Shown here in pieces: positions 1 through 64,000 of a DNA stretch of 64,000 nt. Source of the stretch: Planctomycetota bacterium (GTDB taxonomy: Bacteria > Planctomycetota > Phycisphaerae > Phycisphaerales > SM1A02). Under the pieces are notes generated by a model, which did not search any database, was not told where the DNA came from, and worked only from the letters and a program-made list of their open reading frames with translations. The translations under genes and the position numbers were made by a program. Positions within the stretch are counted from its first letter, which is position 1, and every line of letters begins with the position of its first letter. Location: the NCBI GenBank assembly GCA_017859745.1, contig JAFMML010000002.1, positions 18,756-82,755 on the forward strand. The letters are read 5' to 3'.

Positions 1-29
1 GTCTGTGGCATGGAGAGTCTGTGGCATGG
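1..29. repeat. 13-nt direct repeat with 16-nt period at the window edge
   Basis: GTCTGTGGCATGG occurs at 1-13 and again at 17-29, separated by AGA. Because the first copy starts at base 1, this may be the end of a longer tandem array to the left. Two copies alone could be chance. Confidence 0.45.
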
Positions 30-379
30 GCAGTCTCAGGTGATCCCAGAGACCGGATTCGATGCCCTGTGGGGATCGGCGGCGCCGAACTCGCTCGGGC
101 CGGATCGGGCCAGGTCAAGACCTCGGCGCCGGCGAGCGATCCGTCCGCGCGGTTTGCCCGGGGGACTGGCTCGGTACGGCGTGAAGAACGTCCGATTCCA
201 CGGAGAGGGTCGGATCGTTCGGCGGCAAGCTGGGGATTTTGCAACTGAGGCATTTTCCCCGGGGGGCGAACCCCGAATTCGGGGTGACACTATGGACGAA
301 GTCGGCGGGGGTTGCCGAGGCGCGTGAGCCTCCTTCCTCTCCGGCCATGGGACCGCTCCCTCAGAGCCCACTATTCGTC
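1..379. other. Left-edge stretch without a supported gene
   Basis: Short open frames here overlap each other on both strands and show no family resemblance or signal peptide, so none is called. A 13-nt direct repeat (GTCTGTGGCATGG) lies at 1-13 and 17-29. A perfect palindrome CCCCGAATTCGGGG lies at 271-284, about 95 nt upstream of the first protease start, and could be part of its 5' region. No convincing sigma-70 promoter was seen. Confidence 0.5.
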
Positions 380-3300
380 ATGACCCGCACCCCCGAACAC
401 CGAGCCGGTCTCCCGACGCGCGCGTCGCGGTTGCGTGGCGCGCGGCGGGTCGCGGGTCTTGCCGCGGGTCCTGTTGCGGGTCTTGTTGCGGGTATTGGGC
501 GCGCGGGTCTCGGATGGTTGCGGGGGTTGGGTGTGCTGATGAGTGTCGGGGTCGCGTCCGTCACCGCGGCCGACTGCCCAGGTGATCTCGACAACAACGG
601 CGCCGTCGACGGCAGCGACCTGGGCATCCTGCTGATCAACTGGGGCAGCAATGGTGCCGGCGACATCGACGGCAGTGGGCTGGTCGATGGCGCCGACGTC
701 GGCATCCTGCTGATCGGATGGGGCGCTTGCCCGCCTGGCGAGCCGCAGGTCAGTTTGTACGTGGGCGCCGATTCGGTCACCTTCAGCGAGGGGGGCAGCT
801 ACGGCTTCGCCAGCACCATCCGCGTCGATGGCATCGGCGATACACCGTTGACCGTGGCGATCGCCACGACCTCCTCGTCCGGCGCCCTGACCTCGGTCGA
901 CGATGTTCCCGACGGCGGATTCGTCGCGGACGCCAATGGGACGGTGCTCTTCAACACGCTGCTGTCGAGCGCGACGAGCGGCGGCTACACGTACACGATC
1001 ACTGCGACGCCCGACGTCGGAGATCCGATCTCGATCTCGCTGCCGGTCACGGTCGTGCCGATCAACGGAATCCCCTCGGTGGCGCCGATGTCGGCCGCCC
1101 CTTCGGCGGTCAATCCCGGCGTCGCCAACCCGGTGGTCTTCACGCTCGGGCTCTCCGGCACCACGGCGCCGCCGGCGAACTTCACCCTCTACGAGACCGA
1201 CGTCGCGGGCAACGTGGTGGCGAGCGTCGGGACGCTTCGCGACGACGGCGCGGATTCCGACGTGGTCGCGAACGACGGGGTCTACAGCACGACGATCGTG
1301 GTGACGCCCGGCATCGACGAGCAGGCTCGGTACTACCGCGCCTGCGAAGGCGAGGCCTCCTGCGGCGAGGGACTTGAGGGCGAACTGCTGACGCTGGTGG
1401 TCACGAACTACCCTGTCGGCACCTCGGCGAGCAACCCCGAGAGCATCGTCACGCTGCCCGATGGCCGCGAGATCTACTCCGACGAACTGCTGCTGGTGTT
1501 CATCGAAGGCACGACCGAGAGCCGCATCGCCGAGATCGTCGCGTCGATCGACGGCACCGTCGTCGGCAGCATTCCCGCCACGGGTGCGTATCAGGTCTCG
1601 ATCCCCGGAGACTCGACGGGCGAGAACGTGATGAACGCGATCGCCGCCATGAAGACCGTGGTGGACGTCGACACCGCCGATCCGATCTTCCCGATCACGC
1701 CTGCCGAGATCGTGCCGAACGATCCGCTCTGGGCCTTGCAGGCCGGCGTTGCGGCGATTCGGGCGCCGGAGACCTGGACCATCGCGACCGGTTCGGTCGC
1801 GATCGCGATCGTCGATACCGGCGTCGATGCCACCCATCCCGATCTCGACGGCAAGGTCGTGGCGCTGGCGGGCTCGGACGTGCTCGATGGGGACGACGAT
1901 CCCTCCGATCCCGACGGCCACGGCACCCGGATGGCAGGCATCGCCGCGGCCATTGGAAACAACCTGTACGCGGTCGCTGGCGTCTCGTGGCAGAGTCCCG
2001 TCATCGCGGTGCGGGCGTTCGGATCCGGCGGTAGCGACGTCTCGCTGGCGTCCGGCATCGTGTTCGCGGCCGCCAACGGCGCTCGGGTCATCAACGTCTC
2101 CGGCACCCTGCGTGAAGCGAGCCCGGTCATCGTCTCGGCGGTGGCGTTCGCTCGCGAGCGAGGCTGCCTGATCGTCGCAAGCGCCGGCAACACCGGCGGG
2201 GCGGCGGCCGAGGCGACGTATCCCTGCGCCCTCGACGGCGTCCTCTGCGTGGGGGCGACCGACAACGGCGATCGCCCCCTCGGCGAGACCAACGGCGGAG
2301 CGTGGGTCGATCTCGCGGCGCCGGGTGAGGACGTCCCCACGATCACGCCCGGGCCCGATGTGGCCATCGTGTCGGGCACCAGTCCCGCCGCGGCGATGGT
2401 GGCAGGCGCGGCCGCGGTCGTCTGGTCCGCGGAACCTTCCCTCGCGGCCGAGGCGGTGGCCCAACGCCTGTTGGCCGGCGCCCTCGAACTCGACGGGTAC
2501 ACCGCCACCCTCGGTGCTGGACGGATCGACCTCTTCGAGAGCACCTTCGACGGCAGCTTCGAGCTTCCCGGCCTCGGCACCTGGGAGACCGATGGCACGG
2601 TCTCGGTGCTGACGAGCCTCGGCCCGCTGGTTCCCACCGATCGCGAACGCATGGTCTACATCAGCACGGGGCCGGCGGCGGCCAACTCCGAGGCCACGCT
2701 GCGGAAGGACTTCGTGATCCAGCCCGGCGTCACGGAGTTCGGCATCAGCTTCGACTACGACTTCGTCACCGAGGAGTGGCCGGAGTTCGTCGGCGACCAG
2801 TTCAACGACAGCTTGCGGATCGTGCTCGTCGAGCCCGACGGCAACGAGATCCTTCTGGCGGTCGAGTCGATCAACCAGTCGGTCTTCTATCCCGTGGAGG
2901 GCATCAACTTCCCCGGAGGCGACCAGACCGTCGGCCACACCGGCTGGAAGACCGTCTCCGCGGTGATTCCCGTCACCAAGGGGCCCGGCACCTACACCGT
3001 GCGCATCGAGGACGCCGGAGACAGTCTCTACGACTCGGTGGTGCTGCTCGACAGGATCCGGCTGGTGGGCGATCCGAACGCCCTCTTCTGCGGGGCGCCC
3101 GCGGCGGGCAACTGCTGCGAGGCCCGCGAGACGCCCTTCTGCGTGGACGCGGCGTGCTGCAACGCGGTCTGCCTGTACGACCCGACCTGCTGCCAGGTGG
3201 CCTGGGACGCCCGTTGCGCCGACGTCGCCCTGGCCCTGTGCAACGGCTTGTGCGGGACCCCGCCGGTGGAGATCTGCAACAACGGTCTCGACGACGACTA

Positions 3301-4795
3301 CGACACGCTGACCGACTGCGAGGACCCGGACTGCGAGGGCGAGCCCAACTGCGGACCCGGCCCCGGCGAGATCTGCGCCAACGGCGTCGACGACGACGGC
3401 GACGGCCTGGTCGACTGCGACGACCCGGAGTGCGCCGGCTTCCCGCAGTGCGAGGAGGGCGCCTGCGGCGATCCCGATTCCGGCGACTGCTGCGAAGCGA
3501 ACAACACGCCCCACTGCACCGACGCGTCCTGCTGCGAGACGGTGTGTGCGGTGGATCCATTCTGCTGCGACAACGCGTGGGACGACCTCTGCGCGAGCCA
3601 GGCGGTCGACCTCTGCAACGGCCTCTGCGAACCGCCGACGCCCGAGGACTGCCGCAACGGCGTGGACGACGATGGTGACGGCCTGGTCGACTGCGACGAT
3701 CCCGACTGCGCCGGCGACGCCTCCTGCCCGCCCGCCACCGAGGACTGCACCAACGGCGTGGACGACGACGGCGACGGGCTGGTCGACTGCGACGATCCCG
3801 ATTGCGGCAAGGATCCGGCGTGCGGCACGGCGCTCAACGACGAGTGCGAGGGAGCGTTCCTTCTGACGGACGGTCTCAATGCCGTCTCGAACGCCGATGC
3901 GACCACCGGCGCGGCCCAGCCGCCGGCGTCGTGCGAGAAGAACGGTGACTCCACGATCCACCACGACATCTGGTACTTCTACACCCCGACCTGCAGCGGC
4001 ATCGCGACCATCTCGTTCTGCCAGCAGAACGGCGGCACCGCCGACTTCGACACCCGACTCGCGGTGTGGCGGGGCGGGTGCGACGGCCTCGAGATCGTGG
4101 CGTGCAACGACGACGCCTGTCAGCAGTTCAAGAGTCGCGTCGAGTTCGACGTCGTCTGCGGCGAGACCTACCTCGTGCAGCTCGGCGGATTCGCCAAGGG
4201 CGACGTCGGATCCGGCGAGCTCTCGGTCTCCTGCAGTGGCGGTGTCGACTGCGCCGAGGCGGTCGCCGAGATCTGCGACAACGGCGTGGACGACGACGGC
4301 GACGATCTCGTGGACTGCGACGACGGCGACTGCGACAAGGCTCCCAACTGCAACGAGTCGGGAACCCCCGTCAACGACGAGTGCGGCAACGCCCTGCCGG
4401 TGGCGACGGGCGTCGTCGCCTTCGACACCGCCAACGCGACCACCAGCGCCCTCGAGCTGCCGAAGGGGTGTGCGAGCTTCGGCAGCGTCACGATCCACAA
4501 CGACATCTGGTTCGTCTGGACCGCGACCTGCGACGGGGCGGCGACGATCTCGCTGTGCCCCTCCGAAGGAGGCGCCGCGAACTTCGATACGCGGCTCGCG
4601 GTCTGGTCCGGCGAATGTGGAGATCCCCAGATCGTCGCCTGCAACGACGACGACTGCGCCCAGGCCAGAAGCCGCGTGGAGTTCCCAGTCCTCTGCGGCC
4701 AGACCTATCTGATCCAGTTGGGGGCGTACTTCGCGGACGAGGTCGGCAGCGGCGACCTTTCGATCGAGTGCGTCGGCGGCGGCTGCGGGGGCTGA
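380..4795 (+). CDS. Secreted subtilisin-like (S8) serine protease with N-terminal dockerin-like repeat and Cys/Asp-rich tail
   Basis: Predicted extracellular endopeptidase of 1471 aa. The ATG at 380 precedes a long basic, then hydrophobic leader ending near residue 63 (VTAAD); in-frame upstream codons give no signal-like start. A dockerin-like pair of calcium loops (DLDNNGAVDGSDLG, DIDGSGLVDGADVG) fills about residues 65-119. The S8 domain carries Asp479 (IVDTGVD), His514 (DGHGTRM) and Ser668 (GTSPAAA), so the triad looks intact. A choice-of-anchor-like beta domain (about 740-900) follows. Then come two 51-residue 11-Cys modules (904-954, 1029-1079), five Asp-rich NGVDDDGDGLVDC-type repeats, and two pre-peptidase-like beta domains beginning NDEC (about 1150-1290 and 1331-1471). 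The next gene is a tandem paralogue. Protease class is firm; substrate is unknown. Confidence 0.88.
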   Translation: MTRTPEHRAGLPTRASRLRGARRVAGLAAGPVAGLVAGIGRAGLGWLRGLGVLMSVGVASVTAADCPGDLDNNGAVDGSDLGILLINWGSNGAGDIDGSGLVDGADVGILLIGWGACPPGEPQVSLYVGADSVTFSEGGSYGFASTIRVDGIGDTPLTVAIATTSSSGALTSVDDVPDGGFVADANGTVLFNTLLSSATSGGYTYTITATPDVGDPISISLPVTVVPINGIPSVAPMSAAPSAVNPGVANPVVFTLGLSGTTAPPANFTLYETDVAGNVVASVGTLRDDGADSDVVANDGVYSTTIVVTPGIDEQARYYRACEGEASCGEGLEGELLTLVVTNYPVGTSASNPESIVTLPDGREIYSDELLLVFIEGTTESRIAEIVASIDGTVVGSIPATGAYQVSIPGDSTGENVMNAIAAMKTVVDVDTADPIFPITPAEIVPNDPLWALQAGVAAIRAPETWTIATGSVAIAIVDTGVDATHPDLDGKVVALAGSDVLDGDDDPSDPDGHGTRMAGIAAAIGNNLYAVAGVSWQSPVIAVRAFGSGGSDVSLASGIVFAAANGARVINVSGTLREASPVIVSAVAFARERGCLIVASAGNTGGAAAEATYPCALDGVLCVGATDNGDRPLGETNGGAWVDLAAPGEDVPTITPGPDVAIVSGTSPAAAMVAGAAAVVWSAEPSLAAEAVAQRLLAGALELDGYTATLGAGRIDLFESTFDGSFELPGLGTWETDGTVSVLTSLGPLVPTDRERMVYISTGPAAANSEATLRKDFVIQPGVTEFGISFDYDFVTEEWPEFVGDQFNDSLRIVLVEPDGNEILLAVESINQSVFYPVEGINFPGGDQTVGHTGWKTVSAVIPVTKGPGTYTVRIEDAGDSLYDSVVLLDRIRLVGDPNALFCGAPAAGNCCEARETPFCVDAACCNAVCLYDPTCCQVAWDARCADVALALCNGLCGTPPVEICNNGLDDDYDTLTDCEDPDCEGEPNCGPGPGEICANGVDDDGDGLVDCDDPECAGFPQCEEGACGDPDSGDCCEANNTPHCTDASCCETVCAVDPFCCDNAWDDLCASQAVDLCNGLCEPPTPEDCRNGVDDDGDGLVDCDDPDCAGDASCPPATEDCTNGVDDDGDGLVDCDDPDCGKDPACGTALNDECEGAFLLTDGLNAVSNADATTGAAQPPASCEKNGDSTIHHDIWYFYTPTCSGIATISFCQQNGGTADFDTRLAVWRGGCDGLEIVACNDDACQQFKSRVEFDVVCGETYLVQLGGFAKGDVGSGELSVSCSGGVDCAEAVAEICDNGVDDDGDDLVDCDDGDCDKAPNCNESGTPVNDECGNALPVATGVVAFDTANATTSALELPKGCASFGSVTIHNDIWFVWTATCDGAATISLCPSEGGAANFDTRLAVWSGECGDPQIVACNDDDCAQARSRVEFPVLCGQTYLIQLGAYFADEVGSGDLSIECVGGGCGG

Positions 4796-5067
4796 TTCGG
4801 GAATCTGAAGTCGATCGCAGTCGGGCGAGGCGATTGGATCGGCTTCGTAGGTCCGCTGGAAGCGATGTGGCCGAGAACAGGTGGCGAGGCGGTGCAGCCG
4901 CCAGGTGTGCCGTGGAATCTCGAGGATTGCGGGTTTCTACGACGTTTTCCAAAGATCTGGCGCGGCAGTCGTCCAGTCGTGAGGCAGGATTGTCGTCTCG
5001 TTCGGACGAGGTGCTGGCGGCTCCGTGCGCCCTCCACGAACGGTCGATCGGTTCATCGAGTCCCCCC

Positions 5068-8000
5068 ATGCGCGGACAGCAGAAGCTCCTACCGGCATTC
5101 ATCGACCGCACGTCTCCGCGATCTCGGCACCGGTGGAGTGCGACGGCGCCACTGGTTCTCGCCGCATGCGCATATCCGGCGTGGGCGGGGAGCGGCGCCG
5201 GTTCCTGCCCGGCGGATCTCAACGGCGACGGGCAGGTCAACGGGGTCGATCTCGGTGTGGTGCTCTTCACCTGGTCGACCGACGGCGAGGGCGACGTCAA
5301 CGGCGACGGCATCGTCGATGGCACCGACCTGACCGCGGTGCTCAATGCGTGGGGCGAGTGTCCTCCGGCGTTCCCGGAACTCGTGTTGACGCTGTCGGCC
5401 GAGTCGCTCTCCTTCACCGAGGGAGGCAGCACCGGGCTGGCCGGGTCGATCGAGGTGTCGGGCCTTGGCGCAGACCCAATCGTGGTCGAGGTGTCCCAGA
5501 CCAGCACACCTGCGGGGCTTTCGGTCGTGAACGACGTTCCTCTGGGCGGTTTCGTCGTCGAGTCAGACGGCACCTACGTGTTCAACGCGCTCGTGAGCGC
5601 GGAGAGTGCGGGGAGCTTCGTACTCGGCACCACCGCCACGCCCGTGGGTGGGAGCGCGGTGTCGGTCGATGTGACCGTCGAGGTGCTTCCGCTCGCCGGC
5701 ATCCCGGATCTGTCTGCGATTGGCGCCGAGCCGGCCGCGGTCAATCCCGCCACCCCGACCAACGTGGTGTTCAGCGTGAGCCTGACGGGCGTGTCCGTTC
5801 CGCCGGCGACCTTCGATCTTGCGCAGACCGAGGCCGATGGAACGCCGATCTCGTCGGTGGCGACCCTCCGAGACGACGGCGCCGGACCCGACGCGACCTC
5901 CGGGGACGGCGTCTACACCGGCACGGTGACGGTGGACGCCGGCGAAGAGGAGGACGCCCGCTACTACAAGGCGACCTCGGCGAGCGGCGTGTTCGGCGGA
6001 TCGCTCGAGACGTCGATCTACACCCTCGACGTCACGCCGTTTCCGATCGGACCCGCCGCGTCCGACCCGGGCGCCCTCGTCGACGGCCCCGGCGGCACCA
6101 CCATCTACGCCGACGAGATCCTCGTGATCTTCGCCCCGGGAACCAGCGACGAGCGGATTCTCGAGATCCTTGCCCTGATCGACGGCACCATCGTCGGCAG
6201 CGTGCCCGCGACCGCGGCCTATCAGGTGTCGATTCCCGGCGATGGAACGGCGGGCGGGGTGTTCGCGGCGATCGCGGCGATGAAGACGGTCGTCGATGTC
6301 GACGTGGCCGAGCCGATTCTCCCGATCACCATCACCGAACTCGTTCCCGACGATCCCCTGTACTCCGATCAGGTTGCGTTGCGGACGATTCGCGCGAACG
6401 AGGCCTGGACGATCGTGACGGGCAACGTCGCGATCGCCGTCGTCGACACCGGCGTCGATGCGGACCATCCGGACTTCCAGACCGCCGCAGGGTCCAAGGT
6501 CGTGGCGCTTCCCGGATCCGACCTCGTCGACGGCGACGACGATCCGGCCGACGAGGACGGCCACGGCACCCGCATGGCCGGCATCGCCGCGGCGGTCGGC
6601 AACAACGGCATCGGCATCGCCGGCGTCTCGTGGCAGAGCCCGATCATCGCGGTGCGGGCCTTCGGCGAAGGTGCAAGCGACGTCACCCTCGCGGCCGGCA
6701 TCGTCTTCGCGGCGACCAACGGTGCGCGGGTGATCAGCGTGTCGGGCACGTTCGATGCGCCGAGCGCCGTCGTCGCGTCGGCGGTCGCCTATGCGGTCGA
6801 GCGGGACTGCATCGTGGTCGCAGCGAGCGGCATGCAGATCGACGGACAAAGCGTCGAACGCTACCCCTGCGCCTTCCCCGACGTCCTCTGCGTGGGTGCG
6901 TACGGAGTGGATGGACTTCCTCTTGCAGGCGCCAACCTCGGCACGTGGGTCGATGTGGGAGCGCCCGGCGAGAACCTGCCAACCACCGCCCTCGGGGGCG
7001 GGTACACCACCACCACGGGAACCAGCGGCGCCGCGGCGATGACCGCCGGAGCGCTCGCGGCCACCATCGGCCAGCCACTCGGGGGCGAGGGGAGCCTTCC
7101 GATCGACGCCCGACTGGCCGGCCTTCGGATCCGGGCCGGTGCCGACCGCACCGGGGACGGCCCCGCGGTCGGTGACGGACGCCTCGACCTCTTCGAGAGC
7201 GTGTTCGACGGCAGCTTCGAGCTCTACGAGATCTTCCCGGAGCTGCCCAATCTCGATACCTGGTCCACCGAGGGCACCGTTGCGGTGGTCGAGAGTCTCG
7301 GTCCGCTCGCGGCCACGGACCGGAATCGCATGGCCTACGTCAGCACGGGGCCGGCCGGGGCCGGCATCGCCGCGAGCCTGCGTCAGAACTTCCTCGTGCA
7401 GCCGGGGGTGACCCAGTTCGGCATCACCTTCGACTACGACTTCCTCACCGAGGAGTGGCCGGAGTTCGTGGGCAGCGAGTTCAACGACAGCCTTCGGATC
7501 GTCCTCGTCGAGCCCGACGGGGCAGAGCGCCTGCTTGCCGTGGAAAGCGTCAACGCCTCCGAGTTCACCGCCATCGAAGGCATCGACTTTCCCGGCGGCG
7601 ACGACACCGTCGGCCACACCGGTTGGAAGACCGTCTCCGTGGTGGTGCCCATCACCAAGGGACCCGGCAGCTACGTGGTGCGGATCGAGGACGCCGGCGA
7701 CGACGAGTACGACTCGGTGGTCCTTGTGGACCGAATTCGACTGGTCGGCGATCCCGCAGCGCTGTACTGCGGCGATCCCGAGGCCGGAGACTGCTGCGAG
7801 GCGAACGGCACGCCGTACTGCGACGACATCGCCTGCTGCGACATCGTCTGCACGATCGATCCGGTGTGCTGCCTCGAGTCCTGGGACGGCCTGTGTGCAG
7901 AGCTTGCAGCGAAGTTCTGCGACCTCTGCGGCGCGCCCACGGAGATCTGCGACAACGGGATCGACGACGACGGCGACGGTCTGGTGGACTGCGACGATCC

Positions 8001-9369
8001 CGACTGTGCGGGCGATCCGACCTGCGACACGGGCGGGTTCTGCGGAGATCCCAACAGCGGAGACTGCTGCGAGGACAACGGGACTCCGTTCTGCGACGAC
8101 GCGGAGTGCTGCGGCACGGTGTGCGCGACTGATCCGTTCTGCTGCGAAAGCGCGTGGGACTCGATCTGCGCAGAGTCCGCCGCGAAGCTGTGCTCGATCT
8201 GCGGCGGCGGACTGCAGGAGGTCTGCGACAACGGCGTCGACGACGATGGCGACGGGCTCGTCGACTGCGAAGATTCGGACTGTGCGAGTTTTCCCGGTTG
8301 CTGCCCCGACGGTCTGGCCGACTGCAATGGCGTCTGTGTCGATCTCTCGAGCGACATCCAGAATTGCGGCGAATGCGGTGTCGTGTGCGACGATGGCGAC
8401 CCCTGTACCGTCGACTCCTGTGTGAACGGCGAGTGCCTCCACGAACTGCTCGACGAGGACGGTGACGGATACGCCCCGACCTCCTGCGGCGGAGACGACT
8501 GCGACGACAACGATCCAAACGTGAATCCCGGCGCTTCGGAGATCTGCGACAACGGCGTCGACGACGACTGCGACGGACTCGTCGACTGCGAGGATGCCGA
8601 CTGCGCGAACGCCCCCGAATGCGGGGGGACCGGAGTCTGCGGGGATCCGGCGGCGGGGGACTGCTGCGAGGCCAATGGAACGCCGTACTGCAGCGACGAA
8701 TCGTGCTGCAGCGCGGTGTGCGCAGTCGATCCGTTCTGCTGCGAGACTTCGTGGGACTCGATCTGCGTCGAGGCCGCGGGCAAGATCTGCGATCCGTGCG
8801 CCCCGCCGCAGGAGATCTGCGACAACGGCACCGACGACGACGGCGACGGGTTGGTCGACTGCGAGGATCCGAACGGCATCGACGACGACGGCGACGGGCT
8901 GGTCGACTGCGAGGATCCGGATTGCGGCGAGTCTCCGGCCTGCTGCGACGGCGAGCCGGCCACCTTCGAGATGGGCGACCTGATCCTTTCCGGCGGCGAG
9001 ATCTCCACGCTCGGGTTTGCCGCCGTGGGCGCCCCGAGTGAGGTGGCGATCACCTTCACGTTCAGCGGCGATGGCGTCAGCTGGGCGTCCGATCTGGTCC
9101 TCGTGATCGACGATGGCACGAACCCCCCCGTCTACTGGGGTGGGTTCGACCAGACGTTCAACGGGGTCGTGTTCGGCGGCACCTGGCCCTTCGACGGGGC
9201 GGGCTCGGCAGAGGACGGCTTCTACGCGGGAACGGTGTCGGTCCCGGTCGACGGTCTGCTTCTCGACGGGTCGTTCACCATCGGGATCGGCAACGGCTGG
9301 GGCGCTTCCGGTCCGGTGGCCTACGACGGGATCAAAGTCACGCTCGACGGGATCTGCCCCGTTCCATAG
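5068..9369 (+). CDS. Secreted subtilisin-like (S8) serine protease, tandem paralogue with Cys/Asp-rich tail
   Basis: Predicted extracellular protease of 1433 aa, collinear with the preceding gene over the leader, dockerin-like repeat (DLNGDGQVNGVDLG, DVNGDGIVDGTDLT), beta region, protease and choice-of-anchor-like domain. The ATG at 5068 is followed by a leader ending near AYPAWAG. Catalytic residues are Asp460 (VVDTGVD), His499 (DGHGTRM) and Ser653 (GTSGAAA). The tail differs from its neighbour. It has three 11-Cys modules (901-951, 992-1042, 1191-1241), Asp-rich repeats, a MopE-like stretch (DEDGDGYAP, then DDCDDNDP), an internal 48-bp tandem duplication, and a unique C-terminal beta-rich domain (about 1291-1433) in place of the paired NDEC domains. 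It looks like a duplication followed by tail remodelling. The function of the terminal domain is unknown. Confidence 0.88.
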   Translation: MRGQQKLLPAFIDRTSPRSRHRWSATAPLVLAACAYPAWAGSGAGSCPADLNGDGQVNGVDLGVVLFTWSTDGEGDVNGDGIVDGTDLTAVLNAWGECPPAFPELVLTLSAESLSFTEGGSTGLAGSIEVSGLGADPIVVEVSQTSTPAGLSVVNDVPLGGFVVESDGTYVFNALVSAESAGSFVLGTTATPVGGSAVSVDVTVEVLPLAGIPDLSAIGAEPAAVNPATPTNVVFSVSLTGVSVPPATFDLAQTEADGTPISSVATLRDDGAGPDATSGDGVYTGTVTVDAGEEEDARYYKATSASGVFGGSLETSIYTLDVTPFPIGPAASDPGALVDGPGGTTIYADEILVIFAPGTSDERILEILALIDGTIVGSVPATAAYQVSIPGDGTAGGVFAAIAAMKTVVDVDVAEPILPITITELVPDDPLYSDQVALRTIRANEAWTIVTGNVAIAVVDTGVDADHPDFQTAAGSKVVALPGSDLVDGDDDPADEDGHGTRMAGIAAAVGNNGIGIAGVSWQSPIIAVRAFGEGASDVTLAAGIVFAATNGARVISVSGTFDAPSAVVASAVAYAVERDCIVVAASGMQIDGQSVERYPCAFPDVLCVGAYGVDGLPLAGANLGTWVDVGAPGENLPTTALGGGYTTTTGTSGAAAMTAGALAATIGQPLGGEGSLPIDARLAGLRIRAGADRTGDGPAVGDGRLDLFESVFDGSFELYEIFPELPNLDTWSTEGTVAVVESLGPLAATDRNRMAYVSTGPAGAGIAASLRQNFLVQPGVTQFGITFDYDFLTEEWPEFVGSEFNDSLRIVLVEPDGAERLLAVESVNASEFTAIEGIDFPGGDDTVGHTGWKTVSVVVPITKGPGSYVVRIEDAGDDEYDSVVLVDRIRLVGDPAALYCGDPEAGDCCEANGTPYCDDIACCDIVCTIDPVCCLESWDGLCAELAAKFCDLCGAPTEICDNGIDDDGDGLVDCDDPDCAGDPTCDTGGFCGDPNSGDCCEDNGTPFCDDAECCGTVCATDPFCCESAWDSICAESAAKLCSICGGGLQEVCDNGVDDDGDGLVDCEDSDCASFPGCCPDGLADCNGVCVDLSSDIQNCGECGVVCDDGDPCTVDSCVNGECLHELLDEDGDGYAPTSCGGDDCDDNDPNVNPGASEICDNGVDDDCDGLVDCEDADCANAPECGGTGVCGDPAAGDCCEANGTPYCSDESCCSAVCAVDPFCCETSWDSICVEAAGKICDPCAPPQEICDNGTDDDGDGLVDCEDPNGIDDDGDGLVDCEDPDCGESPACCDGEPATFEMGDLILSGGEISTLGFAAVGAPSEVAITFTFSGDGVSWASDLVLVIDDGTNPPVYWGGFDQTFNGVVFGGTWPFDGAGSAEDGFYAGTVSVPVDGLLLDGSFTIGIGNGWGASGPVAYDGIKVTLDGICPVP
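8824..8919 (+). repeat. 48-bp in-frame tandem duplication inside the protease tail
   Basis: Bases 8824-8871 and 8872-8919 are near-identical 48-bp units with two visible differences. They encode two successive copies of the Asp-rich motif (NGTDDDGDGLVDCEDP and NGIDDDGDGLVDCEDP). The first copy lacks the DC-x4-C ending found in the other motifs, so the duplication cut into a module. The near-identity suggests a recent slippage or unequal exchange. Confidence 0.9.
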
Positions 9370-9428
9370 CGGCGTCCGGGTCGACGCACGTCCGGTACCG
9401 ACTTCGGCGTGCGACGTAGACTTCCACG

Positions 9429-11093
9429 GTGGCGTTGGACGATGCGATCAAGGCGCTGTCGGAGGCGGACGCGTACCGCGAGTGCGGGACTGGTGAGCTC
9501 GCAGACATGGCGCCGATCGAGACGCGGCAGACCCACATCTCGGTGGTGTTCCTCGCGGGCGGGTTCGCGTGGAAGGTGAAGAAGCCGGTCGATCTCGGCT
9601 TCCTCGACTTCTCGACGCTCGCGAAGCGGCGGCACTTCTGCGAAGAGGAAGTGCGGGTCAATCGCCGCACGGCTCCGGAGCTCTACCTCGGCGTGGACGC
9701 GGTGGTGCGCGATCCGGACGGCTCGCTTCGCCTGACTTCCGATCCGGGCGATCGCGAGGTCGTCGAGGTCGCCGTTCGCATGCGTCGGCTGCCGGAGCAG
9801 GGGCTTTTCGATCACCAGCTTGAGCAAGGGTCGGACGAGTCGGGCCTGAGCGAACGAACTCGCATTCGGGCGATCCTGTCGCGCTTCGCCGTCGATCTTG
9901 CCGCCTTCCACGCGGCCAGTCCCACGGGTCCGGGCATCGACGAGCACGGCGGATCCGACGGCATGCGACGGCAGTTCGAGGAGAACTTCGCGCGGCTCGC
10001 GCCCTTGACGGGCGAGGGCGAACTCGATGCGATCTCGCCCCGACGGTTCGCGTGGCTGAAGCAGCAGGGCTTCGCGCGGCTCGCCTTGCACCGGGACCTG
10101 CTTGCGCAGCGGGTCGAGGCGGGACGGGTGCGGGAAGGCCACGGCGACCTCCATGCGGGCAACCTCTGCGAGGTCGACGGACGTCTGCTCGCCTTCGATG
10201 CGATCGAGTTCGATCGCCGGATGCGTTGCCGCGATGTCGCCTGCGAGGCGGCCCATCTCGCGATGGATCTCGATCGTCGCGGGTTCGCGGTCTTGGCGGC
10301 CCAGTGGACCCGAGCGTACGCGGGGGCCTCGAACGATCGGGCGGTGATCGAGTTGGGCCCGCTGTTTCGATTCCACTACGCGCTGGTCCGGACGCTGGTC
10401 GAGGCGATTCGCAGTCGCGACCCGAACGTGCCCGACGCATCTCGTGCGACGAGTCTCGTCTCGGCGCGGCGCTACGCCGATCTCGCGACGGGCTACCTGC
10501 TCCCGCCCTCGATCGTCCTGACCTGCGGCCTGCCGGGAACCGGCAAGAGCACCATGGCGAGAGCGATCGCGAAGCCGCTGCGGGCCCTGGTGCTGCGAAG
10601 CGACATCGTTCGGAAGCGCCTCGCAGGTGTCGCGATCGACGACCGGAGCGGTCTCGATGCGTCAGGGGGAAGTCTCTACTCGCCGGAGTGGACGGGGCGG
10701 ACCTATGCCTCGCTGCGAGACGCTGCGGAAGCCGGACTTCGTCGGGGCCGGCACGTCGTCGTCGACGCGGCATTCTCGCGGGCGTCGCAGCGAGCGATGT
10801 TCGCCGATCTCGCCGACCGCTCCGATGTGCCGAAGCGACCGTTCATCCTCGTGGAGGCGACGTGCGACCGCGAGGTCGTCAGGCAGCGGCTGGCCCAGCG
10901 AGCGGCCGATCGCCGCGAGCCCTCCGATGCGGACTGGTCGGTCTACGAACAGGCCGAGCGAGCCTTCGAGCGACCGCTGGAGATCGCCGGACAACGCAAG
11001 TCGGTCTGGCCCGGCGATGCCGCGGTCGCGGAAGGGGTCCGAGCCGTCTTCGAGAGCCTGGTGTCGCTCGACGATCCGGTCTGTCGGTCCTGA
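9429..11093 (+). CDS. APH-like kinase domain fused to a P-loop (zeta-toxin/AAA-like) kinase domain
   Basis: Predicted cytoplasmic protein of 554 aa with a GTG start. The N-terminal half resembles the aminoglycoside phosphotransferase-like family COG2187: HGDLHAGN corresponds to the catalytic loop and FDAIEFDRRMRCRD to the metal-binding segment. The C-terminal part begins with a Walker A motif GLPGTGKST (367-375), followed by features of small P-loop kinases (LRSDIVRKRL, VVDAAF). This two-domain architecture is widespread in bacteria and its substrate is not established. The gene follows the second protease by about 60 nt and converges on the amylase gene. The domain calls are good; the biochemical role is unknown. 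Confidence 0.78.
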   Translation: MALDDAIKALSEADAYRECGTGELADMAPIETRQTHISVVFLAGGFAWKVKKPVDLGFLDFSTLAKRRHFCEEEVRVNRRTAPELYLGVDAVVRDPDGSLRLTSDPGDREVVEVAVRMRRLPEQGLFDHQLEQGSDESGLSERTRIRAILSRFAVDLAAFHAASPTGPGIDEHGGSDGMRRQFEENFARLAPLTGEGELDAISPRRFAWLKQQGFARLALHRDLLAQRVEAGRVREGHGDLHAGNLCEVDGRLLAFDAIEFDRRMRCRDVACEAAHLAMDLDRRGFAVLAAQWTRAYAGASNDRAVIELGPLFRFHYALVRTLVEAIRSRDPNVPDASRATSLVSARRYADLATGYLLPPSIVLTCGLPGTGKSTMARAIAKPLRALVLRSDIVRKRLAGVAIDDRSGLDASGGSLYSPEWTGRTYASLRDAAEAGLRRGRHVVVDAAFSRASQRAMFADLADRSDVPKRPFILVEATCDREVVRQRLAQRAADRREPSDADWSVYEQAERAFERPLEIAGQRKSVWPGDAAVAEGVRAVFESLVSLDDPVCRS

Positions 11094-11202
11094 GGCCTCG
11101 GGGCGGGCTCGGTCCGGTCGGAATCGCCGCGTACCGATCGAGCGGTCGCCGATCCGGTGGTCGCCGTCCGGGCGTACCGCCGGGGGGCGTTGTTCGCCGG
11201 AC

Positions 11203-13272
11203 TCAGCCGCCCTTGCCCTTGGGGGACCACGATGCGATCAGCATCGAGAGATCGGTGCCGTTCACGATGCCGTCGTCGTTGAGGTCGGCGAACGGATCGT
11301 TCGAGTTCCACTTGGAGAGGATCTCGGCGAGGTCGGCGCCGTTGACGACGCCGTCGCGGGTGATGTCCGGCGAGCCGATCCGAGGCCGACTGAACACCAG
11401 AGCCGAATAGGGACCCAGACCGAAGGACATGCTCTGGGGCATGCCGTCGTAGGGAGGACCGTCCGCGACCGTGTCGAATGCGGGCGCGTTGGTGAACTCC
11501 GGGTCGTAGATGGTCGCGTCGCCGTTGAAGCGAAGTCGCCAGCTTCCGCCGTGGGGCATGCCGATCCGGTACTCCTCGAAGGCGGTGTTGGAGAAGTTGA
11601 GAACCACGACGGTGTCGTCGCCGAAGCCGCCCTGATTCCAGCGCTGGAACGCCATGACCTTCGCATCGTGATTGACGTGCAGGATGTTGATGTGGTTGCC
11701 CGAGAGTCCCGCGGTGCGCCCGGCGAGGTTGCGCCGCAGGGCGATGAGATCGCGGGTCATGTCGACGATGCCGGCATGGTCCTCGGCCTGATGCCACGCC
11801 AGCGGCTGGGTGTCGCTGAATCCACCTCCCTGCAGGAACTCCTGTCCCTGCAGCAGCATCGGCAGCCCGGGGGCGGTCATCAGCACGCTGATGCCAAGCG
11901 TCGCCCGCTTGCGGCTCCACCAGCCCAGCGGATCGCCGGTGTCCACCGCGAAGGGGATTCGGCCGCCGGTGGCGGCCTCGTCGTGACTCTCGACGTAGAT
12001 GATCCGCTTGGACGCGTCACCCTCCTCGGTGGTGCCATCGATGATCGAGGCGATGGTGCCCATGTCCCGATCGGCGTCGTTCGGGGTGATCAGGGCGCTG
12101 CGCATCGGGTGCATGAACACCGGATCCCACTGGGTGTCGAAGCCGGCGCCGCCGTTGCCGGTCGGTCGGGTGATCCACGAGTCGCCGTCCATGTCCTCGG
12201 CGATCGAGATCTTCCACGGCTGCAGGGCGTCGATCATGTCGTTCGTCTCGCGAAGCAGGCTCCAGCCCTCGGCGAGATCCCCCCAGTTGGTGCGGCGAAT
12301 GAACTTGGTGGCGTCGAATCGAAGCCCGTCGAGGCGAAACTCCTCGAGCCACATGCGCACGTTGTCCTTGATGAAGTCGCGGATCTCGGGGCGACCGTAG
12401 TCCGGCCGCGTGTCTCCCCAGGGCGTGACGGCCCGCTCGTCGTTGTAGAAGAAGATGCCGCCCCAGGGGCCTTCGCTCCAGCCGTCGAATCGCCACAGAT
12501 CCAGATCCGTCGGCCCCCAGTGGTTGTAGATGACGTCGCCGAGAACGGCGATGCCCCGTTCGTGGGCCGCATCGACGAACCGTTTGAGCGCGTCCGGACC
12601 GCCGTAGGACTGCTCGACGGCGAAGAGGCCGGTCGGGTTGTAGCCCCAGCTGATGTCGCCCGGGAACTCGTTGACGGGCATCAGGGCGATGGCGTTGATC
12701 CCCAGATCCGCGAGGTGGTCGAGACGCTCGATGCACTCGTCGAAGGTGGCTGGTGGCGCCTCGCCGGCGTCGAGACCGAAGGTGCCCGGATGCACCTCCA
12801 TCATGACGAGGTCGTCCCAGACGGGCATCGTGAACGGCGTGTCCGACCACTCGTGCGCGTCCGGGTCGTAGACGACGCTGTTGCCGAAGTTCGGCGTGGT
12901 CATGCGTCCGCGCGGATCCGCCCGCCACATGGTCTCGCCGCCTCCGACGACGACGTACTTGTAGGGCGTCCCGGGACCGACGTTGGCGACGTCGCGACTC
13001 CACCACCCCTCGCCTTCGGGGTAGAGCAGCGTGGAGTTCTGATTCCAGCCGTTGAACGGCCCGGCCACCCGCACCGAGGTCGCGAAGGGAGCCCACGTTC
13101 GAAAGGTGGTCCCGGCGACGACGCCGTCCTGGTAGGGGATCGCCCCGACGCCCGGTCGGTCGGAGGGCTGGGCGAGCGCGGCCGGCGCGGCGATCGCGAA
13201 GAGCGCGATCGCGAGGATGGCCTGGAAACCGTTGGTCGGTCGTGGGGAGGTGAGAAGGGCGGCGCGGTGCAT
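11203..13272 (-). CDS. Secreted GH13 alpha-amylase-family enzyme (branching-enzyme-like) with C-terminal dockerin
   Basis: 689 aa, predicted extracellular alpha-glucan-acting enzyme. The signal peptide ends near APAALAQ (about residue 35). A CBM48/E-set domain (about 45-125) matches branching-enzyme-type proteins (FRTWAPFATSVRVAGPFNGW). The GH13 barrel retains region I DVIYNH (246-251), nucleophile Asp320 (GLRFDAT), acid/base Glu359 (IAED) and His430-Asp431 (VESHDE). A C-terminal all-beta domain is followed by a dockerin pair (DITRDGVVNGADLAE and DLNDDGIVNGTDLSM), ending in KGKGG. It could be a branching enzyme, an alpha-amylase or a related glucan hydrolase; sequence alone does not decide. 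It is transcribed divergently from the duplicated-domain protein, and both carry dockerins. Confidence 0.88.
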   Translation of the reverse strand: MHRAALLTSPRPTNGFQAILAIALFAIAAPAALAQPSDRPGVGAIPYQDGVVAGTTFRTWAPFATSVRVAGPFNGWNQNSTLLYPEGEGWWSRDVANVGPGTPYKYVVVGGGETMWRADPRGRMTTPNFGNSVVYDPDAHEWSDTPFTMPVWDDLVMMEVHPGTFGLDAGEAPPATFDECIERLDHLADLGINAIALMPVNEFPGDISWGYNPTGLFAVEQSYGGPDALKRFVDAAHERGIAVLGDVIYNHWGPTDLDLWRFDGWSEGPWGGIFFYNDERAVTPWGDTRPDYGRPEIRDFIKDNVRMWLEEFRLDGLRFDATKFIRRTNWGDLAEGWSLLRETNDMIDALQPWKISIAEDMDGDSWITRPTGNGGAGFDTQWDPVFMHPMRSALITPNDADRDMGTIASIIDGTTEEGDASKRIIYVESHDEAATGGRIPFAVDTGDPLGWWSRKRATLGISVLMTAPGLPMLLQGQEFLQGGGFSDTQPLAWHQAEDHAGIVDMTRDLIALRRNLAGRTAGLSGNHINILHVNHDAKVMAFQRWNQGGFGDDTVVVLNFSNTAFEEYRIGMPHGGSWRLRFNGDATIYDPEFTNAPAFDTVADGPPYDGMPQSMSFGLGPYSALVFSRPRIGSPDITRDGVVNGADLAEILSKWNSNDPFADLNDDGIVNGTDLSMLIASWSPKGKGG

Positions 13273-13722
13273 CGGACTCGGGTCTCGGCAGCGGGGGTGT
13301 CGGGATCCAGATTCGCCGGTCGGACTTCAACGGAGGCGGCAGAGCCGCGGTTCGCCGGAGTCGTCGAGGCGGGGCCTCGAGGCACGGCGGCGTCGAAAAG
13401 TATGGCACCGTTCGCCACGCGGGACCACCCTGGCAGCGGCACCTCCGCTGGGATCTGCCGGTCGCGACGTCGGCGCCGCCCCCTCGTCGCGGGAGAGGTG
13501 GTTCGCGGACCCCGGGCGGTCGAGCGGGCACTCTTCTCCCGCGGAATGCCCCGCGATTTCTCTTGGTCTCGCCGGATCCGGCGGCATACTTTCCAGCGAA
13601 GAGCACCACGGGAAGGGCGAAGGATCGGCGATCCGCCGGGATCCTCGCCCACCCCTCGGAAGAGATCGTCCGGAGGCCACGGGGCGCCGGACCAGAACCT
13701 GTCGACCCACGGAGTGTCATCG
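13273..13722. other. Divergent intergenic region between two dockerin-protein genes
   Basis: 450 bp separate the start codons of the GH13 enzyme (minus) and the duplicated-domain protein (plus), so it should hold both promoters. A weak plus-strand candidate is TTGGTC (13563-13568), 16 nt, CATACT (13585-13590). Its spacer contains the palindrome GCCGGATCCGGC (13571-13582), which could be an operator. A GGAG Shine-Dalgarno sits at 13711-13714, 8 nt before the plus-strand ATG. No supported gene was seen. Confidence 0.4.
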
Positions 13723-15861
13723 ATGACCACCCCGCGCGATTTCCTTTTCGTGCCCGCCGCTGCCGGACTCCTCCTCTCCGGCACCGTCTCGGCCCAGGCC
13801 CCCGTGGTCGATGGCACCATCGACAAGTCATATGGACCGGCCCTGCTCGTCCAGGACAACCAGACGGGCTTCGGCAACAGCGACCTCGGCCTGATCGATG
13901 CCGCGAACGGATCCGAACTCGACAACCTGCACGCGGTCGTCGTCGACAACGTGCTCTACCTCGGCCTCGGCGGCAACCTCGAGAGCAACTTCAACAAGAT
14001 CGAGATCTTCATCGACTGCCGGGCGGGCGGGCAGAACACGCTCCGCAACGACAACGCACCGGTGAACTTCGACGGTCTGAACCGAATGGGGACGAGTGCC
14101 AACAACCCCGACACGGCGCCGGGCCTGACCTTCGACGTCGGGTTCGCCCCGGACTACTACATCACCCTCGGCGGGGGCGGCGAGCCCTACACCATGTACC
14201 TCGACTGGGCGGAACTGCTCACTTCGGGCGGCGGCTTCGGCGACTACGGCGGCAGCGGGTCCGCGGGCGTGGAGAACGTCGCCTCCAACGGCATCCTCTT
14301 CTCGATCGACAACTCCAACGTCGCCGGCGTCACCGGCGGCGACGGCCTCGAACCCGACGGCGGTCTCGGCGTCGCCACCGGACTCGAGTTCGCCATTCCT
14401 CTCGACCTCATCGGCTACGACGGTGGACGCCTCGCGGTCTGCGTCTTCGTGAACTCCGGCAGCCACGACTTCATGTCGAACCAGGTGCTCGGTTCGCTCG
14501 GCGGACTGCCGAATCTCGGCGAGCCCCGGGTCGTCGACTTCGCCGCGATCGCGGGCGAGCAGTACGCCACCGTCGTGTCGGGCAAGGGCACGCCCTACTG
14601 CGGCGATCCCGATGCGGGGAACTGCTGCCTGAACACCGGCACGGCCTACTGCAGCGACGGCGACTGCTGTGCGACGGTCTGCGCGACCGACCCGACCTGC
14701 TGCGAGGTGGTCTGGGATTCCGCCTGCGCGGAGGTGGCCGCCACGGCCTGCGTGCCTTGCGGCGGTACCGACACCTGCGGCGGCAGCGATCTCGACTGCA
14801 ACGGCAACGGCATCGCCGACGGCTGCGACATCGCCGACGGCACCAGCAACGACTGCAACCTCGACGGCATTCCCGACGAGTGCCAGGGCGAGGTCTTCTT
14901 CTGCGTCGACGGCATGGTCAGCGAGGAGTACGGCGACCCGATCTCGATCCAGGACACCCAGACCGGCTTCGGCAACAGCGACCTGGGCCTCGTCGACGCG
15001 GCCAACGGCTCCGAGATCGACGTCCTCTACGCCTTCTACGACGAGGACCACCTCCACATGCTGCTCGGCGGAAACCTCGAGAGCAACTTCAACAAGATCG
15101 AGATCTTCGTCGACTGCCGGGCGGGAGGACAGAACACGGTTCTTGCCGACAACGCCGACATCGACTTCGGCGCTCTGCAGCGCATGGCCGCCGTGCCCAA
15201 GGATCCCAAGGCCGGCCCCGGTCTGACATTCGAGCCGGACTTCGGGGCGGACTTCTATCTGAACATGGGCAACGGCGGCGGGCCGGGCGCCGTGGACATC
15301 TACCTGAACTGGGCGACGATGCCCACCGACGGCTTCGGGCTTGGCGGCTTCGGCGGTCCGGGCCTTGCGGGCCTGCCCAACTTCATGGACAACGGCATCG
15401 TCTTCTCGCTCGACAACTCCAACGTGGGCGGCGTCGACGGGGGCATCGAGGCCCAGCCCGACGGTGGTGCCGGAGTCGGAACCGGTGTCGAGATCAAGGT
15501 GCCGCTGGCGCTGATGGAATGGGACGGCAGCCCCATTCGCATCTGCGCCTTCATCAACACCAGCGGCCACGACTTCGTCTCCAACCAGATGCTGGGCGGC
15601 CTCGGCGGCGGTGACAATCTGGGGGATCCGCGATTCGTGAACTTCGCGAAGCTTCCCGGCATGCAGAGCGTGCTGGTCGGCGACGAGAAGAACCTCTGCG
15701 AAGGCGACTTCGACGGCGACGGCGTGGTGGGCGGGGCCGACCTCGCCATCCTGCTTGGGGCCTGGGGCACTTCGCAGCCCGAGTACGACCTGAACGGCGA
15801 TGGGACCGTCGGCGGTGCCGACCTTTCGGTGCTGCTCGCGGCCTGGGGCATGTGTCCCTGA
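13723..15861 (+). CDS. Secreted duplicated-domain protein with 11-Cys module and C-terminal dockerin
   Basis: 712 aa, predicted extracellular protein of unknown function. The ATG at 13723 has GGAG 8 nt upstream and is followed by a signal peptide ending near GTVSAQA. The body is two clearly homologous domains (about residues 27-286 and 397-652). They share QTGFGNSDLGL, GGNLESNFNKIEIF, DCRAGGQNT, DNSNV and SGHDF/GSHDF-type segments and are also similar at the DNA level. Between them lie one 51-residue 11-Cys module (293-343) and a CNGNGIADGCDIADGTSNDC segment typical of Phycisphaerae surface proteins. The C-terminus is a dockerin pair (DFDGDGVVGGADLA, DLNGDGTVGGADLS) ending LLAAWGMCP. The repeat domain may be a beta-sandwich carbohydrate- or surface-binding fold, but that is a guess. 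Confidence 0.85.
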   Translation: MTTPRDFLFVPAAAGLLLSGTVSAQAPVVDGTIDKSYGPALLVQDNQTGFGNSDLGLIDAANGSELDNLHAVVVDNVLYLGLGGNLESNFNKIEIFIDCRAGGQNTLRNDNAPVNFDGLNRMGTSANNPDTAPGLTFDVGFAPDYYITLGGGGEPYTMYLDWAELLTSGGGFGDYGGSGSAGVENVASNGILFSIDNSNVAGVTGGDGLEPDGGLGVATGLEFAIPLDLIGYDGGRLAVCVFVNSGSHDFMSNQVLGSLGGLPNLGEPRVVDFAAIAGEQYATVVSGKGTPYCGDPDAGNCCLNTGTAYCSDGDCCATVCATDPTCCEVVWDSACAEVAATACVPCGGTDTCGGSDLDCNGNGIADGCDIADGTSNDCNLDGIPDECQGEVFFCVDGMVSEEYGDPISIQDTQTGFGNSDLGLVDAANGSEIDVLYAFYDEDHLHMLLGGNLESNFNKIEIFVDCRAGGQNTVLADNADIDFGALQRMAAVPKDPKAGPGLTFEPDFGADFYLNMGNGGGPGAVDIYLNWATMPTDGFGLGGFGGPGLAGLPNFMDNGIVFSLDNSNVGGVDGGIEAQPDGGAGVGTGVEIKVPLALMEWDGSPIRICAFINTSGHDFVSNQMLGGLGGGDNLGDPRFVNFAKLPGMQSVLVGDEKNLCEGDFDGDGVVGGADLAILLGAWGTSQPEYDLNGDGTVGGADLSVLLAAWGMCP

Positions 15862-15897
15862 GGCGAACGGTTCATCGTTCCCGTTTCGAACCCCCTC

Positions 15898-15930
15898 GGC
15901 CCCCGGCATCCGCCGGGGGCCTTCTTCATT
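15898..15930 (+). terminator. Rho-independent terminator after the duplicated-domain protein
   Basis: A perfect GC-rich inverted repeat GGCCCCCGGC / GCCGGGGGCC (15898-15907 and 15912-15921) with loop ATCC is followed by the T-rich tract TTCTTCATT. It lies 37 nt after the stop codon at 15861. Confidence 0.85.
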
Positions 15931-16287
15931 GGGCCTGGGACATCGGGGGAGAGCCCCGCTGGTGGCGCCGCCCCTGAACGGTCCGAAAACGCATCCTGAG
16001 AGGCGATCCGGTCGAACCTTCGGGCATTCCCCGACGTCCGATGGGGAACCCATCCCCGAAGGCCGATCCTTCCCTAGGCACCGGAGGGTCCGGGAATGCA
16101 ACCCCAGGCCCGCCCAAGCGGTTCAAGAGGGTCTCGGCCGATGAACTTCCGCCTGCGTCGTTCTGCGATTCGCCACGACGCACACCGACCCGTGTCCGAC
16201 CGCCCCCGAGCGACACCCGAACCACTGGCACCCATGCCCACCCACCACGACAGATCGTCCCGAAGACCCCTCGACAGGAACAGCCTC
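15931..16287. other. Upstream region of the metalloprotease gene
   Basis: About 360 nt follow the terminator with no supported gene, although the reading frame stays open upstream of the chosen start. The only clear signal is a Shine-Dalgarno AGGAA at 16276-16280, 7 nt before the ATG at 16288. No recognisable promoter was found. Confidence 0.4.
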
Positions 16288-18999
16288 ATGACCCGGAAGA
16301 TCCTCTTCGCAGCCGCGATCGCGGCGGCGATTCCCGCCTCCCTCGCCGCCGCCCAGCGGCAACTTCCGAAGTTCGAGGATGTCTCCAAGGGATACAAGCA
16401 GATCCAGTCCTCTCAGGACGGTGGATCGCTCTACGGGATCTGGTTCAACGAGGGCGAGCAGCAACTGCTTGCGGAGCTTCCACGGAACTGGCAACGTCAG
16501 AAGTACTTCTTCGCGGTGACACCCGCCGGCGGTGTGATCTTCTCCGGACTGCAGGGACCTGCCCGCTACGTCGAGTGGAAGGACTACGGCGACCGCATCG
16601 CCCTCGTCGAGCCGCAGCTCGAGGTCCGGTCCACCGGCGAGAAGGTTTCGCGGGACTCGGTGGGACGGATCTTCACCGACAGCGTGCTGCTCGAGATGCC
16701 CGTGGTCTGTCGGGGGCCGAACGGCCAGCCGGTGATCGACCTCGACCAGCTGCTCGTGGGCAACTCCGCCAAGCTCGCCGGACTTCCGCTCAACGGGCGT
16801 CTCGCAAAGTTCACGAAGACCAAGGCGTTCCCGCAGAACATCGAGATCGCCGTCGAGGCGCCGGATCCCGGCGGCAACTTCAAGACGCTGCACTACTCGA
16901 TCAGCCTGGTGCCCGACGGCGGCGGCTACAAGCCCCGCGAGGCCGACGACCGCGTCGGATACTTCACCACCGACTATCGGGACCTCGGCCAGTACGGCAC
17001 CGAGACCAACTGGACCCGGTACATCAATCGCTGGAACCTCCAGAAGCGGGACCCCAAGCTCGCCTTGAGCCCCGCCAAGGAGCCGATCGTCTTCTACATC
17101 GAGCACACCGTTCCGGTCCGCTACCGACGGTTCGTCCGAGACGGAGTGCTCCAGTGGAACGAGGCGTTCGAGCGCATCGGCCTCGACGAGGCGATCGTCG
17201 TCTACCAGCAGGACGAAGTGACCGGGGCACACATGGACAAGGACCCCGAGGACGTTCGCTACAACTTCGTGCGTTGGCTGAACAACGACGTCGCCACGGC
17301 GATCGGTCCCAGCCGCGCCCATCCCCTCACCGGACAGATCCTCGACGCGGACATCATCCTGACCGACGGCTGGATCCGCGCGTTCTACAACTGGTACGAG
17401 GATCGTCCGATGGAGGCGGCGATGAGCCTGACTCCCGAGGCCCGGGTGTGGCTCGAGAACCATCCCGAGTGGGATCCCCGGGTGCAGCTGGTGCCCCCGT
17501 CGGATCGGGCCGCGGTGCTCGCCGAGCGCGATGTCCGCCGGGCCGCCGGCGACGTCGATCCGGCGGACAGTCTGAAGGATCCGATTCTGGCCGGCGACGA
17601 GAACCTGAAGGAGATCCAGCAGTGGGTCGGCACCGAGTGCTCGCACTGTCTCGCCGCGCACGGCATGGCCCGCGGCATGGCGATCGCCAGCATGCACTTC
17701 GACATGCTCGGTCTGCTCGACCAGGCCGAGGAGGGTGAAGGCCAGCTGCTCGACGGCATTCCCGAGAGCTTCGTCGGTCCGCAGCTCGAGCACCTCGTCG
17801 CCCACGAGGTCGGGCACACCCTCGGCCTGCGGCACAACTTCAAGGCGTCGGCCCTCTACGACTTCGACGAGGTCAACTCCGAGGAGATGAAGGGCACCGC
17901 CTACGCCGCGAGCGTGATGGACTACATCGGAACCAACTTCAACTACGACGACGACCTCGTGCAGGGCGACTACGCGATGGTCACGATCGGCCCCTACGAC
18001 AAGTGGGCGATCGAGTACGGGTACACCTTCGACGATCCCAAGAAGGTCCTCGCCCGCGTCGCCGAGCCGGAACACGCCTATCTCACCGACGAAGACACCG
18101 GTGGACCCGATCCGCTGGCGCGTCGCTACGACTTCGGCAAGGATCCCCTGAAGTGGGCCAGCAACCAGATGGTGATGGTCCGAGCCCAGCGGGATCGTCT
18201 TCTCGACCAGTATGTCAAGGACGGCGACAGCTGGGCCAAGGCCCGGCGCGGGTATCTGCGAACCCTCGGCGAGCAGCGGCAGATGATCGACGTCGCCGCG
18301 TCGTGGGTCGGCGGAACCCACGTCAATCGCGTCAAGAAGGGCGATCCCAACGCGGGCGACCCGCTGGTCCCGGTCGCGGTCGAGAAGCAGCGCGAGGCGC
18401 TGGCCTTCGTGCTCGCCAACGCCTTCCGAGACGACGCGTTCGGCATCACCCCCGAGCTGGTCAACAAGCTGACGGTCGAGAAGTGGTTCAGCAACCGCTC
18501 GGCGCGATCCAGTTCGACGTGGGGCATCATGGACGCGATCGCCGCGACCCAGAATCTCGCCCTCACGCTCCTGATGAACCCCTCGACGCTCGGTCGCGTC
18601 TACGACAACGAGTTGCGGATCCCCGCCGATCAGGACGCGATGACCTTGCCCGAACTGTTCGACACGGTCACCACGGAGGTCTACGCGGAACTCGCCGCCG
18701 AGGACATCTTCGAGGGCGAGTACACCGATCGCTCCCCGTTCATCTCGGCGTTCCGTCGGAACCTGCAGGCGGATCTCACCGATCGCCTCATCGCCCTCGC
18801 CACCGGGAAGGCTCGGGTCGACCGGCCCATCCGACAGCTCGCCCTGATGGAGCTGCTCGAGCTCAACGAGCGCATGAACGCCCTGCTCGGCGATCAGCCC
18901 GAGGCCCAGAGGGTGCTCGACGCGTACTCGCGCAGTCATCTGATGGACATGCACGAGCGCACCACCAAGGCGCTCGAGGGCGTGTACATCGTCGAGTGA
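16288..18999 (+). CDS. Large secreted zinc-dependent metalloprotease (DUF5117/DUF4953-type metzincin)
   Basis: 903 aa, predicted exported peptidase. The ATG at 16288 is preceded by AGGAA at 7-nt spacing and starts a signal peptide (MTRKILFAAAIAAAIPASLAAAQ); upstream in-frame ATGs lack one. The zinc site is HEVGHTLGLRHNF at 506-518, with ligands His506, His510 and His516 and general base Glu507. It is followed by a metzincin-like Met-turn SVMDY around Met544. The N-terminal part (YGIWFNEGEQQLL, then FFAVTPAGGVIFSGLQGPARY) matches the prodomain-like DUF5117/5118 region of this family, which is common in Planctomycetes and Bacteroidetes. A terminator follows directly. The substrate is unknown; there is no dockerin. 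Confidence 0.87.
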   Translation: MTRKILFAAAIAAAIPASLAAAQRQLPKFEDVSKGYKQIQSSQDGGSLYGIWFNEGEQQLLAELPRNWQRQKYFFAVTPAGGVIFSGLQGPARYVEWKDYGDRIALVEPQLEVRSTGEKVSRDSVGRIFTDSVLLEMPVVCRGPNGQPVIDLDQLLVGNSAKLAGLPLNGRLAKFTKTKAFPQNIEIAVEAPDPGGNFKTLHYSISLVPDGGGYKPREADDRVGYFTTDYRDLGQYGTETNWTRYINRWNLQKRDPKLALSPAKEPIVFYIEHTVPVRYRRFVRDGVLQWNEAFERIGLDEAIVVYQQDEVTGAHMDKDPEDVRYNFVRWLNNDVATAIGPSRAHPLTGQILDADIILTDGWIRAFYNWYEDRPMEAAMSLTPEARVWLENHPEWDPRVQLVPPSDRAAVLAERDVRRAAGDVDPADSLKDPILAGDENLKEIQQWVGTECSHCLAAHGMARGMAIASMHFDMLGLLDQAEEGEGQLLDGIPESFVGPQLEHLVAHEVGHTLGLRHNFKASALYDFDEVNSEEMKGTAYAASVMDYIGTNFNYDDDLVQGDYAMVTIGPYDKWAIEYGYTFDDPKKVLARVAEPEHAYLTDEDTGGPDPLARRYDFGKDPLKWASNQMVMVRAQRDRLLDQYVKDGDSWAKARRGYLRTLGEQRQMIDVAASWVGGTHVNRVKKGDPNAGDPLVPVAVEKQREALAFVLANAFRDDAFGITPELVNKLTVEKWFSNRSARSSSTWGIMDAIAATQNLALTLLMNPSTLGRVYDNELRIPADQDAMTLPELFDTVTTEVYAELAAEDIFEGEYTDRSPFISAFRRNLQADLTDRLIALATGKARVDRPIRQLALMELLELNERMNALLGDQPEAQRVLDAYSRSHLMDMHERTTKALEGVYIVE

Positions 19000-19027
19000 T
19001 GGAGCTTCGCTCGAACCCGGCATGAAC

Positions 19028-19056
19028 GACGCCCGGCCGCTTGGCCGGGCGTTTTC
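19028..19056 (+). terminator. Rho-independent terminator after the metalloprotease gene
   Basis: Stem GCCCGGCC (19031-19038) and GGCCGGGC (19043-19050) with loop GCTT, extendable by C-G, A-T and G-T pairs, is followed by TTTTC. It is 31 nt after the metalloprotease stop and touches the stop codon of the convergent MFS gene. On the minus strand the trailing bases are not T-rich, so it mainly serves the plus-strand gene. Confidence 0.85.
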
Positions 19057-20302
19057 ATGCTCGGGATGCCGCCGGTTCGTCGCGTGCGAAGATCAGCATT
19101 CCCAGCACGCCGGTCCCGACGACGACGCACAAGGTCGCGAACGCCGGGCCGAATCCGCCCGCGACGTCCGCGATCCAGCCGGTGATCCACGGGCACACGA
19201 TGCCCGCGGCCGAGAAGAAGGTGACGATCACCCCGGTCGCCGTGCCGGTGCGTGGCGGGAACAACTCGGCGCAGATCGAGTAGTACGGGCTGTTTGGAGC
19301 CATCGAGAATCCGATGGCAAGCGACACGAAGAGGACCGCCACCTCCGCCGAGCCCACGAGCGGCACGGGAACGAAGCAGAGCACTGCGAGGAGTTGGCAG
19401 ATCCAGATCGGATGGACGCGTGCGCTCCGCAGGCGACCGGTCTTCGCCATGATCGCGTCGCTCAGCCATCCGCCGAGCGGCATCAGGCCCAGAGCGATCG
19501 CCCACGGCAGACTGCTCGACCATGCCACGGAGCCGAGATCCATGTCCCAGGTCTGCTCGAGGTAGCCCGGAAGCCACGAGAGGCCGAAGAACAGGACCCA
19601 GCCGAACCCGAAGAACGACCAACCTGTGGCAAGCAGGGTCCGATTGCGAAGCAGCGTTCGGAGTGGGAGGCTGGCCGCGTCCTGCGTCTTGCGAGTGGTG
19701 GGGCCTGGTGGCTGCCGGTAGAGGGCGAGGAAGACCGCGGTCAGCACCAGGCCCGCGATTCCCAGAATCACGAATGCCCAGCGCCAGCCGATCCAGCCGA
19801 TCAGCGGCACCAGCACGGCTCCGCCGAGCAGCAGGGCCAGTGGAACGCCCAGCAGCGAGAACGAGACCGCACGCCCGAGTTCGCCGGGCTTCATCCAGTC
19901 GACGAGCGCGCGATTCATCGCTGGGAAGTTGACGCCTTCACCAGCACCCATCAGGACCCGAAGGGCGAGGAAGATCCAGAACGTCTCGACGAAGCCCTGG
20001 AGGATCATGGCGATCGACCAGACGAGCAGGCCGATGCTCCACACGCGCCGAGCGCCGAATCGGTCGAGCAGGCCGCCGGACAGGCCGTTCACGGCGAGGG
20101 TGCCGACCGCGAAGGCGGACATCAGCAGGCCGAACGACGCGTCGGTGATCGCGAAGTCCCGCTCGATCGGCTTGATCGCGTAGGAGATCACCACCCGATC
20201 GAGATAGTTGACCAGCCCCAGGACGAAGCAGAACGCCGCGACCAGGTAGCGGAAGCCGGTTCGGCGGTGTTCGGAGGTGATCGAGGGTGCGTCGATCATC
20301 AC
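19055..20302 (-). CDS. MFS transporter, ACS (anion:cation symporter)-like
   Basis: 415 aa integral membrane protein with about 12 hydrophobic segments. The first loop shows NYLDRVVISYAIKPI, and the motif A-like LSGGLLDRFGARRVW follows the second helix. GAGEGVNFPAMNRALVDWM resembles the signature of the ACS/phthalate permease family, which takes up organic anions. Two consecutive in-frame ATGs leave the start uncertain by one codon. It lies 7 nt downstream of the CoA-transferase B gene and is probably co-transcribed with it, suggesting import of an organic acid feeding CoA chemistry. The actual substrate cannot be read from sequence. Confidence 0.85.
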   Translation of the reverse strand: MMIDAPSITSEHRRTGFRYLVAAFCFVLGLVNYLDRVVISYAIKPIERDFAITDASFGLLMSAFAVGTLAVNGLSGGLLDRFGARRVWSIGLLVWSIAMILQGFVETFWIFLALRVLMGAGEGVNFPAMNRALVDWMKPGELGRAVSFSLLGVPLALLLGGAVLVPLIGWIGWRWAFVILGIAGLVLTAVFLALYRQPPGPTTRKTQDAASLPLRTLLRNRTLLATGWSFFGFGWVLFFGLSWLPGYLEQTWDMDLGSVAWSSSLPWAIALGLMPLGGWLSDAIMAKTGRLRSARVHPIWICQLLAVLCFVPVPLVGSAEVAVLFVSLAIGFSMAPNSPYYSICAELFPPRTGTATGVIVTFFSAAGIVCPWITGWIADVAGGFGPAFATLCVVVGTGVLGMLIFARDEPAASRA

Positions 20303-20309
20303 GAGATGG

Positions 20310-20987
20310 TCAGGCCACGACCCCGACGCCCGTCATCTCGGGGACCTCCGACGGCACGACGATCTCCGCGGCGGTCCTCTCCCGGATCTCCTGCACGGAG
20401 ACGCCCGGCGCCCGTTCGGTCAGCACGAATCGTCTTCGATCCGCGTCCATCTCGAGCACGCCGAGGTCGGTGATCACCATGTCGATGCATCGAAGGCCGG
20501 TGAGCGGCAGGGTGCATGCGGGAATGATCTTGGGCTGTCCCTTCTTGTTGCAGTGCTCCATGACGACGACGACCCGTCGAACGCCTGCGACGAGATCCAT
20601 CGCGCCGCCCATGCCCTTCACCATCTTTCCGGGGATCATCCAGTTGGCCAGATCGCCCTCTTCGGAGACCTCCATCGCCCCCAGGATCGCGAGGTCGATG
20701 TGGCCGCCGCGGATCATGCCGAAGCTGTCGGCGGAGCTGAAGAAGCTGTGCCCCGGGACGCCGGTCACGGTCTGCTTGCCCGCGTTGATGAGATCCGCAT
20801 CGACCTCCGCCTCGGTGGGGAACGGACCCATGCCGAGGAGACCATTCTCCGACTGGAGCCAGACGGTCATGCCGTCGGGCACGTGGTTGGCGACGAGGGT
20901 GGGGATCCCGATGCCGAGGTTCACGTAGAACCCGTCCCGCAACTCCCGGGCGGCGCGTTGGGCGAGCTGGTTGCGATCGAGCGGCAT
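20310..20987 (-). CDS. 3-oxoacid CoA-transferase, subunit B
   Basis: 225 aa beta subunit of a class I CoA-transferase (ScoB/AtoA/PcaJ type), which moves CoA between succinyl- or acetyl-CoA and a 3-oxo acid. The start chosen is the ATG at 20987 ([19 protein letters not shown]), as in family members; an upstream in-frame ATG would add 27 unrelated residues. [10 protein letters not shown] contains the catalytic Glu, and GGAMDLV and the Cys-containing PACTLPLTG segment are family-typical. The enzyme is normally a heterotetramer with subunit A, usually encoded next door; no subunit A is present in this window. It lies 7 nt upstream of the MFS gene, divergent from the ALDH gene. Confidence 0.88.
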
Positions 20988-21118
20988 GGTCGCGGGTCTC
21001 CCTCGGGCGATGATCGGAGATCGGATGATACCGGTGACCGGGTCCGTCCTCCGCGGGGTATCGTGCACGGCTCGCCCGCGACCGCAGTGGGCGACGTTCG
21101 CAGCAGGGAGCCCGACCG

Positions 21119-22669
21119 ATGACCACCGCCGACCGCATCCTCGCCGACCTTGGACTCGACCGTGATCCGCGGGTGGTTGCCCCGGGCACCGCTGGATCGA
21201 CGACTTCGGAGAACCCCGCCACCGGCGAGGCGATCGCTGCCGTGGGCATGATGGACGCCGGCGTCTACAACACCGCCGTCGAACGGGCGATGGCCGTGCA
21301 GCGGCACTGGCGTCGCCTCCCGGCCCCGAAGCGGGGCGAGATCGTCCGTCGCCTCGGCATGGCCTTTCGCGAGAAGTGCGATCCCCTCGGCGAGCTGGTC
21401 GCGCTCGAGATGGGCAAGATCCGCCCCGAAGGAATCGGCGAGGTGCAGGAGTGCATCGACATCGCCGACTTCGCGGTCGGACTCTCCCGGCAACTGTCCG
21501 GCCCCACCATGCCGAGCGAGCGGCCCGACCACCGCATGTTCGAGCAGTGGCACCCGCTCGGCACGATCGGCATCATCACCGCCTTCAACTTTCCGGTGGC
21601 CGTCTGGGCGTGGAACGCCATGCTCGCCGCGGTCTGCGGCGACGCCATGGTGTGGAAGCCGAGCCTGCTGACGCCGCTCTGCGCGATCGCCATGAACCGG
21701 ATCGCCGAGGAGGCGATGCGCGAGCAGGATCTCTTCCGACCCGAAGGCCTCGACCCTGCGGACCTCTTCGGCCTCGTGATCGGCACCGATCAGGAGGTCG
21801 GCGAGCGGATGATCGCGGATCGCCGGCTCCCGCTCATCAGCGCCACGGGCTCGTGCCGCATGGGCCGACGTGTGGGCGAGGTCGTGGCTGGGCGGCTCGG
21901 CCGCTGTCTGCTCGAACTCGGCGGCAACAACGCGATCATCGTGACGCCGGATGCGGACCTCGACCTTGCGGTGCGGGCGGTGCTCTTCGGGGCGGTCGGA
22001 ACCGCGGGCCAGCGATGCACCACCACCCGCCGACTGCTCGCCCACGAGTCGATCGTCGACGGCCTCGTCGAGCAGCTCGTCAAGGCCTACGGCACCGTGC
22101 CGATCGGCGATCCTCTCGCAGAGGGCACCCTGATGGGGCCGCTCTGCCGCAAGGAGGCGGTCGAGCAGATGGATGCGGCACTCGCCAAGGCCGAAGCCGA
22201 GGGCTGCGAGATCCTCTGCGGGGGCCGTGAAGGCCTCGCCCGCATGAAGGACCGCCCGGGCCACTTCGTCGAGCCGACCATCGTTCGGGTGCCCGCCGGC
22301 AAGGTGCCCCAGATCACCCTCGAGGAGACCTTCGCGCCGATCCTCTACGTGTTCAGCGTGCCCGATGTCGACACCGCGATCGAACTGCAGAACGGCGTCG
22401 ACCAGGGCCTTTCGAGTGCGATCTTCACCGACTCGGTCCGCAACGCCGAGCGGTTCCTGTCCCCGGACGGCAGCGACTGCGGCATCGCCAACGTGAACAT
22501 CGGCACCAGCGGTGCCGAGATCGGCGGGGCGTTCGGCGGCGAGAAGGACACCGGCGGGGGCCGCGAGAGCGGATCGGACTCCTGGAAGGCCTACATGCGA
22601 CGGCAGACCTGCACCGTCAACTACGGCACCGACCTGCCGCTCGCCCAAGGCATCAAGTTCGGGGAGTGA
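21119..22669 (+). CDS. Aldehyde dehydrogenase, ALDH7 (alpha-aminoadipic semialdehyde dehydrogenase) type
   Basis: 516 aa NAD(P)-dependent dehydrogenase. A GGGAG Shine-Dalgarno lies 8 nt before the ATG. General base Glu266 sits in [12 protein letters not shown] and catalytic Cys300 in [13 protein letters not shown]; both strings are characteristic of ALDH7/AmaB, which oxidises alpha-aminoadipic semialdehyde in lysine catabolism. The cofactor-binding region has [11 protein letters not shown] and WKPS. Length matches the family. It is divergent from the CoA-transferase/MFS pair, with 131 bp between starts, which would suit linked control of an amino acid or organic acid degradation route. Exact substrate is inferred from motif similarity only. 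Confidence 0.87.
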
Positions 22670-22829
22670 GGCGATGCGAGATCGGCACGAAGGCCTCGAT
22701 TCGCACCGTTGGCGCCTCGCGAAGGGGCGGCGTGGGTCGGAGGTGGCGTCGAAGCCGACCCTGCGAGTCCTCCCGGTACCTGGTCGAGCGGCGCCACCCC
22801 GGACACGTCTCGCCCTCCCCGGCGCTCGA

Positions 22830-23153
22830 ATGAAGATCGCAGGGGCCGTACTGTCCGTGCTGTCGTCTCTTGCCGCCTGCACGTCGGCGTGGCGGGATCA
22901 CGGATCGCTGGTCGAACCGGGCATGAGCGAGGCCGAGGTCGTCGAGCTGCTCGGTGAACCCTCGTCGAAGGTGGACGTCCCGGCGTGGGGGAACCGTCCC
23001 GCAGTCGCGCGGTGGCAGTGGAACGACAACCTCAGCACCTTGGCGACCGGCGCGATGTTCCCAGACACCGTGCCCGACCGCGTGCTGGCGGTGGTCTTCG
23101 ACGCGAACGGCCGGGTTGTCGAGGTGGTCGAGCCGCAGGCGTCGACGCCGTGA
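22830..23153 (+). CDS. Small lipoprotein, SmpA/BamE-like
   Basis: 107 aa. The ATG at 22830 gives a compact lipoprotein signal with lipobox LAAC, placing the lipidated Cys at residue 17. The mature part contains EPGMSEAEVVELLGEPS, the helical segment typical of SmpA/OmlA/BamE-fold proteins, followed by predicted beta strands (VARWQWND, VLAVVFDANGRV). This fold is used by BamE of the outer-membrane assembly complex and by many small periplasmic lipoproteins; which one applies here is unclear. An in-frame open region upstream of 22830 lacks signal features and is not included. Confidence 0.72.
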   Translation: MKIAGAVLSVLSSLAACTSAWRDHGSLVEPGMSEAEVVELLGEPSSKVDVPAWGNRPAVARWQWNDNLSTLATGAMFPDTVPDRVLAVVFDANGRVVEVVEPQASTP

Positions 23154-23279
23154 GCGCTCGCTGGCGGAGTTGAGCAGGCGACGTGCATCGGAGTCCGAGG
23201 CCGGGGCCCTGTCGACGGTCCGCTGCAGCGAACCGCGGGACCGGCGAAGCAATCGACGAAGAGCTCGATGGGGAACGAC

Positions 23280-23309
23280 AAGGGCGAGCCGGTGATCCGG
23301 CCCGCCCTT
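23280..23309 (-). terminator. Hairpin terminator candidate after atpD
   Basis: A 12-bp stem with one mismatch (23280-23292 with 23297-23309, loop TGAT) lies 48 nt past the atpD stop in the direction of its transcription. The following bases (GTCGTTCCCC on the minus strand) are only weakly T-rich, so intrinsic termination is plausible but not certain. Confidence 0.55.
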
Positions 23310-23356
23310 GGAATTCGCGTCGGAGCGCCCGTTCGGACGCGTGATGGTCGTCGCCG

Positions 23357-24928
<1,572 letters not shown>

Positions 24929-26119
24929 TCAGGACTCTCCCGGAGCCGGCCGCCCGAGGCCCCGAGCACCGTCGGCGGTGGGGTGGCCTTGGGGGGCGAG
25001 TCGGGGATCCGGCGAGAACCGCTGGGGCGCCGATGTACGCCCGGGAAAGTCTCCCAACAGCGGAAGCGCGGCTGGCAGTTCCGCCGACCACCACAGGTTC
25101 GTCCCCAGTTCAAGGTCCTCGTCTCCCCGAATCACCTTGGCGAAGGCCTTCATCGAGCCGGGATCCCAGACCATGAGGTTCTCGCTGAACCGTGCCGACC
25201 GGAGGTCGGCCGCCTCGATCTCGAAGACGGTGCCGGGGTTGGTGATGGTGAGTCGCCGCAGTTGGACGTCTTCGGCGTCGGCGAGTCGAACGGCGATCTC
25301 CGGCCGGTCGAGGCGGGCTCGTTCGACGACGACGCCTCGGGGTGATCGCGGGGCGGTTTCTGGGCGAGCGTTCGGGGGTGTGAGGTCGCTGGCCACGGGG
25401 GTTCCGATGTCCACCGCGACTGGAATCGACCGGGTCGAGAACTCCGACAGTCGGACGTCGCGGCATCCTGCCCCGACTCGGATCGCGGTTCGGTTCCGGT
25501 GCCGGGTCAGCGGAGTGAACTGCAGGTCGCTGCCGCCGAACCCGCTCACTCCGGTCAGTTCGAGACCGGCGTCCTGCCAGCCGTCGAACCGGATGGTGCG
25601 CAGCTCGATCTCGGTGCTGTCCGCGATCTCGATGCCGTCGGCGTCGGCATCGGGACCGAGGCGTGCGACCAGCACGTTGCGCACCGCGATGTTCCGGCAG
25701 TTCTCGATGCGCACCGCTCGCCGGGTGGCGCCGATGAAGGCGATCTCCTCGACGAGAAGATGCTCGCAGTTTCTGATCAGCAGGCCCGTCTCGCCACCGA
25801 CCACGAACGGCGCGGTGGTCCCGCCCACTGAACGGCGTACGACGATCGGCCGGTCCTTGGTACCGCGGAGGCCGTCGAGCACGGCCGGCAGATGCACCCC
25901 GGGGCCGGCCAACTCGATCATCGTGCCTGGCGGGGGGGCTTCGACCGCAGGCCAGACCATGCCCGGGGCGATCTGGACGACCTCGCGTGGGACCCCCCCG
26001 GCGGCTTCGGGACTCTGGGCGGCGGATGGGGAGTCGAGCAGGACGAAGGCGGCCGTCAGGGAGCACGCGATCGGCCCGGCCCAGGCGCGCAACCTCGGTT
26101 CGGCCATCGACACTCGCAT
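24929..26119 (-). CDS. Exported right-handed parallel beta-helix protein
   Basis: 396 aa. The ATG at 26119 overlaps the TGA of manA (TGATG), implying translational coupling; a second ATG four codons in (26107) is also possible. The leader (WAGPIACSLTAAFVLLDSPSAAQ) looks like a signal peptide. The body shows repeated hydrophobic-strand turns (LLIRNCEHLLVEEIAFIGA, VRIENCRNIAVRNVLVARLG, GIEIADSTEIELRTIRFDG), the pattern of pectate-lyase-like or PbH1 beta-helices that bind or cleave polysaccharides. No specific lyase catalytic motif was identified. Coupling to a mannose-6-phosphate isomerase suggests sugar metabolism, as inference only. Confidence 0.75.
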   Translation of the reverse strand: MRVSMAEPRLRAWAGPIACSLTAAFVLLDSPSAAQSPEAAGGVPREVVQIAPGMVWPAVEAPPPGTMIELAGPGVHLPAVLDGLRGTKDRPIVVRRSVGGTTAPFVVGGETGLLIRNCEHLLVEEIAFIGATRRAVRIENCRNIAVRNVLVARLGPDADADGIEIADSTEIELRTIRFDGWQDAGLELTGVSGFGGSDLQFTPLTRHRNRTAIRVGAGCRDVRLSEFSTRSIPVAVDIGTPVASDLTPPNARPETAPRSPRGVVVERARLDRPEIAVRLADAEDVQLRRLTITNPGTVFEIEAADLRSARFSENLMVWDPGSMKAFAKVIRGDEDLELGTNLWWSAELPAALPLLGDFPGRTSAPQRFSPDPRLAPQGHPTADGARGLGRPAPGES

Positions 26120-27213
26120 CAGCATGGCACGGCATCTCCGGGGCGGGCTTGCGGCAGCGAAGGCTTCTTCTCCTCCGCGAGCGGAATTCGCAGGAATCGG
26201 GTGTGTTCGGTGAACTCGACGATCTCCTCGCCGCCTTCGGCAGGCCAGAGCACCGTGGAGACGCCCCGATTCACGGCCGGATCCGACCCGGGTCGCAGAC
26301 TTCTCCAAGCGCCCTCGAGCACCATCCACGCCACAGCGACGCCGTTGGTCACGACGGGCAGGCGGGTTTCCGCATCCGCCTCGATCAACTCGATGTCGAA
26401 CCACTCGCCCTGGTGCAGAGGCCAGGTTCGGAAGCCGTTTGCCAGAAGCGGCGGCGTCGAGGCGGTGTGCACGATCGGGGGCAGATCGGCGGCGGCGGTT
26501 CCGGCCACCGCCAGTCGCGTCTCCTCCAGGTGCAGGGGTCGATTCGGATCGTCCCGGTCCCAGTCGTAGACCCGAAAGGTGGTGTCGCTCGGTGTCTGGA
26601 CCTCCGCGACCAGGAGGCCGCCGCCCAAGGCGTGGCAGGTTCCGCTTGGCAGCCAGACGAAGTCTCCTGCGGCGATCGGTTCGGCGACGAGTTCCCGATG
26701 AAGTCGATGCTCCGCGATGGCGGCGTCGATCTCGGCCCGATCGAGATGCCGGCGAAATCCGCGGTGAACGACGGCTCCGGGCTCGGCGTCGAGCACGAAC
26801 CAGCCCTCGTGCTTGACCGATGTCTCGGGGTGCTCGGCTTCGTAGTCGGGACTCGGATGGCATTGCACGGATAGGGTCGTGGCCGCATCGAGATGCTTGA
26901 GAAGCAGCGGAAATCGACCATCCTCGCGTCGGCGACTGCGGCCGAGCAGGGGCGACGCGTGCGTTGCGAGCAGCTCCGAGATCGAGAGGTGCTCGGCGCT
27001 TCGCACTCGGGTCTGGTTCCCCGCCGCCGAGCCGGGCAGGTCGGCGAGTTCCCACGATTCGCCGAACGGTCCGTCGCCCGGCGACTGCAGGGCGCTGGCT
27101 CTCATCGATGCCAGGCGGGTGCCGCCCCACGCCCGACGCTGGAGGCAGGGCTCCAGCCGGATGCCTCCGATCGGCAGGTTGGGGCGAGGGTGCGACGAGG
27201 TGGCGCCGCTCAC
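26119..27213 (-). CDS. manA: Class I mannose-6-phosphate isomerase
   Basis: 364 aa cytoplasmic zinc enzyme interconverting mannose-6-phosphate and fructose-6-phosphate. Family motifs visible are LSVQCHP (zinc ligands), KHEGWFVLDAEPGA (equivalent of the K-x-E-x-W-Y segment), VWLPSGTCHAL, and VAEVQTPSDTTFRVYDWDR. The size matches the shorter bacterial type. It ends in a TGATG overlap with the downstream beta-helix gene. The product would supply mannose units for surface glycans, consistent with other glycosyltransferases in the window, but no direct link is shown. Confidence 0.88.
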   Translation of the reverse strand: MSGATSSHPRPNLPIGGIRLEPCLQRRAWGGTRLASMRASALQSPGDGPFGESWELADLPGSAAGNQTRVRSAEHLSISELLATHASPLLGRSRRREDGRFPLLLKHLDAATTLSVQCHPSPDYEAEHPETSVKHEGWFVLDAEPGAVVHRGFRRHLDRAEIDAAIAEHRLHRELVAEPIAAGDFVWLPSGTCHALGGGLLVAEVQTPSDTTFRVYDWDRDDPNRPLHLEETRLAVAGTAAADLPPIVHTASTPPLLANGFRTWPLHQGEWFDIELIEADAETRLPVVTNGVAVAWMVLEGAWRSLRPGSDPAVNRGVSTVLWPAEGGEEIVEFTEHTRFLRIPLAEEKKPSLPQARPGDAVPC

Positions 27214-27394
27214 TTCCCGCCTCCTCGAAGCCGGTCATGTCGATGCCCGCTGCGCCGATGCCGTCGGCTCGCGGGTCCGATCTCTCTTCTCGTCCTGTCT
27301 CGTGTCAACGGTTCTCGTCCGACCTCGGGCATGCCTGTCGATCTGCGAACATCCGCACTCCAAACCAGGCCAGCCACCGCACCGGAGCCCGCCT

Positions 27395-27868
27395 TCAGAA
27401 CGTCATGCCGGTGATCGTCGTCTCCATGACCATCTTCCCCTCGACCACACACTGGAACCTCGAGATGAAGCGGCGGCGGGAGGCCTCGACCTCGTGGCAC
27501 AGGATCAACATCCGGTCCCCCGGAACGACCTGTCCGCGAAACACCGTGTCGTTGCAGCGGGTGAAGCCGCAGAACTGCAGGCTGGGCGTCTTGGTGCGGT
27601 AGAGGAAACTGCCGAGCTGGGCACACGCCTCGATCATCATGACCCCGGGCATCAGCGGCCGCCCCGGGATGTGGTAGGGCACCCAGAACTCGTCGTCGCG
27701 AACCTGCTTGACGCCGACACCTTGAGTGATGATGTCGTTGAACCAGACGACGTAGTCGAGCTGACGCATCAGGCCGCACTGCGGATTGACTTCCCCGACC
27801 CGGGCCTCGTCGGCGGCGACGGCATCGAGATCGATCGCGTCGAGATCGAGCAGCAGCGGCGAGGCCAT
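27395..27868 (-). CDS. FabZ-like 3-hydroxyacyl-ACP dehydratase (hotdog fold)
   Basis: 157 aa, predicted cytoplasmic. The signature HIPGRPLMPGVMMIEACAQ contains the catalytic His and the family Glu of FabZ-type dehydratases, which remove water from 3-hydroxyacyl-ACP in fatty acid elongation. The N-terminal about 35 residues are extra relative to typical FabZ (about 140-150 aa). Such FabZ relatives are common in Planctomycetes, where a separate canonical FabZ or a LpxC-FabZ fusion may carry the main role. It stands alone here, flanked by non-coding gaps of about 180 and 280 nt. Confidence 0.85.
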   Translation of the reverse strand: MASPLLLDLDAIDLDAVAADEARVGEVNPQCGLMRQLDYVVWFNDIITQGVGVKQVRDDEFWVPYHIPGRPLMPGVMMIEACAQLGSFLYRTKTPSLQFCGFTRCNDTVFRGQVVPGDRMLILCHEVEASRRRFISRFQCVVEGKMVMETTITGMTF

Positions 27869-28147
27869 GTCGGATTCCAGATGAGGTTTGCTGCCGCCTG
27901 TTCAGGCCGCGAGCAGGAGAGTGTGGGCGACCCGAGCAGGGGGCAGGGCAAGGTTGCGAATCGCCGGCTGGACCGACTCGTCCTGACCCGAAGGGACCCG
28001 AGGCAGCTGGCCTCCCGATCCGAGGGTCGTCAGGCCGAACAGCAGCCCTGCCGGGACATCTTGGGTCGCAAGGACCGCGGTTCCGGAGGCCGTGGTGGTC
28101 GTTGTGGCGGTGCGACCGAGAGGAGGCAGGTCGGTCGGCCGGTGGAG

Positions 28148-28333
28148 TCAGACGGGCGGAGTGTCCCGGGCCTCCAGCACCTTCACGCGGATCTCCTGAG
28201 CAGCGGCGCGGACTTCCTGCATCGTCTTGCGGACCCGCGTTCCCGCGGCCTTGTTGCCGCCGGCGGCCTTCTGGAGATCCGCCTCGGCTTCGGCGATCAG
28301 CTTGACCAGGTTCTGATAGAGATCGAGCAGCAT
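28148..28333 (-). CDS. Small histone H1-like (Hc1-type) basic protein
   Basis: 61 aa, all predicted helical. The start chosen is the ATG at 28333 (MLLDLYQNLVKLIAEAEADL); the open frame extends 30 codons upstream but that part is Arg/Pro-rich and not family-like. The core GNKAAGTRVRKTMQE closely resembles the N-terminal motif of chlamydial histone-like Hc1 and its PVC-superphylum relatives. These proteins are thought to bind DNA non-specifically and compact the nucleoid. The Lys/Ala-rich C-terminal tail of Hc1 is missing, as in many planctomycete versions. Function is by resemblance only. Confidence 0.75.
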   Translation of the reverse strand: MLLDLYQNLVKLIAEAEADLQKAAGGNKAAGTRVRKTMQEVRAAAQEIRVKVLEARDTPPV

Positions 28334-28500
28334 GCTGGGCTCCTGTGCTTGAGCTCGCCATCCCTCTCGGGGGATCGGCGACCGGCGAAACCTACCGCGC
28401 CGGCCCGGTTTCTGCATGGCCAAGAGGGGGGCACACTTGCAGGGGTCGGGGGGCGTGCCGGCCTTCCGCTCGCCGCCTACGGATGCTCAGGATGGAATTC

Positions 28501-29064
28501 TCAATGCCGGGGCAGGCGTTTGGCGAGGCCCAGAGCCTCCTTGAACCGTACATGGTTCGCGTCGCCCAGAAGCTCGTAGATCGCCGACATCGCCCCCGTC
28601 CGGATCGCTCCGGAGCGGCCCATCCGGTCCATCGCGACCGCGATCTGGTCTCGGTCGGACCCGGAGATCCCGTCGACGACCAGCCAAGGGACGAAGCCCG
28701 CTCCAAGCAGGTCGAGCGTGGTCTGCAGGACGCAGACGTGGGCCTCGATGCCGCAGATCAAAATGTTTGGCCGACGGTGACGGTGGAGGTCCTCGAGGAC
28801 CTCTGGGACCACGCCGCTGAAGCGGGTCTTCTCGATCCGGCGGGTGTTTCCGAGGGGCGCGTCGAGTGCGGCCACGGTTCGACCGAGACCTCGGACGTAC
28901 TGCTCGGTGACGATTGTGGGGATCTCGAGCAGCTGGGCGAACTCCGCCATCACGCCCACCGTGGCCACGAGGTCGTCGCCGCCGTGGATCGTCGGCATCA
29001 ACCGCTCCTGAATGTCGATCACCATCAGCAGCGTGTCGTCGGCGTGGAGGCGGGGGATGGCCAT
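28501..29064 (-). CDS. Isochorismatase-fold cysteine hydrolase
   Basis: 187 aa. The ATG at 29064 is preferred over a TTG 33 nt upstream. The triad of this superfamily is present: Asp in LLMVIDIQERL, Lys in IEKTRFSG, and Cys in ILICGIEAHVCVLQT with the preceding non-proline cis-peptide region. The family includes nicotinamidases, isochorismatases and ribonuclease-like YcaC proteins. The short form with GIEAHVCVLQT is typical of YcaC-related hydrolases of unknown substrate. It is 65 nt upstream-adjacent to purB's end and probably transcribed with it. Confidence 0.85.
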   Translation of the reverse strand: MAIPRLHADDTLLMVIDIQERLMPTIHGGDDLVATVGVMAEFAQLLEIPTIVTEQYVRGLGRTVAALDAPLGNTRRIEKTRFSGVVPEVLEDLHRHRRPNILICGIEAHVCVLQTTLDLLGAGFVPWLVVDGISGSDRDQIAVAMDRMGRSGAIRTGAMSAIYELLGDANHVRFKEALGLAKRLPRH

Positions 29065-29129
29065 CGGAGTGGTTCGTGGGGCGGAGCTGTTCGGCAAGGT
29101 GCGTTCGGTGTCGGTGGTCGAAACGATCC

Positions 29130-30608
29130 TCAGACCCGGAGCTCCGGGGTCTCGTCCAAGCGGCCGTGGTAGCGACTTCGGATCGGCTGGACGAGACCTT
29201 CGAGAACGCGTTCGACCTGTTCGGGGCTGCGACCGATGAAGGCGGAGGGGTTTGGAGCTTCGGTCAGGCCGGCGAACATCGCCTCGTTCGCCAGCGATTC
29301 GAGCAGAGCGGGGGCCTCGCCCCGATGGCGCCGGGACTGCGCCTCGCGACTGTGCCGTCGGATCACCTCGTGCGCCTCCTGGCGATCGGCGCCTCGCGCC
29401 ACCGCTGCCATGAGCAACCGCTCGGTGGCGAGGAATGGAAGCTCCGCATCGAGGCGGGCCGCGATCGCCGCCTCATGCACCTCGAGGCCGCCGGCGATGT
29501 CGATGGCAAGATCGAGCGCGCCGTCGAGGGCGAGGAACGCCTCGGGAATCGCCAGACGTCGCAGCGACGAGTCGTCGAGACTGCGCTCGAGCCACTGCAC
29601 CGCTGCGGTCTGCAGGACCGGGGCCTGCAGCGACAGCACGAATCGGGACAGGCCGCACGCCCGTTCGCATCGCATCGGATTCCGCTTGTAGGCCATGGCC
29701 GAGGAGCCCACCTGATCCCGGCCGATGGGTTCGGAGATCTCGCCGAGACCCGCCAGCAGGCGAAGGTCGGTGGCCCACTTGTGGATCGATGCCGCCGCGA
29801 GGGCAAGGCCTCCAAGCAATCGGGCGTCGGCGAGGCGGGGCATGGTCTGCCCGCAGATCGGCCAGCAGGAGTCGGCGTCGAACCCGAGACGTTCCGCAAA
29901 TCCCGCCTCGAGGCGATCGACCATGGTCGCGTCGCCACCGAAGAGGTCGAGATAGGAGGCCTGGGTGCCGGTCGCCCCTCGAAGGCCCTTCAGACGCAGA
30001 TCGCCTTGGAGATGCTCGATCTCGGTCAGGGCCGTCGCGAAGTCCTGCGCCCAGAGGCAGGCACGCCGGCCGACCGTGGTCGGTTGCGCCGACTGGAAGT
30101 GCGTGAATCCCAGAGTCGGCAGGTCACGGTGCGTGGCCGCGAACGTACCGAGGCGGTCGACGACTCGGGCGAGCTTGACCGCGACGACATCGAGGGCCTC
30201 GCGCCATTGCAGGACCTCGGCGTTGCAGACCACGTCCTGGCTGGTGAGACCCAGGTGGATGACGCCGCGTGCCGCGGGGGCAGCCTCTCCGAAGGCGTGC
30301 ACGTGGGCCATGACGTCGTGGCGGATGCGGGCCTCGTGCCGGGCGGCGCTCTCGAAGTCGATCTGGTCGAGGGTCGTCCTCATCTGGGCGACCGCCTCCT
30401 CGGAGATGTCGAGGCCGAGCTCTCGCTGGGTTTCCGCCGCCGCAAGCCAGATGCGTCGCCAAAGCCCGAACCGATGCTGTTCGGACCAGATTCGACGCAT
30501 CGCCCGCGAGGCGTTGCGGGTCTCGAGCGGCGATCGATACCCGTGCTCGGGTCGGTCGGCGGTTGTGTGCGGAGTCTCGATGGCGGCTTCTCTGGGGATC
30601 GTGGTCAT
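29130..30608 (-). CDS. purB: Adenylosuccinate lyase
   Basis: 492 aa cytoplasmic enzyme acting twice in purine synthesis (SAICAR to AICAR, and adenylosuccinate to AMP). The fumarase-superfamily signature GSSAMAYKRNPMRCE contains the catalytic Ser loop; HLGLTSQDVVCNAE and THFQSAQPTTVG hold the other active-site His and Thr/Ser residues. The length (about 490) and KGLRGATGTQASYLDLFGGD place it with the longer, eukaryote-like clade rather than the 430-aa Bacillus type. The ATG at 30608 begins a slightly extended N-terminus. It lies 39 nt downstream of... in transcription order, it precedes the isochorismatase-fold gene with a 65-nt gap. Confidence 0.93.
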   Translation of the reverse strand: MTTIPREAAIETPHTTADRPEHGYRSPLETRNASRAMRRIWSEQHRFGLWRRIWLAAAETQRELGLDISEEAVAQMRTTLDQIDFESAARHEARIRHDVMAHVHAFGEAAPAARGVIHLGLTSQDVVCNAEVLQWREALDVVAVKLARVVDRLGTFAATHRDLPTLGFTHFQSAQPTTVGRRACLWAQDFATALTEIEHLQGDLRLKGLRGATGTQASYLDLFGGDATMVDRLEAGFAERLGFDADSCWPICGQTMPRLADARLLGGLALAAASIHKWATDLRLLAGLGEISEPIGRDQVGSSAMAYKRNPMRCERACGLSRFVLSLQAPVLQTAAVQWLERSLDDSSLRRLAIPEAFLALDGALDLAIDIAGGLEVHEAAIAARLDAELPFLATERLLMAAVARGADRQEAHEVIRRHSREAQSRRHRGEAPALLESLANEAMFAGLTEAPNPSAFIGRSPEQVERVLEGLVQPIRSRYHGRLDETPELRV

Positions 30609-30647
30609 GCTATCCCGCTCCTTGAACGGATCCGGGTCCGGGGAAGT

Positions 30648-31469
30648 TCAGCGGTTCGGGGGCGGATTCCGTCCGGCGTCGGGGCCGCGTTCGGACTCGG
30701 GATCGGGCGTGCCGATTCGCGGCTCGGTGCCGGCGAGGATTCTCGCAAGGTTGCTCCGGTGCCGAATCATCACGAGCGCCGCGATGATCAGCGTGGCGAC
30801 GAGAAGCGGCGTGGCAGCGGCCGGGCGGTCGGCCTGCAGCGACTGGATGAGGAGCACCGCCGGTGGAGCGCATGCCGCCACGATGCTCGCGACCGCCATC
30901 AGGCGCGTCGCCGCCAGCAGGATCGCCCAGGCCAGCAATGCGCCCAGCAGCGGCCAGGTCAGCAGCGGCCAAAGGGCGACGAGGGCGCCGAAGCCCGTGG
31001 CCACGCCCTTGCCTCCCCGGAAGCCGACCCATGGAGAGAACACGTGTCCGAGGATCGCGGCGACCGCCACCGCCAGCCACTCGGTCGTTGCGGAGGATGG
31101 GGCGTCTGCGAGAGGGATGCCCCAGATGCCTCTCCACAGCCCGAACGCCGCGACCGGCGCCGCTCCCTTGAAGGCATCGAGCACGAAGCATGCGACGCCC
31201 CAGCGACGCCCCAACGCTCGGCCGAGATTGGTCGCACCGATGTTCCCCGAGCCGACCGTGCGGATGTCGATCCCTCGGAGGCGACCCAGCAAGAGCGCAA
31301 ACGGAACGCTGCCGCACAGGAACGATGCCACCAGCATCGCCACCAGCGCCGGGACGCCGATCGCGACGCTGGGAGATCCGGAGATCCCGGCAAGCAAGGG
31401 CGAAGCGCCGGTGGAAGCGAGGGAGATGACTTCGAGCACGGGGGCGTCCTTGAACCGAGAAGCGTCCAT
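30648..31469 (-). CDS. plsY: Acyl-phosphate:glycerol-3-phosphate acyltransferase PlsY
   Basis: 273 aa inner-membrane enzyme making lysophosphatidate, the first step of phospholipid synthesis. The three PlsY motifs are present: GSVPFALLLGRLRGIDIRTV with SGNIGATNLGR, LDAFKGAAPVA, and GHVFSPWVGFRGGKGVATG. Several transmembrane segments are evident. It is longer than typical PlsY (about 200 aa) owing to an N-terminal extension of about 45 residues and a polar Pro/Arg tail. The ATG at 31469 is used; a GTG at 31496 is in frame, but a 14-bp tandem repeat spans this region and no clear ribosome-binding site favours either. Confidence 0.9.
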   Translation of the reverse strand: MDASRFKDAPVLEVISLASTGASPLLAGISGSPSVAIGVPALVAMLVASFLCGSVPFALLLGRLRGIDIRTVGSGNIGATNLGRALGRRWGVACFVLDAFKGAAPVAAFGLWRGIWGIPLADAPSSATTEWLAVAVAAILGHVFSPWVGFRGGKGVATGFGALVALWPLLTWPLLGALLAWAILLAATRLMAVASIVAACAPPAVLLIQSLQADRPAAATPLLVATLIIAALVMIRHRSNLARILAGTEPRIGTPDPESERGPDAGRNPPPNR

Positions 31470-31490
31470 CGAGAAACGTCCATCGAGAAA
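31463..31490. repeat. 14-bp tandem repeat across the plsY start
   Basis: CGTCCATCGAGAAA is present twice in direct succession (31463-31476, 31477-31490), followed by a partial CGTCACGAGA. The unit contains the reverse complement of ATG and is not a multiple of three, so gain or loss of one unit would change which upstream start is in frame with plsY. Confidence 0.8.
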
Positions 31491-31517
31491 CGTCACGAGA
31501 AGCAGATGGTCGCCGGG

Positions 31518-32588
31518 TCAGCGCCGATCGAAGAGAAGCAGGGCGATCGCGGCGAGTTGCAGCAGCACCGCGCCGAGAAACCACTTGGCCAGCAGCATCG
31601 GTTCGGCGGATTGCATCAGACCGATGGCGGCGGCAAGCAGCACGCCGAGTTCGAGGAGCAGCGCCACCACGCGTCCGCCGGTGAGGTCGCGGGCGCCGGC
31701 GCGAGTCTGCCGAAGTTCCTCGGTGAGGTCGCGCATCGCCGAAAGCAAAGCCTCGTCCCGAGACGAGTCGGTCCTGCGGGGACGCGAGGCGTCGTCCCGA
31801 CCGGCCCGGCCCCCAACCGCGGGGGTGGACTCGGAAGTGCGTGGCGAGGTTCGGGGCGTGTCGACGACGGGCTGTTCCGGCCTCGAGGGCCGCGGTTGGG
31901 ACGTCGTGCTTGCAGTCTTGCCGCCCGAGCGTCGAGGCGACGGCTCGGGAGCGACCCGCGTCGAGGCTGGGGGAGATGTCGGCAAGGCGGCGCCCGCCAC
32001 CGAAGCGGCGAGGACCACGTCCGGGTGCCTGTTCAGGACCTCGACCTCGGGGGTGTCGGCGGAACGGTCGGGGACGCGCTCGGTCGAGGCGCCGAGCACC
32101 GCGTCGACGGCGCTCGCGAGGTCGAGCGACATCGAAGCGTCGCCGGAGGCCGACAGGGTCGCGATGCGCATGCCCGCAGCTCGAGCGGCGGTGAGATCAT
32201 CCTCTCGTCCCGCGAGCATCCAACTGTCGGAGAGATCCAGATCGAGGTCCTCGGCGGCCTGCAGCAGCATGCCGGTCCGTGGCTTCCGCCAAGGGTGATC
32301 GAACCGATACCGGTCGAGTTCGGCCTCGGGGGAGAACGGGCACCAGTAGAAGCGATCGATCGGGGACTCGCCGCCGTGGATCGCCAGACCTGCTGCGAGC
32401 AGGCGGTCGGCGTCCTGGACCTCGCGCTCGGTTCGCGTCCCGGCCCCGACGGTGGGTTCGTTGCTTGCGGCCACGATGGCGAAGCCGGCATCGCGGAGGC
32501 GTCGAAGCTCGTCGCCGACCGAGGACGGGTCCGTCGCGACGGCACGCTCGAGATCGTGGCGATCGATGAAGCAGGCGGGTCGGGGCAT
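31518..32588 (-). CDS. Degenerate HAD-IIIA (GmhB-like) domain fused to a C-terminal two-helix membrane anchor
   Basis: 356 aa. The start is the ATG at 32588 (MPRPACFIDRHD). Residues 1-145 align with histidinol-phosphatase/GmhB-type HAD phosphatases: FIDRHD at motif I, AASNEP at motif II, WRKPRTGMLLQAA at motif III, LAGREDDLTAARAAGM at motif IV. Key residues are altered: the second motif I Asp is His11, the metal-binding Asp of motif IV is Arg128, and the CxH...CxC zinc loop is reduced to Cys83. Catalysis is therefore doubtful. A Pro/Ser/Arg-rich linker (about 180-280) leads to a short helix and two hydrophobic segments (VVALLLELGVLLAAAIGL, LGAVLLQLAAIALLLF). It lies 31 nt after pfkA and probably shares its transcript. 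Confidence 0.75.
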   Translation of the reverse strand: MPRPACFIDRHDLERAVATDPSSVGDELRRLRDAGFAIVAASNEPTVGAGTRTEREVQDADRLLAAGLAIHGGESPIDRFYWCPFSPEAELDRYRFDHPWRKPRTGMLLQAAEDLDLDLSDSWMLAGREDDLTAARAAGMRIATLSASGDASMSLDLASAVDAVLGASTERVPDRSADTPEVEVLNRHPDVVLAASVAGAALPTSPPASTRVAPEPSPRRSGGKTASTTSQPRPSRPEQPVVDTPRTSPRTSESTPAVGGRAGRDDASRPRRTDSSRDEALLSAMRDLTEELRQTRAGARDLTGGRVVALLLELGVLLAAAIGLMQSAEPMLLAKWFLGAVLLQLAAIALLLFDRR

Positions 32589-32619
32589 CGCAGAGGAGAC
32601 TCTTCGGAGCGTGGTGGGA

Positions 32620-33768
32620 TCAGCAGATGACCGACGGGGGGCGAGCGCCGGGCGGGACTTCGAGGGTTGCGCCGAAACTCGTTCCCACCGCGCGGGCGGC
32701 GTCGAGGATCGGATCGCCAAGCGGAATGGTCCGTTGACGCCCGGCGGCATGAAGCAGATCCACGTCGGTGTAGGTCTGCCGTTGGCGCACGATCAGTCGG
32801 TTTCGGGCCCCATCCATGAGAGCGCTGACGGCCCAGAAGCCGAAATTGGTGGCCAACACCCGGTCCGCCGCGATCGGCGCCCCACCCCTTTGCACGTGGC
32901 CGAGAACGGTGGTGCGGGTCTCCAGTCCGGTTCGGGCTCCGATCTCATGCGCGACGACGGCGCCGATGCCGCCAAGGCGAATCGGGTCGGCGCTCTGGAC
33001 ATCGACCTGGGCGACCACGGCCTCGCCGTTCTTGGGACGAGCTCCCTCGGCCACCACGACGATCGCGAATCCGGGCCCGTGGCGACGGCGGGCGTCGATG
33101 AACTCGCAGATCGAGTCCCACTGGAAGGGCAGCTCCGGGATCAGGATCACATCGGATCCGCTCGCGACGCCGGCGGTGGCGGCGATCCAGCCGGCGTTTC
33201 GCCCCATGACCTCGCAGACCATCACCCGGTGATGGCTCTCGGCCGTCGAGTGGAGCTTGTCGATCGCCTCGGTGGCGGTCGCGACCGCGGTGAGGAACCC
33301 GATCGTGATCTCGGAGCCGACGAGATCGTTGTCGATGGTCTTGGGAATGCCGATCACGTTGATCCCGCACTCGATGAGTCTCGAGGCGGCGCTCATGGTC
33401 CCGTCCCCGCCGATCACCACGAGCGTGTCGATTCCGTGTCGCTCCACCGTTTCGACGCAACGCGGCCTGAGGTCCTCGTGCAGCGCGTTGCCGTGCTCGT
33501 CGGTCCCGACGAACTGTCGGGCGGGATTGGCTCGGTTGTTGCTGCCGAGGATCGTGCCGCCGCGGGTCAGGATGCCGGAGACGTCTCGCGGATCGAGACT
33601 TCGGCACCGCCCCTCGATGAGTCCGAGGAACCCGTCGGCGATGCCGACCACCTCGAGGCCGTATCGGTAGATCGCCGTCTTGGCGACGGAGCGGATCGTG
33701 GCGTTGAGGCCGGGGCAGTCGCCGCCTGCGGTCATCACGCCGATGCGTCGGATGGGGCGTTGGGACAT
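32620..33768 (-). CDS. pfkA: 6-phosphofructokinase
   Basis: 382 aa glycolytic kinase converting fructose-6-phosphate to fructose-1,6-bisphosphate. GGDCPGLNATIR is the N-terminal nucleotide loop. GGDGTM (120-125) has Gly at the position that distinguishes ATP- from PPi-using enzymes (Asp in PPi-PFK), which argues for ATP. PKTIDND (142-148) has Lys143 where E. coli PfkA has Gly, a feature of the longer group III/PPi-related lineage. MGRNAGWIA and GHVQRGGAP are substrate-binding motifs. The mix suggests an ATP-dependent member of the group III clade; PPi use is not excluded. It is divergent from lysS with 80 bp between start codons. Confidence 0.92.
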   Translation of the reverse strand: MSQRPIRRIGVMTAGGDCPGLNATIRSVAKTAIYRYGLEVVGIADGFLGLIEGRCRSLDPRDVSGILTRGGTILGSNNRANPARQFVGTDEHGNALHEDLRPRCVETVERHGIDTLVVIGGDGTMSAASRLIECGINVIGIPKTIDNDLVGSEITIGFLTAVATATEAIDKLHSTAESHHRVMVCEVMGRNAGWIAATAGVASGSDVILIPELPFQWDSICEFIDARRRHGPGFAIVVVAEGARPKNGEAVVAQVDVQSADPIRLGGIGAVVAHEIGARTGLETRTTVLGHVQRGGAPIAADRVLATNFGFWAVSALMDGARNRLIVRQRQTYTDVDLLHAAGRQRTIPLGDPILDAARAVGTSFGATLEVPPGARPPSVIC

Positions 33769-33848
33769 CGTTCTCCTTGAGCGGGCAACGCGATCGCGGA
33801 GGGTACCATCGGCAACGACCGCCCACGCCCTCCTCGAGTGCCCCGAAC

Positions 33849-35486
33849 ATGAGCGCCGCCGATCCCTCGAACGTCCCCGACGCCGCCTCCGCCCGGTCCG
33901 CCGTCACGGACACGTCCGAACTGGTCGAGGCGCGAAGGGCCAAGCTTTCGGCCTGGCGATCCCAGGGGATCGAGCCGTATGGGAAGCGCGTCGAGGGTCT
34001 GGTCGGCCTCGCCGAGGCGAGAGCTCGCTTCGATGCCGAGGTCCAGGCTGCCTACGACGAAGCCGTGGCGGCCGCGAAGGCATCCTCCTCGTCCGAGTCG
34101 GTGGACGACCCGCGCGACCGCGTGCGGGTCGCCGGGCGGGTGATGCAACATCGAGATCTCGGCAAGCTGGTCTTTCTCAGCCTCCGAGACCACACCGGCG
34201 ATCTTCAGGCGACCATCTCCAAGGCGCTCGTGCCGGCGGACGCCTTCGAACTCGCGAAGCGCCTCGACTACGGGGACATCGTCGTCTGCGAGGGACCGAT
34301 CGGCGCGACCCGCCGCGGCGAGACCTGCGTGTGGGCGGATCGGATCGAACTGGCCTGCAAGAGCCTGTTTCCTCCCCCGGAGAAGTGGCACGGCCTCGTC
34401 GATCCCGAGCACCGCTCGCGGCGCCGCTACCTCGATCTGCACGTCAATCCCGACAGCATGCGGACCTTCACGGCCCGCAGCCGGACCATCTCGAGGATTC
34501 GACGCTTCATGGAGGATCGCGGCTTCCTCGAGGTCGAGACGCCGATGATGCAGCCGATCGCCGGCGGCGCCGCGGCACGCCCCTTCACGACCCACCACAA
34601 TGCGCTCGATCTCGAACTGTTCATGCGGGTGGCGCCGGAGCTCTACCTGAAGCGCCTGCTCGTGGGCGGCATGCCGAAGGTCTTCGAGATCAACCGCAAC
34701 TTCCGCAACGAGGGCGTCGACCGCAGCCACAATCCCGAGTTCACGGCGCTGGAGGCCTACGAGGCGTTCGGAGACAGCGGAACGATGATGGAGCTGACCG
34801 AGAGCCTGGTGCACCGGCTCGCGGTCGCGTCGGCCGAGGATCGTCGCGGCGAGGATCGCGTCCGCACCGGCGATGAGGACGGACCGATCCTCCCCTTCGG
34901 CGATCTCGACATCGACTATCGCCGTCCGTTCGATCGGATCACCTACGAGGACCTGTTCGAGCGGGGGGCCGGCTTCTCCTGCCGCGAGATCGATCGGGTT
35001 CGGGCTCGCGCCCGCGAGATCGGCATCGACGAGGCGAAGCTCGACGACTGGTTCGTCGTCAACGAGGTGTTCGAGCACGACGCCGAACCGTGCATCGATC
35101 CGGCGCGGCCCACGTTCGTCGTCGACTGGCCTTCGGCGATCTCGCCGCTGACCCGCGCCCATGCCGACCGGCCGGAGATCGCGGATCGATGGGACATCTT
35201 CATCGGCGGCATGGAGGTGGGTCCGGCCTACACCGAACTGAACGATCCCGACGTCCAGCTCGAGCGGTTCGAAGCCCAGCTGCGGGACGGGGGCGACGAC
35301 GAGGAGCGGACCTTCCGCAGCCTGGATCGGGACTTCATCGATGCCTTGCGGGTCGGAATGCCGCCGGCGGGCGGGCTGGGCTTGGGCATCGATCGTCTCG
35401 TGATGTTGCTGACCGATCGGGCCAGCATCCGCGACGTGATCCTGTTCCCGCTGCTTCGGCCCGCTTCCGAGGCAGGCGTGGAGTGA
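33849..35486 (+). CDS. lysS: Lysyl-tRNA synthetase, class II
   Basis: 545 aa cytoplasmic enzyme charging tRNA-Lys. The ATG at 33849 is the first methionine giving a family-like N-terminus; open sequence upstream is Pro/Arg-rich. The OB-fold anticodon domain (about 95-190, VAGRVMQHRDLGKLVFLSLR) precedes the class II catalytic core. Motif 2 is FEINRNFRNEGVDRSHNPEF and motif 3 is GLGLGIDRLVMLLTD. An Asp/Glu-rich insertion near 320 (EDRRGEDRVRTGDEDG) is slightly unusual. The stop codon TGA overlaps the GTG start of the next gene by 4 nt (GTGA), so the two are translationally coupled. Confidence 0.95.
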   Translation: MSAADPSNVPDAASARSAVTDTSELVEARRAKLSAWRSQGIEPYGKRVEGLVGLAEARARFDAEVQAAYDEAVAAAKASSSSESVDDPRDRVRVAGRVMQHRDLGKLVFLSLRDHTGDLQATISKALVPADAFELAKRLDYGDIVVCEGPIGATRRGETCVWADRIELACKSLFPPPEKWHGLVDPEHRSRRRYLDLHVNPDSMRTFTARSRTISRIRRFMEDRGFLEVETPMMQPIAGGAAARPFTTHHNALDLELFMRVAPELYLKRLLVGGMPKVFEINRNFRNEGVDRSHNPEFTALEAYEAFGDSGTMMELTESLVHRLAVASAEDRRGEDRVRTGDEDGPILPFGDLDIDYRRPFDRITYEDLFERGAGFSCREIDRVRARAREIGIDEAKLDDWFVVNEVFEHDAEPCIDPARPTFVVDWPSAISPLTRAHADRPEIADRWDIFIGGMEVGPAYTELNDPDVQLERFEAQLRDGGDDEERTFRSLDRDFIDALRVGMPPAGGLGLGIDRLVMLLTDRASIRDVILFPLLRPASEAGVE

Positions 35487-37126
35487 ACCGGTCGCGTCCG
35501 CGACGCGGTGGCCCCACTCGTGCCGGACGCGGTCTGGTGTTCGCGGTGGTGGCATCCGCACTGGCGGGCTCGGCGGCCGTGTCGACGGCGGCCCGGGGTG
35601 AGCGAGGCGTTCCGGTCGGGGTGGCGTGGGCGAGCCAGGGGACGCCGCCTTCGCCCGCTGCGGCTGCACCCGCCGAGGGCAAGGCGACCCAGGTCGACTG
35701 GTATCGCCTCGCGCTCGATGGGCGATCGTGCGGACACATGCGGAGGGAGTCGACGGCACGTCCAGATGGCGGCCGGCGCACCGTCGAGGAGACCGAGATG
35801 GTCGTTGCCCGGGACGGTGTCGAGGCCCGAATCGGCGTCCGCCTCGAGACGGTGGAATCCTCGACGGGGACCTTGCTCGAGGCGTCCCGGCGATTCGAGG
35901 GGGACTGGTCCAACGAGACCCGCTGGATCTTCGCTCGCGATCGCGTGGAGGAGATTCGGATCGAGTCCGGGGCACGCGTTCGAAGGGAGCTCGAACTCCC
36001 CCGGGATCGGGAGTTCCTCGCTCCGAGCGCTGCGCAGTCGTTCTTCGCCGCTCGTCGTGCCGCCGGCGCAGACACGGTGCGATGGACGACCGTCTCCTTC
36101 GAGCAGGGATTCGAGATCGTCGAGGTTCGAGCGACGCGACTGGGGGAGGCGGCGGTCCGCTGGGACGGGCGTGCGGTGACGGTGTCGCGCTGGCGGATGG
36201 AGTCGAGTGGGAATCCCCTGTCGATCGAGGAGTGGTGGAGTCGCGACGATCGACTCGTCGAGAGTCGCGTGTCGACGGGCATCGGTGTGCTGGTCGCAAG
36301 GCTGGCCACCGCTGCGGATGCTGCGGCGTGGCGGGATCGGGCCCAGGGTGGACTGCCCGACGTGATCGCGGCGAGCGTGGTGCCGCTTGCGGGACGGTTG
36401 CCGGTCCGTGGAGACATCGAGCTCGAGGTGTCGACCCGGGATCTCGAAGAGCTGCCGCGGGTGCCGGACACGGCAGGGCAGCGGTTCGAGCGGATCGCTG
36501 GCGACGCCGAGGGTGGGCGAGCGATGGGGCGTTTGATCCTGAGGCGAGGCGGCACGCCCTTCGAGTGCGAGAACGGCCCGACCCCAGGTCCCGAGCATCT
36601 CGCCGCCGGTCCGCTGATCGAGATCGACGACGACCTCGTGCGGACCCTGGCTCTGAAGGAGTCCGGCGTCGATCCGGGAGCCGCCCCCGCGGTGCGGGCC
36701 GAGGGTCTGCGTCGCTTCGTGCGCGGCTGGATCCGGCGCAAGGATCTCGCGACCGCGCTCGCGGGTGCCGCCGAGGTCGCGCGTTCAAGGAGCGGGGACT
36801 GCACCGAGCACGCCACACTGCTGGCGGCGATGCTCCGAGTCCACGACATTCCGGCCCGAATCGCCGTCGGTCTGGTCCATGCCGACCGTTTCGCGGGCCG
36901 CCGCAACGTCTTCGCCTGGCACGCATGGGTGCAGGGGTGGATCGACGGTCGTTGGGTCGATCTCGACGCGACCGCGGCAGGTGCGGAGAACGGCGTGCGA
37001 ATCGCCATGGCCTTCAGCGGCCTCGCCGGTGGCGTGTTCGATCCGGTGTGGATCGAGGTGCTTCCGATGATGGGGGCGATCGAGCTCGAAGTGATTCCGA
37101 CGTCCATTCCGGACGCCGCGCCATGA
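35483..37126 (+). CDS. Exported transglutaminase-like domain protein
   Basis: 547 aa. The GTG start at 35483 overlaps the lysS stop (GTGA). A basic leader followed by a hydrophobic stretch (GLVFAVVASALAGSAAVSTA) is a probable signal peptide. The C-terminal third has the transglutaminase-like core: Cys440 in SGDCTEHATLLAAML, His480 in AWHAWVQGW and Asp495 in WVDLDAT, so the triad is complete. The N-terminal about 330 residues resemble the beta-rich region preceding this domain in planctomycete proteins, with no named family recognised. Such proteins are usually periplasmic peptidases or amidases. It ends with ATGA overlap onto nnrD. Function is uncertain. Confidence 0.8.
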   Translation: MNRSRPRRGGPTRAGRGLVFAVVASALAGSAAVSTAARGERGVPVGVAWASQGTPPSPAAAAPAEGKATQVDWYRLALDGRSCGHMRRESTARPDGGRRTVEETEMVVARDGVEARIGVRLETVESSTGTLLEASRRFEGDWSNETRWIFARDRVEEIRIESGARVRRELELPRDREFLAPSAAQSFFAARRAAGADTVRWTTVSFEQGFEIVEVRATRLGEAAVRWDGRAVTVSRWRMESSGNPLSIEEWWSRDDRLVESRVSTGIGVLVARLATAADAAAWRDRAQGGLPDVIAASVVPLAGRLPVRGDIELEVSTRDLEELPRVPDTAGQRFERIAGDAEGGRAMGRLILRRGGTPFECENGPTPGPEHLAAGPLIEIDDDLVRTLALKESGVDPGAAPAVRAEGLRRFVRGWIRRKDLATALAGAAEVARSRSGDCTEHATLLAAMLRVHDIPARIAVGLVHADRFAGRRNVFAWHAWVQGWIDGRWVDLDATAAGAENGVRIAMAFSGLAGGVFDPVWIEVLPMMGAIELEVIPTSIPDAAP

Positions 37127-38070
37127 ACACCGCACACCCCCTCCGCCTGCCTGCGAGGCCCGCCGCGGCCCACAAGGGCACCTTCGGCACCGTGCTCGTC
37201 GTCGGTGGATCGGTCGCGCCGCGGAGAATGCTCGGTGGCCCGGCGCTCTCCGCCGCGGCGGCCATGCGAGCTGGATGCGGGCTGTGCGAACTCGCCATGC
37301 CGGCGCCGCTGCTCGACGCCGCGTTGACGATCCTGCCCACGGCGACGGGGGTTCCGTTGGCGGTGGGCCCCAGGGGCGAGGTCGATTCGCAGGCATCTGC
37401 CGCCGATCTTGCGGACGCGATGGGACGCGCGACGGTCGTGGCGATCGGCCCGGGACTCGGCGCGGGGCCGGAAGTCGACGGCCTCGTGTCCACGGTCGTC
37501 GCGCAGGCCCGCAGCATGGGACGGCCCACGATCGTCGACGCCGACGCCCTGAACTCGCTCTCTCGCCATCCGCCCGCGAGGCCCTGGTCGCCGCCGCCGC
37601 CGATGATCGCGACCCCGCACCCAGGGGAGTTCCGCAGACTCGCCGCTGCGCTCGGCATCGACGCCGACCCCGTGTTGGACGGCGGTCGACCGGCCGCTGC
37701 GAGAGCCCTGGCCGAGCGACTTGGCGCGATCGTGGTCCTCAAGGGTGCGGGGACGATCGTGTGCGACGGCGCTCGCCTGATCCGCAACCCAACCGGCAAC
37801 GCGGCACTCGCCACCGGCGGGAGCGGCGACATCCTGACGGGGTTGATCGCCGGCCTCGCCGCATCGTGGTTCGCTTCGGCATGCGACGATCCGGCGGTGG
37901 CGGCCTTCGACGCGGCGGTGGCCGCGGTGTGGTGCCACGGCCGTGCCGGAGAACTGGCTGCCGACCGTCTCGCCGCGGGTCGGCCTGCCGGGGTGTTGGC
38001 GACCGACCTCCTTGTTGAGATTCCGCTCGCGTTGGCGGAGGCCGCCCGCATGGATCGATCCAGCAAGTAG
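37123..38070 (+). CDS. nnrD: ADP-dependent NAD(P)H-hydrate dehydratase
   Basis: 315 aa ribokinase-fold repair enzyme that dehydrates damaged (S)-NAD(P)HX using ADP. The ATG at 37123 overlaps the previous stop (ATGA). HKGTFGTVLVVGGS, AIGPGLGAGPEVD, VDADALNSLS, ATPHPGEFRRL and the nucleotide-site NAALATGGSGDILTGLIAG are diagnostic of the YjeF C-terminal domain. The N-terminal epimerase (NnrE) half found in many bacterial fusions is absent, so the epimerase must be encoded elsewhere, if present. It forms a tightly coupled three-gene unit with lysS and the transglutaminase-like gene, though the products are functionally unrelated. Confidence 0.92.
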   Translation: MNTAHPLRLPARPAAAHKGTFGTVLVVGGSVAPRRMLGGPALSAAAAMRAGCGLCELAMPAPLLDAALTILPTATGVPLAVGPRGEVDSQASAADLADAMGRATVVAIGPGLGAGPEVDGLVSTVVAQARSMGRPTIVDADALNSLSRHPPARPWSPPPPMIATPHPGEFRRLAAALGIDADPVLDGGRPAAARALAERLGAIVVLKGAGTIVCDGARLIRNPTGNAALATGGSGDILTGLIAGLAASWFASACDDPAVAAFDAAVAAVWCHGRAGELAADRLAAGRPAGVLATDLLVEIPLALAEAARMDRSSK

Positions 38071-38123
38071 AGTTCGGACGCGACCCGCGCCGGGGAGCCA
38101 CCAACCCGGAGAACTCGCTGCCC

Positions 38124-39131
38124 ATGAGCACCACCCCGATTCCCCATCCGTTCATCCGCGATCTCGGCGACACCGGCTACGTCGAAGGCGTGTACGCCCT
38201 GGTCAATCCACAGGTCGCCACGACACGGCAGGGCAAGCCCTATCTCAAGTGTCTGCTGCGGGATGCGAGTGGCGAGATCGCCGCGCGCAAGTGGACCTTC
38301 GAGGAGTCGGCGCTCGGCCCACTCGCTGCGGCGGGCTTCGCGCACCTGCGTGGCAACGTGCAGCGGTACCAGAACCAGCGTCAACTGATCGTCGAGCAGA
38401 TCGAGCCCGTCGACGTCACCGACGAGCAGATCCTCGATCTGCTGCCAACATCCTCCCGCGACCTCGGCGAGATGTATGCGGAACTCGAGGGCGTGCTCTC
38501 GAGTCTCGAGCACCCGGGCATGCGGGCGCTGATGGCGGAGTTCCTCGGCAACGAGGCGCTGATGGCGAGGTTTCGCCGGGCGCCCGCGGCCACATCGCTG
38601 CATCACGCGTTCATCGGCGGCCTCCTCGAGCACACCCTTCAACTGCTGAAGGTCGCCGACGCGATCATGCCTCTCTATCCACGGCTGAACCGGGACATCG
38701 TGCTTGCGGGGCTGTTCCTGCACGACCTCGGAAAGGTCATGGAACTCGCGTGGGAGCGGGGCTTCTCCTACACCGCCGAGGGCAACCTTCTCGGCCACAC
38801 CGTTCAGGGACTCGTCCTGCTTCGATCCTTCGCGGGCAAGCTCAGGGCGGCAGGCGAGGAGATCCCTCCGGCGGCCCTGATGGTGCTGCAGCACATCATT
38901 CTCAGCCATCACGGTCGGCTCGAATTCGGTGCGACGAAGATCCCCTCGACTCCCGAGGCGATCTTCATCCACCACCTCGACAATCTCGACGCCAAGACCA
39001 CGATCGCCCTCGCCGAGGCCGATCGCGATGCGATCGGAGAGGACGGGCTCGATTCGGGCATGGAGTTCACCGATCGGATCTGGTCGCTCGAGACCCGGAT
39101 CTATCGCCCCGATCCGCTGCGGCAGGGGTGA
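38124..39131 (+). CDS. OB-fold/HD-domain 3'-5' exoribonuclease, YhaM-like
   Basis: 335 aa cytoplasmic protein. The N-terminal OB-fold (about 15-100, GYVEGVYALVNPQVATTRQG, KPYLKCLLRD) is followed by an HD phosphohydrolase domain. Its metal ligands are visible as His in SLHHAFIGGLLEHT, His-Asp in LFLHDLGKVME, and HIILSHHG. This layout and length match YhaM of Gram-positive bacteria, which degrades RNA and DNA from the 3' end; planctomycete members are common but mostly untested. It follows nnrD by 53 nt and ends 7 nt before a convergent gene. Confidence 0.85.
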   Translation: MSTTPIPHPFIRDLGDTGYVEGVYALVNPQVATTRQGKPYLKCLLRDASGEIAARKWTFEESALGPLAAAGFAHLRGNVQRYQNQRQLIVEQIEPVDVTDEQILDLLPTSSRDLGEMYAELEGVLSSLEHPGMRALMAEFLGNEALMARFRRAPAATSLHHAFIGGLLEHTLQLLKVADAIMPLYPRLNRDIVLAGLFLHDLGKVMELAWERGFSYTAEGNLLGHTVQGLVLLRSFAGKLRAAGEEIPPAALMVLQHIILSHHGRLEFGATKIPSTPEAIFIHHLDNLDAKTTIALAEADRDAIGEDGLDSGMEFTDRIWSLETRIYRPDPLRQG

Positions 39132-39138
39132 CGCCGCC

Positions 39139-40500
39139 TCAGCGCGGGGCGATCGAGAGTGCCACGGCCCTGCGAACGTCCCCGACGAGAGCCGAGATCG
39201 CCTCGGGCGAATGGAGCGGGAAGGTCCAGTCGCGACGGGCGGCGACTGCGGCCGGATCGTCGCCGCGAGCGGGCGGAGGCGCGACGGCGTTCAGCGCTCG
39301 CAGACGTTCGAGTTCCGCGTGCATCTCGAGGAATGCTTCGCGACGATCGCGAGATCTCGGCCCCGCGGCGGCGATCGAGCGGAGCCGATCGGTCTTCTCC
39401 GGACTCGGTTCGGATCCGCCACCCCAGGTGGGATCGTGCCAGCGGCGACGCAGACGTTCGCGAGGCTCCGCATCCGAACCGATCGGCAGGCGGAGATCCG
39501 CCGAGACCATCGCCATCGGACGCAGTTCGACGCCCAGCCAGGTGGTGAACCATCGTTCCGTCACCCGGTCGTAGCGCCAGCCGCCGCGGCCGTGGATGAA
39601 CAGGTCCGCGACCAGTCGCACCAGTCCGCTCATCAGCAGGCCACGGGGTGCGATGCGCGAAGGAGACTGGTGGGCGGCCGTCTGAAGACGTTCGACTCGA
39701 CGCTCCTTCGATTCGCGGAGGTCCATGTGCACGCGTTGCCGCGTCGCGTTCCGGTCGATCGACCACAGCGGCGCTTCCGCCAGGTCGCCTTGGATCCGCA
39801 GCGGTCGCGCGGCTCGGGGATCGTCGGTCAGCGCGTCGTTGAACGCCCGGGCGCAAGCGAGTGGGTCCTCGGCGATCTTCCGGAGCAGTTCAAGACCCAG
39901 CGGCGTCGAGAGAAGTCCGCTTGCGGCGACGGGACTCGCAAGGGACGCGAAGGGAGCGGCGAGGGCGTCCAGCGCGGCACCCACCTGCGCCGCGGCCGAG
40001 GCGCGGTCGGAAGCGCGTCGAAGTTCGCGGTCGATGGCGTCCACGCCCGCGGCGACCGATGGCGAGAGGCCTTCGGGGATGCGAGTGCGATCGAGTTCGA
40101 TGGGCGGACGTCGGCCCGTGGGAGCTTCGCGGTGCGATTCGAGGCACGGCACGGTCCTCGAGACGAGCACGCCGGACGGTCCTGAAGCGGGAACTTCGAG
40201 CGGGCCGATCTGGTGGACGTCCTGATCGACGAGCAGGCGAAGCACGCGTGCGTCGATCAGGATCGAGAGTTCGGACGCCACGAGATCCTTGGCCAGAATG
40301 CCCGGGTGGCGCAGGGTCGCCTGATGGCCGGTGGCGATGAGCCGCTTGTCCGGAGGCGTCCACAGACGCCGCGTCTCGGAGATCGCTCCGGCGAGGGCAC
40401 CGTCCTTCGGTTCGGCGATTCTCCCAGGGGAGTTCAGCAGAACGTGTGCGACCTCGAGACCCTCCACACGCACGGCGGAGTCGTCGGAGGGATCGCTCAT
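39139..40500 (-). CDS. Conserved hypothetical protein with faint BshC-like features
   Basis: 453 aa, no signal peptide. The ATG at 40500 (MSDPSDDSAVRVEGLEV) is used; upstream open sequence is Arg/Pro-rich shadow. IATGHQATLRHPGILAKDLVA and LVDQDVHQIGPLEVP are reminiscent of the GQQ..G/P..Y.K and E-D-H-D segments of BshC, the putative cysteine-adding enzyme of bacillithiol synthesis. ADLFIHGRGGWRYDRVTE recalls its glycine-rich C-terminal motif. This is pattern resemblance, not an established homology, and bacillithiol genes are not seen nearby. It lies 22 nt downstream of the GT2 gene in the same direction. Confidence 0.6.
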   Translation of the reverse strand: MSDPSDDSAVRVEGLEVAHVLLNSPGRIAEPKDGALAGAISETRRLWTPPDKRLIATGHQATLRHPGILAKDLVASELSILIDARVLRLLVDQDVHQIGPLEVPASGPSGVLVSRTVPCLESHREAPTGRRPPIELDRTRIPEGLSPSVAAGVDAIDRELRRASDRASAAAQVGAALDALAAPFASLASPVAASGLLSTPLGLELLRKIAEDPLACARAFNDALTDDPRAARPLRIQGDLAEAPLWSIDRNATRQRVHMDLRESKERRVERLQTAAHQSPSRIAPRGLLMSGLVRLVADLFIHGRGGWRYDRVTERWFTTWLGVELRPMAMVSADLRLPIGSDAEPRERLRRRWHDPTWGGGSEPSPEKTDRLRSIAAAGPRSRDRREAFLEMHAELERLRALNAVAPPPARGDDPAAVAARRDWTFPLHSPEAISALVGDVRRAVALSIAPR

Positions 40501-40522
40501 CGCAGATCGCCGGCGCCGCCGC

Positions 40523-41365
40523 TCAGGCGAGCGTGGTGCCGGTCCGACGCTCCGAGGTGAGGATCGCGGTGCCGAACCTTGCGGTGCGGCGACCGGAGAC
40601 GCCGAGGCCCTGCAGCGCCGCCGTGGAGAGGAACTCCCGGCACCGCAGGAGCTCTCGCGCGAGCGTCGCCTGGTAGATCCGTCGGCGGGTTCGCGCTTCG
40701 TCGAGCGGGCCACCGAAGGTTCGACTTGGATCGTTGTAGATCAGCTTGACGGGGATCTCACGGATGGCGAGGCCCTTCGATGCCGCCTGCACCCAGAACT
40801 GCATGGGGAAGTCGTAGCCGTCCACGTCGAGGCGAAGTCGGCGGCAGGCCTCGATGCGATACGCCTTGAAGCCGCAGAACGCGTCCGTGAGCCGCCAGCC
40901 GAGTCGCCGGTTGAGTTCGGCGGTGATCTCCGCGTTGATGCTGCGTCGATCCGCGGGCGGAACATCCGAATCGGCGGCATCGGCGAGATACCGACTGCCG
41001 CTGACGACGTCGGCCGGGTGGGTCCCGGCGTCGGCCTCCTCGATCGCCTCGACGAAGTCGGGGATGGCCTCGGGCTCGTGCTGCTCGTCGCAGTCCATCA
41101 CGACGAGCCAGTCGTAGCCGTCGAGCGCCGCGGATCGCAGCATTTCCCGCATCGAGCGTCCGTAGCCGCGGTTCTCCTGGTGCCGGACCACATCGACGGG
41201 ATGTTCGGCCAGCAGGGCCGGCGTGCGGTCGGTCGATCCGTCGTCGACGACGAGGATGTCCCGGGCGAAGCGACGAACCCGGGCGAGGACCGTCGGCAGG
41301 TACCGCTCTTCGTTGAAGACGGGGATGCCGAGCAGGATGCGGGTTCGGTCGGTGTGGCGGTTCAT
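40523..41365 (-). CDS. Family 2 glycosyltransferase, DPM1/polyprenyl-phosphate type
   Basis: 280 aa. The ATG at 41365 (MNRHTDRTRILLGIPVFNEE) is used. The GT-A core has IPVFNEERYLP, VVDDGSTD (nucleotide-sugar binding) and VVMDCDEQHEP in place of the usual D-x-D. This arrangement fits dolichol/undecaprenyl-phosphate mannosyl- or glucosyltransferase relatives. There is no transmembrane C-terminal extension, so it should be cytosolic or peripheral. It is clustered with two uncharacterised genes on the same strand. The acceptor and sugar are unknown. Confidence 0.83.
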   Translation of the reverse strand: MNRHTDRTRILLGIPVFNEERYLPTVLARVRRFARDILVVDDGSTDRTPALLAEHPVDVVRHQENRGYGRSMREMLRSAALDGYDWLVVMDCDEQHEPEAIPDFVEAIEEADAGTHPADVVSGSRYLADAADSDVPPADRRSINAEITAELNRRLGWRLTDAFCGFKAYRIEACRRLRLDVDGYDFPMQFWVQAASKGLAIREIPVKLIYNDPSRTFGGPLDEARTRRRIYQATLARELLRCREFLSTAALQGLGVSGRRTARFGTAILTSERRTGTTLA

Positions 41366-41454
41366 CGGTACGTGGTTTCGGTCGCGGAGGGATTCGGTTT
41401 CGGATGCGGCGGGGGAACCGGCGGCGGCGCGTTCGTCCACCGCCGATCCAATCG

Positions 41455-43014
41455 CTAGTCCAGTGGAAGGCGGCGGCGCTCCCAGAGACGCCGCAGGTCC
41501 TCCGCCTCGATCGACTCGGTGATCGTGCCGTCGGCGTCCACTCGCTTCAGGAGGCGGCCCTCTCGGTCGAATCGCTGCACGATCGGATTGGGGTCGTCGG
41601 GATGGACGAGGGTTCGAACGAGGAACTCCCCATCGGTGTCGGGGAGGGGTCGCACTTCGTCGAGCCGCCTGACGACGGCGCCGAGGTTTCGGTCGTAGTG
41701 CTGCCAGGCGAGATCGACGGGGGCGTCCACCGGCGCCAGCAAGGCACCAAGCAGGGCCGATTCCACCTGTCCCAGGTGTGGTTCGCCTCCAAGTGTCCAG
41801 CGTTGTGGAGTGCGAGACATCGATTCGCGACTGGCCTCGACGACTTCGAGCACCGGTCGCGGCTGCCCCGGACGGGGGGCGGATCGAATGCCCGTCTCGG
41901 CGATCGTCGGCGGCGCGCCGCGGCGGTCCGGATCGCGGATCGACTGTCGCAGCGACCACGCCTCGCTGTCGAGGTCGAGCGACGTCCAGGCTCGCATCGA
42001 CAGATCCAGTCGTTCCCGACTCTCGCCCGCCACGGTTTCCGGGGGCAGCATCCTGCCCTCGACGGTCAGAAGGACGCCCGACTCCCGTTCGGCGGTGCGG
42101 AGCGACTCGGGATCCCGGGCCGGATCCAGCATTCCGCGGGGGGCCGGCGCGGCTCGGATCGCAAGAGATCCGATCTCACGCGGGGGCTGCTCGCCGGTGG
42201 CGGGGCGGTGGACTCGAAACCACCGGGTTTCGCCGTCGGCGGCTGCGGCGAGGCGGGCTCGAGCAAACGAGGCCAGCCGTCCACGGCCTCCATCCAGCAG
42301 GCTCCGTTCCCAGGCGGCCTGATCCTCGAGGGTTCGAACGCGAACGGATTCGAGCATCGACAGGAGTTCCCGCGACGACGAAGGAAAACGCTGGGTCTCC
42401 GCGGAGATTCGCACCGCCAGAAACGACCTCGCACCACGGGGCACGATGAGGAACCCGGTGATCGCGCTGCCCGATGCCACGTCGCCCGAGTCGACGGCCG
42501 ACGCCTTCGGCAGCGGGACCTCCAGCAGCAACAGGTGCCCGGTCGCATCTCCGAGCTGCATGGCACGGTTCTCGAGGATCGTGAACTCGGCGTCGGATTC
42601 TCGAAGCGAGCGAAGGTAGGCGATGGCCTCGTCGATGGCCGCGGGCTCCGGCAACTCCGAACCGGCCTCGAACGGCTCGACGGTGGCGGTCCACGCCGGC
42701 GAGGGCACTGGTCGGGCCACGAAGGCGCGGGGCCGACCGTCCTCGCGAAGTTCGATCCGCCAGGCGACGTCCGCGGGCGGGCTCATCGACACGCCCAAAC
42801 CTCTGAGTTCGAGGCGGGGGGACTCGTCGGCCTGCGTGAAGCGGTCTGCAGCCGCCGCAGGGGTCGCCTCGAGACGCAGAGGGATCCAAAGAAGCACGGC
42901 CCCAACAACGGCGACGGCGACGCTGCGCGTGGCCGGCGTGCGGGTCCGGCGATCCGACCTCCGGGTGTCCGGCGCAGCGCGAAGATGCCGGGACGCGTCG
43001 TCTGGCAGCAGCAT
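41455..43014 (-). CDS. Hypothetical exported or membrane-anchored protein
   Basis: 519 aa, family not recognised. The ATG at 43014 (MLLPDDASRHLRAAPD) precedes an Arg-rich stretch and one hydrophobic segment (SVAVAVVGAVLLWIPLRL), indicating a signal anchor or a cleaved leader near ATPAAAA. The rest is soluble, rich in Arg/Glu/Pro. It includes an N-terminal region with alternating strands (GVSMSPPADVAWRIELREDG, ITGFLIVPRGARSFLAVRIS) that looks like a PsbP/DUF-type stress-fold domain, and a C-terminal part ending VQRFDREGRLLKRVDADGT. No catalytic motif was identified. Codon use matches its neighbours, which supports a genuine gene. Confidence 0.65.
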   Translation of the reverse strand: MLLPDDASRHLRAAPDTRRSDRRTRTPATRSVAVAVVGAVLLWIPLRLEATPAAAADRFTQADESPRLELRGLGVSMSPPADVAWRIELREDGRPRAFVARPVPSPAWTATVEPFEAGSELPEPAAIDEAIAYLRSLRESDAEFTILENRAMQLGDATGHLLLLEVPLPKASAVDSGDVASGSAITGFLIVPRGARSFLAVRISAETQRFPSSSRELLSMLESVRVRTLEDQAAWERSLLDGGRGRLASFARARLAAAADGETRWFRVHRPATGEQPPREIGSLAIRAAPAPRGMLDPARDPESLRTAERESGVLLTVEGRMLPPETVAGESRERLDLSMRAWTSLDLDSEAWSLRQSIRDPDRRGAPPTIAETGIRSAPRPGQPRPVLEVVEASRESMSRTPQRWTLGGEPHLGQVESALLGALLAPVDAPVDLAWQHYDRNLGAVVRRLDEVRPLPDTDGEFLVRTLVHPDDPNPIVQRFDREGRLLKRVDADGTITESIEAEDLRRLWERRRLPLD

Positions 43015-43637
43015 GACCCTGAACCGTTCCTTCCTTGGGGCGTCCAAGCGGGGCGTCCAGACCTCGCCTGAATCTCGCCTGAACCTCACCTGGACCTCAC
43101 CTGGACACGAGCGATGACGAGAACAAGCGACGAACGAAGATCCTAGAGCAGGGACTTCCGCGATGGACTGGGGATCGATGCTCGATCATCTCCGGTCCCG
43201 CGGCGACGACCGTGGGAGTCGCGGCGAACTGGCCTGCCGCTGCCCTCGAGTTCTTCCGCGTCTTCGCCCCTCCTCGTTCGCCCCCCTCGCTCGCGGCGGG
43301 TGGGCGATGGCCCAGTCGCCCGGATCGTCTGGGATGGGGGGCGGAACCTGGCCTTCTGGGTCCACTCGGGACCAGGGCAGCCCCTCGGTTTGCTCCGGCG
43401 AGATGGCCGAGAGACCCCGGGGGCCTTGGGGGATCCTTGGGGATCCGTGGGGATCCTTGGGCGTCCCTTCGGCATCCTTCTTTGAGCTCCAGGACGAACG
43501 TCCTTGGCCGGGTTCGTGGGGGGGGCGAGGCCGGATCGCCCGGCCGCGTCGGGGCGGCGGATCGGGGCCGCGTTCAATCCGGCGCATGTGCGGATCGTCG
43601 GGGGATCTCGCCCTCGGACCTGATCCCTCCCAACCTG
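43015..43637. other. Long intergenic region upstream of the ribosomal supercluster promoter
   Basis: No supported gene was seen. Overlapping Arg/Pro-rich open frames on both strands resemble no family. The stretch holds the decamer repeats at 43431-43460 and probably the promoter of the minus-strand gene starting at 43014. The usual S10-cluster upstream genes (rpsL, rpsG, fusA, tuf) are absent. Confidence 0.5.
43431..43460. repeat. Tandem decamer repeat
   Basis: Three 10-bp units GGATCCTTGG, GGATCCGTGG, GGATCCTTGG lie head to tail at 43431-43460. Further degenerate units (GCGTCCCTTC, GGCATCCTTC) continue to 43480. The 10-bp period keeps the units on the same DNA face. They lie about 180 bp upstream of the rpsJ promoter candidate. 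Confidence 0.8.
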
Positions 43638-43665
43638 TTGACAGCACGGAACTCGACCGTACACT
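43638..43665 (+). promoter_or_regulatory. Sigma-70-type promoter for the ribosomal protein operon
   Basis: TTGACA (43638-43643, a perfect -35 consensus) is followed after 16 nt by TACACT (43660-43665, four of six matches to TATAAT). Transcription would start near 43672. It is the best promoter-like match noticed in the window and lies about 350 bp upstream of rpsJ, the first gene of the supercluster. Confidence 0.7.
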
Positions 43666-43671
43666 GCTCCG

Positions 43672-43991
43672 TTCGCGCCTCGGTTCGAGGTGCGGGCGTG
43701 TCGTCTCGACCCGACGGCAGTTCGGCATCTCGGTTCGACGGCCACGACGTCCTCGAATCGCACGGTGTTTCGGCCTGCCGAGGCGTCTCCGCGAAACGCT
43801 GGTGTGGGTGCTTCGTCCGACGATGTCGCTGCATGCGACGGCATGCGGCGGATCTCAACGAAGCACGTTCGAGCAGTTCCCTCGAGCAGTTTCCTCGAGG
43901 TCTTCCGACACCGTTTCGGTGTCCCGCCCCGAGTCGTTCAAGTCCGTTCCTCTTCCTCCGACGTCCACCTCTTCGAGAACCGATTCCCACC
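43672..43991 (+). promoter_or_regulatory. Long 5' leader of the S10 operon
   Basis: If transcription starts near 43672, the leader is about 320 nt, long enough for ribosomal-protein feedback control such as the L4-mediated control known in E. coli. A perfect 7-bp hairpin GACACCG-TTT-CGGTGTC lies at 43907-43923. Nearby direct repeats are CGAGCAGTTCCCT and CGAGCAGTTTCCT at about 43870-43895. No known S10 leader motif was recognised. Confidence 0.45.
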
Positions 43992-44303
43992 ATGAGCGGC
44001 GGCAAGATCCGAATCAGGATGGAGGCGTACGACCACCAGGCGCTCGATGCCTCCGCGCGGGAGATCGTGGACCACGCCAAGCGCACCGGCGCCCGCGTCG
44101 CGGGACCGATTCCGCTTCCGACCCGGCGGGAGATCTACACCGTCAACCGGTCGCCCTTCATCGACAAGAAGTCGAGAGAGCAGTTCGAGATCCGAACCCA
44201 CAAGCGGATCATCGACATCAGCGAACCCAACCATCGCACCGCCGAGGCGCTCAACCGCCTGGTCGTTCCGGCGGGCGTCTTCGTCAAGATCAAGGCGCAC
44301 TGA
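43992..44303 (+). CDS. rpsJ: 30S ribosomal protein S10
   Basis: 103 aa, part of the 30S head and (as NusE) of transcription antitermination complexes. [33 protein letters not shown] and [18 protein letters not shown] are the standard S10 segments, and the length is normal. First gene of the S10-spc-alpha supercluster. The long upstream region with a promoter candidate suggests that the whole run is transcribed from there. rplC follows after 38 nt. Confidence 0.97.
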
Positions 44304-44341
44304 CTCCTGCGGCCTTCCGCCTTCGTTCGAGAGCCATCCCC

Positions 44342-45025
44342 ATGCCCGCCGCCATCATCGGACGCAAGCTCGGCATCACCCGCTCCTTCACGGAGGACGG
44401 GCGCAACATCCCGGTGACGGTGGTCGAGGCCGGCCCTTGTGTCGTCACCCAGGTGAAGACGGCCGAGCGGGACGGCTACGCCGCGGTCCAGTTGGCATGG
44501 GGTGAGATGCCCCCGCGTCGCTCGACGCGGGCCATGATCGCCCACGACGCCAAGGCCGGGACGGCACCGAAGCGGATCCACCGCGAGTTTCGTTGCGACG
44601 ACGCCGAGGCCGGTGGCTTCGAACTCGGTCAGGTCGTCACGGTCGAGAGTCTCGATGGAACCAAGTTCGTCGATGTGACCGGGACCTCGAAGGGCAAGGG
44701 CTTCGCGGGCGTCATGAAGCGGCACAACTTCGCCGGTCTCGAGGCGTCCCACGGCGTCGAGCGGAAGCACCGCTCCGCCGGCGCGATCGCCAGCCACGGC
44801 ACCGACCGTGGCCATGGTGCGAAGATCAAGAAGGGCAAGAAGATGGCCGGCCAGCTCGGCAACGAGCGGGTCACCATCCGCAGCATCGACGTGATCGGCA
44901 TCATGCCCGATCGCAACCTCCTCCTGCTGAAGGGACCGGTCCCCGGACCCAACGGCGCCACCGTGTTCATTCGGGCCGCGAAGCGGCTCTACAAGCGAAA
45001 GGCGAGGGTCCAGGCGGGCGCTTGA
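44342..45025 (+). CDS. rplC: 50S ribosomal protein L3
   Basis: 227 aa 50S protein that helps form the peptidyl transferase region. [31 protein letters not shown] and [17 protein letters not shown] are conserved L3 segments; the GKKMAGQ region normally holds the Gln that is methylated. The ATG at 44342 agrees with family starts. It is followed by an unusually long 163-nt gap before rplD. Confidence 0.97.
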
Positions 45026-45188
45026 CCGCCTGGCGGATCGGAGAGGCCCGGCCTGATCGCCGGGAACCGCCCGATCGCCACAACCACGAGCTCCGAGTCC
45101 GACCCTGCCGCCGGCCCGATGTGACCGGCCGCCGGAGGGAAGGGCGAATCGACCACCGGCGAACCCGCCGGGGCTCACGAGGAACACC

Positions 45189-45860
45189 ATGATCGAACTG
45201 CCGATCCATGATCGAAACGGCAAGCAGGTGGACACCCTCTCCATCGACGAAGCCGCGTTGGGAGGGGAGATCCGGTACGAACTGCTCAAGCAGGCGTACG
45301 TGATCACCCATGGCAACCAGCGACAGGGCTCCGCCCGCACCCGGGGCCGCGGCAGCGTCGCGGGCAGCACCCGAAAGCTCTACAAGCAGAAGGGCACCGG
45401 AAACGCCCGAGTGGGCAACGCCCGGACCAACATCCGCAAGGGTGGTGGTGTGACGTTCGCGAAGACCCGCACCCGCGAGGACTTCCGCACGGCGCTGACC
45501 AAGAAGATGCGTCGTCTGGCCAACCGCAACGCCCTGCTGGCGAAGCTGGTGGACGGCGAAGTGAAGTGCTTCGTCGACCTCGACTTCGATGCTCCGAAGA
45601 CCCGCGACTTCGCGGCGGTGCTGTCGGCGGTGGGCATCGATCGGACCTGCCTCGTCGCGTTGGCCAAGGAGAACTCCAACGGGTTTCGAAGTGCTCGGAA
45701 CCTCGCCAACGTCGACTGCACCCGCATCGACCAGCTGAACGCGTTCGGCCTGCTGAACCACCGCTACCTCGTCACCGACCGGCGGAGCCTCGAGTCGTTC
45801 CTCGACGGGTCCTGCTTCGAGTCGCGCACCAACGGCACCGCCGAGGAGGCCGCCCGATGA
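45189..45860 (+). CDS. rplD: 50S ribosomal protein L4
   Basis: 223 aa 50S protein whose loop lines the exit tunnel; in E. coli it also represses its own S10 operon. [20 protein letters not shown] is the conserved tunnel-loop region, and the loop is close to canonical ([14 protein letters not shown]). The stop overlaps the rplW start by ATGA. The last about 12 residues ([14 protein letters not shown]) are extra relative to E. coli. Confidence 0.96.
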
Positions 45861-46135
45861 TCTCCACCCAGGTCGTCCGTCGTCCCATCGTCACGGAGAA
45901 GGCCTCGCACGACTCCGGCGAGCACAATCGCTACGCCTTCGAGGTCGACCCCCGCGCCACCAAGACCGACATCCGTCGCGCCATCGCGGACCTCTACAAG
46001 GTCCGGGTCCTGAAGGTCGCCACCCGCGTCCGCAAGGGCCACTCCCGACGGATGCGATACGGCACGGTGCAGACCGCCTCGGTCAAGCAGGCCATCGTCA
46101 AGATCCACCCCGAGGACCGGATCGAGCTGTTCTGA
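45857..46135 (+). CDS. rplW: 50S ribosomal protein L23
   Basis: 92 aa, located at the exit of the peptide tunnel where it docks trigger factor and SRP. RRPIVTEKASHDSGEHNRYAF and the KTDIRRAIADLYKV segment are standard. The ATG at 45857 overlaps the rplD stop by 4 nt, indicating coupling. Length and position in the operon are canonical. Confidence 0.96.
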   Translation: MISTQVVRRPIVTEKASHDSGEHNRYAFEVDPRATKTDIRRAIADLYKVRVLKVATRVRKGHSRRMRYGTVQTASVKQAIVKIHPEDRIELF

Positions 46136-46196
46136 GTCCTGCCGCATTTCTTCGTTCGCTTCGCCCGCCGCCCGAGACTTCGTCGAGATCCTTCCC

Positions 46197-47051
46197 ATGG
46201 CCATTCGCGTCTACAAGCCGGTCACGAACGCCCGACGCAATGCCTCCGTCAACCTCCATGTCGAGGTGACCAAGCGCACGCCGGAGAAGTCCCTGCTCAC
46301 GCCGCTCCACAAGACCGGCGCTCGCAATTGCCAAGGCAAGCGGACCGTTCGCGGTCGAAGTGGCGGCCACAAGCGCCGTTATCGCCGCATCGACTTCAAG
46401 CGGACCAAGGACGGCATCGCCGCCACCGTCATCGGCATCGAGTACGACCCCAATCGAAGCTGCCACATCGCGCTGCTGGAGTACGCCGACGGCGACCGTC
46501 GCTACATCATCGCCCCCAAGGGACTCACCGACGGCGACGTGGTGATGTCGGCGGGCGAGGCGATCGAGCCGAAGGCCGGCAACTGCATGCCGCTTCGCTA
46601 CATCCCGACCGGCCTCACCGTGCACAACGTCGAGGTCGTCCCCGGGGCGGGCGGACGACTCTGCCGTGCGGCGGGCCTCGGCATCCGCCTGACGAACCGC
46701 GAGGGACGCTGGGCCACGATCGTCCTGCCGTCCGGCGAGATCCGGCAGGTGTCCGTCGACTGCCGTGCGACGATCGGCGTCGTCGGCAACCCCGACCACG
46801 GCAATGTCAAGCTCGGCAAGGCCGGTCGGGCCCGCTGGATGGGGCGACGCCCGGTCACCCGTGGTGTGGCCATGAGCCACCACGAGCACCCCCACGGCGG
46901 TGGCGAGGGCAAGTCCAAGGGCGGCCAGGAGCCCTCCAACGCCAGCAACACCCAGTCCAAGGGTGGTCGCACCCGTCGCCGCGGCAAGTCCAGCGACAAG
47001 CGCATCCTTCGTCGTCGCCGCTCGGTGCGGTACGGCCAGCTCACCGTCTGA
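46197..47051 (+). CDS. rplB: 50S ribosomal protein L2
   Basis: 284 aa, an essential rRNA-binding protein near the peptidyl transferase centre. [18 protein letters not shown] and [20 protein letters not shown] are conserved. The nearly universal [12 protein letters not shown] motif reads [12 protein letters not shown] here; the HPHGGGEG part with the functionally important His is retained, but N-P-V-D is changed. The C-terminus carries an extended basic region ([20 protein letters not shown]) longer than in E. coli. Both changes may be lineage features. Confidence 0.96.
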
Positions 47052-47107
47052 TCCTGCGTCTGGACCGACGCGTCGTTCTTCACGTCCTCCCCCGTCCGAG
47101 ATTCCCC

Positions 47108-47386
47108 ATGAGCCGATCGACCAAGAAGGGCCCCTACGTCGACGAGAAGCTCTACCGCAAGGTGGAGCGGATGGTCGAGGCCGGCCGCAACGCCCCGATC
47201 AAGACTTGGGCGCGTGCGTGCACCATCGTGCCGGAGTTCGTGGGCTTCACCTTCCAGGTCCACAACGGCCGGGCGTTCGTCGACGTCTTCTGCACCGAGG
47301 ACATGGTGGGTCACAAGCTCGGCGAGTTCAGTCCGACCCGCATGTTCCGCGGCCACACCAACAAGAAGGAGGGCCTCAAGTCCTGA
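47108..47386 (+). CDS. rpsS: 30S ribosomal protein S19
   Basis: 92 aa, a 30S head protein that contacts S13 and the A-site finger. [34 protein letters not shown] and [18 protein letters not shown] match S19 well, except Ala-Cys for the usual Ser-Arg in TWSRRSTI. ATG at 47108. It sits between rplB and rplV as usual. Confidence 0.97.
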
Positions 47387-47420
47387 GCCGGTCCTCGGAC
47401 CGCTCGGCGAGGTGAACTTC

Positions 47421-47753
47421 ATGGCCTACGTCGCATCCCACAGATTCGCCCGCATCGCCCCCCGCAAGGCCCGTCTGGTCGCCGATCAGATCCGCGGCAC
47501 CGCGGTCGACCGGGCCCTTGCCACGCTGGAGCTTTCCAAGCGCCGGGGCGGCTGGTACCTCCGGTCGATCCTCAAGAGCGCCATCGCCAACGCGGAGGAG
47601 CAGTCCGCGGACGTCGCCCGTCTCGTCGTCAGCGAGGTCCGGGTGGACGAGGGACCGACCATCAAGCGGTTCCAGCCCAAGGATCGCGGTCGGGCCCATC
47701 CCATCCGCAAGCGGACCAGCCACATCCACGTCGCCGTCGAGGAGCGAGCCTGA
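47421..47753 (+). CDS. rplV: 50S ribosomal protein L22
   Basis: 110 aa, whose beta-hairpin lines the exit tunnel opposite L4. IAPRKARLVADQIRG, ILKSAIANAE and RFQPKDRGRAHPIRKRTSHI are the conserved L22 parts, with the hairpin tip region intact. ATG at 47421; the next gene starts 4 nt after the stop. Confidence 0.97.
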   Translation: MAYVASHRFARIAPRKARLVADQIRGTAVDRALATLELSKRRGGWYLRSILKSAIANAEEQSADVARLVVSEVRVDEGPTIKRFQPKDRGRAHPIRKRTSHIHVAVEERA

Positions 47754-47756
47754 CCC

Positions 47757-48458
47757 ATGGGACAGAAGACACATCCATTCGGCTTTCGTGTCGGCATCAC
47801 CGAGGCGCACCGCTCGCGCTGGTTCGCCCCGAAGGCGCTCTTCGGTGAATTGCTGGTCGAGGACTACCGGATCCGCCGGTACATCGATCGGCGCCTGAAC
47901 CGCACGCCTCCCTTCGCAGCCGTCTCCGACATCCACATCGAGCGGACCCGCGAGGAGCTGACGGTCATCATCAAGACGGCACGGCCCGGTCAGATCGTGG
48001 GGCGGCAGGGGAGCGAGGTCGAGCGTCTCACCTCGGATCTGCAGGCGCTCACGGGCCGCAAGGTCTCGATCCGCATCATCGAGATCAAGAATCCCGAGAT
48101 CGACGCCAAGCTGATCGCGGAGACGATCGGCGACCAGCTTCGGAAGCGCGCGAACTATCGACGCCTGCTGAAGCAGCGATGCGAGTCGGCGATCCAGAAC
48201 GGCGCGAAGGGCGTCCGCATCCAGATCTCCGGACGACTCGGCGGTGCCGAGATGTCCCGAACCTTCGCCCAGCGACTCGGGTCGATCCCGCTGTCGACGC
48301 TGCAGGCGAACGTCGACTACGCGTGCACCACCAGCTTCACGACCTACGGCGCCCTCGGCGTCAAGGTCTGGATCTTCAAGGGCATGTACGGCGAGAAGGA
48401 GGAGGACTACACCTCCACCGCCGCCGGCGGACGGGCAAGGGCCCGCGGCCGCCGCTGA
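47757..48458 (+). CDS. rpsC: 30S ribosomal protein S3
   Basis: 233 aa, part of the mRNA entry helicase of the 30S subunit. MGQKTHPFGFRVGI and the KH-domain GRQGSEVERLTSDLQ region are typical, as are IQISGRLGGAEMSRTF and GALGVKVWIFKGMYG. The C-terminal tail ends in a short Arg/Ala run. It starts 3 nt after rplV. Confidence 0.97.
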   Translation: MGQKTHPFGFRVGITEAHRSRWFAPKALFGELLVEDYRIRRYIDRRLNRTPPFAAVSDIHIERTREELTVIIKTARPGQIVGRQGSEVERLTSDLQALTGRKVSIRIIEIKNPEIDAKLIAETIGDQLRKRANYRRLLKQRCESAIQNGAKGVRIQISGRLGGAEMSRTFAQRLGSIPLSTLQANVDYACTTSFTTYGALGVKVWIFKGMYGEKEEDYTSTAAGGRARARGRR

Positions 48459-48500
48459 TCGAATCCACCCGCAAGAGCACCGTCACGCAGGAATCCGCCC

Positions 48501-48920
48501 ATGGCCATGATGCCCAAGCGAATCAAGTACCGAAAGCAGCAGCGAGGCCGCCTGCGCGGCAACGCCACGCGGGGCAACTTCGTCGCCTTCGGCGAGTTCG
48601 GACTGCAGTCGCTCGAGTCGCACTGGCTGACCGCCCGCCAGATCGAGGCCGGCCGAATCGCCGCCCAGCACTTCCTCCGACGACAGGGCAAGGTCTTCAT
48701 CCGCGTCTTCCCGGACAAGCCGGTCTCGAAGAAGCCTCTCGAGCAGCGGATGGGCAAGGGCAAGGCGGAGACCGACTTCTGGGCTGCCCGCATCAAGCCC
48801 GGCACCGTGCTCTACGAGATCGCGGGCGTCCCCGAGGACATCGCCCGCCAGGCCATGGCCCGCATCGCCCACAAGATGCCCGTCCGATGCCGATTCGTCG
48901 GCCGCCGTCTGGCGGTCTGA
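48501..48920 (+). CDS. rplP: 50S ribosomal protein L16
   Basis: 139 aa, positioned near the A-site tRNA and required for late 50S assembly. MPKRIKYRKQQRGR, FGEFGLQSLESHWLTARQIE, KPVSKKPLEQRMGKGK and AMARIAHKMPVRCRF match. The Arg that is hydroxylated in E. coli L16 corresponds to the QRMGKGK segment. Three nearby ATGs (48501, 48507, 48510) leave the start uncertain by up to three codons. Confidence 0.96.
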   Translation: MAMMPKRIKYRKQQRGRLRGNATRGNFVAFGEFGLQSLESHWLTARQIEAGRIAAQHFLRRQGKVFIRVFPDKPVSKKPLEQRMGKGKAETDFWAARIKPGTVLYEIAGVPEDIARQAMARIAHKMPVRCRFVGRRLAV

Positions 48921-48967
48921 TCCGCCTCCCCCGATCCGAACGACCCCGAGCCGATCACGAGACGACC

Positions 48968-49183
48968 ATGAAGGTTCACGAACGACGCCAGGAGATCCGC
49001 CGCTTCTCCGACGAGGAGATCACCGTCGAGGTGGACCGTCTTCGTCGCAAGCTGCTCGATCTGCGCACCCAGACGGTGACCGACAAGGTGACCGACAACT
49101 CCCAGTTCCGGAAGACCCGCCGCGACATCGCCCGCCTGCTCTCGGAGTCGAAGCGGCGAAGTCAGGAGGCCGACGCCCGATGA
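48968..49183 (+). CDS. rpmC: 50S ribosomal protein L29
   Basis: 71 aa, mostly helical protein at the tunnel exit. EITVEVDRLRRKLLDLRTQ and QFRKTRRDIARLLSE are the conserved helices. ATG at 48968; the stop overlaps the rpsQ start by ATGA. Position between rplP and rpsQ is canonical. Confidence 0.94.
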   Translation: MKVHERRQEIRRFSDEEITVEVDRLRRKLLDLRTQTVTDKVTDNSQFRKTRRDIARLLSESKRRSQEADAR

Positions 49184-49515
49184 GCCGACCCAAGCACACC
49201 GTCGTCGCGATCCCCGAGAAGAGCCCTCGCCGCATCGGCGTGGTCGAGAGCGATCGCCGCGACAAGACCCGAACCGTGGTCATCGCGCGTTCGATCCGCC
49301 ACCCCAAGTACGGCAAGTACCTCCGCCGTCGGACGGTGCTGCACATCCACGACGAGAACAACGAGAGTCGCCGCGGAGACCGCGTCGAGATCGCCGAGTG
49401 CCGGCCGATCTCGCGCACCAAGCGATGGGCCCTCGTCCGCATCGTCGAGCGGGGACTCGCCCGCATGACCGCCGCCGAGAGCGCCGCTCCGGCCCCGTCC
49501 GATTCCGCCGACTGA
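49180..49515 (+). CDS. rpsQ: 30S ribosomal protein S17
   Basis: 111 aa OB-fold 16S rRNA-binding protein. [37 protein letters not shown] and [20 protein letters not shown] are diagnostic. It has an N-terminal extension of about 12 residues and a C-terminal Ala/Ser/Pro tail of about 20 beyond the core. The start overlaps rpmC by 4 nt. Confidence 0.96.
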
Positions 49516-49573
49516 ACCGAACCCTCCCGACCGCACCGCGTTCCGGTCCGACCGGAGCCCCGAGCCCCCAGCG

Positions 49574-49960
49574 ATGATCCAGAAGGAAACACGACTCGAG
49601 GTCGCAGACAACAGCGGCGCCAAGGTGGCGATGGTCATCGGCGTGCTCGGCGCGTCCACGGCCCGCGGCGCCTTCACCCGCCTTGCGATGGGGGTGGGCG
49701 ACCGCGTCGTCTGCACCGTCAAGAAGGCGCTGCCGCACGCCGACCTCAAGGCCGGCGACAAGGTGCAGGCGGTGATCGTGCGCACCAAGTACCCCACCCG
49801 CCGCGAGGACGGCTCCTACGTCCGCTTCGACTCCAACGCGTGCGTGATCGTGGACAAGGAAGGCAACCCGAAGGGCACCCGCATCTTCGGCGCCGTCGCC
49901 CGCGAGCTGCGGGATCGCAACTACATGAAGATCGTGTCCCTCGCGACGGAGGTGGTCTGA
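49574..49960 (+). CDS. rplN: 50S ribosomal protein L14
   Basis: 128 aa, at the 30S interface and the docking site for Rsf[40 protein letters not shown] and [20 protein letters not shown] are highly conserved L14 segments. A 6-residue insertion (SYVRF region to CVIVDKEG) is within family range. rplX begins one base after the stop. Confidence 0.97.
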
Positions 49961-49961
49961 C

Positions 49962-50294
49962 ATGGCCCGTCACATTCGTAAGGGCGACACCGTGGTGGTG
50001 ACCGCCGGCAATTCCAAGGGCGCCGTTGGCGAGGTCCTCGAGGTCCATCCGGACTTCGACACCTGCCTGGTCAAGGGCGTCAACGTGCGGGAGAAGCGGC
50101 TGCGTCCCAACGCCAATCGTCCCCGCGGCACCACGGTGCGGGTCGAGCAGCCGATCCACATCTCGAACGTCAGCCCCGCCGTCGACGGCAAGCCGACCCG
50201 CGTCCGCTTCGAGACCCGCGATGACGGGTCCAAGGTTCGGGTCGCCGTGCGTGGCGGCGCCGTCCTGCACACCCTTCGCGGTCCTCGCGACTGA
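49962..50294 (+). CDS. rplX: 50S ribosomal protein L24
   Basis: 110 aa KOW-domain protein that initiates 50S assembly. [21 protein letters not shown] is cut short here as the KOW motif [26 protein letters not shown] and [20 protein letters not shown] follow as expected. The stop-start distance to rplN is 1 nt. Confidence 0.95.
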
Positions 50295-50335
50295 GTTCAT
50301 CGCTCCGGCGCCCGCCGGAGCCTCTCGGAGAAGCC

Positions 50336-50935
50336 ATGGTGGCCACCACGACCCGACCCCGACTGCAGCAGCGCTACACCGACGAGGTGGCGCCCAAGGT
50401 CATGGAGCAGTTCGGTCTCGCCAACCGGCACCAGTTGCCGAAGCTTTCGAAGATCGTCGTCAACTGCGGCGTGGGCCGGTTTCTCGAGAACCAGAAGCTC
50501 AAGCCCGAGGTGCGCGACACCGTGATCACGACGCTGTCGACGATCACGGGGCAGAAGCCCGTGATGGTGGCCGCCCGCAAGGCGGTGTCGAACTTCAAGG
50601 TTCGCGAGGGCGCGCCTTCGGCGTTCATGGTCACCATCCGCCGGGAGCGGATGTGGCACTTCCTGGATCGTCTGATCAACCTCGCCGTGCCGCGAATCAA
50701 GGACTTCCGGGGACTGCCCAAGTCCGCGTTCGACGGTGGGGGGTCCTATTCCATGGGTCTCACCGAGCAGGCGGTGTGGCCCGAGATCGACATGGCGAAC
50801 ACCCCGTTCGTCCATGGCATGAACATCAACATCGTCTTCGAACTCAGCGACGCCGAGAAGAGCCGCTTCGTGCTCTCGGAACTCGGCATGCCGTTCGTTC
50901 GAGACGAGGACGCCGACGCCCGCCGCGGCGGCTGA
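50336..50935 (+). CDS. rplE: 50S ribosomal protein L5
   Basis: 199 aa 5S rRNA-binding protein of the central protuberance. [56 protein letters not shown] and [19 protein letters not shown] are conserved. The C-terminus extends beyond E. coli L5 with an Asp/Arg tail ([11 protein letters not shown]). Confidence 0.97.
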
Positions 50936-50967
50936 GACCGACGCCGAGGAGCCCCGAAGGAGACCCC

Positions 50968-51153
50968 ATGGCCAGCAAGCGAACCTTCGCCCAAATGAAG
51001 CGGACCCCGAAGTTCTCCACGCGCAAGCAGACCCGTTGCGAGATCACCGGTCGCAAGCGGGGGGTGTATCGGAAGTTCCGGGTGAGCCGGATCATGCTCC
51101 GGGAGTTGGCGCTGCAGGGCATGGTGCCCGGCATGCGAAAGGCGAGCTGGTAG
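50968..51153 (+). CDS. rpsN: 30S ribosomal protein S14, short form lacking zinc ligands
   Basis: 61 aa, the length of the zinc-binding (type Z) S14 and with its typical ends ([26 protein letters not shown]). Of the four Cys of the CxxC...CxxC ribbon only Cys24 remains; the others are Thr27, Ser40 and Met43, so zinc cannot be bound in the usual way. This is a C-minus variant on a short C-plus backbone. AAGGAG lies 5 nt upstream of the ATG. Position between rplE and rpsH is canonical. Whether a second zinc-binding copy exists elsewhere is unknown. Confidence 0.95.
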
Positions 51154-51226
51154 TCCCCGCGGATCCCGCGAAGGCAGAGATTCCCCGAACGCCGGCGACT
51201 TGCCGGTTCGAACGAGAAGCGACGTC

Positions 51227-51619
51227 ATGAACGATCTGACCGCCGACATGCTGACCCGAATCCGGAACGCGGTGCGAAACCGCGAGCGGACGGTGACGTG
51301 CATCGCCAACAAGCTCAACGCCGGCGTCGCCGGGGTGCTCGCCGACGAGGGCTACATCGACGGATTCGAGCGCCTCGAGGACGGACGGCAGGGCCTCATC
51401 CGGATCAAGCTTCGATACGGCAATCGGGGCGAGCGGGTGATCAACTCGATCGACCGCGTGTCGCGGGGTGGATGCCGGGTGCACCGCGGCGTCGCGGATC
51501 TCCCGCGACCGTTGCAGGGCCTGGGCATCGCGATCGTGTCGACGAGTCGCGGCGTGATGAGCGATCGGAAGTGCCGTGAAGAGCGGGTCGGTGGCGAGGT
51601 CGTGGCCACGGTGTATTGA
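51227..51619 (+). CDS. rpsH: 30S ribosomal protein S8
   Basis: 130 aa 16S rRNA-binding protein; in E. coli it also represses the spc operon. [25 protein letters not shown] and the C-terminal [17 protein letters not shown] plus GGEVVATVY are diagnostic. The ATG at 51227 (MNDLTADM) matches family starts; an upstream in-frame start would add nine non-conserved residues. Confidence 0.96.
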
Positions 51620-51651
51620 CGCGGCGGACGAGATCCCCGCAGGAGCGAACC

Positions 51652-52209
51652 ATGAGTCGAATCGGCAAGAAGGCGATCACCGTCCCCTCCGGGGTGAAGG
51701 TCACGCTCGATCCCAACGCCCACACCATCAAGGTGGAGGGTCCCAAGGGCACCATCGAGCAACGCCTGCGTCCCGAGGTCAAGGTCGGCTGGTCCGAGTC
51801 GGAGAAGGAGATCGTGTGCACGATCGATCCCGCCGACGCGGACGACAAGCAGGTCCGCGCGTACTGGGGCCTGGTCCGCGCCCTCGTCGCCAAGGCGGTG
51901 AAGGGCGTGTCCGACGGCTTCGAGCGTCGCCTCGAGGTGGTGGGCGTGGGTTGGAACGCGAAGCTTCAGGGCATGAACCTCGTGCTCAACGTGGGCTACG
52001 CCGACCCGGTCACCATGCCGGTCCCGTCGACCATCAAGGTCGAGGTCCAGGGCGCCGTCATCGTCGTCACCGGGGCCGACGACCAGCAGGTGGGGCAGTT
52101 CGCCGCCGCCGTCCGTTCCAAGCGCAAGCCCGAGCCGTACAAGGGCAAGGGCATCAAGTACGTCGACGAAGTCATCGCCCGCAAGCAGGGCAAGGCCTTC
52201 GGATCCTGA
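51652..52209 (+). CDS. rplF: 50S ribosomal protein L6
   Basis: 185 aa with two tandem L6 domains near the GTPase centre. [29 protein letters not shown] and the C-terminal [19 protein letters not shown] are canonical. Length is normal. It starts 32 nt after rpsH. Confidence 0.97.
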
Positions 52210-52247
52210 GCCGCCGGTCTCCCGCACCACTTACGGCATCGAGCAGC

Positions 52248-52607
52248 ATGAACCGCAACGACCTCAAGATCGTCCGTCACCGACGCCGTCGGATCCGCGT
52301 TCGCAAGCGCGTGTTCGGCATGCCCGCCCGCCCGCGGGTCTCGGTGTTCCGGAGTCTCAACCACATCTACGCCCAGATCGTCGACGACCTGAGCGGCCGA
52401 ACCCTCGTCGCGGCGTCGAGTCGCGAGAAGGGGTTTGCGGCCGACGGCGGCAAGTGCGGCGTCGCCAAGGCGGTCGGCGCCGCGCTCGCCAAGCGTGCCG
52501 TCGACGCCGGCATCGGCGAGGTGGTCTTCGATCGTGGGGGCTATCGCTACCACGGCCGGGTCAAGGCCCTTGCCGACGGCGCCCGCGAAGGGGGCCTCAC
52601 GTTCTGA
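52248..52607 (+). CDS. rplR: 50S ribosomal protein L18
   Basis: 119 aa 5S rRNA-binding protein. [37 protein letters not shown] and [20 protein letters not shown] are the conserved parts. ATG at 52248. It is followed by rpsE after 89 nt. Confidence 0.96.
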
Positions 52608-52696
52608 GCGGCATCCGCCGCGTGTTCTCCGCTTCCCTCCGTCCAGATCCTCGTTCCTGACGACCTGAACCAGACCCCCGACCACGAAGGCGTGCC

Positions 52697-53461
52697 ATGG
52701 CCGAACTGCTCGACGAATCCTCCTCGATCGAATCCGTCACCGTCGGAATCAACCGAACCTCCGCGACGGTGAAGGGCGGTCGCCGCTTCAGCTTCAGCGC
52801 CCTCGTGGTGGTCGGCGACCGCCAAGGGCGCGTCGGCCTCGGCTACGGCAAGGCCAATCAGGTGCCACCGTCGATCGAGAAGGCCCAGAAGGCTGCGAAG
52901 CGGAAGCTGCAGGCGTTCCCGCTGCAGGGCAAGACCATCCCCCACGAAGTCGAGGGGCGGTTCGGCGCGTGCGGCGTCCGTCTCGTGCCCGCCTCGCCTG
53001 GCACCGGCATCACCGCGGGCAGCGCGGTTCGTGCGGTGCTCGAGATGTTCGGCGTGCAGGACTGTCTGACCAAGTGCTACGGAAGCACGAACAAGATCAA
53101 TCTCGTGAAGGCGACGATCGACGCCCTGTCCCATCTGCGGCGGCGCGAGGAGATCGAGGCCCTTCGCGGCGTCACGCTCGGCGAGAGCGTCGTCGAGAAC
53201 ATGGTTCGTCGCGGCATGGCGTTCATGCCGGTCGCCAGCGGCGGCGAGCGAGCCGCCGCACCCGTCAACACCGTCGGCGACGATCGACGGCGCGGCCCGC
53301 GTCGCGGCGGTCCTCGTCGCGGCGGTCGCGGCGGCGGACCTGGTGGCGGACCTGGTGGCGGACCTGGCGGCGGCCCCGGCCGGGGCGACGCTGGTGCGCC
53401 GCCGGCGCCAGCGGCTGGCGACGCCGCACCCCCCGCGTCCTCGGATTCCTCCTCGAGTTGA
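52697..53461 (+). CDS. rpsE: 30S ribosomal protein S5 with a long Arg/Gly/Pro tail
   Basis: 254 aa; the S5 core ends near residue 180, so about 70 residues are extra. The core carries the double-stranded-RNA-binding-like domain (GGRRFSFSALVVVGD, GRVGLGYGKANQVP) and the C-terminal fold (GTGITAGSAVRAVLEMFGVQD). It is followed by an RRGPRRGGPRRGGRGGG stretch, four GGPG units encoded by a 12-bp tandem repeat, and an Ala/Pro/Ser end. Such RGG-like tails can bind RNA, but no role is known here. No rpmD follows; rplO is next. Confidence 0.95.
   Translation: MAELLDESSSIESVTVGINRTSATVKGGRRFSFSALVVVGDRQGRVGLGYGKANQVPPSIEKAQKAAKRKLQAFPLQGKTIPHEVEGRFGACGVRLVPASPGTGITAGSAVRAVLEMFGVQDCLTKCYGSTNKINLVKATIDALSHLRRREEIEALRGVTLGESVVENMVRRGMAFMPVASGGERAAAPVNTVGDDRRRGPRRGGPRRGGRGGGPGGGPGGGPGGGPGRGDAGAPPAPAAGDAAPPASSDSSSS
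53333..53380 (+). repeat. 12-bp tandem repeat in the rpsE tail
   Basis: Four consecutive in-frame 12-bp units (GGCGGACCTGGT twice, then GGCGGACCTGGC, then GGCGGCCCCGGC) encode GGPG x4. Near-identity of the first units suggests recent slippage expansion, making copy number a likely variable between strains. Confidence 0.92.
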
Positions 53462-53513
53462 GAACGTTCGCACACCTCCCCGGCGGAATCGGCCGCCGAA
53501 AGGGTTCCCAGTC

Positions 53514-53963
53514 ATGATGATCCACGACATCACCGCCCGAGTCGGACGCCACAAGGCCCGCAAGCGCATCGGTCGCGGCGAAGGCAGCGGCGTCGGCGGC
53601 ACCTCGGGCCGCGGCCACAAGGGCGCCAAGAGCCGCTCCGGCTACAGCCGTCGGGCGAGCTACGAGGGTGGGCAGATGCCCTTCGCCCAGCGCTTCCCCA
53701 AGCGCGGCTTCAGCAACGCCCAGTTCCGCACCGAGTACCACGTGGTCAATCTCAAGGGTCTCGAGGAGCGTTTCGAGGCCGGCGACGAGGTGACTTCGGA
53801 GGCCCTGGTGGCCAAGGGCCTGATCCGCGACGCCCGACGTCCCGTCAAGGTGCTGGCCGAAGGCGAACTGACCAAGTCGCTCAAGGTCGTCGCCGCACGA
53901 TTCTCCGCCGCCGCGAGGTCTCGGATCGAGGCTGCCGGCGGTACCGCGACCGACGCGAGCTGA
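53514..53963 (+). CDS. rplO: 50S ribosomal protein L15
   Basis: 149 aa late-assembling 50S protein. KRIGRGEGSGVGGTSGRGHK, YEGGQMPFAQRFPKRGF and YHVVNLKGLEERF are standard. ATG at 53514 (a second ATG follows directly). It comes straight after rpsE, with the usual intervening rpmD (L30) missing, and 10 nt before secY. Confidence 0.96.
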   Translation: MMIHDITARVGRHKARKRIGRGEGSGVGGTSGRGHKGAKSRSGYSRRASYEGGQMPFAQRFPKRGFSNAQFRTEYHVVNLKGLEERFEAGDEVTSEALVAKGLIRDARRPVKVLAEGELTKSLKVVAARFSAAARSRIEAAGGTATDAS

Positions 53964-53973
53964 TTCTTCCACG

Positions 53974-55383
53974 ATGCTGCAGGCGCTCCTCAACATCTTC
54001 CGCATCCCCGACCTGAGGAACCGCGTGTTCTTCACGCTCGGGATGATCGCGATCTATCGGATCGGATTCTGGATCCCGCTCGTGGGCGTGGACCAGACCG
54101 CTCTCGCGGAGGCGGCGCGCACCGCCGCCGCCGAGGAGACCGGCTTCGGTCGCCTGCTTCAGTTCGCATCGATCTTCTCCGGTGGCAGCCTTCAGCAGTC
54201 GACGATCTTCGGCCTCGGGATCATGCCGTACATCACCGCGGCGATCATCTTCCAGCTGCTGCAGTCGGTGGTTCCCGCGCTGCAGGAGCTGAAGAAGGAG
54301 GGCGCGAGCGGCCAGCAGAAGATCACCGAGTGGACCCGGTACACCACCGTCGGCCTCTGCTTCGTGCAGGGCATGATGTGGCTGAGCTTCCTCCGCACCT
54401 CGGGCCTGGTGCAGCCGGCCTTCGGCGGTGGGACGAGTCTGCTGGTCTTCTATGTCGCGGGCATCGCGGGACTCACGGCGGGCAGCGTGTTCCTGATGTG
54501 GCTTGGCGAGCAGATCGACAAGTACGGCATCGGCAACGGCGTGTCCCTGATCCTGACCGCGGGAATCCTCTCGCAGTTGCCGACGGCCATCGGCTGGGTG
54601 GCGGACAACTTCTCTGCAAGTCAGGCCGGCGACACGGCGCAGATCGGCCTCCTGGGCGTCTTCTTCCTCGTCGCGGCGTTCCTCTTCGTGACCGCAGGCG
54701 CGATCGTCATCACCGTCGCCCAGCGCCGAATCCCGATTCAGGCGGCGAAGCAGACTCGCGGACGCAAGGTCTTCGGCGGTCAGCGGCACTACCTGCCGTT
54801 GCGCGTGAACCACGCCGGCGTCATGCCGATCATCTTCGCCAGCAGTCTCATGATCTTCCCGTCGACGTTCTTCGGGTGGCTCGCGACCCGGGCCAGCCAG
54901 GCCGGCGACGGCGGCTGGTGGGCGGCGACCTGCGAGTGGTTCGCCAACAACTTCCAGATCGGCGCCTACCCGTACATCGTGGTCGAGATCCTCATGATCT
55001 ACTTCTTCAGCTACTTCTGGACGACGGTCCAGTTCAGCCCGGACGACATGTCCCGGCAGCTGAAGGAGAACGGCAGCTTCATTCCCGGGCTTCGGCCGGG
55101 GCCGCGCACCGCGGAGTATCTCGAGACGGTGATGGAGCGCATCACCTTCGTCGGAGCGGGATTCCTCGCGATCATCGCGATCATCCCGACGATGGTCGCG
55201 GAGAAGATGAACATTCCCTTCTTCGTCTCGAGCTTCCTCGGCGGCACCGGTCTTCTCATCGTGGTCAGCGTCGGTCTCGATCTCATCCAGCGGATCGAGG
55301 CGAACCTGCTGATGCGCAACTACTCCGGCTTCCTCGGCGGCGGCGATGGTCGCGGCCCCCGAGTCCGTTCCGCCCGCAGCTGA
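53974..55383 (+). CDS. secY: Protein translocase subunit SecY
   Basis: 469 aa inner-membrane channel of the Sec translocon with ten transmembrane helices. FRIPDLRNRVFFTLGMIAIY at the N-terminus, GIMPYITAAIIFQLL, GEQIDKYGIGNGVSLILTAG, and the cytosolic loop motif PGLRPGPRTAEYLETVMERI are characteristic. It is somewhat longer than E. coli SecY because of longer periplasmic loops. All exported proteins in this window would use it. It is followed by map after 25 nt; adk, often in between, is absent. Confidence 0.96.
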   Translation: MLQALLNIFRIPDLRNRVFFTLGMIAIYRIGFWIPLVGVDQTALAEAARTAAAEETGFGRLLQFASIFSGGSLQQSTIFGLGIMPYITAAIIFQLLQSVVPALQELKKEGASGQQKITEWTRYTTVGLCFVQGMMWLSFLRTSGLVQPAFGGGTSLLVFYVAGIAGLTAGSVFLMWLGEQIDKYGIGNGVSLILTAGILSQLPTAIGWVADNFSASQAGDTAQIGLLGVFFLVAAFLFVTAGAIVITVAQRRIPIQAAKQTRGRKVFGGQRHYLPLRVNHAGVMPIIFASSLMIFPSTFFGWLATRASQAGDGGWWAATCEWFANNFQIGAYPYIVVEILMIYFFSYFWTTVQFSPDDMSRQLKENGSFIPGLRPGPRTAEYLETVMERITFVGAGFLAIIAIIPTMVAEKMNIPFFVSSFLGGTGLLIVVSVGLDLIQRIEANLLMRNYSGFLGGGDGRGPRVRSARS

Positions 55384-55408
55384 CCCGCGCTCGACCTCAC
55401 CACCGATC

Positions 55409-56287
55409 ATGTTTCGTACCTCGCCCATCCTCGCCACGCGTCGCCCGGCACCATCCAGGGGCCGCGCTCCGATCGCGCGGCGGACCCGAGGCGAGATTTC
55501 GGCGATCGCCGCCGCCGGCGAGATCGTCGCGGCCGCTCTCGACGCCGGGCGTCGCACCGCTTCGGTCGGGACCAGCACCGCCGTCGTTGCCGAATCGGTC
55601 GAGGCGGTGCTCGAGTCGCGAGGTGCCGAAGCGGTGCTTCGAAGCGAGTTCGACTTTCCCGCGGCCTGCTGCACCAGCGTCAACGAGACCGTCATCCACG
55701 GGGTGCCTTCCGATCGGGCGCTCGTCGACGGCGATCTGTTGTCGATCGACGTGGCGTGCCGCTTCGACGGATGGTGTGCGGATGCGGCGATCACGGTGCC
55801 CGTGGGCGAGGTCGATGCAGGCCGAACCCGGCTCGTCGCCGAGACCGAGGCGACGCTTCAGGCCGCCATCGCTGCGATCCGGCCGGGGCGGCGGTGGAGC
55901 GAGGTGGCCCGTGAGCTTCAGGAGCGCGTCGAGCGCTCGGGGTTCGCCACCATCACGGGATGGACCGGGCACGGTGTCGGTCGAGAGGTGCACGAGGCCC
56001 CAGCGGCTCCGGCGACGCTCACCGCAGGCCTTCTCGGTCGCGGCGACTTCACGCTGCTGCCGGGCATGGTGCTGGCGGTCGAGCCGGTCCTGGTCCTCCA
56101 GGCCCCCCCTCCCTCGGGCGGCCCCTGCCTCCGGGGAGTGGCCACGGTTCGGGGTGGAGATGCGTGGTCGGTCGAGACGGCTTCGGGCGTCCCTGCGTGC
56201 CACGTCGAGCACACCATCGCGGTCACCACGCGGGGTGCCGAGGTGCTTACGACGATGACCGCAACCAGGGAAGGGGTCGAGGCATGA
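55409..56287 (+). CDS. map: Type I methionine aminopeptidase
   Basis: 292 aa metalloenzyme removing initiator Met. All metal and catalytic residues are seen: His in NETVIHGVP, Asp in LLSIDVAC, Asp in [11 protein letters not shown], His in [12 protein letters not shown], Glu in AVEPVLVL and Glu in HVEHTIAV. The N-terminal about 30 residues are an extra basic segment, and there is a small Pro-rich insertion ([10 protein letters not shown]). The stop overlaps infA by ATGA. Normal operon partner of secY and infA. Confidence 0.95.
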
Positions 56288-56499
56288 GCAAGACGGAGAA
56301 GATCACCATCGAGGCGGAGGTCACCGAAGCCCTTCCCAATGCGAGATTTCGGGTCAAGCTGCCCAACGACAAGCAGATCATCGCCTACGTCAGCGGTAAG
56401 ATGAGGAAGTTCTTCATCCGGATCGTTCCGGGCGATCGGGTGACCGTGGAACTCAACCCGTACGACCTGACCAAGGGGCGGATCATCGTCCGCCACTGA
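56284..56499 (+). CDS. infA: Translation initiation factor IF-1
   Basis: 71 aa S1/OB-fold factor that binds the 30S A site. [37 protein letters not shown] and [12 protein letters not shown] match IF-1, with Phe-Phe where many have Tyr-Ile (MRKNYIRI). The ATG at 56284 overlaps the map stop by 4 nt. Confidence 0.96.
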
Positions 56500-56511
56500 G
56501 GATTCGAAGTA

Positions 56512-56533
56512 CCGATCGGCAACGTCCGATCGG
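56512..56533 (+). promoter_or_regulatory. Hairpin in the infA-rpmJ gap
   Basis: CCGATCGG occurs at 56512-56519 and 56526-56533 and pairs with itself around loop CAACGT, an 8-bp stem. There is no U-tract, so it is not an intrinsic terminator; it might be an mRNA processing or regulatory structure 70 nt upstream of the rpmJ start. Function is unknown. Confidence 0.4.
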
Positions 56534-56604
56534 CGTCCCATTTCGCCGGCCAAGGTCGGCATCGGTTCGAGAGAGGCCGCCATGGGCGGCAAGGAGCGTG
56601 TTCC

Positions 56605-56721
56605 GTGAAGGTCCGAAGCAGCATCAAGCGGCGAACCCTCGATTGCCAGATCGTGATCCGCAAGGGCAAGCGGTTCGTCATCAACAAGAAGAATCCCCGT
56701 CTCAAGCAGCGTCAGGGCTGA
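56605..56721 (+). CDS. rpmJ: 50S ribosomal protein L36, zinc-ligand-less form
   Basis: 38 aa with a GTG start, supported by AAGGAG 8 nt upstream. The ends are canonical ([10 protein letters not shown] and PRLKQRQG). Three of the four zinc ligands of L36 are replaced: positions 11, 27 and 33 are Thr, Asn and Leu instead of Cys, Cys and His, and only Cys14 remains. It is thus a C-minus type L36. It lies between infA and rpsM as usual, 20 nt before rpsM. Confidence 0.93.
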
Positions 56722-56741
56722 ATCCCCAACGGAGCGTCACC

Positions 56742-57119
56742 ATGCCCCGCATCGCCGGCGTCGACATCCCCGAAAAGAAGAAGATCCTGTACGCCCTGCA
56801 GTACATCCACGGCATCGGCGCGAAGTTCGCCGCCGACATCCTGCAGCAGACCGGGATCGAACCGGACACCCTTGCGAGCCAGCTCGACGACCAGCAGCTG
56901 AGTTCGATCAGCGCCGTCATCGACGGTGGTTTCGTGGTCGAAGGCGCCCTGCGTCGCCAGGTCCAGCAGGACGTGCAGCGTCTGCGGGACATCCGCGCCT
57001 ACCGCGGCGAGCGTCATCGCAGAGGTCTCCCCGTCCGCGGCCAGCGGACCCGGACCAACGCCCGCACCCGCAAGGGACGCAAGAAGACCGTGGCCGGCAA
57101 GAAGGGCGTCAAGGGCTGA
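56742..57119 (+). CDS. rpsM: 30S ribosomal protein S13
   Basis: 125 aa, in the 30S head bridging to L5. [37 protein letters not shown] and [16 protein letters not shown] are diagnostic. GGAG lies 7 nt before the ATG at 56742. Followed by rpsK after 58 nt. Confidence 0.97.
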
Positions 57120-57177
57120 TCGACCGCACCGGGCGAGACGCCCGACCCGGCGGCATCGCCGCCTGCGAGCACCAACC

Positions 57178-57549
57178 ATGTCGAAGAAGAAGATTCGCAA
57201 GAACGTCGTCAAGGGCATCGCCCACATCAAGGCGTCCTACAACAACACGATGGTGACGATCACCGACGTGAACGGCGAGACCCTTTGCTGGGACTCGGCG
57301 GGCACGGCGGAGTTCAAGGGAGCTCGAAAGAGCACCCCCTTCGCCGCCACCCGGGCCAGCGAGAAGTGCGCGGGCAAGGCCAAGCGGTTCGGGATGCGGG
57401 AGGTCGAGGTCCGTGTCCGAGGCGCCGGCCCCGGCAAGGAGGCCGCGGTCACCGCCCTCCAGGCGAGCGGCCTGAAGATCACGGCCATCGAGGATCACAC
57501 GCCGATTCCGTTCAACGGATGTCGCGCCCCGAAGAAGCGGCGCGTCTGA
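57178..57549 (+). CDS. rpsK: 30S ribosomal protein S11
   Basis: 123 aa platform protein near the mRNA exit. [38 protein letters not shown] and [18 protein letters not shown] match the family. The usual next gene, rpsD (S4), is not here; rpoA follows after 115 nt. Confidence 0.97.
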
Positions 57550-57664
57550 CGAATTCACCGCGGCGGCGCAGCAGGGCGGGTTCCGACTCCGGCAGGTCGG
57601 TCTCCGATCCGAACGGCCTCCGCTTCACCCGTTCGGGTCCTGCCGGACACTGGGAGTGATGGAC

Positions 57665-58669
57665 ATGCACGTTCGTTGGCGCGGGCTGGAACTGCCCGCC
57701 AAGGTCGAATCCGATCCCCGCAGTCTCACGCCGACCTTCGGCCGCTTCATCGCCGAGCCGTTCGAGCGAGGCTTCGGAACCACCGTGGGCAACAGCCTCC
57801 GGCGGATCCTGCTCTCGAGCCTCGAGGGCTGCGCCATCACCGGCGTCAAGATCGAGGGCGTCGAGCACGAGTTCTCCTCGATCCCCGGGATCTACGAGGA
57901 CGTCGCCGACATCATCCTGAACGTGAAGGGCCTCGTGGTCAGCATGGACCACGACGAGCCGCGTCGGATGAAGCTCGCCGCCGAGGGGCCGGGCGAGGTC
58001 ACCGCCGAACTCATCGAGGCGGATCCCTCGGTCCGCATCCACAATCCCGAGAAGGTCATCGCCACGCTCACCGAGCCCGTCGACTTCATCGCCGAGTTCA
58101 CCATCGAGCGGGGACGCGGCTATCGGCCGGCCTCGGAGCAGAACGACGCCGACGAGCAGGTCATCGGCGAGATCCCGATCGATGCGATCTTCTCCCCGGT
58201 CCAGCGGGTTCGGTTCCGCGTCGAAGACACCCGGGTGGGTCAGCGCACCAACTACGACCGCCTCGTGCTCGACGTCTGGACCGACGGCACCGTTCGACCG
58301 GAGATGGCCGTCGTCGAGGCCGCCAAGATCCTTCGCAAGCACCTCAACCCGTTCGTCCAGGCCGACGAGATCGGCTCGATGACCGTCGCCCCCGAGGTCG
58401 TTGCGAAGGGGGCCCTCGACCAGGAGCTGATTCGCAAGCTCAACACCCCGGTCAGTCAGCTCAATCTGTCGGTGCGTGCGGCCAACTGCCTCGAGAGCGC
58501 CCGACTTCGCACCATCGCCGATCTCCTTCCCAAGCCCGAGGAGGAGCTGCTGGCGATTCGAAGCTTCGGCAAGACCAGTCTTCGCGAGGTCAAGCGGAAG
58601 CTCGAGGAACTCGGCCTCGTCATGGGCAGTCCGCTCCCGGAGGGTTTCGTCGCCGACGAGGCCCGTTGA
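57665..58669 (+). CDS. rpoA: DNA-directed RNA polymerase subunit alpha
   Basis: 334 aa. The ATG at 57665 (MHVRWRGLELPAKV) is chosen over GTG 57656 and ATG 57659 because GGAG at 57653-57656 is 8 nt upstream of it and the N-terminus then fits the family. The N-terminal assembly domain shows EPFERGFGTTVGNSLRRIL, and the C-terminal DNA/UP-element-binding domain shows LSVRAANCLESARL and RSFGKTSLREVKRKLEELGL. Length is normal. rplQ follows. Confidence 0.96.
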   Translation: MHVRWRGLELPAKVESDPRSLTPTFGRFIAEPFERGFGTTVGNSLRRILLSSLEGCAITGVKIEGVEHEFSSIPGIYEDVADIILNVKGLVVSMDHDEPRRMKLAAEGPGEVTAELIEADPSVRIHNPEKVIATLTEPVDFIAEFTIERGRGYRPASEQNDADEQVIGEIPIDAIFSPVQRVRFRVEDTRVGQRTNYDRLVLDVWTDGTVRPEMAVVEAAKILRKHLNPFVQADEIGSMTVAPEVVAKGALDQELIRKLNTPVSQLNLSVRAANCLESARLRTIADLLPKPEEELLAIRSFGKTSLREVKRKLEELGLVMGSPLPEGFVADEAR

Positions 58670-58721
58670 TCAGTTCCTAGACCGCCCCCCCGACCCGGCC
58701 ACACGGCCGAGGAGTCATGCG

Positions 58722-59429
58722 ATGCGACACCGAATCGCCGGCAAGCAGCTCAACGTCCACAGCAACCACCGCCGCGCCATGCTGCGCAACCTCGCGGCGG
58801 CGCTCTTCGAGCACGGCCGGATCGAGACCACCATGGCCAAGGCCAAGGCGGTGCAGCCGTTCGTCGAGCGGCTCATCACCATCGCCCTGAAGGGCGACCT
58901 CGCCGCACGCCGCCGCCTCGAGAGCCGTCTCACCGACCGACGCCTCTTCGCCTGGGTGGCGGACCCCAACGTGCCGGACGAGAAGAAGCGCAACGACTTC
59001 TTCGACCTTCCCGACGCGTCCGAGATCACCTTCAACCGCTACGGCGAGTTGAAGAGTTCGCCGCGGCTCGTGCAGCACCTGATGACGAAGGTCGCGCCGC
59101 TCTTCAAGGATCGAGACGGCGGCTACACCCGCATCGTGAAGCTCGGGAACCGTCGCCTCGGCGACGGCACCGATCTGGTGATGCTGGAACTCGTCGGCCG
59201 CGAGGAGGGATCCCAGGTCTCCGGCAGCGGATCCCGCCGCCGTCGGATCGCCCAGGGACGCACCGCCTACGCCTCGCAACTGCTCGGCGGTGGAGCATCG
59301 GCGACCGCGGTGGCGGACGACGCCGAGACCACGGCGCCCGAGGCAGTCACAGAGGTTGCCGAGCCGGCCCCCGAGACCGCCGAGGACGCCTCCGCGACCG
59401 AGACGACGGGCGAAGACGAGAAGGCCTGA
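58722..59429 (+). CDS. rplQ: 50S ribosomal protein L17 with acidic tail
   Basis: 235 aa; the core is about 165 aa. The ATG at 58722 has GGAG 7 nt upstream. RHRIAGKQLNVHSNHRRAML and LAAALFEHGRIETTMAKAKA are L17 signatures. The C-terminal about 45 residues are an Ala/Glu/Thr/Pro-rich acidic tail, opposite in charge to the S5 tail. Last gene of the supercluster; a terminator follows. Confidence 0.94.
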   Translation: MRHRIAGKQLNVHSNHRRAMLRNLAAALFEHGRIETTMAKAKAVQPFVERLITIALKGDLAARRRLESRLTDRRLFAWVADPNVPDEKKRNDFFDLPDASEITFNRYGELKSSPRLVQHLMTKVAPLFKDRDGGYTRIVKLGNRRLGDGTDLVMLELVGREEGSQVSGSGSRRRRIAQGRTAYASQLLGGGASATAVADDAETTAPEAVTEVAEPAPETAEDASATETTGEDEKA

Positions 59430-59482
59430 AGTCGTAGGGAACCTCGCCCATCGGGGCAGGATCGCCTCGCGAACAGGACCGG

Positions 59483-59525
59483 ACGCCTCCTAGGCTGGGT
59501 TCGCCCACCTTGGGAGGCGTTTTCG
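59483..59525 (+). terminator. Terminator of the ribosomal supercluster
   Basis: Outer stem ACGCCTCC (59483-59490) pairs with GGAGGCGT (59513-59520), and an inner stem TGGG/CCCA (59496-59499, 59504-59507) is closed by a TTCG loop. TTTTC follows immediately. It lies 54 nt after the rplQ stop. Confidence 0.85.
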
Positions 59526-59722
59526 CATCCCGGTTTCGGCGGCCAGGGATCCGTCGGCTCTTGGGAGGTGTCGCCTCGGTCGGGAGGGCGTCCTCCAGGC
59601 TTCGACCGCGGGATCTTGGGGCAAGCGTTCGGGACATTCCGCCGATAGCCTCCACGGGCCGGCGGGGGCGGTCCACGCACTTCGGCGCCCCGCGTCGTCG
59701 CATATGAACCTCGGAGTCTGCG

Positions 59723-60316
59723 ATGCAGAAGACCACCTGCGCCTCGGCCCAACAGTATCTCGACCGCCTCGGCGAACTTCTCGGACGGCTCGACGCCGCC
59801 GCGATCGATGCCCTGACCGATCGCATCGTGCAGCGGTGGGAGGACGACGCCTGCGTCCTCGTCGCGGGAAATGGTGGCAGCGCTTCGACTGCGAGCCACT
59901 ACGTCACCGATCTGGTCAAGACCGCGTGGGTACCGGGGCTGAGACGCCTCCGGGCCCTGTCCCTGACGGAGAATCCAGGCCTTACGACGGCGCTCGGCAA
60001 CGACATCGCCTTCGATGAGACGCTCTCGTTCCCGCTCGAGTCCTACGGCCGTGAGGGCGATCTGCTGATCGCCATCAGCGGCTCCGGAAACAGCCCCAAC
60101 ATCGTCAAGGCCTGCGAACTCGCCCGCGAGCGCGGTCTCGAGGTCGCGGCACTGACCGGCTTCGACGGAGGTGCCATCGGTCGCATGGCCGACCTGCATG
60201 TCAACGTGCCCAGCGACAACTACGGGCTCGTCGAGGACGTCCACCTCTCGATCGGACACATGCTTGGCCAGGGCCTTCGGGCCCGCCTGGTGGGGCGGAC
60301 TCCGGCGGTGGGTTGA
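59723..60316 (+). CDS. Phosphoheptose isomerase-like SIS protein (GmhA type)
   Basis: 197 aa cytoplasmic SIS-domain isomerase, resembling GmhA, which converts sedoheptulose-7-phosphate to heptose-7-phosphate for LPS or glycan heptose. CVLVAGNGGSASTASHYVTD and LLIAISGSGNSPNIV hold the sugar-phosphate-binding loops, and DNYGLVEDVHLSIGHM carries the Glu/His active-site region. DiaA-like relatives share these features, so the reaction is inferred. It opens a three-gene surface-sugar cluster. Confidence 0.85.
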   Translation: MQKTTCASAQQYLDRLGELLGRLDAAAIDALTDRIVQRWEDDACVLVAGNGGSASTASHYVTDLVKTAWVPGLRRLRALSLTENPGLTTALGNDIAFDETLSFPLESYGREGDLLIAISGSGNSPNIVKACELARERGLEVAALTGFDGGAIGRMADLHVNVPSDNYGLVEDVHLSIGHMLGQGLRARLVGRTPAVG

Positions 60317-60331
60317 TGGGGTGAGATCGAC

Positions 60332-61318
60332 ATGGATGCCCAGACGCAACGTCGCTGCCTGCTGATCACGCCCGCTCGCAACGAGGCCGAGTTCGCCCGT
60401 CGAACCCTCGACAGCGTGGTCGCCCAGTCGCTGCGCCCGGCGAAGTGGGTGATCGTCGACGACGGTTCGACCGACGAGACCCCCGCGATCCTCGCCGAGT
60501 ATGCCGCGAGGCACCCCTGGATCGAGGTCGTGTCCCGAACCGATCGCGGCGAGCGAAGCGTCGGCCCCGGTGTGATCGAGGCGTTCTACGCCGGCCTGGA
60601 ACGCTGCGACCTCGACGACTTCGACTACATCTGCAAGCTCGATCTCGATCTCGACCTGCCGCCGGGCTACTTCGAGGGCCTGGTCGCGAAGATGGAGGCC
60701 GATCGGAGACTTGGCACGTGCAGCGGCAAGGCGTGGTACGAGGATGCCGAGGGTCGAGGTCGCTTCATGGAACTGATCGGCGACGAGATGTCCGTCGGTG
60801 CCAGCAAGTTCTTCCGGGTCTCCTGCTTTCGGCAGATCGGGGGATTCGCGCGGCAGGTGATGTGGGACGGCATCGACTGCCATCGGTGCCGGATGCTCGG
60901 CTGGAAGGTCTGCAGCTTTCGCGACGAGAGTCTGGCATTCCTGCATCTCCGCCCGATGGGGTCGAGCCACCGCGGCATCCTGCACGGCCGGGCCCGGCAC
61001 GGCCGCGGCCAGTATCTGATGGGATCGAGTCCGTTCTATCTCTTCGCGAGCGCCGCCTATCGCCTCGCCAGCCCGCCGTACGTGGTCGGAGGCCTCGCCA
61101 CCTTGTGGGGATATCTCGCGGCCAGCGCGACCCGACCCCATCGCACCGTCGATCGGGAGTTCCGTCGCTTTCTGCGCCGGTATCAGTGGCTCGCTCTTCG
61201 CATCGGCAAGCGAGCGGCCGCCGAGCGCATCGAGGCGGAGATGGCGGACCGATTCGATTCCGGCCGATCGCCTTCGCGAGAGTCGGCCGCGGTGGCGGCA
61301 TGTGCCGGAGCCGCGTGA
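60332..61318 (+). CDS. Family 2 glycosyltransferase
   Basis: 328 aa GT-A protein. ITPARNEAEFARRTLDSVV and VIVDDGSTDETPAILAEY are the donor-binding motifs; KLDLDLDLPPGYF provides the acidic cluster in place of DxD. Hydrophobic segments near the C-terminus (YVVGGLATLWGYLAAS) suggest membrane association. It starts 15 nt after the SIS gene and ends 1 nt before the WecG-type gene, so the three are probably one operon. The sugar and acceptor are unknown. Confidence 0.85.
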   Translation: MDAQTQRRCLLITPARNEAEFARRTLDSVVAQSLRPAKWVIVDDGSTDETPAILAEYAARHPWIEVVSRTDRGERSVGPGVIEAFYAGLERCDLDDFDYICKLDLDLDLPPGYFEGLVAKMEADRRLGTCSGKAWYEDAEGRGRFMELIGDEMSVGASKFFRVSCFRQIGGFARQVMWDGIDCHRCRMLGWKVCSFRDESLAFLHLRPMGSSHRGILHGRARHGRGQYLMGSSPFYLFASAAYRLASPPYVVGGLATLWGYLAASATRPHRTVDREFRRFLRRYQWLALRIGKRAAAERIEAEMADRFDSGRSPSRESAAVAACAGAA

Positions 61319-61319
61319 G

Positions 61320-62159
61320 ATGCCCGATGCGACGATGACGCCTCGAGCGTCGGCCACGGCGGCGCCTGCCGACGGCGAGATCCCGGGCCTGGTCGAACTC
61401 GAGGGCATGGGGATCGCCCCGTGGACCGAGTCGGAGACGGTGCATCAGGTCGTCCGCGCCCTTGCCGACGGACGTGGTGGCTGGATGGTGACGGTGAACC
61501 TCGACATCCTGCGTCAGGTGGTGAAGGTCGAGGGGATTCGAGACCTGGTGGAACAGAGCGATCTTCGAGTCGCAGACGGCATGCCATTGCTGTGGGCGGC
61601 CCGCGTTCAAGGCACCCCTCTTCCCGAGCGGGTCTGCGGCTCGAACCTGATCCACTCGCTGCCTGCCGCCGCGGCCGCCGAAGGACGTTCGATCTTCCTG
61701 CTCGGCGGCGATCCCGGCACCGCCGAGGCGGCCGCGAACACGCTGCGGACTCGCCACCCCAACCTCCGAATCGCGGGGACCCACTGCCCCGAGTTCGGGT
61801 TCGAGAAGGACCCGGAGAAGCTCTCGGAGATGGAGCGAATGGTCGCCGAGGCATCCCCCGACATCGTGTTCGTGGCCCTGGGATTCCCCAAGCAGGAACG
61901 ACTGATCGCGAGGATCCGCGGCTCCGCACCGAAGGCGTGGTGGGTCGGCGTGGGCATCAGCTTCAGCTTCGCCAGCGGCGAGGTGAAGCGCGCGCCCGAA
62001 TGGGTGCAGGCGATCGGCCTCGAGTGGGTGCATCGCACCCTGCAGGAGCCGCGGAGACTCTTCGTGCGCTACTTCGTGCACGACATTCCCTTCGGTCTGG
62101 CCCTGTTGAGCCGAGCAATCCGCCGACGAGGCCGACTCGCCCCGAGGCCCGATCGCTAG
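61320..62159 (+). CDS. WecG/TagA/CpsF-type glycosyltransferase
   Basis: 279 aa. The ATG at 61320 follows the previous stop (TGAGATG); GTG 61302 is an alternative that would overlap. The family core is clear: VTVNLDILRQVVK, RVADGMPLLWAARV, IFLLGGDPGTAEAAANTL, and DIVFVALGFPKQERLIARI. The motif TVNLDIL replaces the more usual T-x-N-x-x-x. GT26 enzymes add ManNAc-type sugars to lipid-linked acceptors in teichoic acid, ECA or capsule synthesis. The basic C-terminal tail probably binds the membrane. Exact sugar unknown. Confidence 0.87.
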   Translation: MPDATMTPRASATAAPADGEIPGLVELEGMGIAPWTESETVHQVVRALADGRGGWMVTVNLDILRQVVKVEGIRDLVEQSDLRVADGMPLLWAARVQGTPLPERVCGSNLIHSLPAAAAAEGRSIFLLGGDPGTAEAAANTLRTRHPNLRIAGTHCPEFGFEKDPEKLSEMERMVAEASPDIVFVALGFPKQERLIARIRGSAPKAWWVGVGISFSFASGEVKRAPEWVQAIGLEWVHRTLQEPRRLFVRYFVHDIPFGLALLSRAIRRRGRLAPRPDR

Positions 62160-62169
62160 ACTCCTCGGC

Positions 62170-63168
62170 ATGAGCGACCCGACGGTCGAGATCGACGCCT
62201 ACGAAGAGCAGGCTCTTGCCGGGCTCGAATCCTGCAACGAACCCGCCGCCCTGGAGGCCTGGCGAATCGAGCACCTCGGCTCGAAGGGGCGGCTCAAGGC
62301 GATGATGCCGCTGGTCAAGCAGGCACCTCCCGAGGCCCGACGCGATGTCGGACGACGCCTGAACGAACTCAAGCAACGCCTCGAATCCGCCTTCGGGGAG
62401 CGCACCGTCGCCTCGGCCGGTTCGCCGCCTCCGGGGATCGATCTGACCGAGCCGGGGCTCGTCTCCGTCGAAGGCCGGAGGCACGTGTTGACCGCGACCA
62501 TCGATCGGATCGTCGAGGTCTTCGGCCGGATGGGCTTCGAGGTCGCCGATGGCCCCGAACTCGAGGACGAGTGGCACAACTTCACGGCGCTCAACATTCC
62601 GCCCGAGCATCCGGCTCGGGATCGCAGCGACAACTTCTTCCTCGGCGGCGAGTCGGCGGGGCATCGCCTGTTGCGAACCCAGACCTCGACCGTGCAGATC
62701 CGCGCCATGGAGGCCACGCCGCCGCCGCTGCGGGTGATCGCGGTGGGGCGGGTCTACCGACCGGACGCCCACGACGCGACCCACTACAGCATGTTCCACC
62801 AGGTCGAGGGACTCGCGGTCGATCGCGATCTGTCGATGGTCGACTTGAAGAGCACCCTCGTGGGCTTTGCGAAGGCGTTCTTCGGAGCGGAAGCCGAGGT
62901 CCGGATGCGGCCGAGCTTCTTCCCATTCACCGAGCCCTCCGCCGAGGTCGACATGTGGATGCCGGTCAAGGGCACCTGGCAGTGGGTCGAGATCGGCGGC
63001 TGCGGGATGGTCGATCCGGCGGTCTTCGAGGCGGTGGGCATCGACCCCTCGGAGTGGAGCGGGTTCGCCTTCGGTCTCGGTGTGGAACGCGTCACCATGC
63101 GTCGCCACGGTCTCGGCGACATTCGCCGACTCTTCGAGAACGACGCGAGGTTCCTGCGGCAGTTCTGA
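62170..63168 (+). CDS. pheS: Phenylalanyl-tRNA synthetase subunit alpha
   Basis: 332 aa catalytic alpha subunit of the (alpha-beta)2 synthetase. Motif 2 region is VGRVYRPDAHDATHYSMFHQ, and GFAFGLGVERVTMRRHGLGD is motif 3; LRTQTSTVQIRAM is another conserved stretch. HNFTALNIPPEHPARDR matches the Phe-binding part. Length is standard. No pheT (beta) gene is adjacent; a convergent argJ follows 9 nt downstream, so pheT must be elsewhere. Confidence 0.95.
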   Translation: MSDPTVEIDAYEEQALAGLESCNEPAALEAWRIEHLGSKGRLKAMMPLVKQAPPEARRDVGRRLNELKQRLESAFGERTVASAGSPPPGIDLTEPGLVSVEGRRHVLTATIDRIVEVFGRMGFEVADGPELEDEWHNFTALNIPPEHPARDRSDNFFLGGESAGHRLLRTQTSTVQIRAMEATPPPLRVIAVGRVYRPDAHDATHYSMFHQVEGLAVDRDLSMVDLKSTLVGFAKAFFGAEAEVRMRPSFFPFTEPSAEVDMWMPVKGTWQWVEIGGCGMVDPAVFEAVGIDPSEWSGFAFGLGVERVTMRRHGLGDIRRLFENDARFLRQF

Positions 63169-63177
63169 GTCGCGACC

Positions 63178-64000
63178 TCAGGTCGTGTAGTCGGCGTTGA
63201 TCCGGATGTACTCGGCGGTCAGGTCGCAGGTGAGGAACCGATCCTCGCATGACCCGGCGGCGAGATCGATGGTCATCTCCACGTTCGGACTCGAGAACGC
63301 GGCGGCGAGCGCCGAGAGATCGTCCTGGACCGGCTTGCCCTGGTCGAACAGCCGCAGGCCATTCACCTCGATGCGGATCCGATCGGGGTCGAAGGCGGCG
63401 TTGGTGCGTCCGATCGCCGCGACGATCCGGCCCCAGTTGGGGTCGCCGCCGGCGATGGCGGTTCTCACCAGAAGACTGCTGCCGACGGTCTCCGCGACCT
63501 CGCGAGCATCCTCGGTGGATTCGGCTCCACGAACCTCCACCTCGACCACTCGCTGGGCCCCCTCGCCGTCCGCTGCGATCATCCTGGCAAGATCCAGACA
63601 CAGCCCCTCGAACGCCCTCGAGAACTCGTCGAGATCGTGTGGGACTCCGGCGACGCCGCTCGCCATGGCGAAGACCGCGTCGTTGGTCGAGGTGTCGCCG
63701 TCGATGCTGAGGCGGTTGAAGGACCGGGCGCAGCTGCTTCGAAGCAGGGTGTCGAGCGATTCGGGATCGATCTCCGCGTCCGTCAGCACGACGCCGATCA
63801 TCGTCGCCATGTCGGGACGGATCATGCCCGCACCCTTGCAGATGCCGACGATCGAAATCGCTCCGCCGTCCGCAGCCGACACCCGTCGTTCGGCCCCCTT
63901 GGCTGCGGTGTCGGTGGTCATGATCGCCCGGGCGAGGTCGGCGGCGGACTCGCGGGCGAGCGTCGACGCGAGGCTCGGCAGCGCACCGCAGAGGCCATCC
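63178..64000 (-). CDS. argJ: Bifunctional ornithine acetyltransferase / N-acetylglutamate synthase, truncated at window edge
   Basis: C-terminal about 270 residues of ArgJ; the reading frame remains open to base 64000, so the N-terminus lies outside. AIMTTDT, CKGAGMIRPDMATM (the Thr before Met is the autocleavage nucleophile), LSIDGDTSTNDAVFAMASG and GGDPNWGRIVAAIG are diagnostic. The enzyme recycles the acetyl group between ornithine and glutamate in arginine synthesis. The end, CDLTAEYIRINADYTT, is canonical. It converges on pheS. Confidence 0.95.
   Translation of the reverse strand, partial: DGLCGALPSLASTLARESAADLARAIMTTDTAAKGAERRVSAADGGAISIVGICKGAGMIRPDMATMIGVVLTDAEIDPESLDTLLRSSCARSFNRLSIDGDTSTNDAVFAMASGVAGVPHDLDEFSRAFEGLCLDLARMIAADGEGAQRVVEVEVRGAESTEDAREVAETVGSSLLVRTAIAGGDPNWGRIVAAIGRTNAAFDPDRIRIEVNGLRLFDQGKPVQDDLSALAAAFSSPNVEMTIDLAAGSCEDRFLTCDLTAEYIRINADYTT

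Follow-up and report, generated by a model that had tools for sequence, protein, structure and literature searches.

A membrane-anchored GmhB-like HAD protein that has lost catalytic residues and may have a non-catalytic role in a genus of Phycisphaerae

What keeps a gene for a phosphatase-like protein in place when the residues needed for catalysis appear to be gone? This question is raised by a gene located between pfkA and plsY in a 64,000-nt stretch of planctomycete DNA (contig JAFMML010000002.1 of the assembly GCA_017859745.1), here referred to as the window. Its product (the HAD-TM protein) combines a GmhB-like domain of the HAD superfamily with a long linker and a C-terminal membrane hairpin. 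The features of the locus are as follows.

31518..32588, minus strand: HAD-TM gene (356 aa, ATG start at 32588), coding for a putative GmhB-like pseudophosphatase with a linker and a membrane hairpin
32082..32588, minus strand: HAD domain, residues 1-169; model blocks mostly at pLDDT 90-98, with 76-77 at residues 141-160
32556..32564, minus strand: motif I, Asp9-Arg10-His11; the nucleophile position is retained, and His takes the place of the second Asp
32457..32465, minus strand: motif II, Ser42-Asn43-Glu44; Glu versus the Gln found in 104 of 108 homologues
32283..32285, minus strand: motif III Lys102 (WRKP), retained according to the alignment
32205..32213, minus strand: motif IV, Ala126-Gly127-Arg128 versus Gly-Asp-x; the metal ligand is gone
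31767..32081, minus strand: linker, residues 170-274; model confidence mostly low, 18-38% identity inside the genus
31524..31766, minus strand: charged pre-membrane helix (residues 275-299) and membrane helices 304-325 and 330-355, predicted from the model and hydrophobicity
32620..33768, minus strand: pfkA, upstream neighbour, 31 nt from the HAD-TM gene
30648..31496, minus strand: plsY, downstream neighbour (listed start, the true start being uncertain); in many relatives a GT9 gene intervenes
29130..30608, minus strand: purB, the next gene of the conserved neighbourhood after plsY, identified by profile hits

The HAD-TM open reading frame is a real gene with an operon-like placement between pfkA and plsY; it ends 21 nt before the listed plsY start, and pfkA, HAD-TM, plsY, and purB are all on the same strand. 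The only Pfam model that the protein matches above the cut-off is Hydrolase_like. Its best NCBIfam match is the GmhB model PRK08942 (E 7.1e-17), with 61.5 bits against a cut-off of 178, and TIGR00213 scores 55.4 against a cut-off of 149.6. The best PRK08942 match was also below 178 in all 19 relatives searched, so the curated GmhB cut-off discriminates little here, and no full-length model for the family was present among the Pfam and NCBIfam matches. An AlphaFold2 model was built from an alignment of 81 sequences. Of the 112 loci, 34 had been excluded from this alignment as duplicates, paralogues, a fusion, rows without the hairpin, or members of the window's genus, the three rows of which were then put back. 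In the model, the HAD core is predicted with high confidence and the linker with low confidence; a pre-membrane helix follows, and then two more long helices that are hydrophobic in each of the three genus genomes. The best Foldseek match in the PDB is E. coli GmhB (2gmw, E 3.4e-11, TM 0.72 by target length). The profile and the structure searches therefore bear out the GmhB-like HAD framework that an earlier note had proposed from the letters alone.

The HAD-TM gene is an orthologue of a membrane-anchored GmhB-type (HAD-IIIA) phosphatase that is widespread in Phycisphaerae. The search for related loci retained 80 of at least 562 confirmed matches. The comparison uses 108 distinct rows, chosen by pattern (D-[RG] at motif I and [RK]P..G[ML] at motif III), which include two soluble paralogues from the genus (L002 and L032), some hairpin-less rows, and a row that ends at a contig end (L079). 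The window protein carries the family signature: a HAD domain with YxCP and HxWRKP, a linker, and two membrane helices. A hairpin profile matches 77 of the 108 distinct homologues, or 83 when the search is restricted to those proteins, the count varying with search size; among 181 genomes of the same family it matches 58, in a single copy in all but one of them (57/58). This spread rules out a lineage-specific gain of the hairpin. That the hairpin is a module shared with further proteins encoded in the window's genome was also considered and rejected, as the one other match there is insignificant (E 0.59) and no convincing second copy was detected. The zinc loop has a similar history. At the columns of the CxC zinc ligands of E. 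coli GmhB, the family reads H-x-W (His in 99 of the 108 rows, Trp in 103), and the first zinc-loop Cys is found in 104 rows, including the window protein (C83); the family profile matches 2gmw with an E of 6.9e-52, in an alignment that displays the replaced CxC columns. The earlier note was right that zinc-loop cysteines are missing and that a long linker, modelled with low confidence, and two hydrophobic C-terminal helices are present. It was mistaken in treating the cysteine loss as a change in this protein and the linker and membrane segments as gained by it: on the sequences compared, the linker, the hairpin, and the missing CxC are family traits rather than novelties, and membrane tethering is older than the genus. 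At one locus (L080:4730-6293), the HAD domain and a GT9-like heptosyltransferase tail apparently form a fusion within a single open reading frame, as judged by eye from the C-terminus.

The catalytic residues are a different matter. In a 27-row alignment, the D-R-D of the relatives corresponds to D9-R10-H11 in the window protein, and their G-D to A126-G127; the window protein retains D131, Ser42, and Lys102. His at the second motif I Asp had been read correctly at the outset, but the Arg that had been placed at the motif IV metal Asp is one column off. With W123 and D131 as anchors, the rows align gap-free: Arg128 falls in the column that usually holds Gln, and Gly127 in that of the metal Asp; Arg as the motif IV replacement would need a gap unsupported by any other row. 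Of the 108 distinct homologues, 104 have the second motif I Asp and 100 have the motif IV Asp, which is replaced by Asn in 4 others. Both residues are present in 100 rows, and both are lost in only 4, namely, the three genus rows and a protein from Phycisphaeraceae SP4387 (L042). The rows with Asn (L087, L090, L100, and L112) have an intact motif I.

Several further changes are seen in the genus. The span from the nucleophile to motif II, which is 42 residues in 101 of the 108 rows, is 33, 27, and 36 residues there, corresponding to deletions of 6 to 15 residues between motifs I and II. The motif II Gln has become Glu, and both the CPxH His and the conserved Arg of the VARG motif, a substrate residue in GmhB, are gone. 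The stretch after motif I also differs between the models: for L025, an orthologue whose motifs are intact, it comprises loops, single strand residues, and a helix of three residues, whereas in the window model a helix starts immediately after the first strand. The nucleophile Asp and Lys102 are retained throughout the genus; the presence of the former in 108 of 108 rows follows from the construction of the selection pattern. Against the motifs of GmhB, the window protein retains the motif II Ser/Thr and motif III Lys as Ser42 and Lys102. The motif IV signature, (G/S)D followed by a second Asp, is reduced to Asp131, with Ala-Gly and Ala-Ala in the sister genomes G001 and G002, respectively. 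The motif I signature, described as DxDx(T/V) (PMC8204981), is absent from the window protein (D-R-H) and from the sister proteins (D-R-A in G001 and D-R-R in G002).

Because the motifs are intact outside the genus and the loss extends across all of it, the changes are, on this alignment, a derived loss within the genus and not a misalignment or a mutation in a single genome. The comparison with close homologues that the earlier note had called for shows the losses in all three genus genomes. The intact-motif homologues that it would have taken as a sign of local mutation or misalignment do exist outside the genus (100/108), but the genus-wide pattern excludes both explanations. A sequencing or assembly error, or a mutation confined to one genome, might be suspected in a fragmented assembly of 147 contigs, but its probability is negligible, as the residues are likewise lost in the two other, separate genomes, whose proteins are just 46-49% identical to that of the window.

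From these residues, we infer that the window protein can hardly hydrolyse phosphate esters. It might still act as an enzyme on a new substrate or by a rearranged mechanism, through Asp9 and Lys102 and with other residues replacing the lost acid and metal ligands. The retention of these two residues in the genus would fit such a scheme, as would an intact-motif clade, referred to below as g45, that presumably acts on something besides HldE products. However, no new conserved catalyst can be discerned: the second motif I position is His, Ala, or Arg and the motif IV position Gly, Gly, or Ala, depending on the species, the post-motif I loop is shortened, and the VARG Arg is lost. A continued enzymatic activity therefore appears improbable. 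His11 as a new acid/base is rejected on the same grounds, since His is absent at that position in both sister genomes.

The gene neighbourhood points to the function that the family presumably had. The common order in relatives is lysS, pfkA, HAD, (GT9 and others), plsY, purB, and an isochorismatase-like gene, and the pfkA/plsY/purB neighbourhood is conserved at the window, at two further loci (L113 and L114), and in many relatives, but not at every locus. GT9 genes code for heptosyltransferases, and HldE and GmhA act in the heptose pathway. Of the 69 usable rows (those of the 108 with at least 1.5 kb of downstream sequence), 46 have a GT9 gene on the same strand no more than 3 kb downstream, and no row of the genus has one (four GT9 queries were used, one of them in a wrong frame). 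In profile searches, GT9 was detected in 85 of 101 genomes and an HldE-type kinase in 86 of 101 at an E of 1e-20, with only 1 of the 101 above the curated cut-off. HAD and GT9 matches occur together in 76 genomes, HAD alone in 5, GT9 alone in 9, and neither in 11; a HAD match in this tally may represent a paralogue or only the hairpin part, with at most 20 first-look candidates scored per genome, and the Fisher tests of the association ignore kinship. The phosphatase of this family probably serves the synthesis of ADP-heptose and the LPS core.

In the genus of the window, this pathway appears to be missing. Profile searches, which for the pathway genes were run on mostly fragmented draft genomes, detected neither GT9 nor an HldE-type kinase in any of the three genus genomes (96-100% complete), and neither was found in G046 or G065. 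LpxC was present in all 24 genomes tested; therefore, lipid A synthesis as such has not been lost, and a complete loss of lipid A is rejected. No GmhA-type match was detected in G001, and those in G000 and G002 are weaker than the matches in the GT9-bearing relatives compared. The window itself carries, at 59723-60316 on the plus strand, an open reading frame for a GmhA-like SIS-domain isomerase (112.7 bits to PRK13936, under its cut-off), which adjoins a glycosyltransferase-like open reading frame, with pheS further downstream. Elsewhere in their genomes, both G000 and G002 encode a soluble GmhB-like protein whose motifs are intact (in G000, its gene adjoins a sugar nucleotidyltransferase), and in G001 the search for GmhB-like genes returned the HAD-TM gene and no other.

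The same neighbourhood bears on the suggestion in the earlier note that the protein may have become a regulatory or binding protein next to pfkA. The short distance to pfkA in the window and the proximity of the two genes in many relatives could indicate a regulator of PfkA or of glycolysis that acts through sugar phosphate sensing. However, relatives whose motifs are intact also show the order pfkA-HAD-(GT9)-plsY-purB, so the link to pfkA looks like an inherited operon neighbourhood and gives no pointer to PfkA regulation, which must be considered very improbable. The more general part of the suggestion, a non-catalytic role, fits the genus-wide loss of residues and the constraint described next.

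Among the three genus genomes, the reading frame is open in all, and protein identity is 54-59% for the HAD domain, 52-61% for the hairpin, and 18-38% for the linker, as compared with 82-86% for pfkA and 68-73% for plsY. Within the HAD domain, the block 73-130 is 66-69% identical, about as conserved as plsY, with a distance of 0.14 at codon position 2 versus 0.43-0.48 at position 3; its flanks are looser (0.47-0.55 for residues 1-72 and 0.41-0.55 for 131-165). Neutral evolution was simulated at four rates between 0.40 and 0.54, which cover most of the observed third-position distances, with 2000 draws per rate; the draws comprised substitutions only and were compared for the HAD domain as a whole, the block, and the hairpin. 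Neutral identities peaked, at the mildest rate, at 0.46 (HAD domain), 0.52 (block), and 0.51 (hairpin), and the observed values are above all draws at all four rates. Stop codons arose in 1928 to 1976 of the 2000 draws per rate, and an open frame was kept in 24 to 72. These results indicate, at the level of codons and residues, purifying selection on the HAD core and the hairpin; the linker does not appear to be clearly constrained. A catalytic loss that is conserved in orthologues, in a gene that is under constraint, is what is expected of a pseudoenzyme and is the pattern seen here.

The main rival to a retained role is slow decay. According to this explanation, the protein is a relic whose purpose disappeared with the heptose route, and the remaining conservation is the slow tail of an old constraint or reflects protection of the operon transcript. 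The HAD-TM protein indeed evolves fast: the stem of the genus is long, at 2.15 changes per column of the HAD tree, and constraint is weaker on the HAD flanks than on the middle, as would also be expected of slow decay. In addition, no HAD match was found in 11 of the 16 GT9-less genomes, so retention is not the rule, a result that counts against a kept role. On the other side are the three open frames, the HAD, block, and hairpin identities above every neutral draw, the stop codons in nearly all of these draws, and the near-plsY conservation of the block, in view of which decay seems unlikely, if still a serious contender.

Retention of the protein after the apparent loss of the pathway can be followed in other lineages. 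In the g45 clade, neither GT9 nor an HldE-type kinase was found in any of the 13 genomes reached through the loci (the completeness of these genomes is not given; one of them, that of L038, has a HAD sequence identical to that of G046), and no GmhA-type match was found in any of the 8 tested. Nevertheless, the motifs are intact in all 16 rows placed in the clade by the tree, and these rows keep the hairpin, with L079 cut by the contig end. Since g45 is intact without HldE, GT9, or GmhA, heptose synthesis cannot be the only task of the family. The g45 loci include L028, L034, L036-L039, L062-L065, L069, L070, L075, and L079; three of these (L034, L069, and L070) are on contigs titled Limnohabitans or “Candidatus Kuenenia” but fall inside g45 in the HAD tree, and the titles look wrong. 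In G065, too, the HAD protein has a hairpin and intact motifs, and GT9 and an HldE-type kinase were not found. The HAD-TM protein thus outlives the presumed pathway in several lineages, bearing the hairpin in the cases seen.

A tree of lysS, pfkA, and purB (36 rows in which lysS and one or more of the other genes were available, five duplicates having been dropped; several of its forks are unsupported) joins g45 to g17, the tested genomes of which have both GT9 and an HldE-type kinase, and places the window genus (g1) apart. As this tree separates g45 from the window genus, the pathway was probably lost more than once, independently. For g45 as a direct intermediate toward the window genus, the same grouping leaves no place, and this possibility is rejected.

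The protein of Phycisphaeraceae SP4387 (L042, 5887-6945) is a second apparently dead member of the family, with D-R-E and G-S motifs, located elsewhere in the HAD tree than the window genus, on a long branch. It keeps the Lys and the hairpin. There is no GT9 gene at its locus, but GT9, an HldE-type kinase, and another GmhB-like gene are all present in the genome; the GmhB-like paralogue has Asn at the motif IV Asp. The change of TNQ to TNE is found in exactly the 4 dead rows of the 108, and the VARG Arg is lost in these 4 and 1 other. Absence of the CPxH His, seen in the 4 dead rows but also in 6 more (10 of 108 in total), is a weak sign of convergence. Common side changes in two dead lineages suggest more than random decay of the sequence. 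Two lineages are few, however, and these sites may simply become free to change once catalysis is gone.

Taken together, these data make it rather probable that the window protein descends from a heptose phosphatase and now persists, without catalysis, as a binding or scaffold protein tethered to the membrane, a reading in which the genus pattern is that of three genomes. The ancestral state would be a membrane-anchored GmhB-type phosphatase, often encoded directly before a GT9 gene and acting in ADP-heptose and LPS core synthesis. In the window genus, the HldE-type kinase and the GT9 transferases are gone by profile search, and the phosphatase has lost its Mg2+ ligands, some substrate residues, and part of the post-motif I loop, which would make hydrolysis hardly possible. 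The protein has nevertheless been retained, with the middle HAD block around Lys102 and the hairpin under purifying selection, and its current role would be that of a non-catalytic binding or scaffold protein at the cytoplasmic side of the inner membrane, with PlsY or other envelope-lipid enzymes as candidate partners. The second role may already exist in family members with intact motifs.

A wider reading can be put forward only tentatively, at somewhat less than even confidence. The membrane-anchored GmhB of Phycisphaerae could be bifunctional, combining heptose chemistry with a separately selected, hairpin-linked non-catalytic role. It could have outlived HldE and GT9 in three lineages (g1, g45, and G065) and become a pseudoenzyme twice (g1 and L042), by the convergent adaptation of the old active site to binding that the TNQ-to-TNE change and the loss of the VARG Arg in both g1 and L042 suggest.

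Whichever role the protein has, the family offers a replicated natural experiment on the passage from enzyme to pseudoenzyme, with intact orthologues in the same gene position, a pathway-less clade that has kept its residues, and two dead lineages. The data also suggest that planctomycetes have a membrane-anchored form of the heptose phosphatase. No description of a membrane-anchored or catalytically dead GmhB was found among the open PubMed Central papers listed, as covered by titles and the beginnings of abstracts. Annotation by fold alone would name the window protein a GmhB phosphatase.

Among known proteins, the closest comparison is with E. coli GmhB (2gmw/3l8e; PRK08942, TIGR00213), with which the window protein shares the fold and the sequence family as well as the motif II Ser, the motif III Lys, and RKPxxGM. 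It differs in the absence of the second motif I Asp, the motif IV Asp, the VARG Arg, and the zinc CxC, in the shortened post-motif I loop, and in the long linker and the membrane hairpin, and no HldE-type kinase or GT9 was found in its genome. The other membrane-anchored GmhB-like proteins of Phycisphaerae have the pfkA-HAD-(GT9)-plsY-purB order, linker, hairpin, YxCP, and HxWRKP in common with it. In contrast to the window protein, they mostly have intact DxD and GD motifs, and GT9 is commonly encoded downstream of them, in the proportions given above. A more distant parallel is PcrP, which, to our knowledge, has neither a membrane hairpin nor a tie to heptose synthesis. According to its description (PMC12632274), it belongs to the C1-cap phosphonatase lineage, unlike the window protein, and no homology past the superfamily is claimed. 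According to the same source (PMC12632274), PcrP is an inactive bacterial HAD-superfamily protein that binds partners, and the likeness of the PcrP/PA2803 subfamily of Pseudomonas to the protein proposed here consists in a HAD-superfamily membership, the loss of catalytic residues, and a protein-binding function.
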